Of a DNA stretch of 51,546 bases, positions 1 through 51,546 are shown piece after piece. This stretch comes from Oscillospiraceae bacterium (lineage in GTDB: Bacteria; Bacillota; Clostridia; Oscillospirales; Oscillospiraceae). Position 1 is the first letter of the stretch. Each line of letters starts with the position of its first letter. The position numbers and the translations under genes are program-made. The notes under the pieces were generated by a model, which saw only the letters and a list, made by a program, of their open reading frames with translations, was not told the DNA's origin and did not search any database. The stretch spans positions 1 to 51,546 of the forward strand of contig CADBKF010000030.1 in the NCBI GenBank assembly GCA_902795195.1, given 5' to 3'.

Positions 1-97
1 CCATAGACTCGCACCGACTCGATGGAAGTCTATGGAAGCCTCACTATTCTCTCATATCCGGAGGGTCAATTCAATCCGCCCTCAGATTTGACGCTTA
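1..97. other. left edge, no gene recognised
   Basis: No credible coding segment is visible. A short imperfect palindrome is present: a 9-bp arm at 1-9 is repeated inverted at 27-35. It may be the remnant of an intergenic repeat cut by the window edge. Confidence 0.3.
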
Positions 98-140
98 CAA
101 AGAACCGCTGTTTTCTCCATCTGAAAACAGCGGTTCTTTG
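98..140. terminator. 18-bp perfect hairpin
   Basis: An 18-bp perfect stem (98-115 with 123-140) encloses a 7-nt loop. It lies just beyond the hairpin at the end of the TVP38 gene, so it is probably a second terminator or the terminator of a gene outside the window. Confidence 0.55.
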
Positions 141-148
141 ACAGTCTG

Positions 149-194
149 AAATAAAACAGAAAACCGACCATTCAGTCGGTTTTCTGTTTTATTT
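149..194. terminator. 20-bp perfect hairpin at the end of the TVP38 gene
   Basis: A 20-bp perfect stem (149-168 with 175-194) has a 6-nt loop. The minus-strand gene stop codon lies at the loop. The AT-rich distal stem fits a terminator that could act in both directions. Confidence 0.65.
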
Positions 195-867
195 GTTTCT
201 TTTTGAGAATTCCACGATAGATCAGCAGGCCGATGCCGCTGATCAGAAGGGTCGCGGCAAAGACGATCACGGCAAGCATATAGCGCTCCTCGCCCAGGGC
301 GCTGCCGCCGACGACAGAGCTCACCACAGAAGGGATGCGCGCGATAAGGACGATCAGCATCCAGTGCCAGAACTTGATCCTCGTCAGCCCTGCAAAGTAG
401 GACAGCAGATCCTTCGGCGTGCCGGGGATCAGCATCAGCAGGAAGAACACCGTGCTGCGCTTGCCCTCGGAGTTGAGAAAGCGCAGATTGTCGAGCTCCC
501 GGTCCGGGAAAAACAGGTTCACCAGGCGTTTTCCGAAGCGGCGCACCAGGCAGAAGATCAAGGCGCTTCCGGCCAGGATCGCGATCATACACCAGAGGGT
601 GCCGAGGAAATAGCCGAAAGCATAGCCCGCCGCGATCTCAAAGGGCTCGCCGGGGATCAGCGCGATCACGACCTGCACCAGCATCAGGCCAATGAAGGCC
701 AGCACGCCGAGCACGCCCTTGTCCGAGACCCAGTCGCGGAATTGGTCCGGCTCTCCCAGCCAGCGGATCAGCGGCCGGCCCACGAGCCAGGCTGCGAAGC
801 CCGAAAAGAGCACCGCGAACACGATCAGCGCAATGCCGTACCGGGTTTTTTTCTCTTTTCGTTCCAT
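172..867 (-). CDS. TVP38/TMEM64 (DedA-like) family membrane protein
   Basis: A 231-residue integral membrane protein with a short basic N-terminus and several hydrophobic segments (about 11-30, 48-72, 76-108, 138-152, 165-188, 196-217). The re-entrant motifs typical of the VTT/SNARE-associated family are visible as PGEPFEIAAG (about 72-81) and PGTPKDLLSYFAG (about 148-160). Family members are linked to lipid scrambling and envelope homeostasis, but the exact substrate here is not known. It is the last gene of a minus-strand run after ligA, only 11 bp downstream of it, and ends in a strong hairpin. A tail of lysines (KKKQIKQK) follows the last membrane segment. Confidence 0.85.
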   Translation of the reverse strand: MERKEKKTRYGIALIVFAVLFSGFAAWLVGRPLIRWLGEPDQFRDWVSDKGVLGVLAFIGLMLVQVVIALIPGEPFEIAAGYAFGYFLGTLWCMIAILAGSALIFCLVRRFGKRLVNLFFPDRELDNLRFLNSEGKRSTVFFLLMLIPGTPKDLLSYFAGLTRIKFWHWMLIVLIARIPSVVSSVVGGSALGEERYMLAVIVFAATLLISGIGLLIYRGILKKKQIKQKTD

Positions 868-878
868 ATTGGCGTGTG

Positions 879-3530
<2,652 letters not shown>

Positions 3531-5960
3531 CTACAGAACACTCATATGCGCCATGGCGGTTCGCGCCATAAGGCGCTTGGTGCCGACGCGGTCAAAGGCG
3601 ATCTCAAGCAGCGCGTCGTTGCCCATGGGAAGCACGGAGATCACCATGCCCTGGCCAAAGGACTTGTGCTCGACCATCATGCCCGGCTGCAGCTTCGGCA
3701 GCGGCGCGGCGGCCTTGGCGCTCTGGATCGGCGGCTGCGTCCGTCTGGGCGCGCTCTGCCTGGGCGCTTCGCTCCAGCTCTGTCGGGAACTGTTTTCCGT
3801 CCGGCCCGGCCGCGGCGATGTGCCGTAGCCGCCGTAATTCATGTAAGACGGCATGGCCATGCCCTGCCGGTCGAGCAGCTCGGGCGGGATCTCCTCGACA
3901 AAGCGCGAGACGCGGTTGGTGTTGGTGTGGCCGTAGAGCATGCGCTGATCGGCAAAGCTCAGGCACAGCGTCTGCTTGGCTCTGGTGATGGCCACGTAGC
4001 AAAGCCGTCGTTCCTCTTCCATCTCGTCGGGCTCGCCGATGCAGCGAAGGCTCGGAAACAGGCCCTCCTCCATACCCACGAGGAACACGTGCGGAAATTC
4101 CAGGCCCTTGGCCGCGTGCATGGTCATCATGACCACGGCGTCGGCGTCCTTGTCGTACTGCTCGATGTCGGTGTAGAGCGCGACCTCCTCGAGGAAGCCC
4201 GCGAGGCTGGCGTCCTCCGGGTGATTCTCCTCGTAGCCCACCAGCGACGAGCGAAGCTCCTGGATATTCTCCAGCCGCGTGCGGCTGTCGATGTCGCCCT
4301 TCTGGCTCAGCATGGCAGCGTAGCCGCTCTTGATGAGCAGCGTGTCGTAGAAGTCCGGCAGGCGGCTGGTCTGCAGCAGGGCCGCGCAGTCCTCGATGAT
4401 GGCCGAGAAGCCCAGGAGCTTCCCTGCCGACTTTTCCAGCGCGGGATAGTCACCCGCGTGAGAGATGATCTCATACAGGGGCACGCCGCGCGCCGAGGCC
4501 AGGCGCTGCACCATCTCCAGCGTCTTTGTGCCGATGCCGCGTGCGGGGTTGTTGATGATGCGAAGCAGCCGCAGATCGTCGGCGCGGTTGTTGATCAGGC
4601 ACAGATACGCGGTCATGTCCTTGATTTCCAACCGGTCATAGAAGCGCGTACCGCCGATGATGCGATACGGGATGCCGTTGGCCTTGAAGGAGCGCTCGAT
4701 TGCGTTGGACTGCGCGTTGGTGCGGTAGAGCACCGCAAAATCCTTGTATTCCGCGGTTTTTCGCAGGCTGAAGATCCGGTCGGCCACAAAGTTGGCCTCC
4801 GCCGATTCGTTCATCGCCTCGTAGACCGTGATGCGCTCGCCGGCGGGGTTCTGCGTCCAGAGCTTCTTACCCTTTCTCGCGCGGTTGTTGCGGATGACCG
4901 CGTTGGCCGCGTCCAGGATGGCCTGGGTCGAGCGGTAGTTCTGCTCGAGCCGGATCACCTTGGCGCCCTGAAACTGGTGTTCAAAGTTCAGAATGTTGTC
5001 GATCGTGGCGCCGCGGAATTTGTAGATGCTCTGGTCGTCGTCGCCCACGACGCAGATGTTCTCCCAGCGGCCGGCCAGCAGCGCGGCCAGCTGGTACTGC
5101 AGATTGTTCGTGTCCTGATACTCGTCGATGAGGATGTAGCGGAATTTTCGCTGGTAGAACTCCCGGACCTCGTCAAACTGCTGCAGCAGCTCGACGGTGC
5201 GCAGGATGATGTCGTCAAAGTCCAGGGCGTTGGCCTCCCGCAGGCGGCGCTGATACTCGGCATAGGCCTTGGCGATCAGCTCGGCGCGGTAATCGCCCGA
5301 GCCGGCGGCGCTTTCGGCGACCTCCTTCGGTCCCCGCTGCAGATCCTTCTCCTTGCTGATGCGGTTGAGGATGAAGCGCGGGGCCAGGGTCTTCTCGTCG
5401 ATGTGCAGATCCCGGCACACGTCCTTCATGACCCGCTCGGAGTCAGCCGTGTCGTAGATCGTGAAGCGGGCGTCGTAGCCCAGCCGGTCGATCTCCCGCC
5501 GCAGGATGCGGCAGCAGGCGGAGTGGAAGGTCATCGCCCACACATCCAGCGCAGCCGTGCCCAGCATCCGCTCGAGGCGGTTTTTCAGCTCGTTTGCGGC
5601 CTTGTTGGTGAACGTGATCGCGATGATGTTCCAGGGATTGACCGGGTGGAGCGTGCACAGCGCGTCAATGTCCGGCGTGGCGGGCTGGCCGCTTTGCAAA
5701 AACGCCTCCAGCGTCTCCACGTCCTGCTCTGTAATGTAGTCCGGGATCTCATTTGAATCTGATGCGCTGCCGTAGCGCATGAGGTTGGCGATCCGGTGGA
5801 CCAGCACCGTGGTTTTGCCGCTGCCGGCGCCGGCCAGCAGGAGCAGGGGGCCCTCGGTCGTAAGCACCGCCTGCTGCTGGCTGTCGTTCAGGTCCCGGAA
5901 GGCCTGCGCGATCACGGCCCTTCTGGCCTTCAAATATCTGGTTTCATATTCCTGATTCAT
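3531..5960 (-). CDS. pcrA: UvrD/PcrA-type superfamily 1 DNA helicase
   Basis: An 809-residue 3'-5' DNA helicase acting in repair and replication. Visible motifs in order: Q-motif LNDSQQQAV (about 24-32), Walker A GAGSGKTT (44-51), AITFTNKAA, LIDEYQDTN (Walker B), GDDDQSIYKFRGA, EQNYRS, TMHAAKGLEF and VAITRAK. The C-terminus is a linker rich in Ser, Pro, Gln and Arg followed by the PcrA Tudor-like domain (VEHKSFGQGMV..). About 740-800 residues is usual, so this is full length. The ATG at 5958-5960 is used; the Shine-Dalgarno is weak. It sits between sigF and yunB on the same strand. Confidence 0.95.
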   Translation of the reverse strand: MNQEYETRYLKARRAVIAQAFRDLNDSQQQAVLTTEGPLLLLAGAGSGKTTVLVHRIANLMRYGSASDSNEIPDYITEQDVETLEAFLQSGQPATPDIDALCTLHPVNPWNIIAITFTNKAANELKNRLERMLGTAALDVWAMTFHSACCRILRREIDRLGYDARFTIYDTADSERVMKDVCRDLHIDEKTLAPRFILNRISKEKDLQRGPKEVAESAAGSGDYRAELIAKAYAEYQRRLREANALDFDDIILRTVELLQQFDEVREFYQRKFRYILIDEYQDTNNLQYQLAALLAGRWENICVVGDDDQSIYKFRGATIDNILNFEHQFQGAKVIRLEQNYRSTQAILDAANAVIRNNRARKGKKLWTQNPAGERITVYEAMNESAEANFVADRIFSLRKTAEYKDFAVLYRTNAQSNAIERSFKANGIPYRIIGGTRFYDRLEIKDMTAYLCLINNRADDLRLLRIINNPARGIGTKTLEMVQRLASARGVPLYEIISHAGDYPALEKSAGKLLGFSAIIEDCAALLQTSRLPDFYDTLLIKSGYAAMLSQKGDIDSRTRLENIQELRSSLVGYEENHPEDASLAGFLEEVALYTDIEQYDKDADAVVMMTMHAAKGLEFPHVFLVGMEEGLFPSLRCIGEPDEMEEERRLCYVAITRAKQTLCLSFADQRMLYGHTNTNRVSRFVEEIPPELLDRQGMAMPSYMNYGGYGTSPRPGRTENSSRQSWSEAPRQSAPRRTQPPIQSAKAAAPLPKLQPGMMVEHKSFGQGMVISVLPMGNDALLEIAFDRVGTKRLMARTAMAHMSVL

Positions 5961-5994
5961 GGTCTTTCTGCTTTCTGTTTTTCGTTTTCGACCT

Positions 5995-6023
5995 ATTTTA
6001 CATGAAAACTTCCGGAAAATAAA
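5995..6023 (-). promoter_or_regulatory. possible pcrA promoter
   Basis: TTTATT and TAAAAT are separated by 17 bp on the minus strand, in the 68-bp sigF-pcrA gap. The match is moderate; read-through from the sigF operon is also possible. Confidence 0.35.
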
Positions 6024-6028
6024 GAGGG

Positions 6029-6727
6029 TCAGAGAAATTTTCTCAATTCCGCAAGCGCCCGCTTCTCCAGGCGCGAAACCTGCACCTGGGACACGCCCAG
6101 GATCTCGGCAGTCTTCTGCTGTGTCAGGCCGTGGTAGTAGCGCAGGCCGATCAGCTGGCGCAGCCGGTCCGGCAGCCGCGAGACCGCCTGCCGCAGCGCC
6201 AGATGCTCCACCATCTCGTCCTCCAGGCGGGTGTCTGTGAGCACGTTTTCGAGCGTGAAGCCCTCCTGCCCGGCCGGCTGCTGGATGGATTCGGCAGCGC
6301 CGGTCGCGCTCTCGGCCTCGGCCAGCTCCTCCGGCGTGAGATCAAGCTCTGCTGCCAGCTCCGTGACGCTGGGCTCTCTGCCGAGCTGCCCGGTCAGTGC
6401 CTGCCGCGCCCGGCGGATCTGCAGGGCCCGCTCCTTGAGCGTCCGGCTGACCTTGACGGTGCCGTCGTCTCGCAGGAAGCGCAGGATCTCTCCGGCGATT
6501 TTCGGCACGGCATAGGTGGAAAAGCGCGTGCCGAAGGCCGGATCGAAGCCCTCGACCGCCTTGAGAAAGCCCAGGCAGCCGAGCTGATAGAGATCCTCCT
6601 TCTCCACCCCGCGGCCAAAGTAGCGCCTGGCGACCGACCAGATCAGCCCGGCGTTTTCCTCGACCAGGCGCTGCTTCGCCGCGCTGTCGCCGGCCTGGCT
6701 GCGCTCAATCAGCAGCTCGATGTCCAA
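6029..6727 (-). CDS. sigF: forespore sigma factor SigF (SpoIIAC)
   Basis: A 232-residue sigma-70 family factor lacking region 1. Region 2 reads NAGLIWSVARRYFGRGVEKEDLYQLGCLGFLKAVEGFD with FSTYAVPKIAGEI. Region 3 follows a RALQIRRARQAL helix, and region 4 has the helix-turn-helix LTQQKTAEILGVSQVQVSRLEKRAL (about 201-225). The position after spoIIAA and spoIIAB identifies it as the sigma-F gene, which drives early forespore transcription. The start is TTG (6725-6727), preceded by GGGGAG six bases upstream. It overlaps the end of spoIIAB by 23 bp, which suggests translational coupling. Confidence 0.95.
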   Translation of the reverse strand: MDIELLIERSQAGDSAAKQRLVEENAGLIWSVARRYFGRGVEKEDLYQLGCLGFLKAVEGFDPAFGTRFSTYAVPKIAGEILRFLRDDGTVKVSRTLKERALQIRRARQALTGQLGREPSVTELAAELDLTPEELAEAESATGAAESIQQPAGQEGFTLENVLTDTRLEDEMVEHLALRQAVSRLPDRLRQLIGLRYYHGLTQQKTAEILGVSQVQVSRLEKRALAELRKFL

Positions 6728-7163
6728 GCGCCTCTCCCCGGCTGACGATCCGTTTGCGCATCCGCACGCTCGTGCCCCTGCCCGGCACGGATTTCACCCG
6801 CAGCTCGTTCATAAAGCTCTCCATGATCGTAAAGCCCATCCCGGAGCGCTCCTCGCCGCCGGTGGTGAACAGCGGCTGCCTGGCCTTTGCGACGTCCTCA
6901 ATGCCCCTTCCCTGGTCCTTGACGGTGATCTCCAGCACATGATCCGGCAGCTGGCGCAGCTTCATCGTGATCTCGCCGATGGAGTCGGGGTAGGCGTGGA
7001 CGATGCAGTTGGTCACGGCCTCGGAGACCGCGGTTTTGATGTCTCCCAGCTCGTCCATGGTGGGGTCGAGCTGCGCGGCAAAGACCGCCGCGGCGGAGCG
7101 GGCAAAGCCCTCGTTCTTGGATTTGCTCGGGAATTTCAGCAGCACCTCGTTTTCAACGTTCAT
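6705..7163 (-). CDS. spoIIAB: anti-sigma F factor / serine kinase SpoIIAB
   Basis: A 152-residue GHKL ATPase that holds SigF inactive and phosphorylates SpoIIAA. The N box AVSEAVTNCIVHAY (about 42-55), G1 box DQGRGIED and G2 box SGMGFTIMESFMN are all present. The ATG at 7161-7163 overlaps the spoIIAA stop as ATGA, the classical arrangement of this operon. The longer open frame upstream of this ATG is only the shadow of spoIIAA. Confidence 0.96.
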   Translation of the reverse strand: MNVENEVLLKFPSKSKNEGFARSAAAVFAAQLDPTMDELGDIKTAVSEAVTNCIVHAYPDSIGEITMKLRQLPDHVLEITVKDQGRGIEDVAKARQPLFTTGGEERSGMGFTIMESFMNELRVKSVPGRGTSVRMRKRIVSRGEALGHRAAD

Positions 7164-7480
7164 ACGGCGCTCCTCTCCGTCAGCTCGGTCAGCCGCCCGA
7201 TGCCGGCCGCCTGCAGCACCTTCAGGGGCTGCGGCGGGATATTCGTCAGAACCAAACGGCCCTCCAACTCCCGCATGGCGCGCAGGGTGTGGATAACGAC
7301 TGCGATGCCGCTCGAGTCCATGAAGCTCACCTCGCCGAAGTCCAGCTCCAATTCGGTGGGCAGATAGGCGTCGAGCTTCGCCGTGATCTGCGCCATGACC
7401 TGCCGGGCGGCGTGGTGGTCGATCTCGCCCGAGAGCACAAGCGTCATGTGCTTGTCCTGCACGTAGCTTGTCACGTTCAA
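7160..7480 (-). CDS. spoIIAA: anti-anti-sigma F factor SpoIIAA
   Basis: A STAS-domain protein of about 106 residues that, when unphosphorylated, binds SpoIIAB and frees SigF. The phosphorylation loop FMDSSG is conserved, with the regulated serine at about 56. Start choice: an ATG lies at 7484-7486, but the AGGAGG box is only one base before it. The TTG two codons further in (7478-7480) has ideal 7-base spacing and gives an N-terminus MNVTSYV resembling other SpoIIAA proteins, so TTG is preferred. It is first in the spoIIA operon, directly after a hairpin that ends the ZIP gene. Confidence 0.92.
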   Translation of the reverse strand: MNVTSYVQDKHMTLVLSGEIDHHAARQVMAQITAKLDAYLPTELELDFGEVSFMDSSGIAVVIHTLRAMRELEGRLVLTNIPPQPLKVLQAAGIGRLTELTERSAV

Positions 7481-7497
7481 TTTCATTCCTCCTAAGT

Positions 7498-7530
7498 AAA
7501 AAATCAGCCCGCACAGCGGTTTCTGTGCGG
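7498..7530 (-). terminator. terminator after the ZIP gene, upstream of spoIIAA
   Basis: A GC-rich stem (arms at about 7509-7516 and 7523-7530) is followed on the minus strand by a run of six T. It should end the ZIP transporter transcript. A TATAAT lies just before it (7535-7540), so a spoIIA promoter may overlap it, but no good -35 is seen at the correct distance. Confidence 0.6.
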
Positions 7531-7594
7531 ACTTATTATATCGCTTTGCATGCTTGGGTTTTGTCAAATACCGGCGCAGCGCCGAGATTATTTG

Positions 7595-8353
7595 TCATCC
7601 GAGCGCCACATCCAGGGCCATCATCAGGGTAAAGCCCAGGGAAAAGAGCAGCGCGGCGCGGCCGCTTTTGTCTTTGGCAATCGCCGGACAGAGCTCCTGC
7701 GCTACCACGATCAGCATAGCCCCGGCCGCAAAGCTCAGAAGATAGGGCAAAACCGGCGTCATGATCCGGGCGCAGAGCAGCGTCAGCGCCGCGCCCAGCG
7801 GCTCCACTGCCCCGGAGAGCGCGCCAAGCAGACAGGCCCGGGGCCGGGAGATGCCGGAGGCATGCAGGGGCATGGAAACGATGGCGCCCTCCGGCAGATT
7901 CTGCACCGCGATGCCGAACGACAACGCCATGGCCGCCGCCAGCGAGATGCCCGGGCTGCCTGCCAGTGCGCCTGCAAAGCCCACGCCCACAGCGATCCCC
8001 TCCGGGATGTTGTGGATGACGATCGCCAGCAGCATCTTTTTCGTGCCGCCGTCCACGCCGGAAAAATCCTCCGCCGCGATGCGCTCAGACCATCGGTCCA
8101 ACCCCAGAAGCAGCAGGCAGCCGGCCCAGAAGCCGACGGCCGCCGGGACAAAGGAAAACGCGCCAAGACCCCCGGACTGCTCGATGGCGGGAATCAAAAG
8201 GCTCCAGACCGAGGCTGCGGTCATGACCCCCGCGGCAAAGCCGGCCAGCGCCCCATGCACCCGGACCGAGCGCATGCGCGGCATGCAGTACACTGCAGCT
8301 GCGCCCAGGGCCGTTCCCAGAAACGGCAGCATGATTCCAAACAAAAACCGCAT
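7595..8353 (-). CDS. ZIP family divalent metal transporter
   Basis: A 252-residue membrane protein with about eight hydrophobic segments. The two ZIP metal-binding signatures are present: HNIPEG (about 114-119) in the fourth transmembrane helix and QNLPEG (about 151-156) in the fifth. The first usual His-rich loop is short. This subgroup moves Zn2+ or related ions into the cytosol. It is a monocistronic gene between rplS and the spoIIA operon, ending in its own terminator. Confidence 0.9.
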   Translation of the reverse strand: MRFLFGIMLPFLGTALGAAAVYCMPRMRSVRVHGALAGFAAGVMTAASVWSLLIPAIEQSGGLGAFSFVPAAVGFWAGCLLLLGLDRWSERIAAEDFSGVDGGTKKMLLAIVIHNIPEGIAVGVGFAGALAGSPGISLAAAMALSFGIAVQNLPEGAIVSMPLHASGISRPRACLLGALSGAVEPLGAALTLLCARIMTPVLPYLLSFAAGAMLIVVAQELCPAIAKDKSGRAALLFSLGFTLMMALDVALG

Positions 8354-8411
8354 ACCGATGACCTCCGTTCGTCAGGTATTCCAGTATACGGGAAATATTG
8401 AAAAAGGTGCA

Positions 8412-8450
8412 GAAAAAAGGAAACGAGCCTGTGGAGATCCACAGGCTCGT
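8412..8450 (-). terminator. rplS terminator
   Basis: A 12-bp perfect stem (8423-8434 with 8439-8450) and a four-base loop are followed on the minus strand by a T-rich tract, immediately after the rplS stop. Confidence 0.85.
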
Positions 8451-8461
8451 GATCTGGTGGA

Positions 8462-8803
8462 TTACACCAGCTCCTTGACCTTTGCAGCCTTGCCGAGACG
8501 ATCGCGGAGATAGTACAGCTTCGCTCTGCGAACCTTACCTCTGCGGACGGTTTCGACCTTCACGATGTTGGGTGCATGGATGGGGAACACCTTTTCGCAG
8601 CCCACGCCGTAGCTGAGGCGGCGGACGGTGAAGCTCTCTTCGATGCCGCCATGCTTCTTGGCAATGACGGTGCCCTCGAACACCTGAACTCTCTCACGAG
8701 AGCCTTCTTTGATTTTGACATGCACACGAACGGTGTCGCCCACACGAACAACGGGGAGCTCTTCCTTCATGTACTGGCTGGTCAGAGCCTTTACGAGATC
8801 CAT
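8462..8803 (-). CDS. rplS: ribosomal protein L19
   Basis: A 113-residue large-subunit protein at the 30S-50S interface. It carries the typical [27 protein letters not shown] segment, the [20 protein letters not shown] stretch, and ends with [20 protein letters not shown]. The ATG at 8801-8803 follows AAGGAGG by seven bases. The frame is open further upstream, but those residues do not resemble L19. It has its own promoter and terminator and is not linked here to trmD or rimM. Confidence 0.97.
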
Positions 8804-8903
8804 AGTTTTGTCCTCCTTATTATTTGGGTGTTCATGGCACAGGAAATGCCGCTGCGCGCTCGCGCCGGCGTGCCAGAGGACCACTCCATTCACAGACCGC
8901 TAT
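8804..8903 (-). promoter_or_regulatory. rplS leader, possibly structured
   Basis: About 95 nt separate the predicted transcript start from the L19 Shine-Dalgarno. It contains a GGCAC/GTGCC pairing around a GC-rich core. Firmicutes are known to have an L19 leader RNA bound by the protein; whether this is that element cannot be decided by eye. Confidence 0.3.
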
Positions 8904-8932
8904 ACTTTAGCACAGATTCCCGGAAAAAGCAA
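8904..8932 (-). promoter_or_regulatory. rplS promoter
   Basis: TTGCTT and TAAAGT are separated by 17 bp on the minus strand. The -35 box lies inside the hairpin that follows gltX. Confidence 0.6.
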
Positions 8933-8954
8933 GTGTTTTTTTGCTTTTTCCGGG
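8919..8954. terminator. hairpin downstream of gltX
   Basis: A 14-bp perfect stem (8919-8932 with 8941-8954) has a T-run following it on the plus strand and an A-run preceding it on the minus strand. Position fits the end of the gltX transcript, though the U-tract polarity is better for the plus strand. Confidence 0.55.
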
Positions 8955-8973
8955 ATTTTTTCTGTGGTTTCGG

Positions 8974-10632
8974 TCAAAGACTTGCGGCAAAGGCGCGGAT
9001 GCGGCCCAGGACGCGATCTCTTCCCAGGCACTGCATGATGGTGCACAGATCCGGGGTGTTGGTCCGGCCGGTGACCGCCACGCGGATGACGGTGGACACA
9101 TCGCCCACATGGCCCTTCCAGTTCTCGGGGTTCTTCTTATACTCCTTGACCTCCGGGCAGAAGCCGAGGTCCGGGCAGATGGACTTGACGCAGGAGAACC
9201 ACTCATCCTTGGGCTTGTTCTCATCGTAGATCTTGCAGTAAGCCTCCAGGATTGCCCTGGCGTCCTCCCTGGCGATCTTCTCCGGCAGCGCGTTCTCCGG
9301 GACGAAGGTCTCATCGAAGAAATAGCTGAGATAGCCCGGGGCCTCCTCCCACTTGGCCAGATCCTTTCTGGGCTTGGGCACGTCCCGGTCGATGTTCAGA
9401 ATTGCGGTGGAGTACGCGGGGTCCCTCGTAAAGAGCGCCCAGAAGTCCGGGGCGTAGTCCTTTGCCCAGGCGGCGATGCGCGCATAGACGGTCCCTGCGT
9501 CCATGTGGCTGATGACGTTCTTGCTCACGTCGGTCAGCTTGGCCAGGTCGAACAGGCAGCCGCTGGCGCCCATCTTCTTGAGGTTGAAGGGGAAGTCCAT
9601 CGCATCGGCCTTGGGATTGGCTCTGCGCCAGTCCTCAAAGTTGGAGTTGAGCAGTGTCAGAAGGTACTCGATCAGGCTCTCCTTGGGGAAGCCCTTTTCC
9701 ACAAAATAGCTGACCGCGGCCTCGGGGTCCTTGCGCTTGGAGAGCTTGCGCTTGTCGCCGGTCTCGTCGTCGAGCTTCATGACCTGCGCGGTATGCACGT
9801 ACTTGGGCGGCTTGTAGCCGCAGGCGCGGAACATGGCCAGGTGCTTGGGCACGGAGGAGAGCCACTCCTCGGCGCGGATGACGTGGGTCGTGCGCATGAA
9901 GTGGTCGTCGCAGACGTGGGCAAAGTGGTAGGTCGGGATGCCGTCGGACTTGAGGAGCACCTCGTCGATGATGTTTTCCGGCATTTCGATCTTGCCGCGG
10001 ATCAGATCCTCAAAGACGATGCGCTTGTCCTCGCTGCCGTCCGAGCGGAAGCGCAGTACATAGGGCTTGCCTTGGGCCAGCTTTTCTTCGATCTGCTCGA
10101 GCGACAGCGCGCGGCAGCGGGCGTATTTGCCGAAGTAGCCGCGGATCAGCGCGCCCTCCTTCTCCTGCTGCTCGCGCAGCTGCGTGAGCTCCTCGGCGGT
10201 GCAGAAGCAGGGATAGGCCAGGCCCTTGCGGACCAGGTCCTTTGCAACGATGTGATAGATCTCCACGCGCTTGGACTGGGTATAGGGGCCATACGCGCCT
10301 TTTTCGGTGCCAAAGCCGGTGACGCCCTCGTCAAAGCGGACGCCGAAGGCGTCGAAGCCCTCGATGATGGCGCTCACGCCGTCGTCAATTTCGCGCTTCT
10401 TGTCGGTGTCCTCGATTCTCAGGTAGCTCACGCCGCCGGAGATTTTTGCGACCATCACGTCGGTCAGCGCGCCGAACAGACCGCCCACGTGCAGATAGCC
10501 CGTGGGGCTGGGGGCAAAGCGGGTGACTCTCGCGCCCTCCTTGAGCGTGCGGGGCGGATAGCGTTGTTCCAGATCCTCAGGCGTTAAGGTGACATGCGGA
10601 AACAGCAGCTCCGCGAGTTTTTCGTAATCCAT
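8974..10632 (-). CDS. gltX: glutamyl-tRNA synthetase
   Basis: A 552-residue class I synthetase that charges tRNA-Glu. The HIGH-type motif is YLHVGG (46-51) after RFAPSPTG, and the KMSKS equivalent is KLSKR (about 296-300). An N-terminal extension of about 35 residues precedes the Rossmann fold, as in a clostridial GluRS subgroup longer than the usual 480. The ATG at 10630-10632 follows AAGGAG. An in-frame ATG eight codons upstream is inside the inverted repeat described below and has no ribosome site. Divergent from rpe. Confidence 0.95.
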   Translation of the reverse strand: MDYEKLAELLFPHVTLTPEDLEQRYPPRTLKEGARVTRFAPSPTGYLHVGGLFGALTDVMVAKISGGVSYLRIEDTDKKREIDDGVSAIIEGFDAFGVRFDEGVTGFGTEKGAYGPYTQSKRVEIYHIVAKDLVRKGLAYPCFCTAEELTQLREQQEKEGALIRGYFGKYARCRALSLEQIEEKLAQGKPYVLRFRSDGSEDKRIVFEDLIRGKIEMPENIIDEVLLKSDGIPTYHFAHVCDDHFMRTTHVIRAEEWLSSVPKHLAMFRACGYKPPKYVHTAQVMKLDDETGDKRKLSKRKDPEAAVSYFVEKGFPKESLIEYLLTLLNSNFEDWRRANPKADAMDFPFNLKKMGASGCLFDLAKLTDVSKNVISHMDAGTVYARIAAWAKDYAPDFWALFTRDPAYSTAILNIDRDVPKPRKDLAKWEEAPGYLSYFFDETFVPENALPEKIAREDARAILEAYCKIYDENKPKDEWFSCVKSICPDLGFCPEVKEYKKNPENWKGHVGDVSTVIRVAVTGRTNTPDLCTIMQCLGRDRVLGRIRAFAASL

Positions 10633-10661
10633 AGCTCTCTCCTTGCGTTTCATTTTTTCCT

Positions 10662-10690
10662 ATTCTAACGTTTTTTTCGTTTTTTGTAAA
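10662..10690 (-). promoter_or_regulatory. gltX promoter
   Basis: TTTACA and TAGAAT with 17-bp spacing on the minus strand, inside the 73-bp segment bounded by the inverted repeat. Confidence 0.7.
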
Positions 10691-10698
10691 GTGCAAAG

Positions 10699-10727
10699 TT
10701 GACGATAAACCACATCTGCGTTATAAT
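10699..10727 (+). promoter_or_regulatory. rpe-ruvX promoter
   Basis: TTGACG and TATAAT with 17-bp spacing, a near-consensus sigma-A promoter inside the same 73-bp segment as the gltX promoter. Confidence 0.8.
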
Positions 10728-10759
10728 AAATAAAAAATGAAACGCAAGGAGTTATTTTT

Positions 10760-11410
10760 ATGACGAAAATTGCACCTTCGATTTTGTCCGCCGACTTTGT
10801 CAATCTCGAGCGGGACATCCGGGCGCTGGGACCCGCCGGGGCGGACTATGTCCATGTGGACGTGATGGACGGTCACTTTGTGCCGAACATCTCCATCGGC
10901 CTGCCGGTGGTGGCCGCAATCAAGAAGATCTCTCCCCTGCCGCTGGACGTGCATCTGATGATCGACCGGCCCATCCGCTATGTCGAACGCTTCTGCCAGG
11001 CGGGCGCCGATATTCTGACCATCCACGTCGAGGCCGACACCGAGGAAAACACCCGCAAAGCCCTGGAGCTGATCCGCGCCGCCGGCGTCCGGGCGGCCAT
11101 TTCCGTCAAGCCCAAGACGCCTGCCGAGGCCGTTCTCCCCTTCCTGGAGCTGTGCAGCCTCATTCTGGTCATGACCGTGGAGCCGGGCTTCGGCGGCCAG
11201 AGCTTCATGTACGACATGATGCCCAAGCTCCACACGATCCGCGGCTGGATCGACGAGCGCAACCCCGGCTGCGAGCTCGAGGTGGACGGCGGCATCAAGC
11301 CCGACACCGGCAAGATCTGCCGGGACAACGGCGCCAACGTGCTTGTGGCCGGCAGCGCGTACTTCAATGCTGCAGACCCCGCCGCCTTCGTGCGCGCACT
11401 CAAGGCCTGA
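10760..11410 (+). CDS. rpe: ribulose-phosphate 3-epimerase
   Basis: A 216-residue TIM-barrel enzyme interconverting ribulose-5-phosphate and xylulose-5-phosphate in the pentose phosphate pathway. Signatures are APSILSADF at the N-terminus, VHVDVMDGHFVPN (31-43) with the metal-binding His/Asp, DVHLMI, MTVEPGFGGQSF (138-149) and VDGGI (175-179). AAGGAG nine bases upstream of the ATG supports the start. It is followed after 2 bp by ruvX. Confidence 0.97.
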   Translation: MTKIAPSILSADFVNLERDIRALGPAGADYVHVDVMDGHFVPNISIGLPVVAAIKKISPLPLDVHLMIDRPIRYVERFCQAGADILTIHVEADTEENTRKALELIRAAGVRAAISVKPKTPAEAVLPFLELCSLILVMTVEPGFGGQSFMYDMMPKLHTIRGWIDERNPGCELEVDGGIKPDTGKICRDNGANVLVAGSAYFNAADPAAFVRALKA

Positions 11411-11412
11411 GT

Positions 11413-11826
11413 ATGCGGGTCATGGCGATCGATTACGGCGACGCGAGAACCGGCGTTGCCGTCTCGGACCTCAGCGGCAGCATCGTGGGCAGCACCACGG
11501 TGATCCACAGCCGCCGGCCCGAGAAAACGATTGAAGAACTGGTCAAGCTCCAAAAGGAAAGCGGCGCGGAGCGGCTGGTCATGGGCTTCCCGCGGAACAT
11601 GGACGGCTCTGAGGGCCCCAGGGCTGCGCTCTATCGCGACTTTGCCGCCCGGCTCTCTGAGGCTGTCGGGATGGAGGTCGCCCTCTGGGACGAGCGCAGG
11701 ACGACCGTGGAGGCCCACAACATTCTCTCTGAGAGCGGCTACCACGGAAAAAAGCGCAAGAACACGGTGGACGCCGTGGCCGCCAGCCTGATCCTTGAGG
11801 GCTACCTGGCCTATCTGAAGCGATAA
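11413..11826 (+). CDS. ruvX: putative pre-16S rRNA nuclease / RuvX (YqgF)
   Basis: A 137-residue RNase H-like protein of the YqgF family, implicated in 16S rRNA 5' maturation. The motifs DYGDARTG (7-14), VMGFPRNMDG (57-65), LWDERRTT (91-98) and a late catalytic Asp (ca. 120, in NTVDAVAA) are all visible. The ATG at 11413 lies 2 bp after the rpe stop, so the genes are co-transcribed. The gene ends at a bidirectional terminator. Confidence 0.93.
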   Translation: MRVMAIDYGDARTGVAVSDLSGSIVGSTTVIHSRRPEKTIEELVKLQKESGAERLVMGFPRNMDGSEGPRAALYRDFAARLSEAVGMEVALWDERRTTVEAHNILSESGYHGKKRKNTVDAVAASLILEGYLAYLKR

Positions 11827-11832
11827 ATGAAG

Positions 11833-11861
11833 AACCCATTCCCGCTTTTTGGGAATGGGTT
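11833..11861. terminator. bidirectional terminator between ruvX and the kinase gene
   Basis: An 11-bp perfect stem (11833-11843 with 11851-11861) is followed by T on the plus strand. It serves two convergent genes. Confidence 0.88.
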
Positions 11862-11867
11862 TTTTCG

Positions 11868-12932
11868 TTATGAGAGAATATCGCGGCGGTCGTAGATGGT
11901 TCTCGGCAGCACGTCGGACAGGCCGACCAGGCCCTCGTCCAGGCTGCGGGCGAAGACGGCAACGTCGCTGTGCAGGGTGGGATCGGCCGGCAGGCCGGTG
12001 TCGAGCACAATGGCGGCTGTCGTGGCCCCGCCGGGCTCCACGGAGATCGCAAGGCTGCCGCCGAAGCGCTGTGCCACGGCGCGGACCAGGCTCAGTCCCG
12101 CGCCGACGCCCGGCTGCTCCACGGCCTCCTCCGCGGGCACGCTGTAGCGCTGCATCAGGTTGGGCAGCTGCGCGCTGGAGATGCTTTGGCCGCTGTCGGT
12201 CACCTTGATGCGCAGCCGGGTCAGCCGGACGCGCTCGACCTCCACCCGCACCGTGCCGCCGCCTGCGTTGGCTGCGGCGTTGGCGATCAGATTCCAGACC
12301 GCCAGCGACAGAAGGCTTCGGTCCATGCTGCCCTGAAACGCGCCGCTCGGCAAGCTCCAGCGCAGCTCGATCTTTGCCTCCCGCAGCAGCGATTCGGCTT
12401 TTTCCAGCAGCTGCCGAAGCTCGGCATACAGGTCCATACGAAGAAGCCGCAGCTTGTATTCGCCGCTGCTCAGGCGCTGCAGATACTCGAGGTTGTTCGC
12501 CATCCGCTCGAGCCGGAACACGCCCTGCAGCAGCGAGCACATGGACGCCTCCGACTTTTCATCACCCTCCAGCAGCTGCAGATCCAGCGTATCGAGCGCG
12601 CTGTACATCTGCTGCAGCACGGCGCGCAGGCGCTTGGCGCTGTGGGCAAGAATGTGGGTCGAAATCTGATCGGCCGGCGGCCGGAGAATATAGAGCACGG
12701 CGCTATCGAGTGGCACCACGCTGGCGCGGAAGTGCTCTGCGCCGACGGTGCAGTCAAAGGGCTCCCCGCCCAGCGGCCCCTGCGGTGCTGTGAAGAATGC
12801 GGAAAGCGGCGTTCCGTCCGCAATGTGCAGCGCATGAAAGGCCTCGTTGCCGGCCTTTACCGCCTGGTTCTCTGCGATGAACGCCGGTTCCTGCAACGCC
12901 GAGAGCAGCGCATGCAGCGTATTTTGTTCCAT
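11868..12932 (-). CDS. orphan sensor-kinase-like ATPase
   Basis: A 354-residue protein without membrane segments. Residues about 5-85 look PAS-like, residues 90-160 are helical, and the C-terminal half is a GHKL ATPase: N box LAVWNLIANAAANA (210-223), DSGQ (about 246), and G box GVGAGLSLVRAVAQRFGG (275-292). The helical part has ILAHSAKRLRAVL, where H97 could be a phospho-acceptor, but the usual H-box (H-E-L/I-x-x-P) is missing. No response regulator is adjacent. The ATG at 12930-12932 follows AAGGTG; a longer frame upstream is less likely. Kinase activity is inferred, not shown. Confidence 0.7.
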   Translation of the reverse strand: MEQNTLHALLSALQEPAFIAENQAVKAGNEAFHALHIADGTPLSAFFTAPQGPLGGEPFDCTVGAEHFRASVVPLDSAVLYILRPPADQISTHILAHSAKRLRAVLQQMYSALDTLDLQLLEGDEKSEASMCSLLQGVFRLERMANNLEYLQRLSSGEYKLRLLRMDLYAELRQLLEKAESLLREAKIELRWSLPSGAFQGSMDRSLLSLAVWNLIANAAANAGGGTVRVEVERVRLTRLRIKVTDSGQSISSAQLPNLMQRYSVPAEEAVEQPGVGAGLSLVRAVAQRFGGSLAISVEPGGATTAAIVLDTGLPADPTLHSDVAVFARSLDEGLVGLSDVLPRTIYDRRDILS

Positions 12933-13005
12933 TCTACTCACCTTCTGTTCCGCCGGTAGTATGTGAGATATGCGGTAAGAATATCCCATACAATGCATTT
13001 TGTTT

Positions 13006-13034
13006 ATCATAGCGAACTATGTCGAAAAATGCAA
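13006..13034 (-). promoter_or_regulatory. promoter of the kinase-like gene
   Basis: TTGCAT and TATGAT with 17-bp spacing on the minus strand, giving a leader of about 70 nt. Confidence 0.65.
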
Positions 13035-13082
13035 GTCTTTTCCGACGATCAGCGGTAAACCCGGAAAGATTTTCTGGATTTC

Positions 13083-13111
13083 TTGACACAACGCCGCAAA
13101 CATGGTAAAGT
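13083..13111 (+). promoter_or_regulatory. pepF promoter
   Basis: A perfect TTGACA, 17-bp spacer and TAAAGT lie just before the pepF Shine-Dalgarno. Confidence 0.75.
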
Positions 13112-13143
13112 GGCAGCATAAACGAACCAAGGAGGATTTTGTT

Positions 13144-14904
13144 ATGAACAAAGAGTGGGATCTCTCTCCGATGTATACCGGCTTTGACGATCCGAAGTAC
13201 GCTGCCGACCGGGCGAAGCTGACGGATCTGATCCAGCAATACAATGCCTTTGCAGGCGCTCTCGATGAGGCTGACCGCGGTGCAACGATCCACAAGGGTC
13301 TGGCACTGCAGGAGGAGCTGATGGCCGTGGGCATGCCGCTCATGGAGTACGCCTCTTTGCGCTACAGCGTCAACACCGCCGACGGCGAGGCCATTGCAGC
13401 CGCCTCCGCCGTGGAGTCTCAGCTGGCCGATATCAGCGCCGCCGACGCCGCGCTGCAGGCCTTCATCGGCAGAACGGAGAACCTCGATGAGCTGATCGCC
13501 GCCGATCCGTTCCTGCAGGATTACAGCTTCCTGCTGCACGAGAAGAAGCAGCAGGCCGCCTACACGCTCGATGAGAAGGTCGAGGAGGCCCTGGCGAAGA
13601 TGAACCTCTCCGGCGGCAGAGCCTGGGAGCAGCTGCAGAGCTATATGACCTCCACCGTCACGGCCGATTACCGCGGCGAGAAGCTGCCGCTGAGCGCCGT
13701 GCGCAACCTGGCCTACGATCCGGACCCGCAGGTCCGCAAGGACGCCTACGACGCCGAGGTCGCCTGCTACGAGAAGATCAAGGACGGCGTGTGCTTCGCG
13801 CTCAACAGCCTCAAGCAGCAGGTCAACACCGAATGTGAGCTGCGCAAGGGCGGCTCGCCGCTCGAGATGACCCTGCGCCAGAGCCGCCTGCAGAAGGCCA
13901 CGCTCGACGCCATGCTCCAGGCGCTGGAGGAGTACCTGCCCGTCTTCTGGACCTACCTGAAGGCCAAGGCCAAGGCCCTGGGCTACGAGGGCGGCCTCAA
14001 GTGGTGGGATCTGTTCGCGCCCATGGGCAAGAACACCGCCAGCTACACCGTGGAGGACGCCAAGGACTACCTGCTTGCCCACTTCCGTCCCTTCGCGCCG
14101 GACATGGCCGACATGATGGAGCGGGCCTTTGACGAGAGCTGGATTGACTTCTACCCCAGAGCCGGCAAGACGGGCGGCGCCTTCTGCGCCAACACCCCGT
14201 GGATCAAGCAGAGCCGCGTGCTGACGAATTTTGACGGCGCCTTCGGCGACATCGTGACCCTCGCCCATGAGCTGGGCCACGCCTATCACGGCATGATGAT
14301 CGAGGACCACAAGCCGCTGAACATGGACTACACCATGCCTGTGGCCGAGACCGCCTCGACCTTCAACGAGACCGTCATCATGAACGCGGCAATCGCCGAG
14401 GCGACCGATCCCGAGGTCAAGCTGGGCCTGGTGGAGAGCCAGCTGCAGGATACCACCCAGATCATGTGCGACATCCTCTCCCGCTACCTGTTCGAGACCG
14501 CGGTCTTTGAGCGGGCGCAGACCGGCTTCGCCTTCCCGGACGAGCTGTGCAAGATGATGCACGAGGCACAGCTGCGCGGCTATGGCGACGGCGTCGATCC
14601 CGAGACCCTGCACCCCTTCATGTGGGTCTGCAAGAGCCACTATTACAGCTCCGGCCTGAGCTTCTATAACTTCCCCTACGCCTTCGGCGGCCTGTTCGCC
14701 GCGGGCCTGTATGCTCAGTACCGCAAGGAGGGCGAGGCCTTCCTGCCCAAGTACCGTAAGCTCCTCAAGGCCACGAGCGTGGCAAGCTGCGAGGACGTGG
14801 CAAAGCTCGCCGACATCGACCTCACCGACGTGAACTTCTGGCGCAGCAGCCTGGAGATCTTCAAGGAGCGCGTCGATCTGTTCCTGGCGCTGGTAGAAAA
14901 ATAA
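13144..14904 (+). CDS. pepF: oligoendopeptidase F-type M3 metallopeptidase
   Basis: A 586-residue cytosolic zinc peptidase of family M3 that degrades oligopeptides. The HELGHAYHG motif (about 375-383) supplies the two zinc histidines and catalytic Glu, and a downstream ETASTFNE supplies the third ligand region. The late active-site tyrosine segment SHYYSSGLSFYNFPYAFG is present. The ATG at 13144 follows AAGGAGG by nine bases; an earlier in-frame start overlaps the promoter and is rejected. Monocistronic. Confidence 0.94.
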   Translation: MNKEWDLSPMYTGFDDPKYAADRAKLTDLIQQYNAFAGALDEADRGATIHKGLALQEELMAVGMPLMEYASLRYSVNTADGEAIAAASAVESQLADISAADAALQAFIGRTENLDELIAADPFLQDYSFLLHEKKQQAAYTLDEKVEEALAKMNLSGGRAWEQLQSYMTSTVTADYRGEKLPLSAVRNLAYDPDPQVRKDAYDAEVACYEKIKDGVCFALNSLKQQVNTECELRKGGSPLEMTLRQSRLQKATLDAMLQALEEYLPVFWTYLKAKAKALGYEGGLKWWDLFAPMGKNTASYTVEDAKDYLLAHFRPFAPDMADMMERAFDESWIDFYPRAGKTGGAFCANTPWIKQSRVLTNFDGAFGDIVTLAHELGHAYHGMMIEDHKPLNMDYTMPVAETASTFNETVIMNAAIAEATDPEVKLGLVESQLQDTTQIMCDILSRYLFETAVFERAQTGFAFPDELCKMMHEAQLRGYGDGVDPETLHPFMWVCKSHYYSSGLSFYNFPYAFGGLFAAGLYAQYRKEGEAFLPKYRKLLKATSVASCEDVAKLADIDLTDVNFWRSSLEIFKERVDLFLALVEK

Positions 14905-14958
14905 TAAATCCGGAACAAAATCCGGGGCCGCTTCGTCTAATTGCTATAATACTGAACT

Positions 14959-15030
14959 GCAATAAAACGATTGAATCGTTTTATTGCCTGCGGCGAACGC
15001 CGCAGATGCCAAGCCAAGTGGGCTTGGCAT
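14959..15030. repeat. three consecutive perfect hairpins
   Basis: Three perfect palindromes abut: stems of 13 bp (14959-14971/14975-14987), 8 bp (14988-14995/14998-15005) and 10 bp (15006-15015/15021-15030). CTGAAC before and GTTCAG after them can also pair. There is no T-run typical of a terminator, although the cluster may still end pepF transcripts. It precedes the Cys4/radical SAM genes. Confidence 0.9.
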
Positions 15031-15078
15031 GTTCAGCTATTGTTTATTGCATTCTAGTATAAAAAAGGAGGGATTGCC

Positions 15079-15636
15079 ATGCGTGGTAAGAACAAATGCA
15101 AGATTCTCAAGGAAATCCGGCAGAAGATCGCCGACGAAAACGACATCCCTTACGTGACGCGCGAGTGCAGCTATCAGGGCGAGTGCAGCGGCACCTGCCC
15201 AAAGTGTGAATCAGAGCTGCGCTATCTCGAGCGGGAGCTGGAAAAGCGGAAGGCGCTGGGAAAGGCCGTTGCGGTCGCCTCGTTGGCCGCCAGCCTGAGC
15301 TTTGCCAGCGGCTGCGTGCCCGGCAGCACCGGCCCCGGCGCGCAGATCGACGCGGACCCCGCTACCACCACACCGCAGCTCGACCCGGGCGATGAAATTC
15401 CGGGCGAGTATGTTATGGGCGAAATCGAATACGATCCCGTGGGCATCGTACCGGCGGACTGCCCCACCGAGAGTGAGGAACCGTACGAGCTCGAGGGCGA
15501 CGTGGTTTACGAGCCGGAGGAGAATGAGCTGCCCATCATGCCGATCGAAGGCGAGCTGATCGACCCTGAGCCCACGTACATTTTGCCCACCGAGCCCATC
15601 GTGCTTGAGCCGGAGAGCGGAAGCAATGCCGGCTGA
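15079..15636 (+). CDS. Cys4 protein with lipobox-like segment, partner of a radical SAM enzyme
   Basis: A 185-residue protein of no family I can name. Residues 1-60 are charged and helical with C7 and a compact C30-x5-C36-x3-C40-x2-C43 cluster suited to a metal or Fe-S centre. Residues about 62-79 are hydrophobic and end in LSFASGC, which resembles a lipobox although it is far from the N-terminus. The remainder (80-185) is acidic and rich in Pro, Glu and Thr. GGAGGG precedes the ATG. The stop overlaps the start of the radical SAM gene, so it may be that enzyme's substrate, partner or electron carrier; this is inference. Confidence 0.8.
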   Translation: MRGKNKCKILKEIRQKIADENDIPYVTRECSYQGECSGTCPKCESELRYLERELEKRKALGKAVAVASLAASLSFASGCVPGSTGPGAQIDADPATTTPQLDPGDEIPGEYVMGEIEYDPVGIVPADCPTESEEPYELEGDVVYEPEENELPIMPIEGELIDPEPTYILPTEPIVLEPESGSNAG

Positions 15637-16231
15637 GTATCCGCTGCTGGGCATCGTGCGGCACCGCATGGAGGTAGACGGCGCCGGCGTGACCACCCTG
15701 GTGGCCGGCGCCGGCTGTCCGCTCCGATGCCGGTACTGCATCAATCGGGACGTGCTGCAAAAAGCGCCGAAGCCGGTCACGCCCGCGCAGCTCTATGCGC
15801 GCGTGAAGATCGACGATCTGTATTTTCGCGCCACCGGCGGCGGGATCACCTTCGGCGGCGGCGAGGCGCTGCTCCATATGGATTTTTACGAAGCGTTCCG
15901 TCCTTTGTGTCCGGACTGGAAGCTCTGTGCAGAGACCTGCCTGCATGTGCCGAAAGAAGCTGTCGTGCGCGCTGCAAAGATCTTCGACAGCTTTATCGTG
16001 GATATCAAGTCCACCGACCCGGAGATCTACAAGCGCTATACCGGCGCAGACCTCTCGCCTGCCCTGGAAAACCTTGTATGGCTTTTTCAGCACTTTGATC
16101 CGGAAAAGGTCACCGTTCGCGTGCCGCTGATCCCCGATTTCAATACGGTAGAACAGCAGCAAGAGAGCGTCAACAAAGTCAAAGCCCTGGGTGCGGTTCG
16201 GATCGATGCATTCCAATACCTCGTGAGGTGA
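15626..16231 (+). CDS. small radical SAM protein, activating-enzyme type
   Basis: A 201-residue single-domain radical SAM enzyme. C31-x3-C35-x2-C38 (CPLRCRYC) binds the [4Fe-4S] cluster, GGGITFGGGEALL is the SAM-binding region, and FIVDIKSTDPEIYKRYTG resembles pyruvate formate-lyase activating enzymes. It lacks the extra ferredoxin domain of many glycyl-radical activases, and no glycyl-radical enzyme is nearby. The ATG at 15626 overlaps the preceding gene by 11 bp, which suggests coupling. Substrate unknown; the upstream Cys4 protein is the obvious candidate. Confidence 0.88.
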   Translation: MPAEYPLLGIVRHRMEVDGAGVTTLVAGAGCPLRCRYCINRDVLQKAPKPVTPAQLYARVKIDDLYFRATGGGITFGGGEALLHMDFYEAFRPLCPDWKLCAETCLHVPKEAVVRAAKIFDSFIVDIKSTDPEIYKRYTGADLSPALENLVWLFQHFDPEKVTVRVPLIPDFNTVEQQQESVNKVKALGAVRIDAFQYLVR

Positions 16232-16241
16232 ACTCGTATGC

Positions 16242-16314
16242 AGCGCGGGCAATCTGCCCGCATCCAAATACCGTTTTGCGTCATTGCAGGTTTTGCGGGC
16301 AGATTGCCCGCGCT
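16242..16314. repeat. 73-bp palindromic element with 20-bp arms
   Basis: A perfect 20-bp inverted repeat (16242-16261 with 16295-16314) surrounds 33 bp. Each arm itself contains the small palindrome GCGGGCA/TGCCCGC. It lies 10 bp after the radical SAM stop and before the tuf terminator, and looks like a REP/MITE-type element rather than a simple terminator. Confidence 0.9.
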
Positions 16315-16333
16315 ACGTTCCACTGAATACAAA

Positions 16334-16369
16334 CAAAAATGACTTCCCGTGTTCGGGAAGTCATTTTTG
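16334..16369 (-). terminator. tuf terminator
   Basis: A 16-bp perfect stem (16334-16349 with 16354-16369) with a four-base loop lies between the convergent radical SAM and tuf genes and has T-rich sequence on both sides. Confidence 0.85.
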
Positions 16370-16392
16370 TTTTTCAGTTATTCAACCTGAAA

Positions 16393-17598
<1,206 letters not shown>

Positions 17599-17654
17599 TG
17601 GAAAATTTCCTCCTGTAAATGTTTTCGGGATTCAGAAATACGGTTCGTACTTGC

Positions 17655-17683
17655 ATTCTACACTATATATTCAAAAAACACAA
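17655..17683 (-). promoter_or_regulatory. internal tuf promoter
   Basis: TTGTGT and TAGAAT with 17-bp spacing on the minus strand, in the 105-bp gap between fusA and tuf. Confidence 0.55.
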
Positions 17684-17703
17684 GTACATTTTTCATTTTT
17701 TTA

Positions 17704-19756
<2,053 letters not shown>

Positions 19757-19792
19757 GGTTTCGCTCCTTTGTAAAATCTGTGCGGCGGCTGA

Positions 19793-20263
19793 TTACCAAC
19801 GGAAATGGGAGAAGGCCTTGTTGGCTTCTGCCATCTTGTGGGTATCCTCGCGCTTCTTCACAGATGCGCCGGTGTTGTTGCAAGCGTCCATGATCTCGCC
19901 GGCAAGGCGCTCTCTCATGGTCTTCTCGCTGCGCTTGCGCGCGTAGGTGGTGATCCACCGCAGACCCAGGGTCTGACGGCGATCGGGCTTGACCTCCAGC
20001 GGAACCTGATAGGTCGCACCGCCGACACGGCGGGACTTGACCTCCAGGGAAGGCATGATGTTCTCCATGGCCTGCTGGAAGGCTTCGAGACCGTTTTTGC
20101 CGGTCTTCTGCTCAACAAGTTCAAATGCACCGTAAACGACCTTCTGGGCAACGCCCTTCTTGCCGTCGAGCATGATGCTGTTGACGAGCTTGGTAACCAG
20201 AACGGAATTGTAAATAGGATCCGGGAGAACTTCTCTCTTAGGAACATTACCTCTTCTGGGCAC
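19793..20263 (-). CDS. rpsG: ribosomal protein S7
   Basis: A 156-residue small-subunit assembly protein. It starts [19 protein letters not shown], has [22 protein letters not shown], and ends [15 protein letters not shown]. The GTG at 20261-20263 is chosen because GGAGGG lies eight bases upstream and S7 proteins begin MPRRG; the ATG six codons upstream lies before that ribosome site. Part of the str operon. Confidence 0.97.
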
Positions 20264-20423
20264 TTCGCTTCCCTCCTTCATAATATAATGATTTCATAGG
20301 TACTTCAAAGGGATCAACGCCCTTTGTCGGTGCTTGCCAGAGGTTATCTATATAAACTCATGGCAAGGTTCTTTCCTTGCATAAGGAAAAGTGTCAGATT
20401 GTCAAATCGGATTGCGATGCGGC

Positions 20424-20849
20424 TTACTTCTTCTTGGAAGCCTTGGGACGCTTTGCACCGTACTTGGAACGGGCCTGCATACGACCCTGGACGCCCTGGG
20501 TATCGAGGGTGCCGCGAATGATGTGGTAACGCACACCGGGGAGGTCCTTGACACGACCGCCGCGGATCAGCACGACAGAGTGCTCCTGCAGGTTGTGGCC
20601 TTCACCGGGGATATAGGAGGAGACCTCATATCCGTTGGTCAGGCGAACACGGGCGATCTTACGCAGCGCGGAGTTCGGCTTCTTCGGGGTCGTCGTTCTG
20701 ACGGCAGTGCAGACGCCTCTCTTCTGCGGAGAAGAAAGATCGGTCGTTTGGTTCTTGAGGGTGTTCATACCCTTCTGCAGAGCGGGAGCGGTGGACTTGT
20801 AGGTCACCTGCTGTCTGCCCTTGCGCACCAGCTGGTTAAAAGTAGGCAT
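20424..20849 (-). CDS. rpsL: ribosomal protein S12
   Basis: A 141-residue decoding-centre protein. The segments [33 protein letters not shown], and [25 protein letters not shown] are the standard S12 landmarks, including the streptomycin-site lysines. AAAGGAG precedes the ATG. A 160-bp gap separates it from rpsG, with short hairpin-forming stretches but no clear terminator. Confidence 0.98.
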
Positions 20850-20935
20850 TTGTTTCTCCTTTCTTTGATTTTTCTATTATATCCGGAATTACCGGAAATA
20901 ACCATTGGGATGACATTCTGAATGTCACTCAGAAT

Positions 20936-20961
20936 GTCATTCTGAGCGAAGCGAAGAATCT
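20936..20961. repeat. dispersed GTCATTCTGAGCGAAGCGAA-type repeat
   Basis: One copy of an intergenic repeat of about 26 bp, preceded by further partial inverted copies (from about 20911). Related copies lie at 24954, 25012, 34418 and 40711. Here it sits between rplGB and rpsL. Confidence 0.85.
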
Positions 20962-21002
20962 TGTTCAGATTCTGTATCGCATTCCTTCTCAGGACAACCG
21001 GA

Positions 21003-21245
21003 TCATCGCTTCGCGCCGGCTGCGGCGGCCCCGACGGAGATACCGCAGGCCGCGCCGAGCTCCCGCATCGTGGGGATCCATCGGACGGCGACGGCGTTTT
21101 CCTCGGCAAGCCTGGCCACCGGCCCGGTCAGCATGGGATCGGCATTCTTGGCGAGATAGACGGTGGAGATTTCACCGCGGCGCAGTGCCTTTGTGAGCTG
21201 CTTGACGCCGACGACCTTCTTTGCGGTGTTCAGTTCGTCCAGCAT
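21003..21245 (-). CDS. rplGB: L7Ae-family RNA-binding protein (YbxF-like)
   Basis: An 80-residue L7Ae/L30e/S12e/Gadd45-fold protein that binds kink-turn RNA in Firmicutes. Key parts are VVGVKQLTKALRRGE, TVYLAKNADPMLTGPVARLAEENAVAVRWI and MRELGAACGISVGAAAAG. The ATG at 21243-21245 follows GGAGGT by seven bases. It heads the str operon, as ybxF does before rpsL in Bacillus. In many relatives rpoB-rpoC lie upstream; here they do not. Confidence 0.92.
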   Translation of the reverse strand: MLDELNTAKKVVGVKQLTKALRRGEISTVYLAKNADPMLTGPVARLAEENAVAVRWIPTMRELGAACGISVGAAAAGAKR

Positions 21246-21303
21246 TGCAAGCACCTCCAGCGCCCGGGAAGCACATGGATTTGCGCAAACCCGCCAGTGC
21301 GGT

Positions 21304-21332
21304 ATTATAACAGATTGAACGAAATTAGTCAA
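21304..21332 (-). promoter_or_regulatory. str operon promoter
   Basis: TTGACT and TATAAT with 17-bp spacing on the minus strand, about 58 bp before the rplGB start, in an AT-rich stretch. It should drive rplGB-rpsL-rpsG-fusA-tuf. Confidence 0.85.
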
Positions 21333-21384
21333 CAATTTTTGTCAAATTTGTAGAAAAAATTTTTGATTTTTTCTGCTGTATAAC

Positions 21385-21425
21385 ACAGCAAAGCTGTCCG
21401 TTCGGCGAACGGGCAGCTTTGTTGT
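21385..21425 (-). terminator. hairpin after the SLH protein gene
   Basis: A stem of about 19 bp with two G-T pairs (21385-21403 with 21407-21425) follows the stop codon. No long T-run follows, so terminator function is likely but not certain. Confidence 0.6.
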
Positions 21426-21438
21426 CATTTGGATTGGC

Positions 21439-24400
21439 TCAGCTGTTGCTTGATGCGCCCAGCGCCCGGTAGAGGAAGGTCACGATCTGGGCTCTCGTGC
21501 AGGTGTCGGCGGGGGCAAAGGTCGTGGCGGTCTTGCCGTTTGTGACGCCGTTTTCCACCGCCCACAGGACCGCGTTATAGTAATACGCGCCGCTGCTCAG
21601 ATCGGTGAAGGGCGTCTCGGTCGTGGTGATCTCCGGCTCGCCGGATGCGCGATACAGGAAGGTCACGACCTGGCCTCTCGTGCAGGACGCGTTCGGGCTG
21701 AAGCTCGTCGCGCTCGTGCCCTTGGTGATGCCGCTGCCGACCGCCCATACCACCGCGTCATAGTAATAGCTGCCGGATGCCACGTCGGTGAAGGGCATGT
21801 CGGTCGAGGTATTGTCGGGGCTTCCGAAGGCACGCCACAGGAAGGTCACGACCTGCGCTCTGGTGCAGGGATCGCCGGGGCTGAACTCGGTCTTACTGGT
21901 GCCGTTTGTGATGCCCTCCTTGACCGCCCACATGACCGCGTCATAGTAATAGCTGCCCTTGTCCACATCGACAAAGGGATTTTCAAACGGGTCGGGGTCG
22001 TCCGGGTTGTCGGGGTTATCGGGATTATCGGGGTTATCGGGATTATCGGGGTTATCGGGGTTGTCCGGGTCCTCGATGAGCTTGACCGTCACGGTCACGG
22101 CCACGTCGCCGGCGGTGATCTTGGTCACGCGGTAGCCGTTTTTGACCCCGGTGTCCTCGGGGCCCTTGAGGTTCTTGTAGCTGCCGGTCGCACTGACCTC
22201 GTCCACCTCGTAGCCCTCGTCGGGCACGATGACAAAGTTCACCTGGCCGCTGCCGCTGGTGTCCGCCAGGCCCTGGGTGTCGCGGGCCAGCACGGTGCCG
22301 CTCTGGCCTGCCGCGATCACGGCGTCCGCCTCGCCGGTCATGCTCTGGGTGTTGTAGACCCGGAGCTCTGCGTGCTCCGGCGCGGTGAGGGTGACCTCAA
22401 AGCCGGTCTCCGGCTCGTCGGGATCGTCCGGGTCCTCGCTGCCGAGCTCCTTGGTCTGCACCGTGACGGTGGTCTCGGCGGTGATCTTGGTCACGCGGTA
22501 GGTATAATGCGTGCCGTCGTCGGAGACCAGCTTGATGTTCTTGTAGGTCCCCTCGGTGGCGCTCACGATGCCCATCTCATAGCCGTCTGCCACGGTCACG
22601 ACGAAATTCACCTGGCCGTCGCCGGTGCTGTCGGGTTCGCCGGTGGCGCTTGACCGGGACACGTCCGCATCGCTGCTGTCTGCATCAACGGTCAGGATCG
22701 CGTCGGCGGTCACATCCTGCGTGGCATAGACCGAGAGCGTGCTGCCCGCGTCGGTCACAAAGGTGACCGGGAAGCCCTCGTCCGGCTCCACGATCGGCTC
22801 GTCCGGGTCTTCGGGGTCCTCTGCCGGCGCGGCCTTCAGCTTGGGAATGGTCTGCGTCTCCTGTGCGCCGCAGAGCGTGCAGGTAAAGGTCAGGATGCCG
22901 GTGGACTCGGTCGTGGGTTCCGTCGTCACGACGCCGGAGTTCCAGCTGTGTGCAAAGCTGCCGCACTTGCCGTCATTCGAGCAGCTGAGGCTGCCGGTTG
23001 CCGCCGTGCAGGTCCAGGACGTGGACATATCCGGGCTGGAATAGAACACGAACTGTGCGTTTTTCGGCGCGACGGTCTGATAGACCACCGTGCTGCCGTT
23101 CTTGATCGTCACGATCCGGCCGAAAGTGACAGAGTTGGTGTAGTTCTTGTAGGTCTGGCTGTTTTTGGGGCTGGGATAACCCATGCCGCGGCTGCCGGCG
23201 GCGAACACGGTCGCGCCCTTGACGGTCAGCGTGCCGTCGCAGTCGAGCGGCTCGTTGTCCGCGTTGGACTGGCCCCAGACCTCAATCATGCCGCCGGTCA
23301 GATTCAGGTTGCCGTTGGAGTCCAGGCCGTCGCCGTTGCAGTTGACGTAGACGATGCCGCCGGAGATGTTGATGGAGTAGTCGCCGGCGGTCTGTCCGCC
23401 GCCTCCGCCCCAGCCGCTGCCGGGGCCGCCGGGATTCCAGGGGTTGAAGTGGTCGTCGCTGCTCGTACCGCCGGCGGCGTTGATGCCGTCGTCGCTGGCC
23501 GCCACGTAATAACGGCCGCCGTAGATGAACAGGTTGCCGGCCTCCAGGCCCTCATAGCTGGTCGCCACCTTGATATCCGGGTCGCGGGTCTGGCCGGTGG
23601 CGGAGCCCAGGTGCAGCTCGCTGTCGGCGTGGACGCCGTCGTCGCCGGTGGAGATTTCAAAGCTGCCGCCGGTGATGCAGATATACCCGTCGGAGTGGAC
23701 GGCGTCGTCGCCGGTGGAGATTTCAAAGCTGCCGCCGGTGATCGTGATGGTATTCGTGGCGTTTTCCACGGTGTCGTCGCTGCTCGAGGCCTTGAGGCCT
23801 TTGCAGCTCATGGTGTCGGAGTTGAAGCCCGAGGCGTTGTAGCCGCCGAATGTGGTGATCGAGAAGCTGCCGTCGGAGATCACGAGGTTGCCGTTGGACT
23901 GAATGCCGTCCCGCTGGGCGTTGATCGTAAACTGGCCGCCGTTGATCGTGATCAGGTTTGCCGCCTGGATGCCGTCAGACCCGGCGTTGATTGTAAAATA
24001 GCCGCCGTTGATCGTGATTTCTCCCTTGGACTCGGTGTCGCCCTCGTCGGGCTCGGACTTGATGCCCTCGTTGCCCGCGGTGATGTCCAGCGTGCCGTTG
24101 TTGACGATCACCTCGCCGTCGGATGCCAGGCCATTGTTGGCAGCCTTGATGTAGATCCAGCCGGTGGTCGCATCCACCGTGATCACAGAGGCCGCGCCGC
24201 CCTTGATGCCGTTCTTGCAGGCGCTGCCGTCGGCGGTCAGGATGCCGTCGCCCTCGATCTTAAGCGCCGCGCCGGACTTGACCTTGATCGCCGCGCCCTC
24301 AAAGGCGTCGGCCACGGCGGTGTCTGTGGAGGTCTCGTTGGCCGGGTCCTCCTTGTCCGTCAGCGTGACGGTGCCGGAGATGAAGAGCGTGGTTTCGGTG

Positions 24401-24741
24401 GTCTTGTTGCAGGCCAGCGGCGCGGTGGTGGAGCAGGCCAGATCCAGATCCTGCAGGATCAGCACCACGCCGGTGACGCCCTTCTTCACAACGATATTGC
24501 CCTCGGCGCAGCTGCCGGTGACGGTGTAGACGCCGGCTGCCGTGATGGACAGGGTCGTGCCGCTGAGCGTGTAGCCGCTGCCGAGAACGGTCTCGGTGAT
24601 GCCGCTGTCGGTGAAGCTGAGCGTCGCCCCGCTGACATAGCCAGGCTCCGCCGCCAGCACGCCCGCCGGCAGCAGCGTGCCCAGCATCGCCAGCACCGCC
24701 AAAACCGCCACAAGCGAGCGAAGCAGAGTACGGTATTTCAT
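21439..24741 (-). CDS. large secreted SLH protein with carbohydrate-binding beta-helix region
   Basis: A 1100-residue surface protein. A signal peptide (about 1-31, ending VLAAE) is followed by a region of repeated beta-strand units of the type GG.F.I..GDDG(I/V)HAD, typical of the DUF4353/carbohydrate-binding family. There is a glycine-rich loop, a Cys-containing HNG-like segment, two related beta-domains each with YKN(I/L)K..YRVTKITA, a (DPDNPDN) linker and three SLH domains (about 920-1100) for cell-wall attachment. The ATG at 24739-24741 follows AAGGAGG. No catalytic site is evident, so a binding or scaffolding role is more likely. Confidence 0.88.
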   Translation of the reverse strand: MKYRTLLRSLVAVLAVLAMLGTLLPAGVLAAEPGYVSGATLSFTDSGITETVLGSGYTLSGTTLSITAAGVYTVTGSCAEGNIVVKKGVTGVVLILQDLDLACSTTAPLACNKTTETTLFISGTVTLTDKEDPANETSTDTAVADAFEGAAIKVKSGAALKIEGDGILTADGSACKNGIKGGAASVITVDATTGWIYIKAANNGLASDGEVIVNNGTLDITAGNEGIKSEPDEGDTESKGEITINGGYFTINAGSDGIQAANLITINGGQFTINAQRDGIQSNGNLVISDGSFSITTFGGYNASGFNSDTMSCKGLKASSSDDTVENATNTITITGGSFEISTGDDAVHSDGYICITGGSFEISTGDDGVHADSELHLGSATGQTRDPDIKVATSYEGLEAGNLFIYGGRYYVAASDDGINAAGGTSSDDHFNPWNPGGPGSGWGGGGGQTAGDYSINISGGIVYVNCNGDGLDSNGNLNLTGGMIEVWGQSNADNEPLDCDGTLTVKGATVFAAGSRGMGYPSPKNSQTYKNYTNSVTFGRIVTIKNGSTVVYQTVAPKNAQFVFYSSPDMSTSWTCTAATGSLSCSNDGKCGSFAHSWNSGVVTTEPTTESTGILTFTCTLCGAQETQTIPKLKAAPAEDPEDPDEPIVEPDEGFPVTFVTDAGSTLSVYATQDVTADAILTVDADSSDADVSRSSATGEPDSTGDGQVNFVVTVADGYEMGIVSATEGTYKNIKLVSDDGTHYTYRVTKITAETTVTVQTKELGSEDPDDPDEPETGFEVTLTAPEHAELRVYNTQSMTGEADAVIAAGQSGTVLARDTQGLADTSGSGQVNFVIVPDEGYEVDEVSATGSYKNLKGPEDTGVKNGYRVTKITAGDVAVTVTVKLIEDPDNPDNPDNPDNPDNPDNPDNPDDPDPFENPFVDVDKGSYYYDAVMWAVKEGITNGTSKTEFSPGDPCTRAQVVTFLWRAFGSPDNTSTDMPFTDVASGSYYYDAVVWAVGSGITKGTSATSFSPNASCTRGQVVTFLYRASGEPEITTTETPFTDLSSGAYYYNAVLWAVENGVTNGKTATTFAPADTCTRAQIVTFLYRALGASSNS
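22002..22070 (-). repeat. 9-bp tandem repeat coding for the DNP linker
   Basis: Alternating nine-base units GGGGTTATC and GGGATTATC encode a repeated Asp-Asn-Pro linker between the beta-domains and SLH domains. Such arrays can change in copy number by slippage without altering frame. Confidence 0.85.
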
Positions 24742-24804
24742 AGGAATGCCTCCTTTTTCAGTATTCAAATGCATGATACACTGCGAACCTTAGTTTTACC
24801 TTAA

Positions 24805-24839
24805 AGGGATCAGGGATCAGGGATCAGGGGTCAGGATTC
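24805..24839. repeat. heptamer array A-left (AGGGATC x5)
   Basis: Five contiguous 7-bp units (three AGGGATC, then AGGGGTC and AGGATTC). The whole 35 bp is the exact reverse complement of 25156-25190. Confidence 0.95.
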
Positions 24840-25134
24840 TGTGATTATGGAATTCATAATTGAGGATTCGGCGGCAGGGATGCTGCAACAGGCTCTACTT
24901 GAAGACGCTGCATACATGCAGCGCAGGTTCGAGTTCAGACTGCACAATCTTCATGTCATTCTGAGCGCAGCGAAGCATCTAAAAGCTCACTCGTTGAACC
25001 TTTTTCAGATTCTTCGCTGCGCTCAGAATGACACAAAACAGCGTGTGTCTCTTCAACACAAAACGGTGTTTGCCTCTCCAATTAAGGCTCATCACCCGCT
25101 GCAGCAAAACAGCTCAATGCGCTGTCAAATCCTT
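24840..25134. other. gene-free core of a nested palindromic element
   Basis: No gene is credible here: the only open frame is made of repeat sequence. The segment contains a small palindrome at 24908-24923 and a perfect 22-bp inverted repeat (24954-24975 with 25012-25033) of the GTCATTCTGAGCGCAGCGAA type. It is enclosed by heptamer arrays on both sides. Confidence 0.85.
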
Positions 25135-25197
25135 GATTCTTGAATCCTAGTCCCTGAATCCTGACCCCTGATCCCTGATCCCTGATCCCTGATCCCT
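25135..25197. repeat. heptamer array A-right (GATCCCT x9)
   Basis: Nine contiguous 7-bp units related to GATCCCT, most exact at the right end. Opposite in orientation to the array at 24805-24839, it lies 8 bp downstream of the HAD gene end. Confidence 0.95.
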
Positions 25198-25205
25198 ATA
25201 GCCTC

Positions 25206-26054
25206 TCACCCAAACATCCGCTCCAGCTCGGCTACCGCGCCGGCGATGGCGCCTTCGTTGCAGGATCGGACCACGTGATAGCCCCGGCCGAGCAGCGACG
25301 GCGCGCAGTCGTTCGGCACAAAGGCCAGGTCTGCGGTGTCCAGCATACTCAGATCGTTCGGCGCGTCGCCGGCGCAGACCACTAGGGTCCTGCCCAGCTG
25401 CTTTGCCAGCGCGCGCACGGCTGCGCCTTTGCTGACGCTTCTGGCCTGCACGTCGATGATCCGCAGCGCCGCCCGGTCCACCGCCAGAACGTCGCCGTAG
25501 GTGCTGCGCAGATAGTCGAAGGCCTCGTTGAGATAGCGCAGCTCCTCCGGCTCGGCCTCAAAAAACTGCCGCACGGTGTCGTCGAAGAAGTCCCCGTAGA
25601 ACGCGCACTTCAAAAACTGCGCCGGCAGCGCCTCCATCGGGACCTGCTTGGCCGGGCAGCGGTTGTTCCGGTAAAAGGCCATGCGCATCGGGCAGTCGCC
25701 GAGCACGTAGTGGTAGTCGATTCCCTGCACCTCGGCCCAGAGCTTCGGGAAGCGCGCGGCCATGTCGGAGAGCAGCGCCTTCCCGTCCGGCAGCCAGGCC
25801 AGCGGCGTGAGCGTGTCGGTCTCGTATTCATAGAACGCCGCGCCGTTGTAGAGCACGAGCGGCGCGTTTGTCGGGATGCGCGCATGGCAGTCGCTGTACA
25901 TCGGCACGCTGCGGCCGGTCGCCATCGTGAAGGCGCCGCCCTCCCGCTCAAATTCCAGAATTGCGTCCAGATTGGCCTGCGGGATCCGGCTGCGCTGATC
26001 GGTCAGCGTCCGGTCGTAGTCCGAGGCAAATAAAATATGTGAAAACCGTCCCAT
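25206..26054 (-). CDS. HAD-superfamily (Cof-type) phosphatase
   Basis: A 282-residue cytosolic HAD hydrolase. The nucleophile motif is DYDRTLTD (12-19), motif II is near TMATGRS, a subclass IIB cap fills the middle, and the late acidic motif is CAGDAPNDLSML. Members dephosphorylate sugar phosphates or cofactors; the substrate cannot be told from sequence. It begins 2 bp after the hprK stop, so the two genes form an operon, perhaps linking it to sugar metabolism. Confidence 0.88.
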   Translation of the reverse strand: MGRFSHILFASDYDRTLTDQRSRIPQANLDAILEFEREGGAFTMATGRSVPMYSDCHARIPTNAPLVLYNGAAFYEYETDTLTPLAWLPDGKALLSDMAARFPKLWAEVQGIDYHYVLGDCPMRMAFYRNNRCPAKQVPMEALPAQFLKCAFYGDFFDDTVRQFFEAEPEELRYLNEAFDYLRSTYGDVLAVDRAALRIIDVQARSVSKGAAVRALAKQLGRTLVVCAGDAPNDLSMLDTADLAFVPNDCAPSLLGRGYHVVRSCNEGAIAGAVAELERMFG

Positions 26055-26056
26055 GC

Positions 26057-26992
26057 TTATCTTCTGATCGCCTCAAAGTGCCGGTCGAGCTGCTCGTTGA
26101 GCTCCATCGCGGCGTTGTAGCCCATGCGTTTCTGGCGGCTGTTCATGGCCGCGACCTCCAGGATGACCGCCAGGTTTCGGCCGGGCGTGACCGGGATCGT
26201 CGTCTGCGGGACCTTGACGCCCAGGATGTCGATGTAGGTCTCCTCCAGGCCCATGCGGTCATAGTGGGCCTTGTTGTCCCAGGGGACAATGTTGATGATG
26301 AGATTGATGATATTTTCGTCCTTGATTGAGGCCATGCCGTAGAGCTTGGCCACGTTGATGACGCCGATGCCGCGCAGCTCGATGAAGTTGCGGATAAGCT
26401 CCGGCGCGGTGCCCATGAGCTGGGAGGAGGAGATCTTCTTGATCTCCACCGCGTCGTCCGCGATCAGCCGGTGGCCGCGCTTTAACAGCTCAACGGCGGT
26501 CTCGCTCTTGCCGATGCCGCTCTCGCCGGTGATGAGGATGCCCTCGCCGTAGACCTCGACGAGCACGCCGTGCAGCGTGGTGCGCGGCGCAAGCTTGTTC
26601 TTGAGCGACGTGATGAGGCTGGAGATCAAATAGGAGGTGGACTCCTCGCCGAGCAGGATCGTCACATCGTGCCGCCGCGCCATCGAGATGCACTCCGGGT
26701 GCGGCTGCTGGCCGCGCGAGATGATCAGCGCGGGAATGCCGCGGCTGAAGAGCTCGCTGAAAAAGGTCTCCCGCTGGTCGTGGGTGAGGGTGTCGAGGTA
26801 GCTCATCTCCACATAGCCCAGCACCTGCATCCGGCTGGCCTCGAAGTGCTCAAAGTAGCCGACCAGCGGCAGGCCGGGTCTGGAGACCTCGTCCACGGTG
26901 ACGCGGATATCGTCATAATTTGAGGCCCGGTAGGCCATGGACAGGTGAAATTCCTCCACCAGATCCTTTAATTTTGTACTGTAATTGTTCAT
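26057..26992 (-). CDS. hprK: HPr kinase/phosphorylase
   Basis: A 311-residue bifunctional enzyme that phosphorylates Ser46 of HPr and removes the phosphate, the central switch of carbon catabolite control in Firmicutes. The P-loop GESGIGKS is at about 156-163, and the family signature ELRGIGVINVAKLYG is at about 205-219. GGAGG precedes the ATG. It has a near-perfect promoter and is co-transcribed with the HAD gene. Confidence 0.96.
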   Translation of the reverse strand: MNNYSTKLKDLVEEFHLSMAYRASNYDDIRVTVDEVSRPGLPLVGYFEHFEASRMQVLGYVEMSYLDTLTHDQRETFFSELFSRGIPALIISRGQQPHPECISMARRHDVTILLGEESTSYLISSLITSLKNKLAPRTTLHGVLVEVYGEGILITGESGIGKSETAVELLKRGHRLIADDAVEIKKISSSQLMGTAPELIRNFIELRGIGVINVAKLYGMASIKDENIINLIINIVPWDNKAHYDRMGLEETYIDILGVKVPQTTIPVTPGRNLAVILEVAAMNSRQKRMGYNAAMELNEQLDRHFEAIRR

Positions 26993-27024
26993 TTCGCTGT
27001 CCTCCCGCCGGAAATCTTCGTTTC

Positions 27025-27053
27025 ATTATATCCTTTTTTCACAAAATATGCAA
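27025..27053 (-). promoter_or_regulatory. hprK promoter
   Basis: TTGCAT and TATAAT with 17-bp spacing on the minus strand, divergent from the rpmB promoter. Confidence 0.75.
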
Positions 27054-27101
27054 CGCCCCTGTCTGAATTTGAAAAAATTTTAGAAAAATCGAAATTTCCT
27101 C

Positions 27102-27130
27102 TTGAATTTTCAGACAAAAAATGCTATCAT
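27102..27130 (+). promoter_or_regulatory. rpmB promoter
   Basis: TTGAAT and TATCAT with 17-bp spacing, about 65 bp before the rpmB start. Confidence 0.65.
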
Positions 27131-27195
27131 AATGCCCGGCGTTTTTAGGGCGCCGGATTACGGTCATTTCACCTATGGATAGGAGGTGCAGCTAA

Positions 27196-27384
27196 ATGGC
27201 AAAGTGCGATATCTGCGGCAAGGGTGTTTCCTTCGGCATCAAGGTCTCCCATTCTCACCGTCGCTCCAACAAGATGTGGAAGCCCAATGTCAAGCGCGTC
27301 AAGGCGATTGTCAACGGTACTCCGCGCCATGTATACGTCTGTACAAGATGTCTCCGTTCCAAGAAGGTTGAGCGCGCCATCTGA
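27196..27384 (+). CDS. rpmB: ribosomal protein L28
   Basis: A 62-residue large-subunit protein of the zinc-binding type: CDIC (4-7) and CTRC (about 50-53) supply four cysteines. The core GVSFGIKVSHSHRRSNKMWKPN is typical. Start ATG at 27196 follows AGGAGGTG. It is monocistronic with promoter and terminator of its own. The cysteine form suggests no strict need for zinc-free paralogues, but none can be excluded. Confidence 0.97.
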   Translation: MAKCDICGKGVSFGIKVSHSHRRSNKMWKPNVKRVKAIVNGTPRHVYVCTRCLRSKKVERAI

Positions 27385-27397
27385 TGACGTATCTTTG

Positions 27398-27427
27398 AAA
27401 AGACAAGCAGAAATGCTTGTCTTTTTT
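27398..27427 (+). terminator. rpmB terminator
   Basis: An 11-bp A/T-rich stem closed by a GAAA loop (27410-27413) and followed by T6. Confidence 0.9.
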
Positions 27428-27445
27428 ATTTCCCTGTAGTATAAT
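27417..27445 (+). promoter_or_regulatory. pepT promoter
   Basis: TTGTCT and TATAAT with 17-bp spacing; the -35 lies in the 3' arm of the rpmB terminator. Confidence 0.7.
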
Positions 27446-27477
27446 GTTCCGAGAAAATTTTTTTCGGAGGTATCCTG

Positions 27478-28695
27478 ATGAACATCATAGAACGGTTCCT
27501 GAAATATGTCAGCTTTGACACCCAGTCCGATCCCGAAAGCAGCAGCGTGCCCTCCACCGAAAAACAGCTGCTGCTGGGCAAATACCTGGTCGAGGATATG
27601 AAGTCCATCGGCATTGAGGATGCGCGGATCGATGAATTCGGCTATGTCTACGGCAGCGTCCCCGGCAAGGCCGGCGCGCCGGTCATCGGCCTCATTGCCC
27701 ACATGGACACCTCGCCGGACTGCTCCGGCACCGGCATCAAGCCCCGGATTGTCGAATACCACGGCGGCGACGTCGTGCTCAACGAGGAAAAGCACGTCGT
27801 GCTGCGCGAAGCGGAATTTGCCGCGCTCCAGAACAGCAAGGGCAAGCACCTGATCGTCACCGACGGCACCACCCTTCTGGGCGCCGACGACAAGGCCGGC
27901 ATCGCGGAGATCCTCACCGCGGTCGAGCAGCTGATCCAGTCCGGCGCCGAGCACGCGCCGATCCGCCTCGCGTTCACAGTCGACGAGGAGATCGGCTGCG
28001 GCACCGACCATTTTGACATCCCCGGCTTCGGCGCAGACTATGCCTACACCGCCGACGGCGGCACGGTGGGCACCCTGGAATATGAGAACTTCAACGCCGC
28101 CAGCGCCAAGGTCCTGGTCAACGGCATCAGCATCCACCCCGGCAGCGCAAAGAACAAAATGCGCAACTCCCAGCAGATCGCCATGGAGTTCCACGCCATG
28201 CTGCCCGAGCACGAGCGCCCGGAATCCACCGAGGGCTATGAGGGCTTCTCCATGCTCACCGACATGCAGGGCTGCGTGGAGCGCACGGAGCTCGACTACA
28301 TCATCCGCGACCACAACCTGCAGAAATTCCAGGAGAAAAAGGCGCGCTTTTACGCCATCACGGATTTTCTGAACGCGAAATACGGCGCCGGGACCGTGGA
28401 GGTCCGGCTGCGTGACAGCTACTACAACATGAAGGAAAAGATCCGGCCCCACATGTACGTGGTCGAGCGGGCCATGGACGCCATGCGCAAGGCCGGCATG
28501 GACCCCGTGGCCGTGCCGATCCGCGGCGGCACAGACGGCGCGCGGCTCTCCTATGAGGGTCTGCCCTGCCCGAACCTGTGCACCGGCGGCGAAAACTATC
28601 ACGGCCGCTATGAGTATATCCCCGTTGAGGATATGGAGCAGTGCGTCGAGATGATCAAATACATTCTGACCGACGGAACAGTGATCAGTGGTTAG
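27478..28695 (+). CDS. pepT: peptidase T (tripeptide aminopeptidase)
   Basis: A 405-residue M20B zinc aminopeptidase that removes N-terminal residues from tripeptides. IAHMDTSPD (about 74-82) carries the first zinc His and catalytic Asp, TLLGADDKAGIAEI the bridging Asp, and FTVDEEIGCG the general base Glu and ligand. The late segment IRGGTDGARLSYEGLPCPNL is typical, and the final zinc His is in NYHGRYEY. CGGAGG precedes the ATG. The last codons and stop are made of a heptamer repeat (28680-28707). Confidence 0.95.
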   Translation: MNIIERFLKYVSFDTQSDPESSSVPSTEKQLLLGKYLVEDMKSIGIEDARIDEFGYVYGSVPGKAGAPVIGLIAHMDTSPDCSGTGIKPRIVEYHGGDVVLNEEKHVVLREAEFAALQNSKGKHLIVTDGTTLLGADDKAGIAEILTAVEQLIQSGAEHAPIRLAFTVDEEIGCGTDHFDIPGFGADYAYTADGGTVGTLEYENFNAASAKVLVNGISIHPGSAKNKMRNSQQIAMEFHAMLPEHERPESTEGYEGFSMLTDMQGCVERTELDYIIRDHNLQKFQEKKARFYAITDFLNAKYGAGTVEVRLRDSYYNMKEKIRPHMYVVERAMDAMRKAGMDPVAVPIRGGTDGARLSYEGLPCPNLCTGGENYHGRYEYIPVEDMEQCVEMIKYILTDGTVISG

Positions 28696-28707
28696 TGGTG
28701 AGTGATT
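28680..28707 (+). repeat. heptamer array B (AGTGGTT-type x4)
   Basis: Four contiguous 7-bp units (AGTGATC, AGTGGTT, AGTGGTG, AGTGATT). The array runs across the pepT stop codon and ends 25 bp before the barnase-like gene. Confidence 0.85.
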
Positions 28708-28732
28708 CCACATAAGGAGTGATACGGTAAGA

Positions 28733-29359
28733 ATGAAAAAGATTCTTTCTTTCCTGCTGGCGTTGGTGCTGCTGCTTTCGGTTGTCGGCTGTGCGCCGGC
28801 CATGCCGGAGGGGTACTGGGCCGAGACGTCAGCGGCAGAGGCCGACTTGCAGCTGATTGAGGACACAGGTCCCTCGCTGACGCAGGCGACAGCGCCGGAA
28901 ACGGAAACGGCAGCGCAAACTGAGGCCGCCGCGCCGGAATCGGAAGCGCCCGAGGCAGAAACGGAGCCTGCTGCGGAGCCGACCGCCGAACCGGAGCCCC
29001 TGATCGATGAAAACGGGCAATACGATTCCAAGGAGGATGTGGCGCTCTACATCCATCTCTACGGGCATCTGCCGTCCAACTACATCACCAAGCGGGAGGC
29101 CGAACGGCTGGGCTGGAACGGCGGTTCACTTGAGCCCTATGCCCCGGGCTGCTGCATCGGCGGCAGCCACTTCGGCAACTATGAGGGCCTGCTGCCCGAA
29201 GCCAACGGCCGCAGCTACACCGAATGCGACATCGGCACGATCGGCAAGCGCAGCCGCGGCGCCAAGCGCATCGTGTTTTCCAACGACGGCCTGATCTTCT
29301 ATACGGACGACCACTACGAAAGCTTTGAACTGCTCTATGGGGAGGTGGAAGGATGGTAG
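28733..29359 (+). CDS. lipoprotein-type barnase (ribonuclease N1/T1 family)
   Basis: A 208-residue secreted ribonuclease. A lipoprotein signal ends LLSVVGC with lipid-anchor Cys20. Residues about 21-93 form an Ala/Glu/Pro-rich spacer. The C-terminal domain (94-208) aligns with Bacillus barnase: LPSNYITK (with the barnase Lys27 equivalent, K120), general base E164 in YTECDI, R175 and R179, and general acid H194 in TDDHYESF. All catalytic residues are kept, so activity is expected outside the cell. Overlaps the barstar gene by 7 bp. Confidence 0.9.
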   Translation: MKKILSFLLALVLLLSVVGCAPAMPEGYWAETSAAEADLQLIEDTGPSLTQATAPETETAAQTEAAAPESEAPEAETEPAAEPTAEPEPLIDENGQYDSKEDVALYIHLYGHLPSNYITKREAERLGWNGGSLEPYAPGCCIGGSHFGNYEGLLPEANGRSYTECDIGTIGKRSRGAKRIVFSNDGLIFYTDDHYESFELLYGEVEGW

Positions 29360-29652
29360 TGAGCTTAGACGGCGCGAAGGTGAAAAACCGCCGCGGCCTG
29401 CACAAATACCTGCAGCGGGCGCTTGCTTTGCCCGACTATTACGGCAAGAACCTCGACGCGCTGTTTGACTGCCTGACCGATCTGCACGAGGATGTGGAGC
29501 TGGTCGTGGAGCATCCGGAGGCGCTCGAGCAGACGCTGGGCTTCTACGCCAGGAGCCTCAACATCGTCCTGCGCCGCGCCAGCCAGGAGAACCCGCATCT
29601 GAAAGTGACTGTTCTCTCCGACCCGGCACCGGAAACCGCAGACGCAGAATGA
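29353..29652 (+). CDS. barstar-family ribonuclease inhibitor
   Basis: A 99-residue cytosolic protein that should bind and block the barnase before export. ALALPDYYGKNLDALFDCLTD closely matches barstar; its two barnase-contacting aspartates are present as D35 and D39, with Trp38 of barstar replaced by Phe. Overlap ATGGTAG with the barnase gene indicates coupled translation. The C-terminal tail (about 90-99) is acidic. Confidence 0.92.
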   Translation: MVVSLDGAKVKNRRGLHKYLQRALALPDYYGKNLDALFDCLTDLHEDVELVVEHPEALEQTLGFYARSLNIVLRRASQENPHLKVTVLSDPAPETADAE

Positions 29653-29655
29653 TCT

Positions 29656-29712
29656 CAAGCTGACAAAAAAGCATCCCGATTCTTAGAATCAGGATGCTTT
29701 TTTGTCAGCTTG
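29656..29712. terminator. bidirectional terminator between barstar and the next gene
   Basis: A stem of about 27 bp with one mismatch (29656-29682 with 29686-29712), with A and T runs suitable for both directions. The stop of the minus-strand gene is inside it. Confidence 0.9.
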
Positions 29713-30331
29713 TTTGCTGATTGGCGTGAAACCGCATGTTCTCTTCCATGATTTCCGTTGTTGGGTCAGATATTTCCGGAAGCTCATTGTCGGGCGTCGG
29801 TTCGCCTGATGCCTCCGGCGGCGTTTCTGAGGTGTCTTCTTCCTGCAGTGCATCTTCCGTCTGCATTGCATCCTCCGTTTGCGGCGCATCCTTGAGCAGC
29901 ACGCAGACTCTGCCGCAGATTCTGACCGTCTCGGTGCAGCTCAGGCGATGCACGAAGGGGTATTCCATCCCCTCGGAAAACGGCACGGCCAGCTCGTCCC
30001 CTGCTGCACCGTGCCGCAGGTAGCCGTCTGCGATCTCCTTGCCCTCGTAGACACCCCGGAACGGCCAGAAGTCCTGCTCCTCGCAGCCGATCACCGCGTT
30101 CTGCGGCACAAACGGCAATCCTGCGCGGGAGACGCGCTTGCGCAGCGTGTAATCCTGCCCCTCCGGGCACAGCACGCCCAGGCAGGCGCCCTCGGTGCCG
30201 TGCCAGACATAGACCCGCAAAATTCCCTCGCTCTGCGGATGGCAGACACAGGTGACGGTCTGGTACAGCCCGGTTTTCTCCATGTGCAGCGTCCCCACCG
30301 GGCAGCCGCAGTCATACAATTCCAGATCCAT
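29705..30331 (-). CDS. protein of unknown function with acidic repeat tail
   Basis: A 208-residue protein I do not recognise. It has no signal peptide or membrane segment. Residues 1-150 look like a compact beta-rich domain (for example VCHPQSEGILRVYVWHG, LRKRVSRAGLPFVPQ and DELAVPFSEGMEYPFVHRLS) with several Cys. The tail from about 150 is low-complexity with QTEDAMQTEDALQEED-type repeats and Pro/Glu. The start ATG (30329-30331) has GGAAGGGAGTG upstream, but that site is held in a strong hairpin, so translation may be controlled. Downstream of mazF on the same strand. Confidence 0.65.
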   Translation of the reverse strand: MDLELYDCGCPVGTLHMEKTGLYQTVTCVCHPQSEGILRVYVWHGTEGACLGVLCPEGQDYTLRKRVSRAGLPFVPQNAVIGCEEQDFWPFRGVYEGKEIADGYLRHGAAGDELAVPFSEGMEYPFVHRLSCTETVRICGRVCVLLKDAPQTEDAMQTEDALQEEDTSETPPEASGEPTPDNELPEISDPTTEIMEENMRFHANQQTS

Positions 30332-30336
30332 AAGAA

Positions 30337-30371
30337 CACTCCCTTCCGCACAATCTATGCGGAAGGGAGTG
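30337..30371 (-). promoter_or_regulatory. 14-bp hairpin hiding a Shine-Dalgarno
   Basis: A perfect 14-bp stem (30337-30350 with 30358-30371) lies between mazF and the next gene. On the minus strand the 3' arm contains GGAAGGGAG, the ribosome site of that gene, five bases before the ATG. No T-run follows, so a terminator role is less likely. Confidence 0.75.
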
Positions 30372-30409
30372 CTGTTATGCGGAACGCATGCGCGGGCGCG
30401 CCGAATGGA

Positions 30410-30760
30410 TTATGTCAACCCAAAGCTGACGGCGATGGCGTTGTCCACGCGGTCCATCATCTGTTCGTTCAGCCTGCCCATGTGCTTGCGCAGGCGCTTT
30501 TTGTCGATCGTTCGGATCTGTTCGAGCAGCACCACGGAATCCTTACTCAGGCCGACCTCCCGGCCGGGGATCGTAATATGCGTCGGCAGCGGCGCCTTCC
30601 CGGTCTGGCTGGTGATGGCCGCCGCGATCACCGTGGGCGAATGGCGGTTGCCGGTGTCATTCTGCACGATCAGCACCGGTCGGGTGCCGCCCTGCTCGCT
30701 GCCCACAACGGGGCTGAGGTCTGCGTAAAAGATATCGCCGCGCTTGACGCTGCTGTCCAT
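30410..30760 (-). CDS. MazF/PemK-family endoribonuclease toxin
   Basis: A 116-residue PemK/MazF-fold protein. The N-terminal [32 protein letters not shown] contains the conserved Gly-rich loop and Arg; AAAITSQ and [12 protein letters not shown] follow. The start ATG at 30758-30760 has GGAG at 10 bases; another ATG two codons upstream (30764-30766) is closer to it. MazF proteins cut mRNA at short sites. No convincing antitoxin gene precedes it; only a very short frame with GTG start overlaps its 5' end, as discussed among the rejected items. Confidence 0.9.
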
Positions 30761-30902
30761 TTGCATCACACTCCGGTTCAACGGTATATCCGTATTCTTC
30801 CACACGGCGGCGAAAATATACAATCGAAATCGCGTCGTGCTTCACAACAGTCTATGCCGGCCGGCAGCAAAATGCGCCAGAATTCGCGGGAAAGGATTCA
30901 GA

Positions 30903-31904
30903 TTACGGTGTAACGGGAAAGAGAATGTCGCAGGCGATCGGTGTGTAGAAGAGTCTGCGGATCTGCCCGGCGTCGTCCGTCCGGGCGAGCAGCCACATGA
31001 GCTTGGCCAGCACCGCTTCGGTCGTCATGTCGTAGGCCTCAAGCACGCCGAGGTCGCTCTTCAGGCGGCTGCCCACGCTGTAGACCGCCAGGTCGCTTCC
31101 CTCATTCTGCACCTGGGTGGTCATGACGATGGTCTTCCCTGCCGCGATGCCCTGGCGCAGTACGTCGTAGAAATCGGAATTCCGGTAGGACGGCAGCCCG
31201 CCCACGCCGAAGCTCTCGATCACAAGCGCGCGGTTGCGCTCGAGCAGGTAGCGGACCAGATCACTGTCGGTGCCCGGGATCATCTTGAGCAGCGCCACCC
31301 GGGTCTCCAGCTGGTCGCACCAGGTGGGCTGCGGCGCGCTCTCGGGCCGGATGAACGAAAAGAGCCTGCCGTCCTGCAGATAGGCCAGCTGCGGATAGTT
31401 GATGCTGGAAAAGGCGTTGAAGCTCTTGGTGTTGGTTTTTCTGGCCCGGGTGCCGCGCAGGACCTGGCCGTTGAACACGATCATCACGCCGCACAGCTCC
31501 GAGCAGGCCACGCGGAAGCTGTCCTCCAGATTCTGCTTGGAGTCTGTATTTTCCGACACGATGGGCTTCTGCGCGCCGGTGAGCACGATGGGCTTGGGGC
31601 TGTCCTGGATGAGATAGGACAGGGCCGCCGCGGTGTAGGCCATGGTGTCGGTGCCGTGGGTGATGACAAAGCCGTCGAAGCGATCATAGTTTTCCCGGAT
31701 GCAGGCGGCCATCTTGAGCCAGTGCTCTGGCGAAATGTTGGTGCTGTCGAGGCTGAACAGCTGGACATGCTCGACGTTGCACAGCGAATACACCTGCGGC
31801 ACATAGGCCAGCAGCTCCCCTGCCTGCAGCTCCGGCGTGAGCCCGTGGGCGGCCAGCTCCGAGGCGATGGTGCCGCCGGTGCCGATGCAAAGCACATGCT
31901 TCAT
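30903..31904 (-). CDS. ansA: L-asparaginase type I
   Basis: A 333-residue cytosolic asparaginase that deamidates asparagine. GTGGTIAS (8-15) holds the catalytic Thr, and GFVITHGTDTMAYTAAALSYLI (about 78-99) the second Thr and Asp. The ATG at 31902-31904 follows GGAGG by seven bases; the frame upstream is open but holds the promoter. It precedes mazF on the minus strand with a gap of 142 bp. Confidence 0.94.
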   Translation of the reverse strand: MKHVLCIGTGGTIASELAAHGLTPELQAGELLAYVPQVYSLCNVEHVQLFSLDSTNISPEHWLKMAACIRENYDRFDGFVITHGTDTMAYTAAALSYLIQDSPKPIVLTGAQKPIVSENTDSKQNLEDSFRVACSELCGVMIVFNGQVLRGTRARKTNTKSFNAFSSINYPQLAYLQDGRLFSFIRPESAPQPTWCDQLETRVALLKMIPGTDSDLVRYLLERNRALVIESFGVGGLPSYRNSDFYDVLRQGIAAGKTIVMTTQVQNEGSDLAVYSVGSRLKSDLGVLEAYDMTTEAVLAKLMWLLARTDDAGQIRRLFYTPIACDILFPVTP

Positions 31905-31926
31905 TGGATCTCCTCCCCTCCTGCTC

Positions 31927-31955
31927 AGTATAGTATAAACGGCGAACTTCGTCAA
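31927..31955 (-). promoter_or_regulatory. asparaginase promoter
   Basis: TTGACG and TATACT with 17-bp spacing on the minus strand, divergent from the DUF2974 promoter. Confidence 0.8.
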
Positions 31956-31989
31956 GTCCGCCTGCGCAGCAAAAACTTCGCAGCACGGA

Positions 31990-32018
31990 TTGAAAAGCAC
32001 GTGTTTTTCTGCTATACT
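31990..32018 (+). promoter_or_regulatory. promoter of the DUF2974 hydrolase gene
   Basis: TTGAAA and TATACT with 17-bp spacing, about 50 bp before the start. Confidence 0.8.
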
Positions 32019-32067
32019 AGAGAAAACAAAGTGAAAAACACAGCGGTTTTCCGGAAAGGAGGCGCTT

Positions 32068-33144
32068 ATGGCCAATATTTTTGATTATCTTGCCTGGCGG
32101 GGCGATCTGCCGCTGGAAGTGAGCCCCTTCAACTCGGTTGACGGGGTGATCCTGGCGCGGCTGGCCTATCTGCCCTTTGACGCGGTGCTGCCGGACGAGT
32201 CCGCAGCCTGCTCGGTGCAGGACGCCGCCCAGGCAATCCTGGCTGCGCCCGAGCGCTGCTTCAACGAGTCCGACGTGCAGCTTATGGAGCAGCTCTCCCA
32301 GAGCCCGCGCTTCCGGGACCTGCAGCTGACCGGCTTTGTCGATCTTCTGGACGAGGAAACCCAGTTCTGCGCGCTGACGATCCGCCTTGATCCGCAAAAT
32401 CTCTTTCTCTCCTTCCGCGGCACCGACAACACGCTTGTGGGCTGGAAGGAGGATTTCAACATGAGCTTCGTCTGCCCTGTCCCGGCGCAGACGCTCGCGC
32501 TGGCCTATCTGGAGCGCACAGCGGCGCGCCTGGAAGGCGCCATCCGCATGGGAGGACACTCCAAGGGCGGCAACCTCGCGGTCTACGCAGGCGCCTTCTG
32601 CGGCGAGGCGATCCAGAACCGCATTGTGGAAATCTACAACTACGACGGCCCCGGCTTCGACCAACAGGTGCTCGACGATCCGGGCTACGACGCGATCTGC
32701 CAGCGGGTACAGACCTTTGTGCCCAAGTCCTCGGTGGTCGGCATGATGCTGGGCCATGAGGAGCAGTATACGATCGTCGACAGCTCGCAGATGGGCGTGA
32801 TGCAGCACAACATCTATTCCTGGGATGTCTACGGCCCGGACTTTGTCCGGCTTGAGCAGGTCAACAACAGCAGCCGCTTCATGGATTTTACGCTCAAGGC
32901 CTGGCTGCGTGACATGGCGCCGGCCCAGCGCGAGGTCTTCTTTGACGCGGTCTACCGGATTTTGGAGCAGACCAACGCCAAAACCTTCCGCGAGGTGACA
33001 GAAAACCTGCCGCAAAACGCCGTGATCATCGCCAAAACCGTCAAGAATCTGGACGAGGACACCAGAAAAGCCGTCACCCACGCGCTGGGTCTGCTGTTTA
33101 AGAGCGCCAGGACCGGCCTGAGCCAGATGATCCAGAACCGGTGA
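32068..33144 (+). CDS. DUF2974 (Mbeg1-like) alpha/beta hydrolase
   Basis: A 358-residue protein of the DUF2974 group. It has the oxyanion-type FRGTD (116-120), the nucleophile elbow GGHSKGG with Ser165 (162-168), and later acidic and His-containing segments such as YNYDGPGFD and DSSQMGVMQHNIYSW. The start reads NIFDYLAWRGDLPLEVSPFNSVDGVILA, as is usual for the family. Members are probably lipases or esterases; none of the substrates can be read from sequence. AAAGGAGG precedes the ATG. Confidence 0.88.
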   Translation: MANIFDYLAWRGDLPLEVSPFNSVDGVILARLAYLPFDAVLPDESAACSVQDAAQAILAAPERCFNESDVQLMEQLSQSPRFRDLQLTGFVDLLDEETQFCALTIRLDPQNLFLSFRGTDNTLVGWKEDFNMSFVCPVPAQTLALAYLERTAARLEGAIRMGGHSKGGNLAVYAGAFCGEAIQNRIVEIYNYDGPGFDQQVLDDPGYDAICQRVQTFVPKSSVVGMMLGHEEQYTIVDSSQMGVMQHNIYSWDVYGPDFVRLEQVNNSSRFMDFTLKAWLRDMAPAQREVFFDAVYRILEQTNAKTFREVTENLPQNAVIIAKTVKNLDEDTRKAVTHALGLLFKSARTGLSQMIQNR

Positions 33145-33162
33145 TTTTTTCTTCCGGGGTAC

Positions 33163-33191
33163 TTGACAAGCGCGGATTTTTGCGCGAAAAT
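33163..33191 (+). promoter_or_regulatory. promoter of the phosphoribosyltransferase gene
   Basis: A perfect TTGACA, 17-bp spacer and weak GAAAAT -10. Confidence 0.5.
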
Positions 33192-33238
33192 AGATTCAGA
33201 AACCCACAGCACAGAAATCTTAAAAGGAGGAGACCCGT

Positions 33239-33868
33239 ATGATCGAACTTGAAGAGCTTCCAGTGAGAAGAGGCAACGTACCGCTTCGCGTGGCAAGAGG
33301 CCACTTTGCCACCAACCACAGCCACATCAACTACTACATCGACATCTCCTACCAGAAGACCCGGCTCAGTGAGGCCAGAGATGTTGCAAAGCAGCTTGCG
33401 CCCAACTATCAGACCGTCCCGATCGACACGATCCTCTGCCTCGACGGCACCGCCGTCATCGGCACCTGCCTTGCCGAGGCGCTGGCCAATCAGTCCCGCG
33501 GCGTCAACCGCAACACGACGCTCTGCGTGCTCGAGCCGGAGTACAACGCCAACAGCCAGATCATCTTCCGCGACAACGTCCAGCCGCTCATCCGCAACAA
33601 GCGGGTGCTGATCCTCATGGCGAGCGTCACCACGGGCTACACCGCCAACCGCTCCATTGAAGCCATCGGCTATTACGGCGGCAGTGTGGCCGGCGTGGCA
33701 AGCCTGTACAGCGCAGTCAGTGAGGCCGCAGGCCTGCCGGTGCACTCAGTCTACGACGTGAACGACCTGCCCGGCTATGAGAGCTATGACTACCGCGACT
33801 GCCCCTACTGCAAAAAGGGCCGCCGTCTCGACGCGCTGGTCAACAGCTTCGGCTATTCCGCGCTGTAA
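33239..33868 (+). CDS. type I phosphoribosyltransferase-like protein
   Basis: A 209-residue protein with a PRTase fold resembling orotate phosphoribosyltransferase. The PRPP loop region is VLILMASVTTGYTANRSIEAI (123-143), with Ala-Ser in place of the usual acidic pair D-D/D-E, so a catalytic change is possible. A CPYCKKG motif (188-194) near the C-terminus suggests a metal site. AAGGAGG precedes the ATG. A regulatory or salvage role is possible; the substrate is unknown. Confidence 0.8.
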   Translation: MIELEELPVRRGNVPLRVARGHFATNHSHINYYIDISYQKTRLSEARDVAKQLAPNYQTVPIDTILCLDGTAVIGTCLAEALANQSRGVNRNTTLCVLEPEYNANSQIIFRDNVQPLIRNKRVLILMASVTTGYTANRSIEAIGYYGGSVAGVASLYSAVSEAAGLPVHSVYDVNDLPGYESYDYRDCPYCKKGRRLDALVNSFGYSAL

Positions 33869-33883
33869 TATTCCATATTGAAC

Positions 33884-33922
33884 AAAAAACCGCTGACCGG
33901 GCGTTCCGGTCAGCGGTTTTTT
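33884..33922. terminator. bidirectional terminator after the phosphoribosyltransferase gene
   Basis: A 17-bp perfect stem (33884-33900 with 33906-33922) with 5-nt loop, T-run on the plus strand and A-run on the other. Confidence 0.92.
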
Positions 33923-33930
33923 TCTCATTG

Positions 33931-34383
33931 TCAGAACGGCTCTTCCTCGTCGTCCTCGTCGAACTCGGGCTCCAGGGTCTCTCCGCAGTTCGGGCAGGGG
34001 AAGGAATCCTTGAGGATGGTCTGCTCGTCGACGGCGATCACCTCGCCGCAGGCGGGACAGGTGACCTCGTACATCTCGTCGTCGAACGCGAAATCGTCAT
34101 CGTCACCCAGGTCGTAGTCCTCGTCGTCGTACTCTTCGAAATCGTCGTCATCGTCCTCGTCCTCGTCGAGCAGGAACTCGTCGATGGCGTCGAGGCTCTC
34201 TTCGATTTCATCGAGCTCGTCGGACACCGCGATGGCGTTGTCCTCGAGATCATCCACGGAAACTGCCATGTCCTGCAGAAGATCGACGATTTTTGCAAGC
34301 AAGCGGTTTTCGTCCTTCTCCGTGTCCAGCTTCATGCCGTCCATCAGTCCCTTGAGATATGCAGCCTTTTCAGATAGTGTCAT
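33931..34383 (-). CDS. CD1247-type acidic protein with zinc ribbon
   Basis: A 150-residue protein. The N-terminal helix (MTLSEKAAYLKGLMDGMKLD) is the CD1247 N-domain signature. A run of Asp and Glu fills about 70-100, and a zinc ribbon with C109-x2-C112 and C130-x2-C133 ends the protein before an acidic tail. The ATG at 34381-34383 follows AAAGGAG by eight bases. Gene order pepP-efp-CD1247 is common in Clostridia; the role is not known. Confidence 0.88.
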   Translation of the reverse strand: MTLSEKAAYLKGLMDGMKLDTEKDENRLLAKIVDLLQDMAVSVDDLEDNAIAVSDELDEIEESLDAIDEFLLDEDEDDDDDFEEYDDEDYDLGDDDDFAFDDEMYEVTCPACGEVIAVDEQTILKDSFPCPNCGETLEPEFDEDDEEEPF

Positions 34384-34417
34384 GTCAGTCTCCTTTCTCA
34401 TTTGCGGAAATGAATAC

Positions 34418-34443
34418 AGATTCTTCGCTTTGCTCAGAATGAC
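34418..34443. repeat. dispersed GTCATTCTGAGC-type repeat (minus orientation)
   Basis: A copy of the repeat described at 20936, read on the minus strand, lying between efp and the CD1247-like gene and touching heptamer array C. Confidence 0.85.
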
Positions 34444-34458
34444 AGGTACGCACCCGTC

Positions 34459-34500
34459 TCCTGTTGCCTCTTGCCTATTGCCTCTTGCCTATGGCCTGAT
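34459..34500. repeat. heptamer array C (GCCTCTT/GCCTATT x6)
   Basis: Six contiguous 7-bp units, alternating GCCTCTT and GCCTATT with decay at both ends. It ends 2 bp before the efp stop. Confidence 0.92.
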
Positions 34501-34501
34501 C

Positions 34502-35071
34502 TCAGCCCTTCGCGCGGCCCATGTATTCGCCGGTGCGGGTGTCGATCTGGATGACGTCGCCCTCGTTGATGAACAGGGGGATCTTGACCTCAGCGCCGGT
34601 TTCCAGGGTGGCGGGCTTGAGGGTGTTGGTGGCGGTGTTGCCGGCCAGGCCGGGCTCGGTGTGGGTGACCTCGAGCTCGACAAAGTTCGGGCACTCAACG
34701 CCAAAGACGTTGCCCTTGTAGCTCAGCAGGGTGCACTCCTCGTTCTCCTTGACGAACTTGAAGGCGTCGGGCAGAACGTCCTTGCCCAGGGGGACCATGT
34801 CGTAGGTCTCATTGTCCATGAAGTAGTACAGATCGCCGTCGGCATAGCTGTAGGCCATCTTCTTGCGCTCGACGAACGCTTCCTCGAACTTGGCGGTGGG
34901 GTTGAACGAGGTTTCGGTCACGCCGCCGGTGATGATGTTTCTCATCTTGGTGCGCACGAAGGCAGCGCCCTTGCCGGGCTTGACGTGCTGGAACTCGACG
35001 ACCTGATAGATTTTGCCGTCCATCTCGAAGGTTTTACCGTTTCTGAAATCACTCGCGGTAATGGTTGCCAT
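34502..35071 (-). CDS. efp: elongation factor P
   Basis: A 189-residue translation factor that rescues ribosomes stalled at polyproline. The tip loop [14 protein letters not shown] puts the modifiable lysine at 34. The KOW/OB domains follow with [17 protein letters not shown] and the late [19 protein letters not shown]. The ATG at 35069-35071 follows TGGAGG; the preceding five in-frame codons lack conservation. It has its own promoter and would normally lie directly after pepP. Confidence 0.97.
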
Positions 35072-35133
35072 ATATGTTTCCTCCAAATCAGTAGAATATA
35101 CAGTTTTTGCCGGCTCGGCTTTTTTACTGATAC

Positions 35134-35162
35134 AGTATACTACATGCTTCGCGATTTTGCAA
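35134..35162 (-). promoter_or_regulatory. efp promoter
   Basis: TTGCAA and TATACT with 17-bp spacing on the minus strand. The heptamer array D-left begins 10 bp upstream of the -35. Confidence 0.75.
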
Positions 35163-35171
35163 GTATTTCTT

Positions 35172-35220
35172 TTCAGTATTCCGTTTTCAGTGTTCAGTAT
35201 TCAGTTTTCAGTTTTCAGTA
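35172..35220. repeat. heptamer array D-left (TTCAGTA-type x7)
   Basis: Seven contiguous 7-bp units related to TTCAGTA/TTCAGTT. It is inverted relative to the array at 35656-35746, and the two flank the four-helix-bundle gene. Confidence 0.95.
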
Positions 35221-35248
35221 CATCTATTCTTCAGAATTCATGTTTTTG

Positions 35249-35611
35249 TCAATTGTTCTGCTCAATCATGATTGCAATTACAGAATTCAACATTTTCCCG
35301 ATTTCTTTACATAAAGCAATTGCTTTTCCAGCGGTTTCTCTTGAGAAATAGGTCTGTGATATACATATCGAAATCTGCGTCTCCAGCTCGTATAAAGACC
35401 CACGGGAGATATACAGAAAGTGAATGTATTCACTTGTTGTATTCCGCCCATTTCCTTCTGCAATATTGGATGGAATAGAAACAACAGCTCTTCGCATCTG
35501 TGCACAAAGGGCATATTGTTCTTCCTTGGGCAATAGACGTATCAATTGATATGTCTCATCCACAAGCCGCATGCTCTTCTGCCAGACAACCAATTCTCTG
35601 TAATGTTTCAT
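35249..35611 (-). CDS. four-helix-bundle protein (23S rRNA intervening-sequence / S23 family)
   Basis: A 120-residue helical protein. The family pattern is clear: KHYRELVVWQKSMRLVDETYQL, SIPSNIAEGNGR (45-56), and FLYISRGSLYELETQI (65-80). Such proteins were first seen in insertions within 23S rRNA genes and resemble the Avd accessory proteins of diversity-generating retroelements; their molecular role is poorly known. The gene is AT-rich compared with both neighbours, which suggests acquisition. Start ATG at 35609-35611 is favoured; an in-frame ATG three codons upstream is possible. Confidence 0.88.
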   Translation of the reverse strand: MKHYRELVVWQKSMRLVDETYQLIRLLPKEEQYALCAQMRRAVVSIPSNIAEGNGRNTTSEYIHFLYISRGSLYELETQISICISQTYFSRETAGKAIALCKEIGKMLNSVIAIMIEQNN

Positions 35612-35655
35612 CCCCGACATCTCTCCACCGCACACTCAGAATACGAAACGCCAGA

Positions 35656-35746
35656 ACTAAACACTGACTACTGAACACTGACTACTGAATACTGACTACT
35701 GAATACTGACTACTGAATACTGACTACTGAATACTGAATACTGAAT
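35656..35746. repeat. heptamer array D-right (ACTGAAT/ACTGACT x13)
   Basis: Thirteen contiguous 7-bp units, mostly alternating ACTGACT and ACTGAAT. It ends 7 bp before the pepP stop and lies upstream of the four-helix-bundle gene. Confidence 0.96.
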
Positions 35747-35753
35747 CCTAAAC

Positions 35754-36818
35754 TCAGACAATGATCAGCTCTTTCGGACTGTGGGCCAGAATTTCCACGC
35801 CGTCGTCCTTGATGATGAGGCAGTCCTCGATGCGAACGCCGAATTTGCCGGGGAGGTAGATGCCGGGCTCGGCGGAGCTGACGCTGCCGGCGGGCATGGG
35901 CTTGTCGTTGGAGGGGTTGCAGTAGGGCGCTTCGTGGATCTCCAGGCCCAGGCAGTGGCCGTAGCCGTGGCCGAAGCAGTCGCCGTAGCCGGCGTCGGCA
36001 ATGATCTTTCTCGCGGTGCCGTCGATCGTCTGGCCGGTGACGCCGGCCTTCGTGGCCGCGATGCCGGCCAGCTGGGCCTTCAGAACCGTCTCATAGACGG
36101 TCTTCATTTCGTCCGTTGCATAGCCCAGGGCGACGGTGCGGGTCATGTCGGAGCAGTAGTCGCGGTAGATGACGCCGAAGTCCATGGTGATGAAATCGCC
36201 CTTCTGCAGCCGCCGTTCGCCGGGAACGCCGTGCGGCATGGAGCTGTTGGGGCCGGAGACCACGATGGGCTTGAAGCTCAGATCGTCCGCGCCGTTCTTA
36301 TACAGGCAGTAGATGAGCTCGGCAGCCAGCTCCTTCTCGGTCATGCCCTCGCGGATACGGCCGAGGACCTCGGTGAAGGCCCGGTCGGTGATGGCCTGCG
36401 CCTGGCGCATGCGCTCGAGTTCGTATTCCTCCTTGACCGCGCGGAAGGCGTTCAGCTCCTTCTGGCAGGGCACCAGAGCGGCGTTCAGGTTCTTCTCATA
36501 GTCCCGGAACTCGGCTACGGTCAGATAGTCCTCCTCAAAGCCGAGGCACTTGACGCCGAAATCCGCAATCGCCTCGTTGAGCTGCTTCATGTAGCCGTTG
36601 TCCTTGGACACCATGCGCACCTCGAAGCCCTTGAGGTTGTTCTGCGCGGACTCGATGTAGCGGCTGTCGGTGAAGTAGCGGCAGCCGTTCTTCGTCACGA
36701 TGGCAGCGCCCTCGTCGATGTTGAACTCGGCGCAGTATTTTCTCGACACCGCGCTCGTCAGCAGCAGGCCGTCATAGTGTTCGCCCAGAAGGGACAGATA
36801 TTTTTCCAGATTTGTCAT
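35754..36818 (-). CDS. pepP: Xaa-Pro aminopeptidase-like M24 peptidase
   Basis: A 354-residue cytosolic metallopeptidase. The creatinase-like N-domain runs to about 125. The pita-bread domain follows: PHGVPGERRLQKGDFITMDFGVIYRDYCSDMTRT holds the two metal aspartates, GHGYGHCLGLEIHEAP the His, and SSAEPGIYLPGKFGVRIEDCL the two glutamates. It cleaves N-terminal residues before proline. AAGGAG precedes the ATG, and it follows uppP by 11 bp. In relatives efp usually comes next; here a heptamer-flanked insert intervenes. Confidence 0.94.
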   Translation of the reverse strand: MTNLEKYLSLLGEHYDGLLLTSAVSRKYCAEFNIDEGAAIVTKNGCRYFTDSRYIESAQNNLKGFEVRMVSKDNGYMKQLNEAIADFGVKCLGFEEDYLTVAEFRDYEKNLNAALVPCQKELNAFRAVKEEYELERMRQAQAITDRAFTEVLGRIREGMTEKELAAELIYCLYKNGADDLSFKPIVVSGPNSSMPHGVPGERRLQKGDFITMDFGVIYRDYCSDMTRTVALGYATDEMKTVYETVLKAQLAGIAATKAGVTGQTIDGTARKIIADAGYGDCFGHGYGHCLGLEIHEAPYCNPSNDKPMPAGSVSSAEPGIYLPGKFGVRIEDCLIIKDDGVEILAHSPKELIIV

Positions 36819-36829
36819 TGTCTTTCTCC

Positions 36830-37693
36830 TTAGATGACCTTCAGAATGAGCAGAAGGAAAATGAGCAGGCCCAGGCCGATGCGGTAATAGCCGAAGGGCT
36901 TGAAGTCATGCTTTTTGATGAAGTTGAGGATGGGCCGGATCACCAGCAGCGACACGATGAAGGCCACTGCCATACCCAGCAGCAGATAGACGACCTCCGC
37001 GCCCGTGAGCGCAAAGCCGCCCTTGATGAGTTTGAGGGCGCTCATGCCGAGCATGACCGGCACGGCAATGAAGAAGGAAAACTCCACCGCCGCCACCCGG
37101 GACACGCCCAGGATCAGTGCGGCGATGATCGTCATGCCGGAGCGCGAGGTGCCCGGCACCACCGCCAGCACCTGAAACAGGCCGATGAGCAGCGCGGTCC
37201 TGTAGTCGATCTGCCCCATCTTGCGGATCTTCGGCGTGCGTCCGGCGTTCCAGAGCTCCAGCGCGACGAACACCGCGCCATAGAGGATCAGCATCGCGGC
37301 GATGACCGGCATGGTCTCGGGCACGAGATCGCCGATCGCAAACTCCGCGATCGCGCCGGGGATGCAGGCCACCACGACCTTGAGCCAAGTCTGGATGACC
37401 GGCAGCCTGATCCAGGACGGGACCTTGCTGCCTGGCGCCTGATCGTCCGCAGCCGCTGCGACCGGCCTGCGGAAGGGCCACATGCGCTTCCAGAACAGGA
37501 TCACCACCGCGATGATGGCGCCGAGCTGGATCACATACAAAAACGTCTCCCAGAAGCCCTCGGACACATCCTGCAGCGGCCAGAGCCGGTTGAGCAGCAG
37601 CATGTGCCCCGTGCTGCTGACCGGCAGCCATTCGGTGATGCCCTCAAGGATGCCCAGCAGCAGGATTTTGATCAGATTCAAAAAGTGAAACAT
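36830..37693 (-). CDS. uppP: undecaprenyl-diphosphatase UppP/BacA
   Basis: A 287-residue membrane enzyme that recycles undecaprenyl pyrophosphate to the monophosphate carrier for peptidoglycan. GITEWLPVSSTGHM (about 18-31) and PGTSRSGMTII are the two conserved active-site regions. About eight membrane helices are visible. It lies between gatD and pepP on one strand and fits the cell-wall theme of the run. Loss-of-function usually affects bacitracin sensitivity; nothing in the sequence suggests damage. Confidence 0.96.
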   Translation of the reverse strand: MFHFLNLIKILLLGILEGITEWLPVSSTGHMLLLNRLWPLQDVSEGFWETFLYVIQLGAIIAVVILFWKRMWPFRRPVAAAADDQAPGSKVPSWIRLPVIQTWLKVVVACIPGAIAEFAIGDLVPETMPVIAAMLILYGAVFVALELWNAGRTPKIRKMGQIDYRTALLIGLFQVLAVVPGTSRSGMTIIAALILGVSRVAAVEFSFFIAVPVMLGMSALKLIKGGFALTGAEVVYLLLGMAVAFIVSLLVIRPILNFIKKHDFKPFGYYRIGLGLLIFLLLILKVI

Positions 37694-37704
37694 GTTTCAG
37701 TCCC

Positions 37705-38433
37705 TCACTTTCTCAGCCGATTCTCCATATATCGATGTGCATTGGTTTCGATGGTATCGTCCAGCGGCGCAAGCTCCGCTGTTCCATACTTATGCGCCAG
37801 CGCGGTTTTCAGAATATGATCCGCCAGCACCGGGTTTTTCGGCAGCAGGCAGCCGTGGGAGTAGGTGCAGAAGACGTTGTTGAATCTTGCGCCTTCCATG
37901 CCGTCCTCGCCGTTGTTGCCGTAGCCGGAGAGCACCTTGCCGATCGGCCGCAGGCCGCTGCCGAGATAGGTCTTGCCCGAGTGGTTCTCGAAGCCCACCA
38001 CGGTCTGGCCGCCCAGCTCGTCGCAGGTAAACATATAGTTGCCGATCATGCGGTCCTTATGGCCGACGGTGTAGAGGTCGAGCGCGCCGATGAAGTCGCA
38101 CTGCTGGCCGTCCCAGGTCTTGTAGTAGCTGCCCAGCATCTGGTAGCCGCCGCAGATGGCAAGGAAGGTCTTGCCGTCGTTGACCGCGGCCTTGATCTCG
38201 CGGGTCTTCTCCCCTTTCAGGTCCTCGAGCAGGACCTCCTGCTCAAAGTCCTGGCCGCCGCCGATGAAAAACAGGTCGTAATCCGAAGCCTTCAGCTTCT
38301 GGCCGATGGAGATGCCGGTGACGGACACGTCGATCCCCCGCCAGCCGAGGCGCTTTTGCATGCAGACCACGTTGCCGCGGTCGCCGTAGAGGTTCAGCAC
38401 GTCCGGAAACAAATGACAGATCTTCAGTTCCAT
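37705..38433 (-). CDS. gatD: lipid II isoglutaminyl synthase, glutaminase subunit GatD
   Basis: A 242-residue class I glutamine amidotransferase. The nucleophile is C94 in AICGGYQML, and H193 in YSHGCLLPKNP is its partner. GatD supplies ammonia to MurT for amidation of glutamate in lipid II stem peptides. The ATG at 38431-38433 has GAGGTG six bases upstream; an in-frame GTG lies three codons before. It follows murT by 10 bp. Confidence 0.94.
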   Translation of the reverse strand: MELKICHLFPDVLNLYGDRGNVVCMQKRLGWRGIDVSVTGISIGQKLKASDYDLFFIGGGQDFEQEVLLEDLKGEKTREIKAAVNDGKTFLAICGGYQMLGSYYKTWDGQQCDFIGALDLYTVGHKDRMIGNYMFTCDELGGQTVVGFENHSGKTYLGSGLRPIGKVLSGYGNNGEDGMEGARFNNVFCTYSHGCLLPKNPVLADHILKTALAHKYGTAELAPLDDTIETNAHRYMENRLRK

Positions 38434-38443
38434 TCCCGTCACC

Positions 38444-39817
38444 TCATTCCCAGAAATTCTTGAAGCCGTAGTTCTTGCTAATCGTCGCGCGAAGGTCCAG
38501 CATCGCGGTGTAGGTCGGCATGATGAACACGGGCTTGTCCTGCGCCAGACAGGCCTTGCAGAGCTCGGAGTAGTCCTTGATGATCCGCAGCTTCTCCTTC
38601 GGAATGCCGGCGTACTTGAAGCGCGTCGCCATATCGTCGGCCCGGACGCCCGAGACGATGACGCCGGTGAGCAGGTCTCCCATCTCGGTCAGCTTCTCAA
38701 AGTCCACGTCCCAGATCCAGCTGATGTCCTTGCCGTCGAAGGCCCGGTCGTTCAGACAGGCGACGAAGAGGAAGGGTTCGGTCGCGTCGGTCAGGAAGTT
38801 CAGGACCTGGTTGCAGCCGGCGGGATTCTTGATCAGGATCATGCGCAGGCTGTGGCCGTCGATATCAAACTTCTCCATCCGGCCGAAGCCGCAGGAGAAC
38901 TGCGACAGCGACTGATTAACCACCGCGGGGTCGAGCCCCAGCGCCTTGCCGGCCGCCATGGCGGAGACCGCGTTGTAGATGTTGTAGCCGCCGGGCAGAT
39001 TGACGTTCGTGTCGTAGCGCACGCCGTCCATCTCGATGGCGACCTCTGAGTGCTCGGTGTCGGCGGCCAGCACCTCGGTCACGGCCACATCCGGCGTGGG
39101 CCGATGGTAGCCGCAGTTGGGACAGCGGTAGCCGCCCAGATGACCGTAGGTCACAAAGTCGTAGACATACTCGCTCTTGCAATGGATGCAGTAGGGCGCG
39201 TCGGAGACCTCCTCGACGCGGGTTTTGTAGATCGGCGTGTTGACGCCGTAGAACACGATCCGGTTGGGAAGCTCCTGGGCAAGCGAGGCGGAGAGCGAGT
39301 CGTCCGCATTCAGGCAGACCGTCGCGTTCTTGCAGTTGGACAGGCCGATGCGGATGTTGTTGAGCGTGTGCGTGACCTCGCCGTAGCGGTCGAGCTGATC
39401 GCGGAAGACGTTGGTCACCAGCACGGCCTTGGGGTCAATGTACTTGCTCACGAGCTTGAAGGCGGCTTCGTCGGATTCGATGACCGCATGGGTGTGCTTG
39501 CACTTGCCCGTGAGCGTGGAGTGCACAGCGAACTCCGCCGTGATGCCGGAGATCAGGTTGGCGCCGGTCTTGTTGGCAAAATAGGAAATTCCGGCGTCGA
39601 TGAAGGCCTGCTCGATCATTCGAGAGGTCGTCGTCTTGCCGTTGGTACCGGTGACGATCACCACCGTCACGGTCTTTGCCAACACGCCCAGCAGATCGGG
39701 GCAGATTTTGAGGGCCAGCCGGCCGGGCAGATCGGTGCCGCCGCGTCCGAGCAGCCGGATCGCCGCACGCGCGAGCCTGCAGACGATCAGAGCAATCATG
39801 ATTCTCAGTTTTTTCAT
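38444..39817 (-). CDS. murT: lipid II isoglutaminyl synthase, Mur-ligase subunit MurT
   Basis: A 457-residue Mur-ligase-like protein with ATP site GTNGKTT (about 57-63), a four-cysteine zinc insertion (CIHC and CPNCG, a MurT hallmark), and a C-terminal DUF1727 domain. Together with GatD it converts D-Glu to D-isoGln. The first ATG after the promoter (39815-39817) is used: the -10 box ends seven bases before it, so the mRNA may be leaderless. An ATG six codons further in is an alternative. First gene of murT-gatD-uppP-pepP. Confidence 0.93.
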   Translation of the reverse strand: MKKLRIMIALIVCRLARAAIRLLGRGGTDLPGRLALKICPDLLGVLAKTVTVVIVTGTNGKTTTSRMIEQAFIDAGISYFANKTGANLISGITAEFAVHSTLTGKCKHTHAVIESDEAAFKLVSKYIDPKAVLVTNVFRDQLDRYGEVTHTLNNIRIGLSNCKNATVCLNADDSLSASLAQELPNRIVFYGVNTPIYKTRVEEVSDAPYCIHCKSEYVYDFVTYGHLGGYRCPNCGYHRPTPDVAVTEVLAADTEHSEVAIEMDGVRYDTNVNLPGGYNIYNAVSAMAAGKALGLDPAVVNQSLSQFSCGFGRMEKFDIDGHSLRMILIKNPAGCNQVLNFLTDATEPFLFVACLNDRAFDGKDISWIWDVDFEKLTEMGDLLTGVIVSGVRADDMATRFKYAGIPKEKLRIIKDYSELCKACLAQDKPVFIMPTYTAMLDLRATISKNYGFKNFWE

Positions 39818-39824
39818 GCCGCTT

Positions 39825-39853
39825 AGTATATCACAGTTTTTGCCAAATGACAA
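39825..39853 (-). promoter_or_regulatory. murT promoter, seven bases from the start codon
   Basis: TTGTCA and TATACT with 17-bp spacing on the minus strand. Only seven bases separate the -10 from ATG, and no Shine-Dalgarno is present in them. Confidence 0.7.
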
Positions 39854-39873
39854 CAGAAAATCGAAATTTATAG

Positions 39874-39902
39874 TTGTTTCACCGGTCGAAATGTGATAAA
39901 GT
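39874..39902 (+). promoter_or_regulatory. exoA promoter
   Basis: TTGTTT and TAAAGT with 17-bp spacing, 19 bp before the start codon; divergent from the murT promoter. Confidence 0.55.
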
Positions 39903-39921
39903 AGGCGCAAGGAGGGATCTT

Positions 39922-40680
39922 ATGCTGCGATTTATTTCCTGGAATGTCAACGGCCTGCGCGCCTGTGTGGGCAAGGGCTTTGTGGATATCTTCCATACGC
40001 TGGACGCCGACTTCTTCTGCCTGCAGGAGACCAAGATGCAGCCGGGCCAGCTGGCGCTGGAGCTGCCGGGCTACGAGCAGTTCTGGTACTCGGCTGAGAA
40101 GAAGGGCTACTCCGGCACCGCGATCTTTGCAAAGCACGCACCGCTCTCGGTCCGCTACGGCGTGGGCGTGGAGGATTTAGACCACGAGGGCCGGCTCATC
40201 ACGCTGGAATACCCGGACTTTTATCTCGTCACCTGCTACACGCCGAATGCGCAGGACGAGCTCAAGCGCATCGACTTCCGCATGGCCTGGGAAGACGCGC
40301 TGCGCGCTTACTTAAGTGGGCTCGATCAGAGCAAGCCCGTCATCTACTGTGGCGACCTCAACGTCGCCCACCAGGAGATCGACCTGAAAAATCCGGGCCC
40401 CAACCGGGGCAACCCCGGCTTCTCCGACGAGGAGCGCGGCAAGTTCACCGAGCTGCTCGCCGCCGGCTTCACCGACAGCTTCCGCTACAAAAACCCCGAC
40501 GCCCGCGACGCCTACTCCTGGTGGAGCTACCGCATGCGCGCCCGGGAGCGGAACATCGGCTGGCGCATCGACTATTTTGTGGTCTCCGACCGCCTGCGCG
40601 AGAAGATCGCCGCCACGCCGATCTACGCCGACATCCTCGGCTCCGACCACTGCCCGGTGGGTTTGGAGCTGGATATCTGA
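39922..40680 (+). CDS. exoA: exodeoxyribonuclease III / AP endonuclease
   Basis: A 252-residue Mg-dependent AP endonuclease for base excision repair. Motifs: SWNVNGLRA (6-14), QETKM with the metal Glu, CYTPNA, GDLNVAH, RIDYFVVS and the terminal GSDHCPVGLEL (catalytic Asp-His). GGAGGG precedes the ATG at 39922; the frame is open upstream but lies over the promoter. Monocistronic, plus strand. Confidence 0.96.
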   Translation: MLRFISWNVNGLRACVGKGFVDIFHTLDADFFCLQETKMQPGQLALELPGYEQFWYSAEKKGYSGTAIFAKHAPLSVRYGVGVEDLDHEGRLITLEYPDFYLVTCYTPNAQDELKRIDFRMAWEDALRAYLSGLDQSKPVIYCGDLNVAHQEIDLKNPGPNRGNPGFSDEERGKFTELLAAGFTDSFRYKNPDARDAYSWWSYRMRARERNIGWRIDYFVVSDRLREKIAATPIYADILGSDHCPVGLELDI

Positions 40681-40710
40681 CACAGCAAAGGGCCTGTTGC
40701 AAAATGCTCT

Positions 40711-40735
40711 GTCATTTCGAGCGAAGCGAGAAATC
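40711..40735. repeat. variant dispersed repeat (GTCATTTCGAGCGAAGCGAG)
   Basis: A variant of the GTCATTCTGAGC repeat between exoA and hppA; its right part pairs with 40769-40780. Confidence 0.7.
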
Positions 40736-40780
40736 CGTTCCTATTTCACGCTTTTTCACGTGAAAAGTACGGATTTCTCG
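40727..40780 (-). terminator. hairpin after the pyrophosphatase gene
   Basis: A 12-bp perfect stem (40727-40738 with 40769-40780) and an internal TTTTCACGTGAAAA palindrome follow the hppA stop. No clear T-run, so function is uncertain. Confidence 0.45.
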
Positions 40781-40784
40781 GTCG

Positions 40785-42899
<2,115 letters not shown>

Positions 42900-42941
42900 G
42901 TTCTTACCTCCATAAATCTGCGGATAGCCAACTTCGGCTCC

Positions 42942-42970
42942 ATAATACATATAGCACAAACAGGTCACAA
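42942..42970 (-). promoter_or_regulatory. hppA promoter
   Basis: TTGTGA and TATTAT with 17-bp spacing on the minus strand. Confidence 0.6.
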
Positions 42971-42971
42971 T

Positions 42972-43010
42972 AACAAGCCGTGGATTTCGACGAAAAATCC
43001 ACGGCTTGTT
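42972..43010 (-). terminator. feo operon terminator
   Basis: A 16-bp perfect stem (42972-42987 with 42995-43010) just after the FeoB-associated small gene. Confidence 0.82.
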
Positions 43011-43019
43011 TGTGCAGTT

Positions 43020-43166
43020 TTACTTTTTCGCACGGCAGCCCGATTTGCTCGGGCAGTCGTCGCAGCCGCAATTACAGGACGAGCCGCCCTTCTTTTTCAT
43101 GTGCAGCAGGGCCAGCACGATGGCCGCGACGAGCGCGAGAATGATCACGATATCCCAGATATTCAT
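43020..43166 (-). CDS. FeoB-associated Cys-rich small membrane protein
   Basis: A 48-residue protein: a single membrane helix (about 2-22), then HMKKKGGSS and a Cys cluster C-N-C-G-C-x2-C with another Cys near the end. This is the typical FeoB-associated Cys-rich form found after feoB in Firmicutes. GGGGAGAG precedes the ATG at 43164-43166. It begins 9 bp after feoB. Confidence 0.9.
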   Translation of the reverse strand: MNIWDIVIILALVAAIVLALLHMKKKGGSSCNCGCDDCPSKSGCRAKK

Positions 43167-43175
43167 CTCTCTCCC

Positions 43176-45527
43176 CTATCCGGCGCCCAGCGCCATGCCG
43201 ATCAGCCGCACCAGCACCGCCGCCAGCCAGGCCAGCGAACACTGCCAGAGCACCACGCCGATGGCCCAGCCGTGGCCGAGCTCCCGCTTGATGGAGGCGA
43301 TCGCCGCCACGCACGGGGTGTAGAGCAGGCTGAAGACCAGCATGCAGGCCGCCGTGAGCGTGCTCAGGGTCGCGGTGAGCGCGCCGCCGGTGAAGAGCAC
43401 CTCCATCGTGGCAACCACGCCCTCCTTGGCCATAAAGCCGCTCACAAGAGAGACCACAATGCGCCAGTCTCCCAGACCCGCCGGCCGCATGAGCGGCACC
43501 AAAAGGCCGGAGATCGCAGCCAGGATGCTCTCGTGGGCGTTGTCCACGAGGTTGAAGCGGAAATCAAAGTGCTGCAAGAACCACACCACGATCGTGGCGA
43601 TCAGGATGACGGAGAAGGCTCTTTGCAGGAAGTCCTTGGCCTTATCCCAAAGCAGATGCAGCACGTTTTTCGCCTGGGGCAGCCGGTAGTTCGGCAGCTC
43701 CATCACAAAGGGCACCGCCTCGCCCTTGAACAGGGTCTTTTTGAACAGCAGCGCCACCAGGATCGCGGTCACGATGCCGAGGATGTACAAGCCCGTCATG
43801 ATCCACCAGCCGTCCTTCGGGAAGAAGGCGCTCACAAAGAAGGCGTAGATCGGCAGCTTCGCCGTGCAGGACATGAACGGCGTGAGCAGAATCGTCATCT
43901 TGCGGTCTCTGGCGCTGGGGAGGGTCCTGGTGGACATGACCGCCGGCACCGTGCAGCCGAAGCCGATCAGCATCGGCACGATGCTGCGGCCGGACAGGCC
44001 GATCTTCCGCAGCAGCTTGTCCATGACAAAGGCGATTCTTGCCAGATAGCCGCTGTCCTCCAGAATGGAGAGGAAGAAGAACATGATGACGATGATGGGC
44101 AGGAAGCTCAGCACGCTGCCCACGCCGCCGAACAGGCCCTCGATCACGAGGCTCTGGATGGCTGCGTTGACGCTTCCCTGCTCCATGAGCCGCTGGACCA
44201 GGCCGCCCAGCGCGTCGATCCCCTGCTCGAGCAGGTCCTGGAAGAAGGGGCCGATCAGTGCAAAGGTCAGGTAGAACACCAGACCCATGATCACAATGAA
44301 GCCCGGGATCGCGGTGTATTTGCCGGTGAGCACCCGGTCCACGCGCTGGCTGCGCAGGTGCTCTTTGCTCTCCTTCGGGCGCGTGACGCAGCGGCTGCAG
44401 ACCTTGCCGATGAAATCATAGCGCATCTCCGCCATGGCCGCGCTGCGATCCAGGCCCCGCTCGGACTCCATCTGCAGAACGATGTGGTCCAGCAGCTCCT
44501 GCTCGTTCTGATCGAGCTTCAGCTGCTCGAGGATCAGCCGGTCGCCCTCGATGAGCTTAGCCGCGGCAAAGCGCGTCGGGATTCCGGCACTCTGGGCGTG
44601 GTCCTCGATCAGATGGATGACCGCGTGCAGGCAGCGGTGCACCGCGCCGCCGTGGTCGTTCGCGCCGCAGAAGTCCTGCCGCAGCGGCTTTTCCTGGTAT
44701 TTTGCAATGTGGAGCGCGTGGTTGACCAGCTCGTCCACGCCCTGGTTCTTTGCCGCCGAGATCGGCACGACCGGCACGCCCAGCATGGCCTCCATGGCGT
44801 TGATGTCCACCGCGCCGCCGTTGCCGGTCATCTCGTCCATCATGTTGAGCGCGACCACCATCGGAATGCCCATTTCCAGCAGCTGCATGGTCAGATACAG
44901 GCTGCGGTCAATGCTCGTGACATCCACGATGTTGATGATGGCCCGGGGCTTTTCCCGCAGGACAAAGTCCCGCGAGACGATCTCCTCGCTGGAATAGGGC
45001 GACATGGAATAGATGCCGGGCAGGTCGGTCACCAGAGTATCCGGGTGATTGCGGATCGCGCCGTCCTTGCGGTCCACGGTGACGCCGGGGAAGTTGCCGA
45101 CGTGCTGATTGGAGCCGGTCAGCTGGTTGAACAGCGTGGTCTTGCCGCTGTTCTGGTTGCCCACCAGCGCGAAGCTCAGCCTGGTGCCGTCCGGCAGCGG
45201 ATTGCCGCTGCCCTTGGGGTGGAATTTGCCGTCCTCGCCGAGGCCCGGGTGGGCCAGATGGCGCTTTTTCTGTGTGTTTTCGCCGCGCATCTGCGCCTGC
45301 TCGACGGGCGTGATGTCGATGCGCCTAGCATCGTCCAGGCGAAGCGTCAGCTCGTAGCCGTTGAGCCGCAGCTCCAGTGGGTCGCCCATAGGGGCAAATT
45401 TCACCAGGGTCAGCTCGGTGCCCGGGATCACGCCCATGTCCAGCAGGTGCTGGCGCAGCGCGCCGTCGCCGCCGACCCGCTCTACCCTGCCGGATTCGCC
45501 CGGCTTGAGTTCATTCAGCTGTTTCAT
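43176..45527 (-). CDS. feoB: fused FeoA-FeoB ferrous iron transporter
   Basis: A 783-residue protein. Residues 1-75 are an SH3-like FeoA domain (LKPGESGRVERVGGDGALRQHLLDMGVIPGTEL). A linker follows, then the G domain: GNQNSGKTT (about 123-131), GVTVDR, DLPGIYSM (G3), NMMDE (G4). The polytopic part holds the GCTVPAVMSTRTL and CTAKLPIYAFF Gate motifs. It imports Fe2+. The FeoA-FeoB fusion is a known clostridial form. The start overlaps nearly with the end of the small upstream zinc-ribbon gene. Confidence 0.95.
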   Translation of the reverse strand: MKQLNELKPGESGRVERVGGDGALRQHLLDMGVIPGTELTLVKFAPMGDPLELRLNGYELTLRLDDARRIDITPVEQAQMRGENTQKKRHLAHPGLGEDGKFHPKGSGNPLPDGTRLSFALVGNQNSGKTTLFNQLTGSNQHVGNFPGVTVDRKDGAIRNHPDTLVTDLPGIYSMSPYSSEEIVSRDFVLREKPRAIINIVDVTSIDRSLYLTMQLLEMGIPMVVALNMMDEMTGNGGAVDINAMEAMLGVPVVPISAAKNQGVDELVNHALHIAKYQEKPLRQDFCGANDHGGAVHRCLHAVIHLIEDHAQSAGIPTRFAAAKLIEGDRLILEQLKLDQNEQELLDHIVLQMESERGLDRSAAMAEMRYDFIGKVCSRCVTRPKESKEHLRSQRVDRVLTGKYTAIPGFIVIMGLVFYLTFALIGPFFQDLLEQGIDALGGLVQRLMEQGSVNAAIQSLVIEGLFGGVGSVLSFLPIIVIMFFFLSILEDSGYLARIAFVMDKLLRKIGLSGRSIVPMLIGFGCTVPAVMSTRTLPSARDRKMTILLTPFMSCTAKLPIYAFFVSAFFPKDGWWIMTGLYILGIVTAILVALLFKKTLFKGEAVPFVMELPNYRLPQAKNVLHLLWDKAKDFLQRAFSVILIATIVVWFLQHFDFRFNLVDNAHESILAAISGLLVPLMRPAGLGDWRIVVSLVSGFMAKEGVVATMEVLFTGGALTATLSTLTAACMLVFSLLYTPCVAAIASIKRELGHGWAIGVVLWQCSLAWLAAVLVRLIGMALGAG

Positions 45528-45530
45528 CTC

Positions 45531-45755
45531 TTATTCACCGTTCTCCTGTCGGATCACCTTGCCGATGTTCCACAGATGCGCTGCCTGCGCGGCAGCCTGC
45601 TCGCGTGTTTCCGGCGTCTTGTACTCGATGGGCGCGGTCTGCGCGCCGCAGTCGGTGCACATGACGTACCAGCACCAGCCGCCCTCTTCCTCCAAAAGAC
45701 CTGGCCCGCCGCAGTGCGGGCAGTCCTGAAGCTCATTTTTCTTGTAAATCTCCAT
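45531..45755 (-). CDS. Lar-like small zinc-ribbon protein
   Basis: A 74-residue protein with two CxxC pairs (CPHC at 12-15, CTDC at 33-36) and a later A..A..W N segment, resembling restriction-alleviation Lar proteins of phages. The function here may be unrelated, since it lies 3 bp upstream of feoB in the same operon. TGGAGG precedes the ATG at 45753-45755; a longer in-frame start is possible. Confidence 0.75.
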   Translation of the reverse strand: MEIYKKNELQDCPHCGGPGLLEEEGGWCWYVMCTDCGAQTAPIEYKTPETREQAAAQAAHLWNIGKVIRQENGE

Positions 45756-45782
45756 CGTTACCTCCAATGCGTTGTCGGGCCG

Positions 45783-47558
45783 TCAGCCTTCCGGCCCGTT
45801 TTCGATGTGTTCAAATTCCTCGGAAACCTCCGCCTGCCGGCCGCGCTGCAGATACTGCATGGCAATGGCGGGCATGGTGTCGAGTCTGTCCCAGATCAGC
45901 GTGTAAAAGCCGCTGCAGTTGATCGGGTGCTCCAGCGTCGGCCACATTTCGATGGTCAGACCCGGGATGCCGGCGCCCTTGCTGCGCACGTAGTTGGCAA
46001 GGCCTGCGCCGACGGCAGCGCTGTAGCAGGCATAGCCGCTCTCCGCCGCCAGGGCGTTGGCGATGGCCCGCGAGCGGTTGGAAAAGTCCGCCGGGCAGCC
46101 GGTGTCGGTGTAGTAGATCGCGTTGCCGGCGGTGTGGCAGTCGAGCACCAGCTCAAAGGGATAGTCCCGGAGCACCTTCATGATGGCCTGCGTCTCCGGC
46201 TCGGAGCCCGCGCTGGGACCGCCGTAGTAGCCGTCATCGGAATAGCTGCTCCAGTAGATCGGGAAATTCCGGTTGAGGTCCACGCCGTTGGCGTTGGCCT
46301 TGTACTGCACGTCGCCGGCAATCGCCATGGCCCGGCCGTCCGGATTCGAGCAGGGCAGAACGACCAGCGTGAAGGCGTCGAGCAGCGAACGCACCGCATA
46401 GCCGCCGATGCGCGTGTTTTTGACGTAGGCGTAGGCGTACTCGTCGAGCATCTCAAGCAGGTAGTTGGTCGTAATGTACTCTCTGGCGTGGATGTTGCCG
46501 TTGAGGAAGATGTAGCGGCTGCCCCGGCCGAACTCCACAAGCGGCAGATCCAGCCCGCGCACGGATTTGCCGGCAGACGAGATCCGGATCAGCTCGGGGT
46601 AGATCGTCTCAAGCTTGGAGAGCGTGTTCACCATTTCGTTGTAGCGCAGAAGCGAATTTGCCGTGTAGACGTCCTCCGGTGCGGGGAACGCGATGTAGCC
46701 CTTGATGCCGCAGCGCTTGCAGACGTAGACATAGCGCCGGTTGGCCGCGTCCATGCCGGTCTTCTCCCACGTATGGCCCAGCGCAGAAGCGGTCTTTTTG
46801 CCGTAGTAGCTGCCGCAGGCGCAGTCATAGCGGTCATAGCCTGCCGCCGTGCAGGTGGCGGCGGCGCTGCCGGACTTGACGTAATTGTGCACATGGTTGG
46901 TCAGAATCGCGTGGAAGCGGGAGATTACCGCGGCAGCCTCGGCCCGGGTGAGCTCCTTTTTGGGGTTGATGTTGCCGTTGTTGTCGCCGCCGAGCAGGCC
47001 CTGCTGCTGCAGCGCCGCGATCGCGTCAACGGCATAGCCGGAGATGCTCGCCTGGTCGGCGAAGGTCTTCGGGCTCTGTACATAGGGAAGCAGGCCCACC
47101 GTGTCCAGCTGCTGGGCGCGATAGAGGATCACCGCCATATCCTGCCGGCGGATGTAGGCCTCCGGGCGGAAGCTGTCGGCGGTGATGCCGTTGACCAGCC
47201 CGCACTCCGCCGCCCAGCGGATATAGGGCGCGTAGTATCTGCCCTCCGGGACGTCGGCGAACTCGGGCCCTTCCCCGGACGGAACAAAGTCCGCCGGCAT
47301 CAGCATTCTGCCCAGCATCGTCACAAACTCGCCGCGCTTGACGCTTCTTGACGGCAGAAACTGGGTAGACGTCACGCCGTTGACCAGGCCCATGTTGTAG
47401 GCATAGCTGACCTCGGCGCAGTACCAGGCCGTCAACGGAACATCGCTGAAGCCCATCGTCACGCCGCGCGCAGCCTCGTCGGCGAAGGCGCCGGCGCAGG
47501 CGCCAAACGTCAGCAGCAGTGCCAGCAGGAGCGCTGCTGCGCGCTTTCTTCGCATCAT
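45783..47558 (-). CDS. SLH-domain M14 zinc carboxypeptidase
   Basis: A 591-residue surface enzyme. A signal peptide (about 1-26) precedes three SLH domains (about 32-215) with typical LVNGIT and R.D/EFV.ML patterns. A linker with two CxxC pairs (YDCACG and VCKRC) follows. The M14 domain has NGNIHAREY (zinc His and Glu), NPDGRAM, GVDLNRNFP, LDCHTAGN (third zinc ligand) and TIEMWP with catalytic Glu. Likely hydrolyses wall or dietary peptides on the surface. The start MMRRK at 47556-47558 is chosen; the next codon is an alternative ATG. Confidence 0.92.
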   Translation of the reverse strand: MMRRKRAAALLLALLLTFGACAGAFADEAARGVTMGFSDVPLTAWYCAEVSYAYNMGLVNGVTSTQFLPSRSVKRGEFVTMLGRMLMPADFVPSGEGPEFADVPEGRYYAPYIRWAAECGLVNGITADSFRPEAYIRRQDMAVILYRAQQLDTVGLLPYVQSPKTFADQASISGYAVDAIAALQQQGLLGGDNNGNINPKKELTRAEAAAVISRFHAILTNHVHNYVKSGSAAATCTAAGYDRYDCACGSYYGKKTASALGHTWEKTGMDAANRRYVYVCKRCGIKGYIAFPAPEDVYTANSLLRYNEMVNTLSKLETIYPELIRISSAGKSVRGLDLPLVEFGRGSRYIFLNGNIHAREYITTNYLLEMLDEYAYAYVKNTRIGGYAVRSLLDAFTLVVLPCSNPDGRAMAIAGDVQYKANANGVDLNRNFPIYWSSYSDDGYYGGPSAGSEPETQAIMKVLRDYPFELVLDCHTAGNAIYYTDTGCPADFSNRSRAIANALAAESGYACYSAAVGAGLANYVRSKGAGIPGLTIEMWPTLEHPINCSGFYTLIWDRLDTMPAIAMQYLQRGRQAEVSEEFEHIENGPEG

Positions 47559-47601
47559 TCGGATCACCGTCCTCTTGTTTTTCGACAGGAGTATTTCTGA
47601 T

Positions 47602-47630
47602 AGTATAGCATACAATAAAATGGAATGCAA
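47602..47630 (-). promoter_or_regulatory. promoter of the SLH-M14 gene
   Basis: TTGCAT and TATACT with 17-bp spacing on the minus strand. Confidence 0.75.
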
Positions 47631-47644
47631 GTATACACTTTTTC

Positions 47645-47673
47645 TTGCTTTTTCCGGGTGCTTCTGATATAAT
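47645..47673 (+). promoter_or_regulatory. promoter of the SLH-deacetylase gene
   Basis: TTGCTT and TATAAT with 17-bp spacing. It is divergent from the SLH-M14 promoter, so the two SLH enzymes share one intergenic control region. Confidence 0.75.
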
Positions 47674-47707
47674 TGTATGTTGAAAAAAGTTTGAGAAGGT
47701 CAAAGCA

Positions 47708-49462
47708 ATGAAACAAAGCAAACGTTGGGCTGCGCTTCTGCTTCTGTGCGCGCTGGTTCTTGGCCTGGCTGCAGGCCCGGTCAGCGCCGCCGATCCGGCT
47801 GCCTGCCCCTTTGAAGACATCTACGGTGTGGAATATGAGGAAGACATCATCGACGCCTATGCGCTCGGTCTGATGAACGGCATGTCCCTCTACCAGTTCC
47901 AGCCGGACGGCAACATGTCCCGGGCCATGTTTGTTGTGACGCTCTTCCGCGCCCACCGACTGCTGACCGGCGATCAGGCCGCCTACACCCGGCCCCGGAG
48001 CTGGCCGTTCACCGACGTGAAGGACGGCCGCTGGTACAGCGAGGCCATCTATTGGGCGCTGAGCGAGGGCATCACCAACGGCATCGACAGCCAGCATTTC
48101 GCGCCCAACAAGGCCCTGACCAAGGAGCAGGCCGCCACCTTCCTCTACCGCTATGAGAAGTCGCACGGCTCGCATTTGGGCAGCAGCGCCTACCTCGGCG
48201 GCTGCAGCGATGCCTCCCAGGTCAGCGACTATGCCAGAAGGCCCCTCATGTGGCTTGCCGCCATCGACAGCGCGCAGATCCGGGGCACGCAGATCTCGCC
48301 CAAGTCCATCCCCTGCCGGGCAGAGCTGGCCCACATGCTGGTCAACTATTACCGTGTCTTCACTGCCGAGGGCGACGTCGTGGTCCGCCCCGAATTTGAC
48401 GCGATCGACCTGCGGCTGTGCATTCTCGGCATCGACGCCCCCGCGCCGCTCTGGTTTGATGGCGCGCTGTATCTTGCACTGGACGAGCAGACCCGGGCAC
48501 TCTATGAAATCGAGGCCGAAGCCATATCGAAGAACGACATGCAGCAGCTTGAGCTTGCCTGGCAGGGCCGTAGCCTGACGCTGACCGATTCCTTCCCCGA
48601 TGCGCGGATCAACGGCAAAAAAGTCTCCCTAAGCGCCGCCCCGGTCGTGCAGGACGGCGTGTGGTATCTGCCGGTCGGCGCGATTGCCGAGGCGCTGGGC
48701 TGGAACGTGCTGGAGGATACGGAGAACGAGGACGCAGCACAGGTCTTCATCGACAAGACCGTCAACCTCAGCGCCTTGCCCACCGGCCGGAAGGTCGCGG
48801 TGCTGGAATACCACGGGGTATCGGACGACCTGGATACGGCCAACAACGACAGCCTCTATATCTCTCCGCTCTCCCTGCGCGAGGAGATCCTGTGGCTGCT
48901 CAACCAGGGCTACACCTTCATCACCTTTGAGGACCTCGACCGGCTGAGCCAGATCTCCAAGCCCGTGCTGCTGACCTTCGACGACGGTTACGAGAACAAC
49001 TACACAGAACTCTTCCCGATCCTGCGCGACTACAACGTCAAGGCGACGGTGTTTGTGGTAGCCCGGACGCTTGACACCGACAATCACCTCACCACCGCGC
49101 AGCTGCAGGAAATGCAGGAAAGCGGCCTTGTGTCCATCCAAAGCCACAGCTACTCCCACTCGAATCTGACAAAGCTATCCGGTTCCGAGGTGCTTTGGGA
49201 GTGCCAGAGCACTCAGCTGGCGATTGCCCGGATCACCGGGCACGTGCCCTTTGTTCTGAGCTACCCCTACGGCAAAATGAACGACAGCGTCGAGGCGCAG
49301 GCCAGAAAGGTCTATCAGTTCGGCGTGTGCGTGCAGCGTTCGCCCTACGGCTACATCACCGGCAACAACCCCTATCGGATCTACCGCCACGAGGTCGTGC
49401 GCGACACCACCCTGGCAAAATTCAAATCCGACTTCAAGTACTGGATCGCCAATATGAAATAA
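47708..49462 (+). CDS. SLH-domain polysaccharide deacetylase
   Basis: A 584-residue secreted protein with a signal peptide (1-27) and three SLH domains (about 34-215). The middle part is like a copper amine oxidase N-domain (VSLSAAPVVQDGVWYLPVGAIAEALGW). The C-terminal NodB domain has TFDDGYENNY with the metal and catalytic aspartates, HSYSH with two zinc His, and SYPYGK. Probably de-N-acetylates wall polymers. Divergent from the M14 gene. Confidence 0.92.
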   Translation: MKQSKRWAALLLLCALVLGLAAGPVSAADPAACPFEDIYGVEYEEDIIDAYALGLMNGMSLYQFQPDGNMSRAMFVVTLFRAHRLLTGDQAAYTRPRSWPFTDVKDGRWYSEAIYWALSEGITNGIDSQHFAPNKALTKEQAATFLYRYEKSHGSHLGSSAYLGGCSDASQVSDYARRPLMWLAAIDSAQIRGTQISPKSIPCRAELAHMLVNYYRVFTAEGDVVVRPEFDAIDLRLCILGIDAPAPLWFDGALYLALDEQTRALYEIEAEAISKNDMQQLELAWQGRSLTLTDSFPDARINGKKVSLSAAPVVQDGVWYLPVGAIAEALGWNVLEDTENEDAAQVFIDKTVNLSALPTGRKVAVLEYHGVSDDLDTANNDSLYISPLSLREEILWLLNQGYTFITFEDLDRLSQISKPVLLTFDDGYENNYTELFPILRDYNVKATVFVVARTLDTDNHLTTAQLQEMQESGLVSIQSHSYSHSNLTKLSGSEVLWECQSTQLAIARITGHVPFVLSYPYGKMNDSVEAQARKVYQFGVCVQRSPYGYITGNNPYRIYRHEVVRDTTLAKFKSDFKYWIANMK

Positions 49463-49543
49463 CGGCTGCAGCGGCATTTTTCGGACGTTTTTCCGTCCTT
49501 TTGCCCGCTGCGGCGTGCCATTCCGACGCGGAGGGAGCGGCGT

Positions 49544-50575
49544 ATGGACGATATTCTCGGTTTTTTACAGACATTCGGCCCGGTATTTCTCATCATCTGG
49601 GGCCTGACGATTCTGTGTTCCCTGCTTCGGCCCCAGCGCTTTCTCAACAGCATGCTGCTGATCGCGGCGCTGATGGTCACATTTCTCTTTGCCGCGGGAC
49701 TGATGGGCGACACGGTCGGCCCGTGGTTTTTGCTGGCCTGCCTCATCCTGCTCCTGCTGGCACTGCTTCTTGTGCCGGTGCTGCTGATCGTCAACGGGAT
49801 TCAGCTGATCCGGCGCGAATCCCTCTGCGCGGCGCATCTGCTGTCTCTGGGGCTCGGCGTCGTGGTGGGCATCGGCGAGATTGCAACGTTTGTGTATTTC
49901 CTCGGTCTGTATGGCCACAACGAGCTTGCGGACATGAGCCTTCTGCTGCTGTTCGTGGCCATGACCGTGTTCTATTTCAGCTTTCTGATTTTGAGCTTCG
50001 TGCTCTATACCGTCTTCATTCAGATCATGCCGCACCGGATGAACTTCAAATATGTGATCATCCACGGCTGCGGCCTGGCCGGCGGCAGCCGCATGACCAA
50101 GCTCCTGTCCAACCGGGTGGACAAGGCGATCGCCATCTACCATAGGTGCCGGGTCAAGCCGATCATCATCCCCAGCGGCGGGCAAGGCGGTGACGAGACG
50201 CGCAGCGAGGCCGAGGCGATGCAGGAATATCTGCTCAGCCGCGGCATCCCGCTGTCCCACATTCTGCTGGAGGACCGCTCCACCACCACCCGGGAAAACC
50301 TGATCTGCTCCAAGCAGCTGATCGACGCCGCACCGGGAACGCAGAAGAAAACCGCGCTGGTGTCCAGCAACTATCACATCTATCGCTGCCTGCGGCTTGC
50401 CAAGGAGGTCGGGCTCAAATGCACCGGCATCGGCGCAAAGGTGGCGTTCTACTACTGGCCGTCGGCGCTCATTCGGGAGTTTATCGCGGTGTTTCTCACC
50501 AAGCGCTTCCTGATTTGGACCCTGCTCGGCTACCTGGTCTTCATCAGTCCCCTGCTCTATGCCCTGCTCGGCTGA
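49544..50575 (+). CDS. YdcF/SanA-like DUF218 membrane protein
   Basis: A 343-residue protein. About five membrane helices fill residues 1-165, and the DUF218 domain follows: VIIHGCGLAGG, RVDKAIAIYH, PSGGQGGDETRSEAEAMQEYL, ILLEDRSTTTRENLICSKQL and ALVSSNYHIYRCLRLAK. A final helix ends the protein. DUF218 members affect envelope integrity and carrier-lipid use; the precise reaction is unknown. GGAGGG precedes the ATG. It follows the deacetylase gene by 81 bp. Confidence 0.9.
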   Translation: MDDILGFLQTFGPVFLIIWGLTILCSLLRPQRFLNSMLLIAALMVTFLFAAGLMGDTVGPWFLLACLILLLLALLLVPVLLIVNGIQLIRRESLCAAHLLSLGLGVVVGIGEIATFVYFLGLYGHNELADMSLLLLFVAMTVFYFSFLILSFVLYTVFIQIMPHRMNFKYVIIHGCGLAGGSRMTKLLSNRVDKAIAIYHRCRVKPIIIPSGGQGGDETRSEAEAMQEYLLSRGIPLSHILLEDRSTTTRENLICSKQLIDAAPGTQKKTALVSSNYHIYRCLRLAKEVGLKCTGIGAKVAFYYWPSALIREFIAVFLTKRFLIWTLLGYLVFISPLLYALLG

Positions 50576-50617
50576 AACAACGTGCCGCCCTTCGTTTGGA
50601 GGGCGGCACGTTGTTTC
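50574..50617. terminator. bidirectional terminator between DUF218 and GH3 genes
   Basis: A 17-bp perfect stem (50574-50590 with 50601-50617), with the GH3 stop inside. It serves both convergent genes. Confidence 0.9.
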
Positions 50618-51546
50618 ATTGCATGGCGAGTTTTGTCTTCACGATGCGGTAAACCGATTCGTCGATCCGCTGCTCGGGGATTTCTCCGGATCGGACCGCC
50701 TCAACGATCGCGTCAACGTAGGCCTGCAGATTGTCGGAAATGAGCAGCATGTCGTTTCCGGCCTGCACGGCCAGCACCGCCGCCTGCGCCGGCGTATAGT
50801 TCTGGGCGATCGCGCCCATGCTGAGCGCATCGGTCACAATGATCCCCTCATAGCCCAGCTCACCGCGCAGGATCCCGGTCAGCAGTTCATGGGACAGGGA
50901 CGCCGGAAGCCCGTCGTCCGTCACGTTCGGCAGCGTGATGTGGCCCGCCATGACAAAGGGGATCTTGTTGATGGCCGCATCTCGGAACGGGATCAGCTCG
51001 GCCTGCCGCAGCTCATCGAGCGTGCGGTAGCTCACGGCAAAGCCCTCGTGGGAGTCCTCGGCCGTCCCGCCGTGGCCCGGAAAATGCTTGAAGGTCGCAA
51101 GCACGCCCTTTGACTGCAGGCCCTCCGCCAGGGCGCAAGCCATCTCGGAAACCAGCGCGCCGTCGGTGCCGAAGCTGCGGTAGCGCACCACGGTGTTGGC
51201 CTCGTTCGTCAGAACGTCGGCGTCCGGTGCAAAATCCACGTTGAAGCCCAGATCGGACAGGTACGTTCCGATCTGCTCGCCGATTGCGCGCGCCTGCGCC
51301 GGGTCGCCCGCGGCGCCGATCTCCGACATGTTGGCGATCGCCGGCACATCGAAGCGGCCGGTCCCGCTGATGCGGGCCACGGTGCCGCCCTCCTCATCCA
51401 CGCACAGGAAGACCGGCAGGTCGGTCCGCCGCAGGCTGATCTGCTGCATGTTCCAGCAGAGGTTTTTCACCTGCTCCGGGCTCTGCAGATTGCCGCCCAT
51501 GTAGAGGATGCCGCCCACCGGCAGCGCGTCAAAGGCCGCCTTTGTC
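50616..51546 (-). CDS. beta-N-acetylhexosaminidase, GH3 family (5' end cut by window)
   Basis: At least 309 C-terminal residues of a NagZ-like glycoside hydrolase; the frame is open to the window edge, so the N-terminus is missing. The motifs LCVDEEGGTVARI, NVDFAPDADV, FKHFPGHGGTAEDSHEG (His-Asp general acid dyad) and GIIVTDALSMGAI (nucleophile Asp) are present. Some relatives carry an extra domain or a signal peptide upstream. It should release GlcNAc from wall muropeptides, in line with its neighbours. Confidence 0.93.
   Translation of the reverse strand, partial: TKAAFDALPVGGILYMGGNLQSPEQVKNLCWNMQQISLRRTDLPVFLCVDEEGGTVARISGTGRFDVPAIANMSEIGAAGDPAQARAIGEQIGTYLSDLGFNVDFAPDADVLTNEANTVVRYRSFGTDGALVSEMACALAEGLQSKGVLATFKHFPGHGGTAEDSHEGFAVSYRTLDELRQAELIPFRDAAINKIPFVMAGHITLPNVTDDGLPASLSHELLTGILRGELGYEGIIVTDALSMGAIAQNYTPAQAAVLAVQAGNDMLLISDNLQAYVDAIVEAVRSGEIPEQRIDESVYRIVKTKLAMQ

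What the first reader, a model, noticed from the sequence alone, without database searches (positions are those of the whole stretch)
35172..35746. Inverted heptamer arrays flank an AT-rich four-helix-bundle gene inserted between pepP and efp
Directly seen: seven TTCAGTA-type units on the left (35172-35220) and thirteen ACTGAAT/ACTGACT units on the right (35656-35746), in opposite orientation. Between them lies one gene of the S23/intervening-sequence family, markedly more AT-rich than its neighbours. pepP and efp are commonly adjacent in Firmicutes, so the segment looks inserted. S23-like proteins are related to Avd accessory proteins of retroelements. I infer a small mobile or hitch-hiking element whose ends are heptamer arrays instead of classical terminal repeats, with the four-helix-bundle protein acting in its spread or maintenance.
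Basis: partly seen in the sequence, partly recalled or inferred. Interest (0 to 1): 0.78.

Follow-up and report, generated by a model that had tools for sequence, protein, structure and literature searches.

The report
S23 gene between matched inverted heptamer arrays
A small gene of unknown job sits between two mirror-image runs of a seven-letter repeat, and the same layout, usually with another seven-letter word, recurs around this gene family in many kinds of bacteria, which suggests a widespread and little-described type of bacterial mobile element.

Summary
Two inverted, matching heptamer arrays enclose an AT-rich S23/"four helix bundle" gene with an Avd-like fold. None of the 14 relatives whose pepP-efp junction could be read has it there; 7 are empty. 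It is not a one-off: five of the genome's 8 S23 genes show the layout, with five different heptamers. In 106 S23 loci from the genus and many phyla, 61 have flanks that match as inverted copies (shuffled pairs 6 of 400). Where both sides carry arrays, heptamers agree in 38 of 44 distinct loci, yet differ between loci, even at one shared site. S23-less elements with such ends exist in several copies. 5' arrays tend to start at a stop codon, S23 is mostly in sense with its neighbours, and the protein is under purifying selection. Best reading: a mobile element with foldback-type composite ends, akin to S23-encoding 23S rRNA intervening sequences. The moving enzyme is unknown; no reverse transcriptase was found in this genome, and a Y1 transposase in trans is not excluded. 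An RNA-stem-only model is weakened by the rnj site and a wobble-pair test. What S23 does remains inference.

The parts
35656..35750 (-). 5' array (gene sense): about 13 direct heptamers of type CAGTATT/CAGTAGT, starting within about 10 bp of the pepP stop codon
35249..35635 (-). S23/four-helix-bundle gene (128 aa from a GTG; in-frame ATGs at 35620 and 35611 may be the true start); modelled as a four-helix bundle at pLDDT 93.1
35172..35220 (-). 3' array (gene sense): about 7 units ACTGAAA/ACTGAAT, reverse complement of the 5' array (ungapped match score 33.6 over 49 bp)
35134..35162 (-). efp promoter-like boxes (TTGCAA, 17 bp, TATACT; by eye) directly outside the 3' array; a similar stretch is seen by eye in the empty sites of relatives
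   Evidence: boxes by eye, no promoter scan run
35754..36818 (-). pepP, upstream neighbour
34502..35086 (-). efp, downstream neighbour
34460..34497 (-). Solo heptamer array (GGCAATA/GGCAAGA type) starting about 5 bp after the efp stop codon; GGCAATA units also flank another S23 gene of this genome (L002)
24805..25197 (.). S23-less pair of inverted GGGATCA arrays (24805-24835 and 25153-25197) around 317 bp; same heptamer as S23 element L001 of this genome

Best explanation
The segment is one copy of a mobile element whose composite ends are a matched pair of inverted heptamer arrays (foldback-type terminal repeats) and whose only gene is S23. It landed, in sense with its neighbours, in the few bases between the pepP stop codon and the efp promoter. 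Shown: anatomy, lineage-specific presence, recurrence of the layout in many phyla, matching of the two arms within an element but not between elements, multi-copy S23-less elements, purifying selection on S23 in close pairs. Inferred: the arms stay matched because one arm is copied or corrected from the other when the element folds back as DNA (strand switching or hairpin repair), so that a changed heptamer is rewritten on both sides; the S23 protein, an Avd relative, binds the folded element nucleic acid and helps the spread of its own element and of S23-less copies; strand transfer is done by an unidentified enzyme in trans.
For: Site polymorphism: 0 of 14 readable relatives have S23 at pepP-efp, 7 empty, 6 with another long ORF (4 of the 6 tested, all acyltransferase), 1 zinc-ribbon ORF; rnj site: 3 of 15 readable have S23, 11 empty, 1 with a 446-bp gap without S23. 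Layout: period-7 arrays upstream of 34 of 80 and downstream of 25 of 78 S23 loci against 28 of 525 control ORF flanks (p 3e-17 and 9e-11). Inverted ungapped match of score 18 or more: 61 of 106; shuffled pairs 6 of 400; direct orientation 14 of 106; also 15 of 22 IMG/VR loci, several of them near-identical. Heptamer agreement of 6/7 or more within the locus in 39 of 46, or 38 of 44 without two repeated loci; between loci 4.6%. Three loci at the rnj site have three different heptamers, each seen on both sides. Mini-elements: one query has 92 matching places in this genome, many partial; six copies read. Array density: 49 in 656 kb in four S23+ genomes, 6 in 535 kb in five S23- genomes. S23 AT-richer than its locus in 77 of 80. 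dN/dS 0.07-0.11 in four close pairs. Avd-type fold.
Against: No transposase or RT was seen in the element. No target duplication was seen, and no near-identical empty/filled pair was available. At rnj a host promoter lies inside the pair. One S23-free genome (G011) has 5 arrays in 83 kb. One mini-element copy has different heptamers on its two sides (L314), as have 6 of 44 distinct two-sided loci, some because a nested array was scored. 20 of 108 loci have an array only upstream, 10 only downstream and 32 none at that threshold. Copying of the arms is inferred from patterns only.
Confidence: 0.52

Rival explanations
1. IVS-like RNA element: the two arrays form the terminal stem of a transcript segment that RNase III cuts out, as in S23-encoding intervening sequences of 23S rRNA. 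Arms are kept matched by selection on the RNA stem, and the element tolerates transcribed spots where a cut is harmless (after a stop codon, after a tRNA, in an rRNA loop).
For: Coxiella 23S IVS: S23 ORF preceded by tandem heptamers GACAGAT, 28-bp terminal inverted stem, RNase III cut at the first repeat (PMC4990558 passages). S23 sense:antisense 65:5 when both neighbours share a strand. 30 of 37 strictly chosen 5' arrays start within 20 nt of an upstream stop. The window segment folds with z -7.4 (20 shuffles) and the arms pair. Four divergent S23 genes lie next to tRNA genes (4 of 25 loci scanned).
Against: At the rnj site in three genomes the promoter is inside the pair, so its transcript lacks the 5' arm. 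Sense G-U mismatches are not in excess: 66 against 91 A-C in 72 loci.
Confidence: 0.25
2. The arrays are ordinary heptamer slippage repeats of relaxed intergenic DNA, mirrored by chance template switching; S23 is a passenger of such places.
For: 34 of 39 arrays in 451 kb of this genome are not next to S23. L314 and 6 of 44 loci have unmatched arms.
Against: Odds about 13-fold upstream and 8-fold downstream of S23 against other ORF flanks, and no S23 flank at periods 4-6 or 9-12; mini-elements with a shared core between the arms at several sites; four of five S23-free relatives nearly array-free, G011 excepted.
Confidence: 0.13
3. Y1 (RAYT-type) transposition in trans: the elements are REP-like passengers of host Y1 transposases that act on their hairpins; S23 is an accessory or bystander.
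For: Hairpins in the core of mini-elements; Y1_Tnp matches number 5, 3, 2, 0 in the four S23+ genomes G000, G002, G012, G017 and 1, 0, 0, 1, 0 in G011, G010, G015, G016, G018.
Against: G017 has arrays and S23 but no Y1 match (82% complete); none of 9 Y1 loci has an array pair, one has a single array 60 bp away; the S23 element of the window lacks the core hairpins (by eye).
Confidence: 0.1
4. Retroelement: S23 acts as Avd does, with a reverse transcriptase supplied in trans, and RT template jumping makes the heptamers.
For: Fold match to Avd of DGR RNPs 8ub7 and 4dwl; bAvd model at 39.8 bits.
Against: No RVT_1 match in this genome, 93% complete and array-rich; G004, G014 and G020 also have 4-5 S23 matches and no RVT_1 match.
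Confidence: 0.07

Closest known systems
S23-encoding intervening sequences (IVS) of bacterial 23S rRNA, e.g. Coxiella (PMC4990558, passages read)
   Same: S23 gene, tandem heptamers next to it that vary in number between strains, complementary termini
   Different: Here in intergenic DNA between protein genes, heptamer usually different from element to element, arrays on both sides, S23-less elements alongside, S23 under purifying selection in the pairs tested (in Coxiella the ORF is reported to decay)
Foldback (FB) transposons of eukaryotes, e.g. Tm1 (PMC3169594, passages read)
   Same: Composite inverted ends made of variable numbers of short direct repeats; gene-bearing and MITE-like members
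   Different: 7- (or 8-) bp units that differ from element to element; no transposase found; no target duplication seen; bacterial
Avd / bAvd accessory proteins of diversity-generating retroelements
   Same: Four-helix bundle fold (8ub7, 4dwl)
   Different: No RT in this genome; closer in sequence to XCC0516 (2gsc) and BT_0352 (2rld)
Bacterial heptamer repeats: GGGAATC of Xanthomonas (PMC4692102), TAACTGA of Beggiatoaceae (PMC4679880), heptanucleotide sites of Geobacter (PMC2700814); passages read of each
   Same: Intergenic heptamer arrays; inverted pairs in Xanthomonas (70 and 75 cases) and, in Geobacter, sites mostly in pairs with a switch of strand
   Different: The passages read do not tie them to S23 genes; in the texts held, 'S23' and 'four helix' do not occur in PMC4679880, nor 'four helix' or 'xcc0516' in PMC4692102
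REPIN/RAYT and MITE families (recalled, not read)
   Same: Small hairpin-bearing multi-copy elements; REP-like repeats and RAYT-like genes occur in the same genome
   Different: Variable tandem heptamers as ends; none of 9 Y1 loci scanned has an array pair

Membership tests
S23 / 23S_rRNA_IVP protein family | Score above PF05635 and TIGR02436 cut-offs; four-helix bundle | tested here: met
23S rRNA IVS | Located inside 23S rRNA | tested here: not met
   lies between pepP and efp
23S rRNA IVS | Complementary termini that fold to a stem | tested here: met
   (prediction only)
23S rRNA IVS | RNase III excision | not testable with these tools
   needs RNA work
Foldback-type transposable element | Inverted ends composed of variable numbers of short direct repeats | tested here: met
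Foldback-type transposable element | Occupied and empty sites in relatives | tested here: met
Foldback-type transposable element | Target site duplication | tested here: inconclusive
   none obvious by eye in 6 mini-element copies; no near-identical empty site at hand
Foldback-type transposable element | Transposase in some members | tested here: inconclusive
   none between the arrays of the S23 loci read by eye
Diversity-generating retroelement | Reverse transcriptase nearby or in the genome | tested here: not met
   0 RVT_1 matches in G000
RAYT/REP system | Y1 transposase associated with the repeat | tested here: inconclusive
   no array pair at 9 Y1 loci, one single array 60 bp from L258; Y1 matches are commoner in the S23+ genomes sampled, G017 excepted

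The most novel reading that the evidence does not exclude
S23 genes define a bacteria-wide class of foldback-type mobile element whose two arms are arrays of an element-specific heptamer (or octamer) that is rewritten on both sides together. The 23S rRNA intervening sequences are the rRNA-resident members, and many S23-less array pairs are its MITEs, moved by S23-dependent machinery.
Probability: 0.35. Interest if true: 0.87.

Novelty: new variant of a known kind. Interest (0 to 1): 0.72.

Why it matters
"Four helix bundle protein" is a gene label without a function, and bacterial heptamer repeats have stayed unexplained in the papers seen here. Linking the two gives both a shared context, ties them to 23S rRNA intervening sequences and to Avd, and makes a testable case for a bacterial foldback element whose ends change sequence while staying matched.

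Tried and rejected
Insertion of S23 into a pre-existing array: rejected, since it would leave the two arrays in direct orientation; direct agreement of 6/7 or more occurs in 5 of 46 loci against 39 of 46 inverted.

Phase variation by inversion between the arms: disfavoured, because S23 is sense in 65 of 70 loci whose neighbours share a strand (ORFs called mechanically at 100 codons or more).

GxxExxY (PF13366) as a second cargo (a lead from memory): 1 of 23 genomes has a match, not followed. Rfam: only two matches far below their gathering scores in 34300-36000. Phages: no S23 match in 50,697 records; plasmids: 26 records, mostly cyanobacterial.

Heptamer tied tightly to the S23 protein family: weak only (r 0.15, reached by 1 of 500 permutations). 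The eight same-site pairs of 76% protein identity or more, apart from the two self-repeats, keep 6-7 of 7 letters; the rnj pairs at 55-61% keep 3-4.

Limits of counts: the 80 genome loci are the best of a capped scan (592 pattern rows, limit reached), not a random sample. Phyla are my reading of record titles. L048 and L054 repeat L074 and L076; they were dropped and in the second figures, not. One search used 78 of 80 loci. One search picks the stop nearest to the array among all frames open for 100 codons, which favours small distances and TAG: its raw figures (41 of 49 within 20 nt; TAG 23 of 49) fall to 30 of 37 and 15 of 37 (p 0.003) when stops 7 or more nt inside the array and repeats are left out; no matched null for the distance was run. 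For pepP-efp, 8 of 22 relatives could not be read. The samples of G011 and G012, and part of G002, are short contigs. In one search four further pairs gave dN/dS 0.13 and 0.19 and two saturated values.

Full report
What is there. The window holds two period-7 arrays, 35172-35220 and 35656-35746, in opposite orientation around one S23 gene (35249-35635, minus strand) between pepP and efp. Twenty Markov shuffles of the window give no array of comparable score. The gene matches PF05635 and TIGR02436 well above their cut-offs and sits just under the cut-off of the bAvd model. An AlphaFold model (pLDDT 93.1) matches XCC0516 (2gsc, rmsd 0.9), BT_0352 (2rld) and then DGR Avd structures (8ub7, 4dwl). 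GC is 0.41 against 0.61 in the window, GC3 0.42 against 0.86-0.88 for the neighbours.

Is it inserted? Yes, by comparison. In the genus, pepP and efp were readable together in 14 of 22 relatives. None has S23 there; seven have only a short gap (79-130 bp); six have another long ORF (four tested, all acyltransferase PF01757); one has a zinc-ribbon ORF. The right-hand array begins about 10 bp from the pepP stop codon and the left-hand one runs to promoter-like boxes of efp (by eye).

Is it alone? No. The genome has 8 PF05635 genes. Five of them (L001-L005, this one included) show the same layout by eye with five different heptamers: GGGATCA, GGCAATA, TTAGGGG, GGGGTCA, CAGTATT; a sixth (L007) has AGATAAT arrays; L006 and L008 have no clear pair. 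A scan of named genomes returned 80 S23 loci whose titles I read as about ten phyla. Period-7 arrays lie upstream of 34 of 80 and downstream of 25 of 78, against 28 of 525 flanks of other ORFs at least 700 bp away; periods 4-6 and 9-12 gave none at S23, and period 8 gave 6 and 5. Octamer pairs that match as inverted copies occur in L073, L110 and L144 (matching by eye).

Do the two arms match? With genus and genome loci together (106 after removing two repeats), an ungapped inverted match of score 18 or more is found in 61, against 6 of 400 shuffled pairings and 14 of 106 in direct orientation. A gapped version gave 42 of 78 over the 99% null, 10 of 78 in direct orientation. IMG/VR loci give 15 of 22, some near-identical. 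Among 46 of 108 loci with an array on both sides, consensus heptamers agree at 6 or 7 of 7 positions in 39 (38 of 44 without repeats); between loci in 4.6%. Some arms are exact inverted copies over 30-31 bp (L056, L105). The sense-strand unit usually holds AG (63 of 76; antisense 14 of 76).

How do the arms change? Close same-site pairs keep the heptamer, but at the rnj site three species carry GGGGCTA, GCCAGAT and GTTCTTA types, each on both sides by eye. Whether that is one old insertion with rewritten arms or three insertions at one spot is open; the S23 proteins are 55-61% identical. Overall the tie between heptamer and protein relatedness is weak.

Where do they sit? Under a strict choice 30 of 37 5' arrays start within 20 nt of an upstream co-directional stop codon, and TAG is that stop in 15 of 37 against 29 of 178 long ORFs of this genome (p 0.003; raw figures 41 of 49 and 23 of 49 are biased). 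When both neighbours share a strand, S23 is sense in 65 of 70. Four divergent S23 genes lie next to tRNA genes, of 25 loci scanned.

S23-less elements. In 451 kb of this genome there are 39 period-7 arrays, against at most 5 for any other period from 3 to 12; five of the 39 lie at S23 genes. Some form inverted pairs of one heptamer, such as 24805-25197 in the window. One such element used as query has 92 matching places in the genome, many of them partial (arrays alone, or an inner repeat). Six copies were read: four compact, two with extra inner DNA; five of the six share GGTAT-hairpin and a second CCC-GAA/GGA-GGG hairpin followed by ATACC between the arms. A GGTAT hairpin of the same kind lies 5' of S23 in L042 and L054/L076; it was not found by that pattern in the other S23 loci. 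Four S23+ genomes hold 49 arrays in 656 kb, five S23- genomes 6 in 535 kb, five of these six in G011. So S23 and arrays go together, with an exception.

Does the protein matter? Four pairs of close orthologues have dN/dS 0.07-0.11, so the protein is selected for. The genome has no RVT_1 match, so a resident reverse transcriptase is not needed, at least now (genome 93% complete). Y1 (RAYT-like) genes are commoner in the S23+ genomes sampled, G017 excepted, but none of 9 Y1 loci has an array pair; a role in trans is not excluded, and I list it as a rival.

RNA or DNA? The arms pair in the predicted RNA fold (z -7.4), and the Coxiella 23S IVS has tandem heptamers GACAGAT before its S23 ORF and a terminal stem cut by RNase III (PMC4990558, passages). 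That makes the IVS rival serious. Against it, at rnj in three genomes the host promoter, recognisable by eye in 11 empty sites, lies between the 5' array and S23, so its transcript cannot hold both arms. And arm mismatches show no excess of G-U pairs in the sense RNA (66 against 91 A-C in 72 loci, p 0.055 the other way). A DNA-level copying of one arm from the other explains matched but changing arms better, but it is an inference.

Literature. In eight searches of the held library (listings of 2 to 30 papers) no title or abstract start ties S23 genes outside rRNA to inverted heptamer arrays. I read only passages of PMC4679880, PMC4692102, PMC2700814, PMC4990558, PMC10910872, PMC10053308, PMC11270868 and PMC3169594. 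The library holds open papers only, so a prior description elsewhere is possible.

Verdict. The finding is real and general. Anatomy and recurrence are well supported; mobility is supported indirectly; the role of S23, the moving enzyme and the cause of arm matching are not shown.

Noticed in passing
L006, L007, L008 (G000) and L052 (G008): Divergent S23 genes lie next to tRNA genes (ARAGORN, 4 of 25 loci scanned), reminiscent of rRNA-resident IVS.
   Followed up: partly
L006, L050, L051, L061: Heptamer-like words (ATGATGT, ATGAAGC) alternate with small hairpins next to S23 genes instead of plain tandem arrays (by eye).
   Followed up: no
window 24950-25033 and 34418-34443; L178 8820-8900: REP-like CATTCTGAGCGCAGCGAAGAATC repeats nested with heptamer arrays (by eye); RAYT-like Y1 genes occur in the genome.
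   Followed up: partly
L168 5500-5730: Tandem GTAG-GGGACGGCGTCC hairpins (REP-type, by eye) directly after a GGCAATA array.
   Followed up: no
L010, L011, L012, L014, L020, L022: In six relatives the pepP-efp gap holds a different long ORF (acyltransferase in the four tested), so this junction is a variable site.
   Followed up: partly
L073, L110, L144: Octamer instead of heptamer arrays, also inverted and matched by eye, flank S23 genes.
   Followed up: partly
L285, L289, L290, L291, L293: After the stop of the gene that precedes S23 element L004, five relatives carry other heptamer arrays, with no S23 in the up to 120 bp read (by eye).
   Followed up: partly
L147-L149, L155-L165, L167 (IMG/VR contigs): S23 genes with inverted matching flanks also lie on contigs filed as viral (15 of 22 score 18 or more); whether these are true phage contigs was not tested.
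   Followed up: partly
window 21473-21957: A 183-bp tandem repeat (2.7 copies) unrelated to the finding.
   Followed up: no
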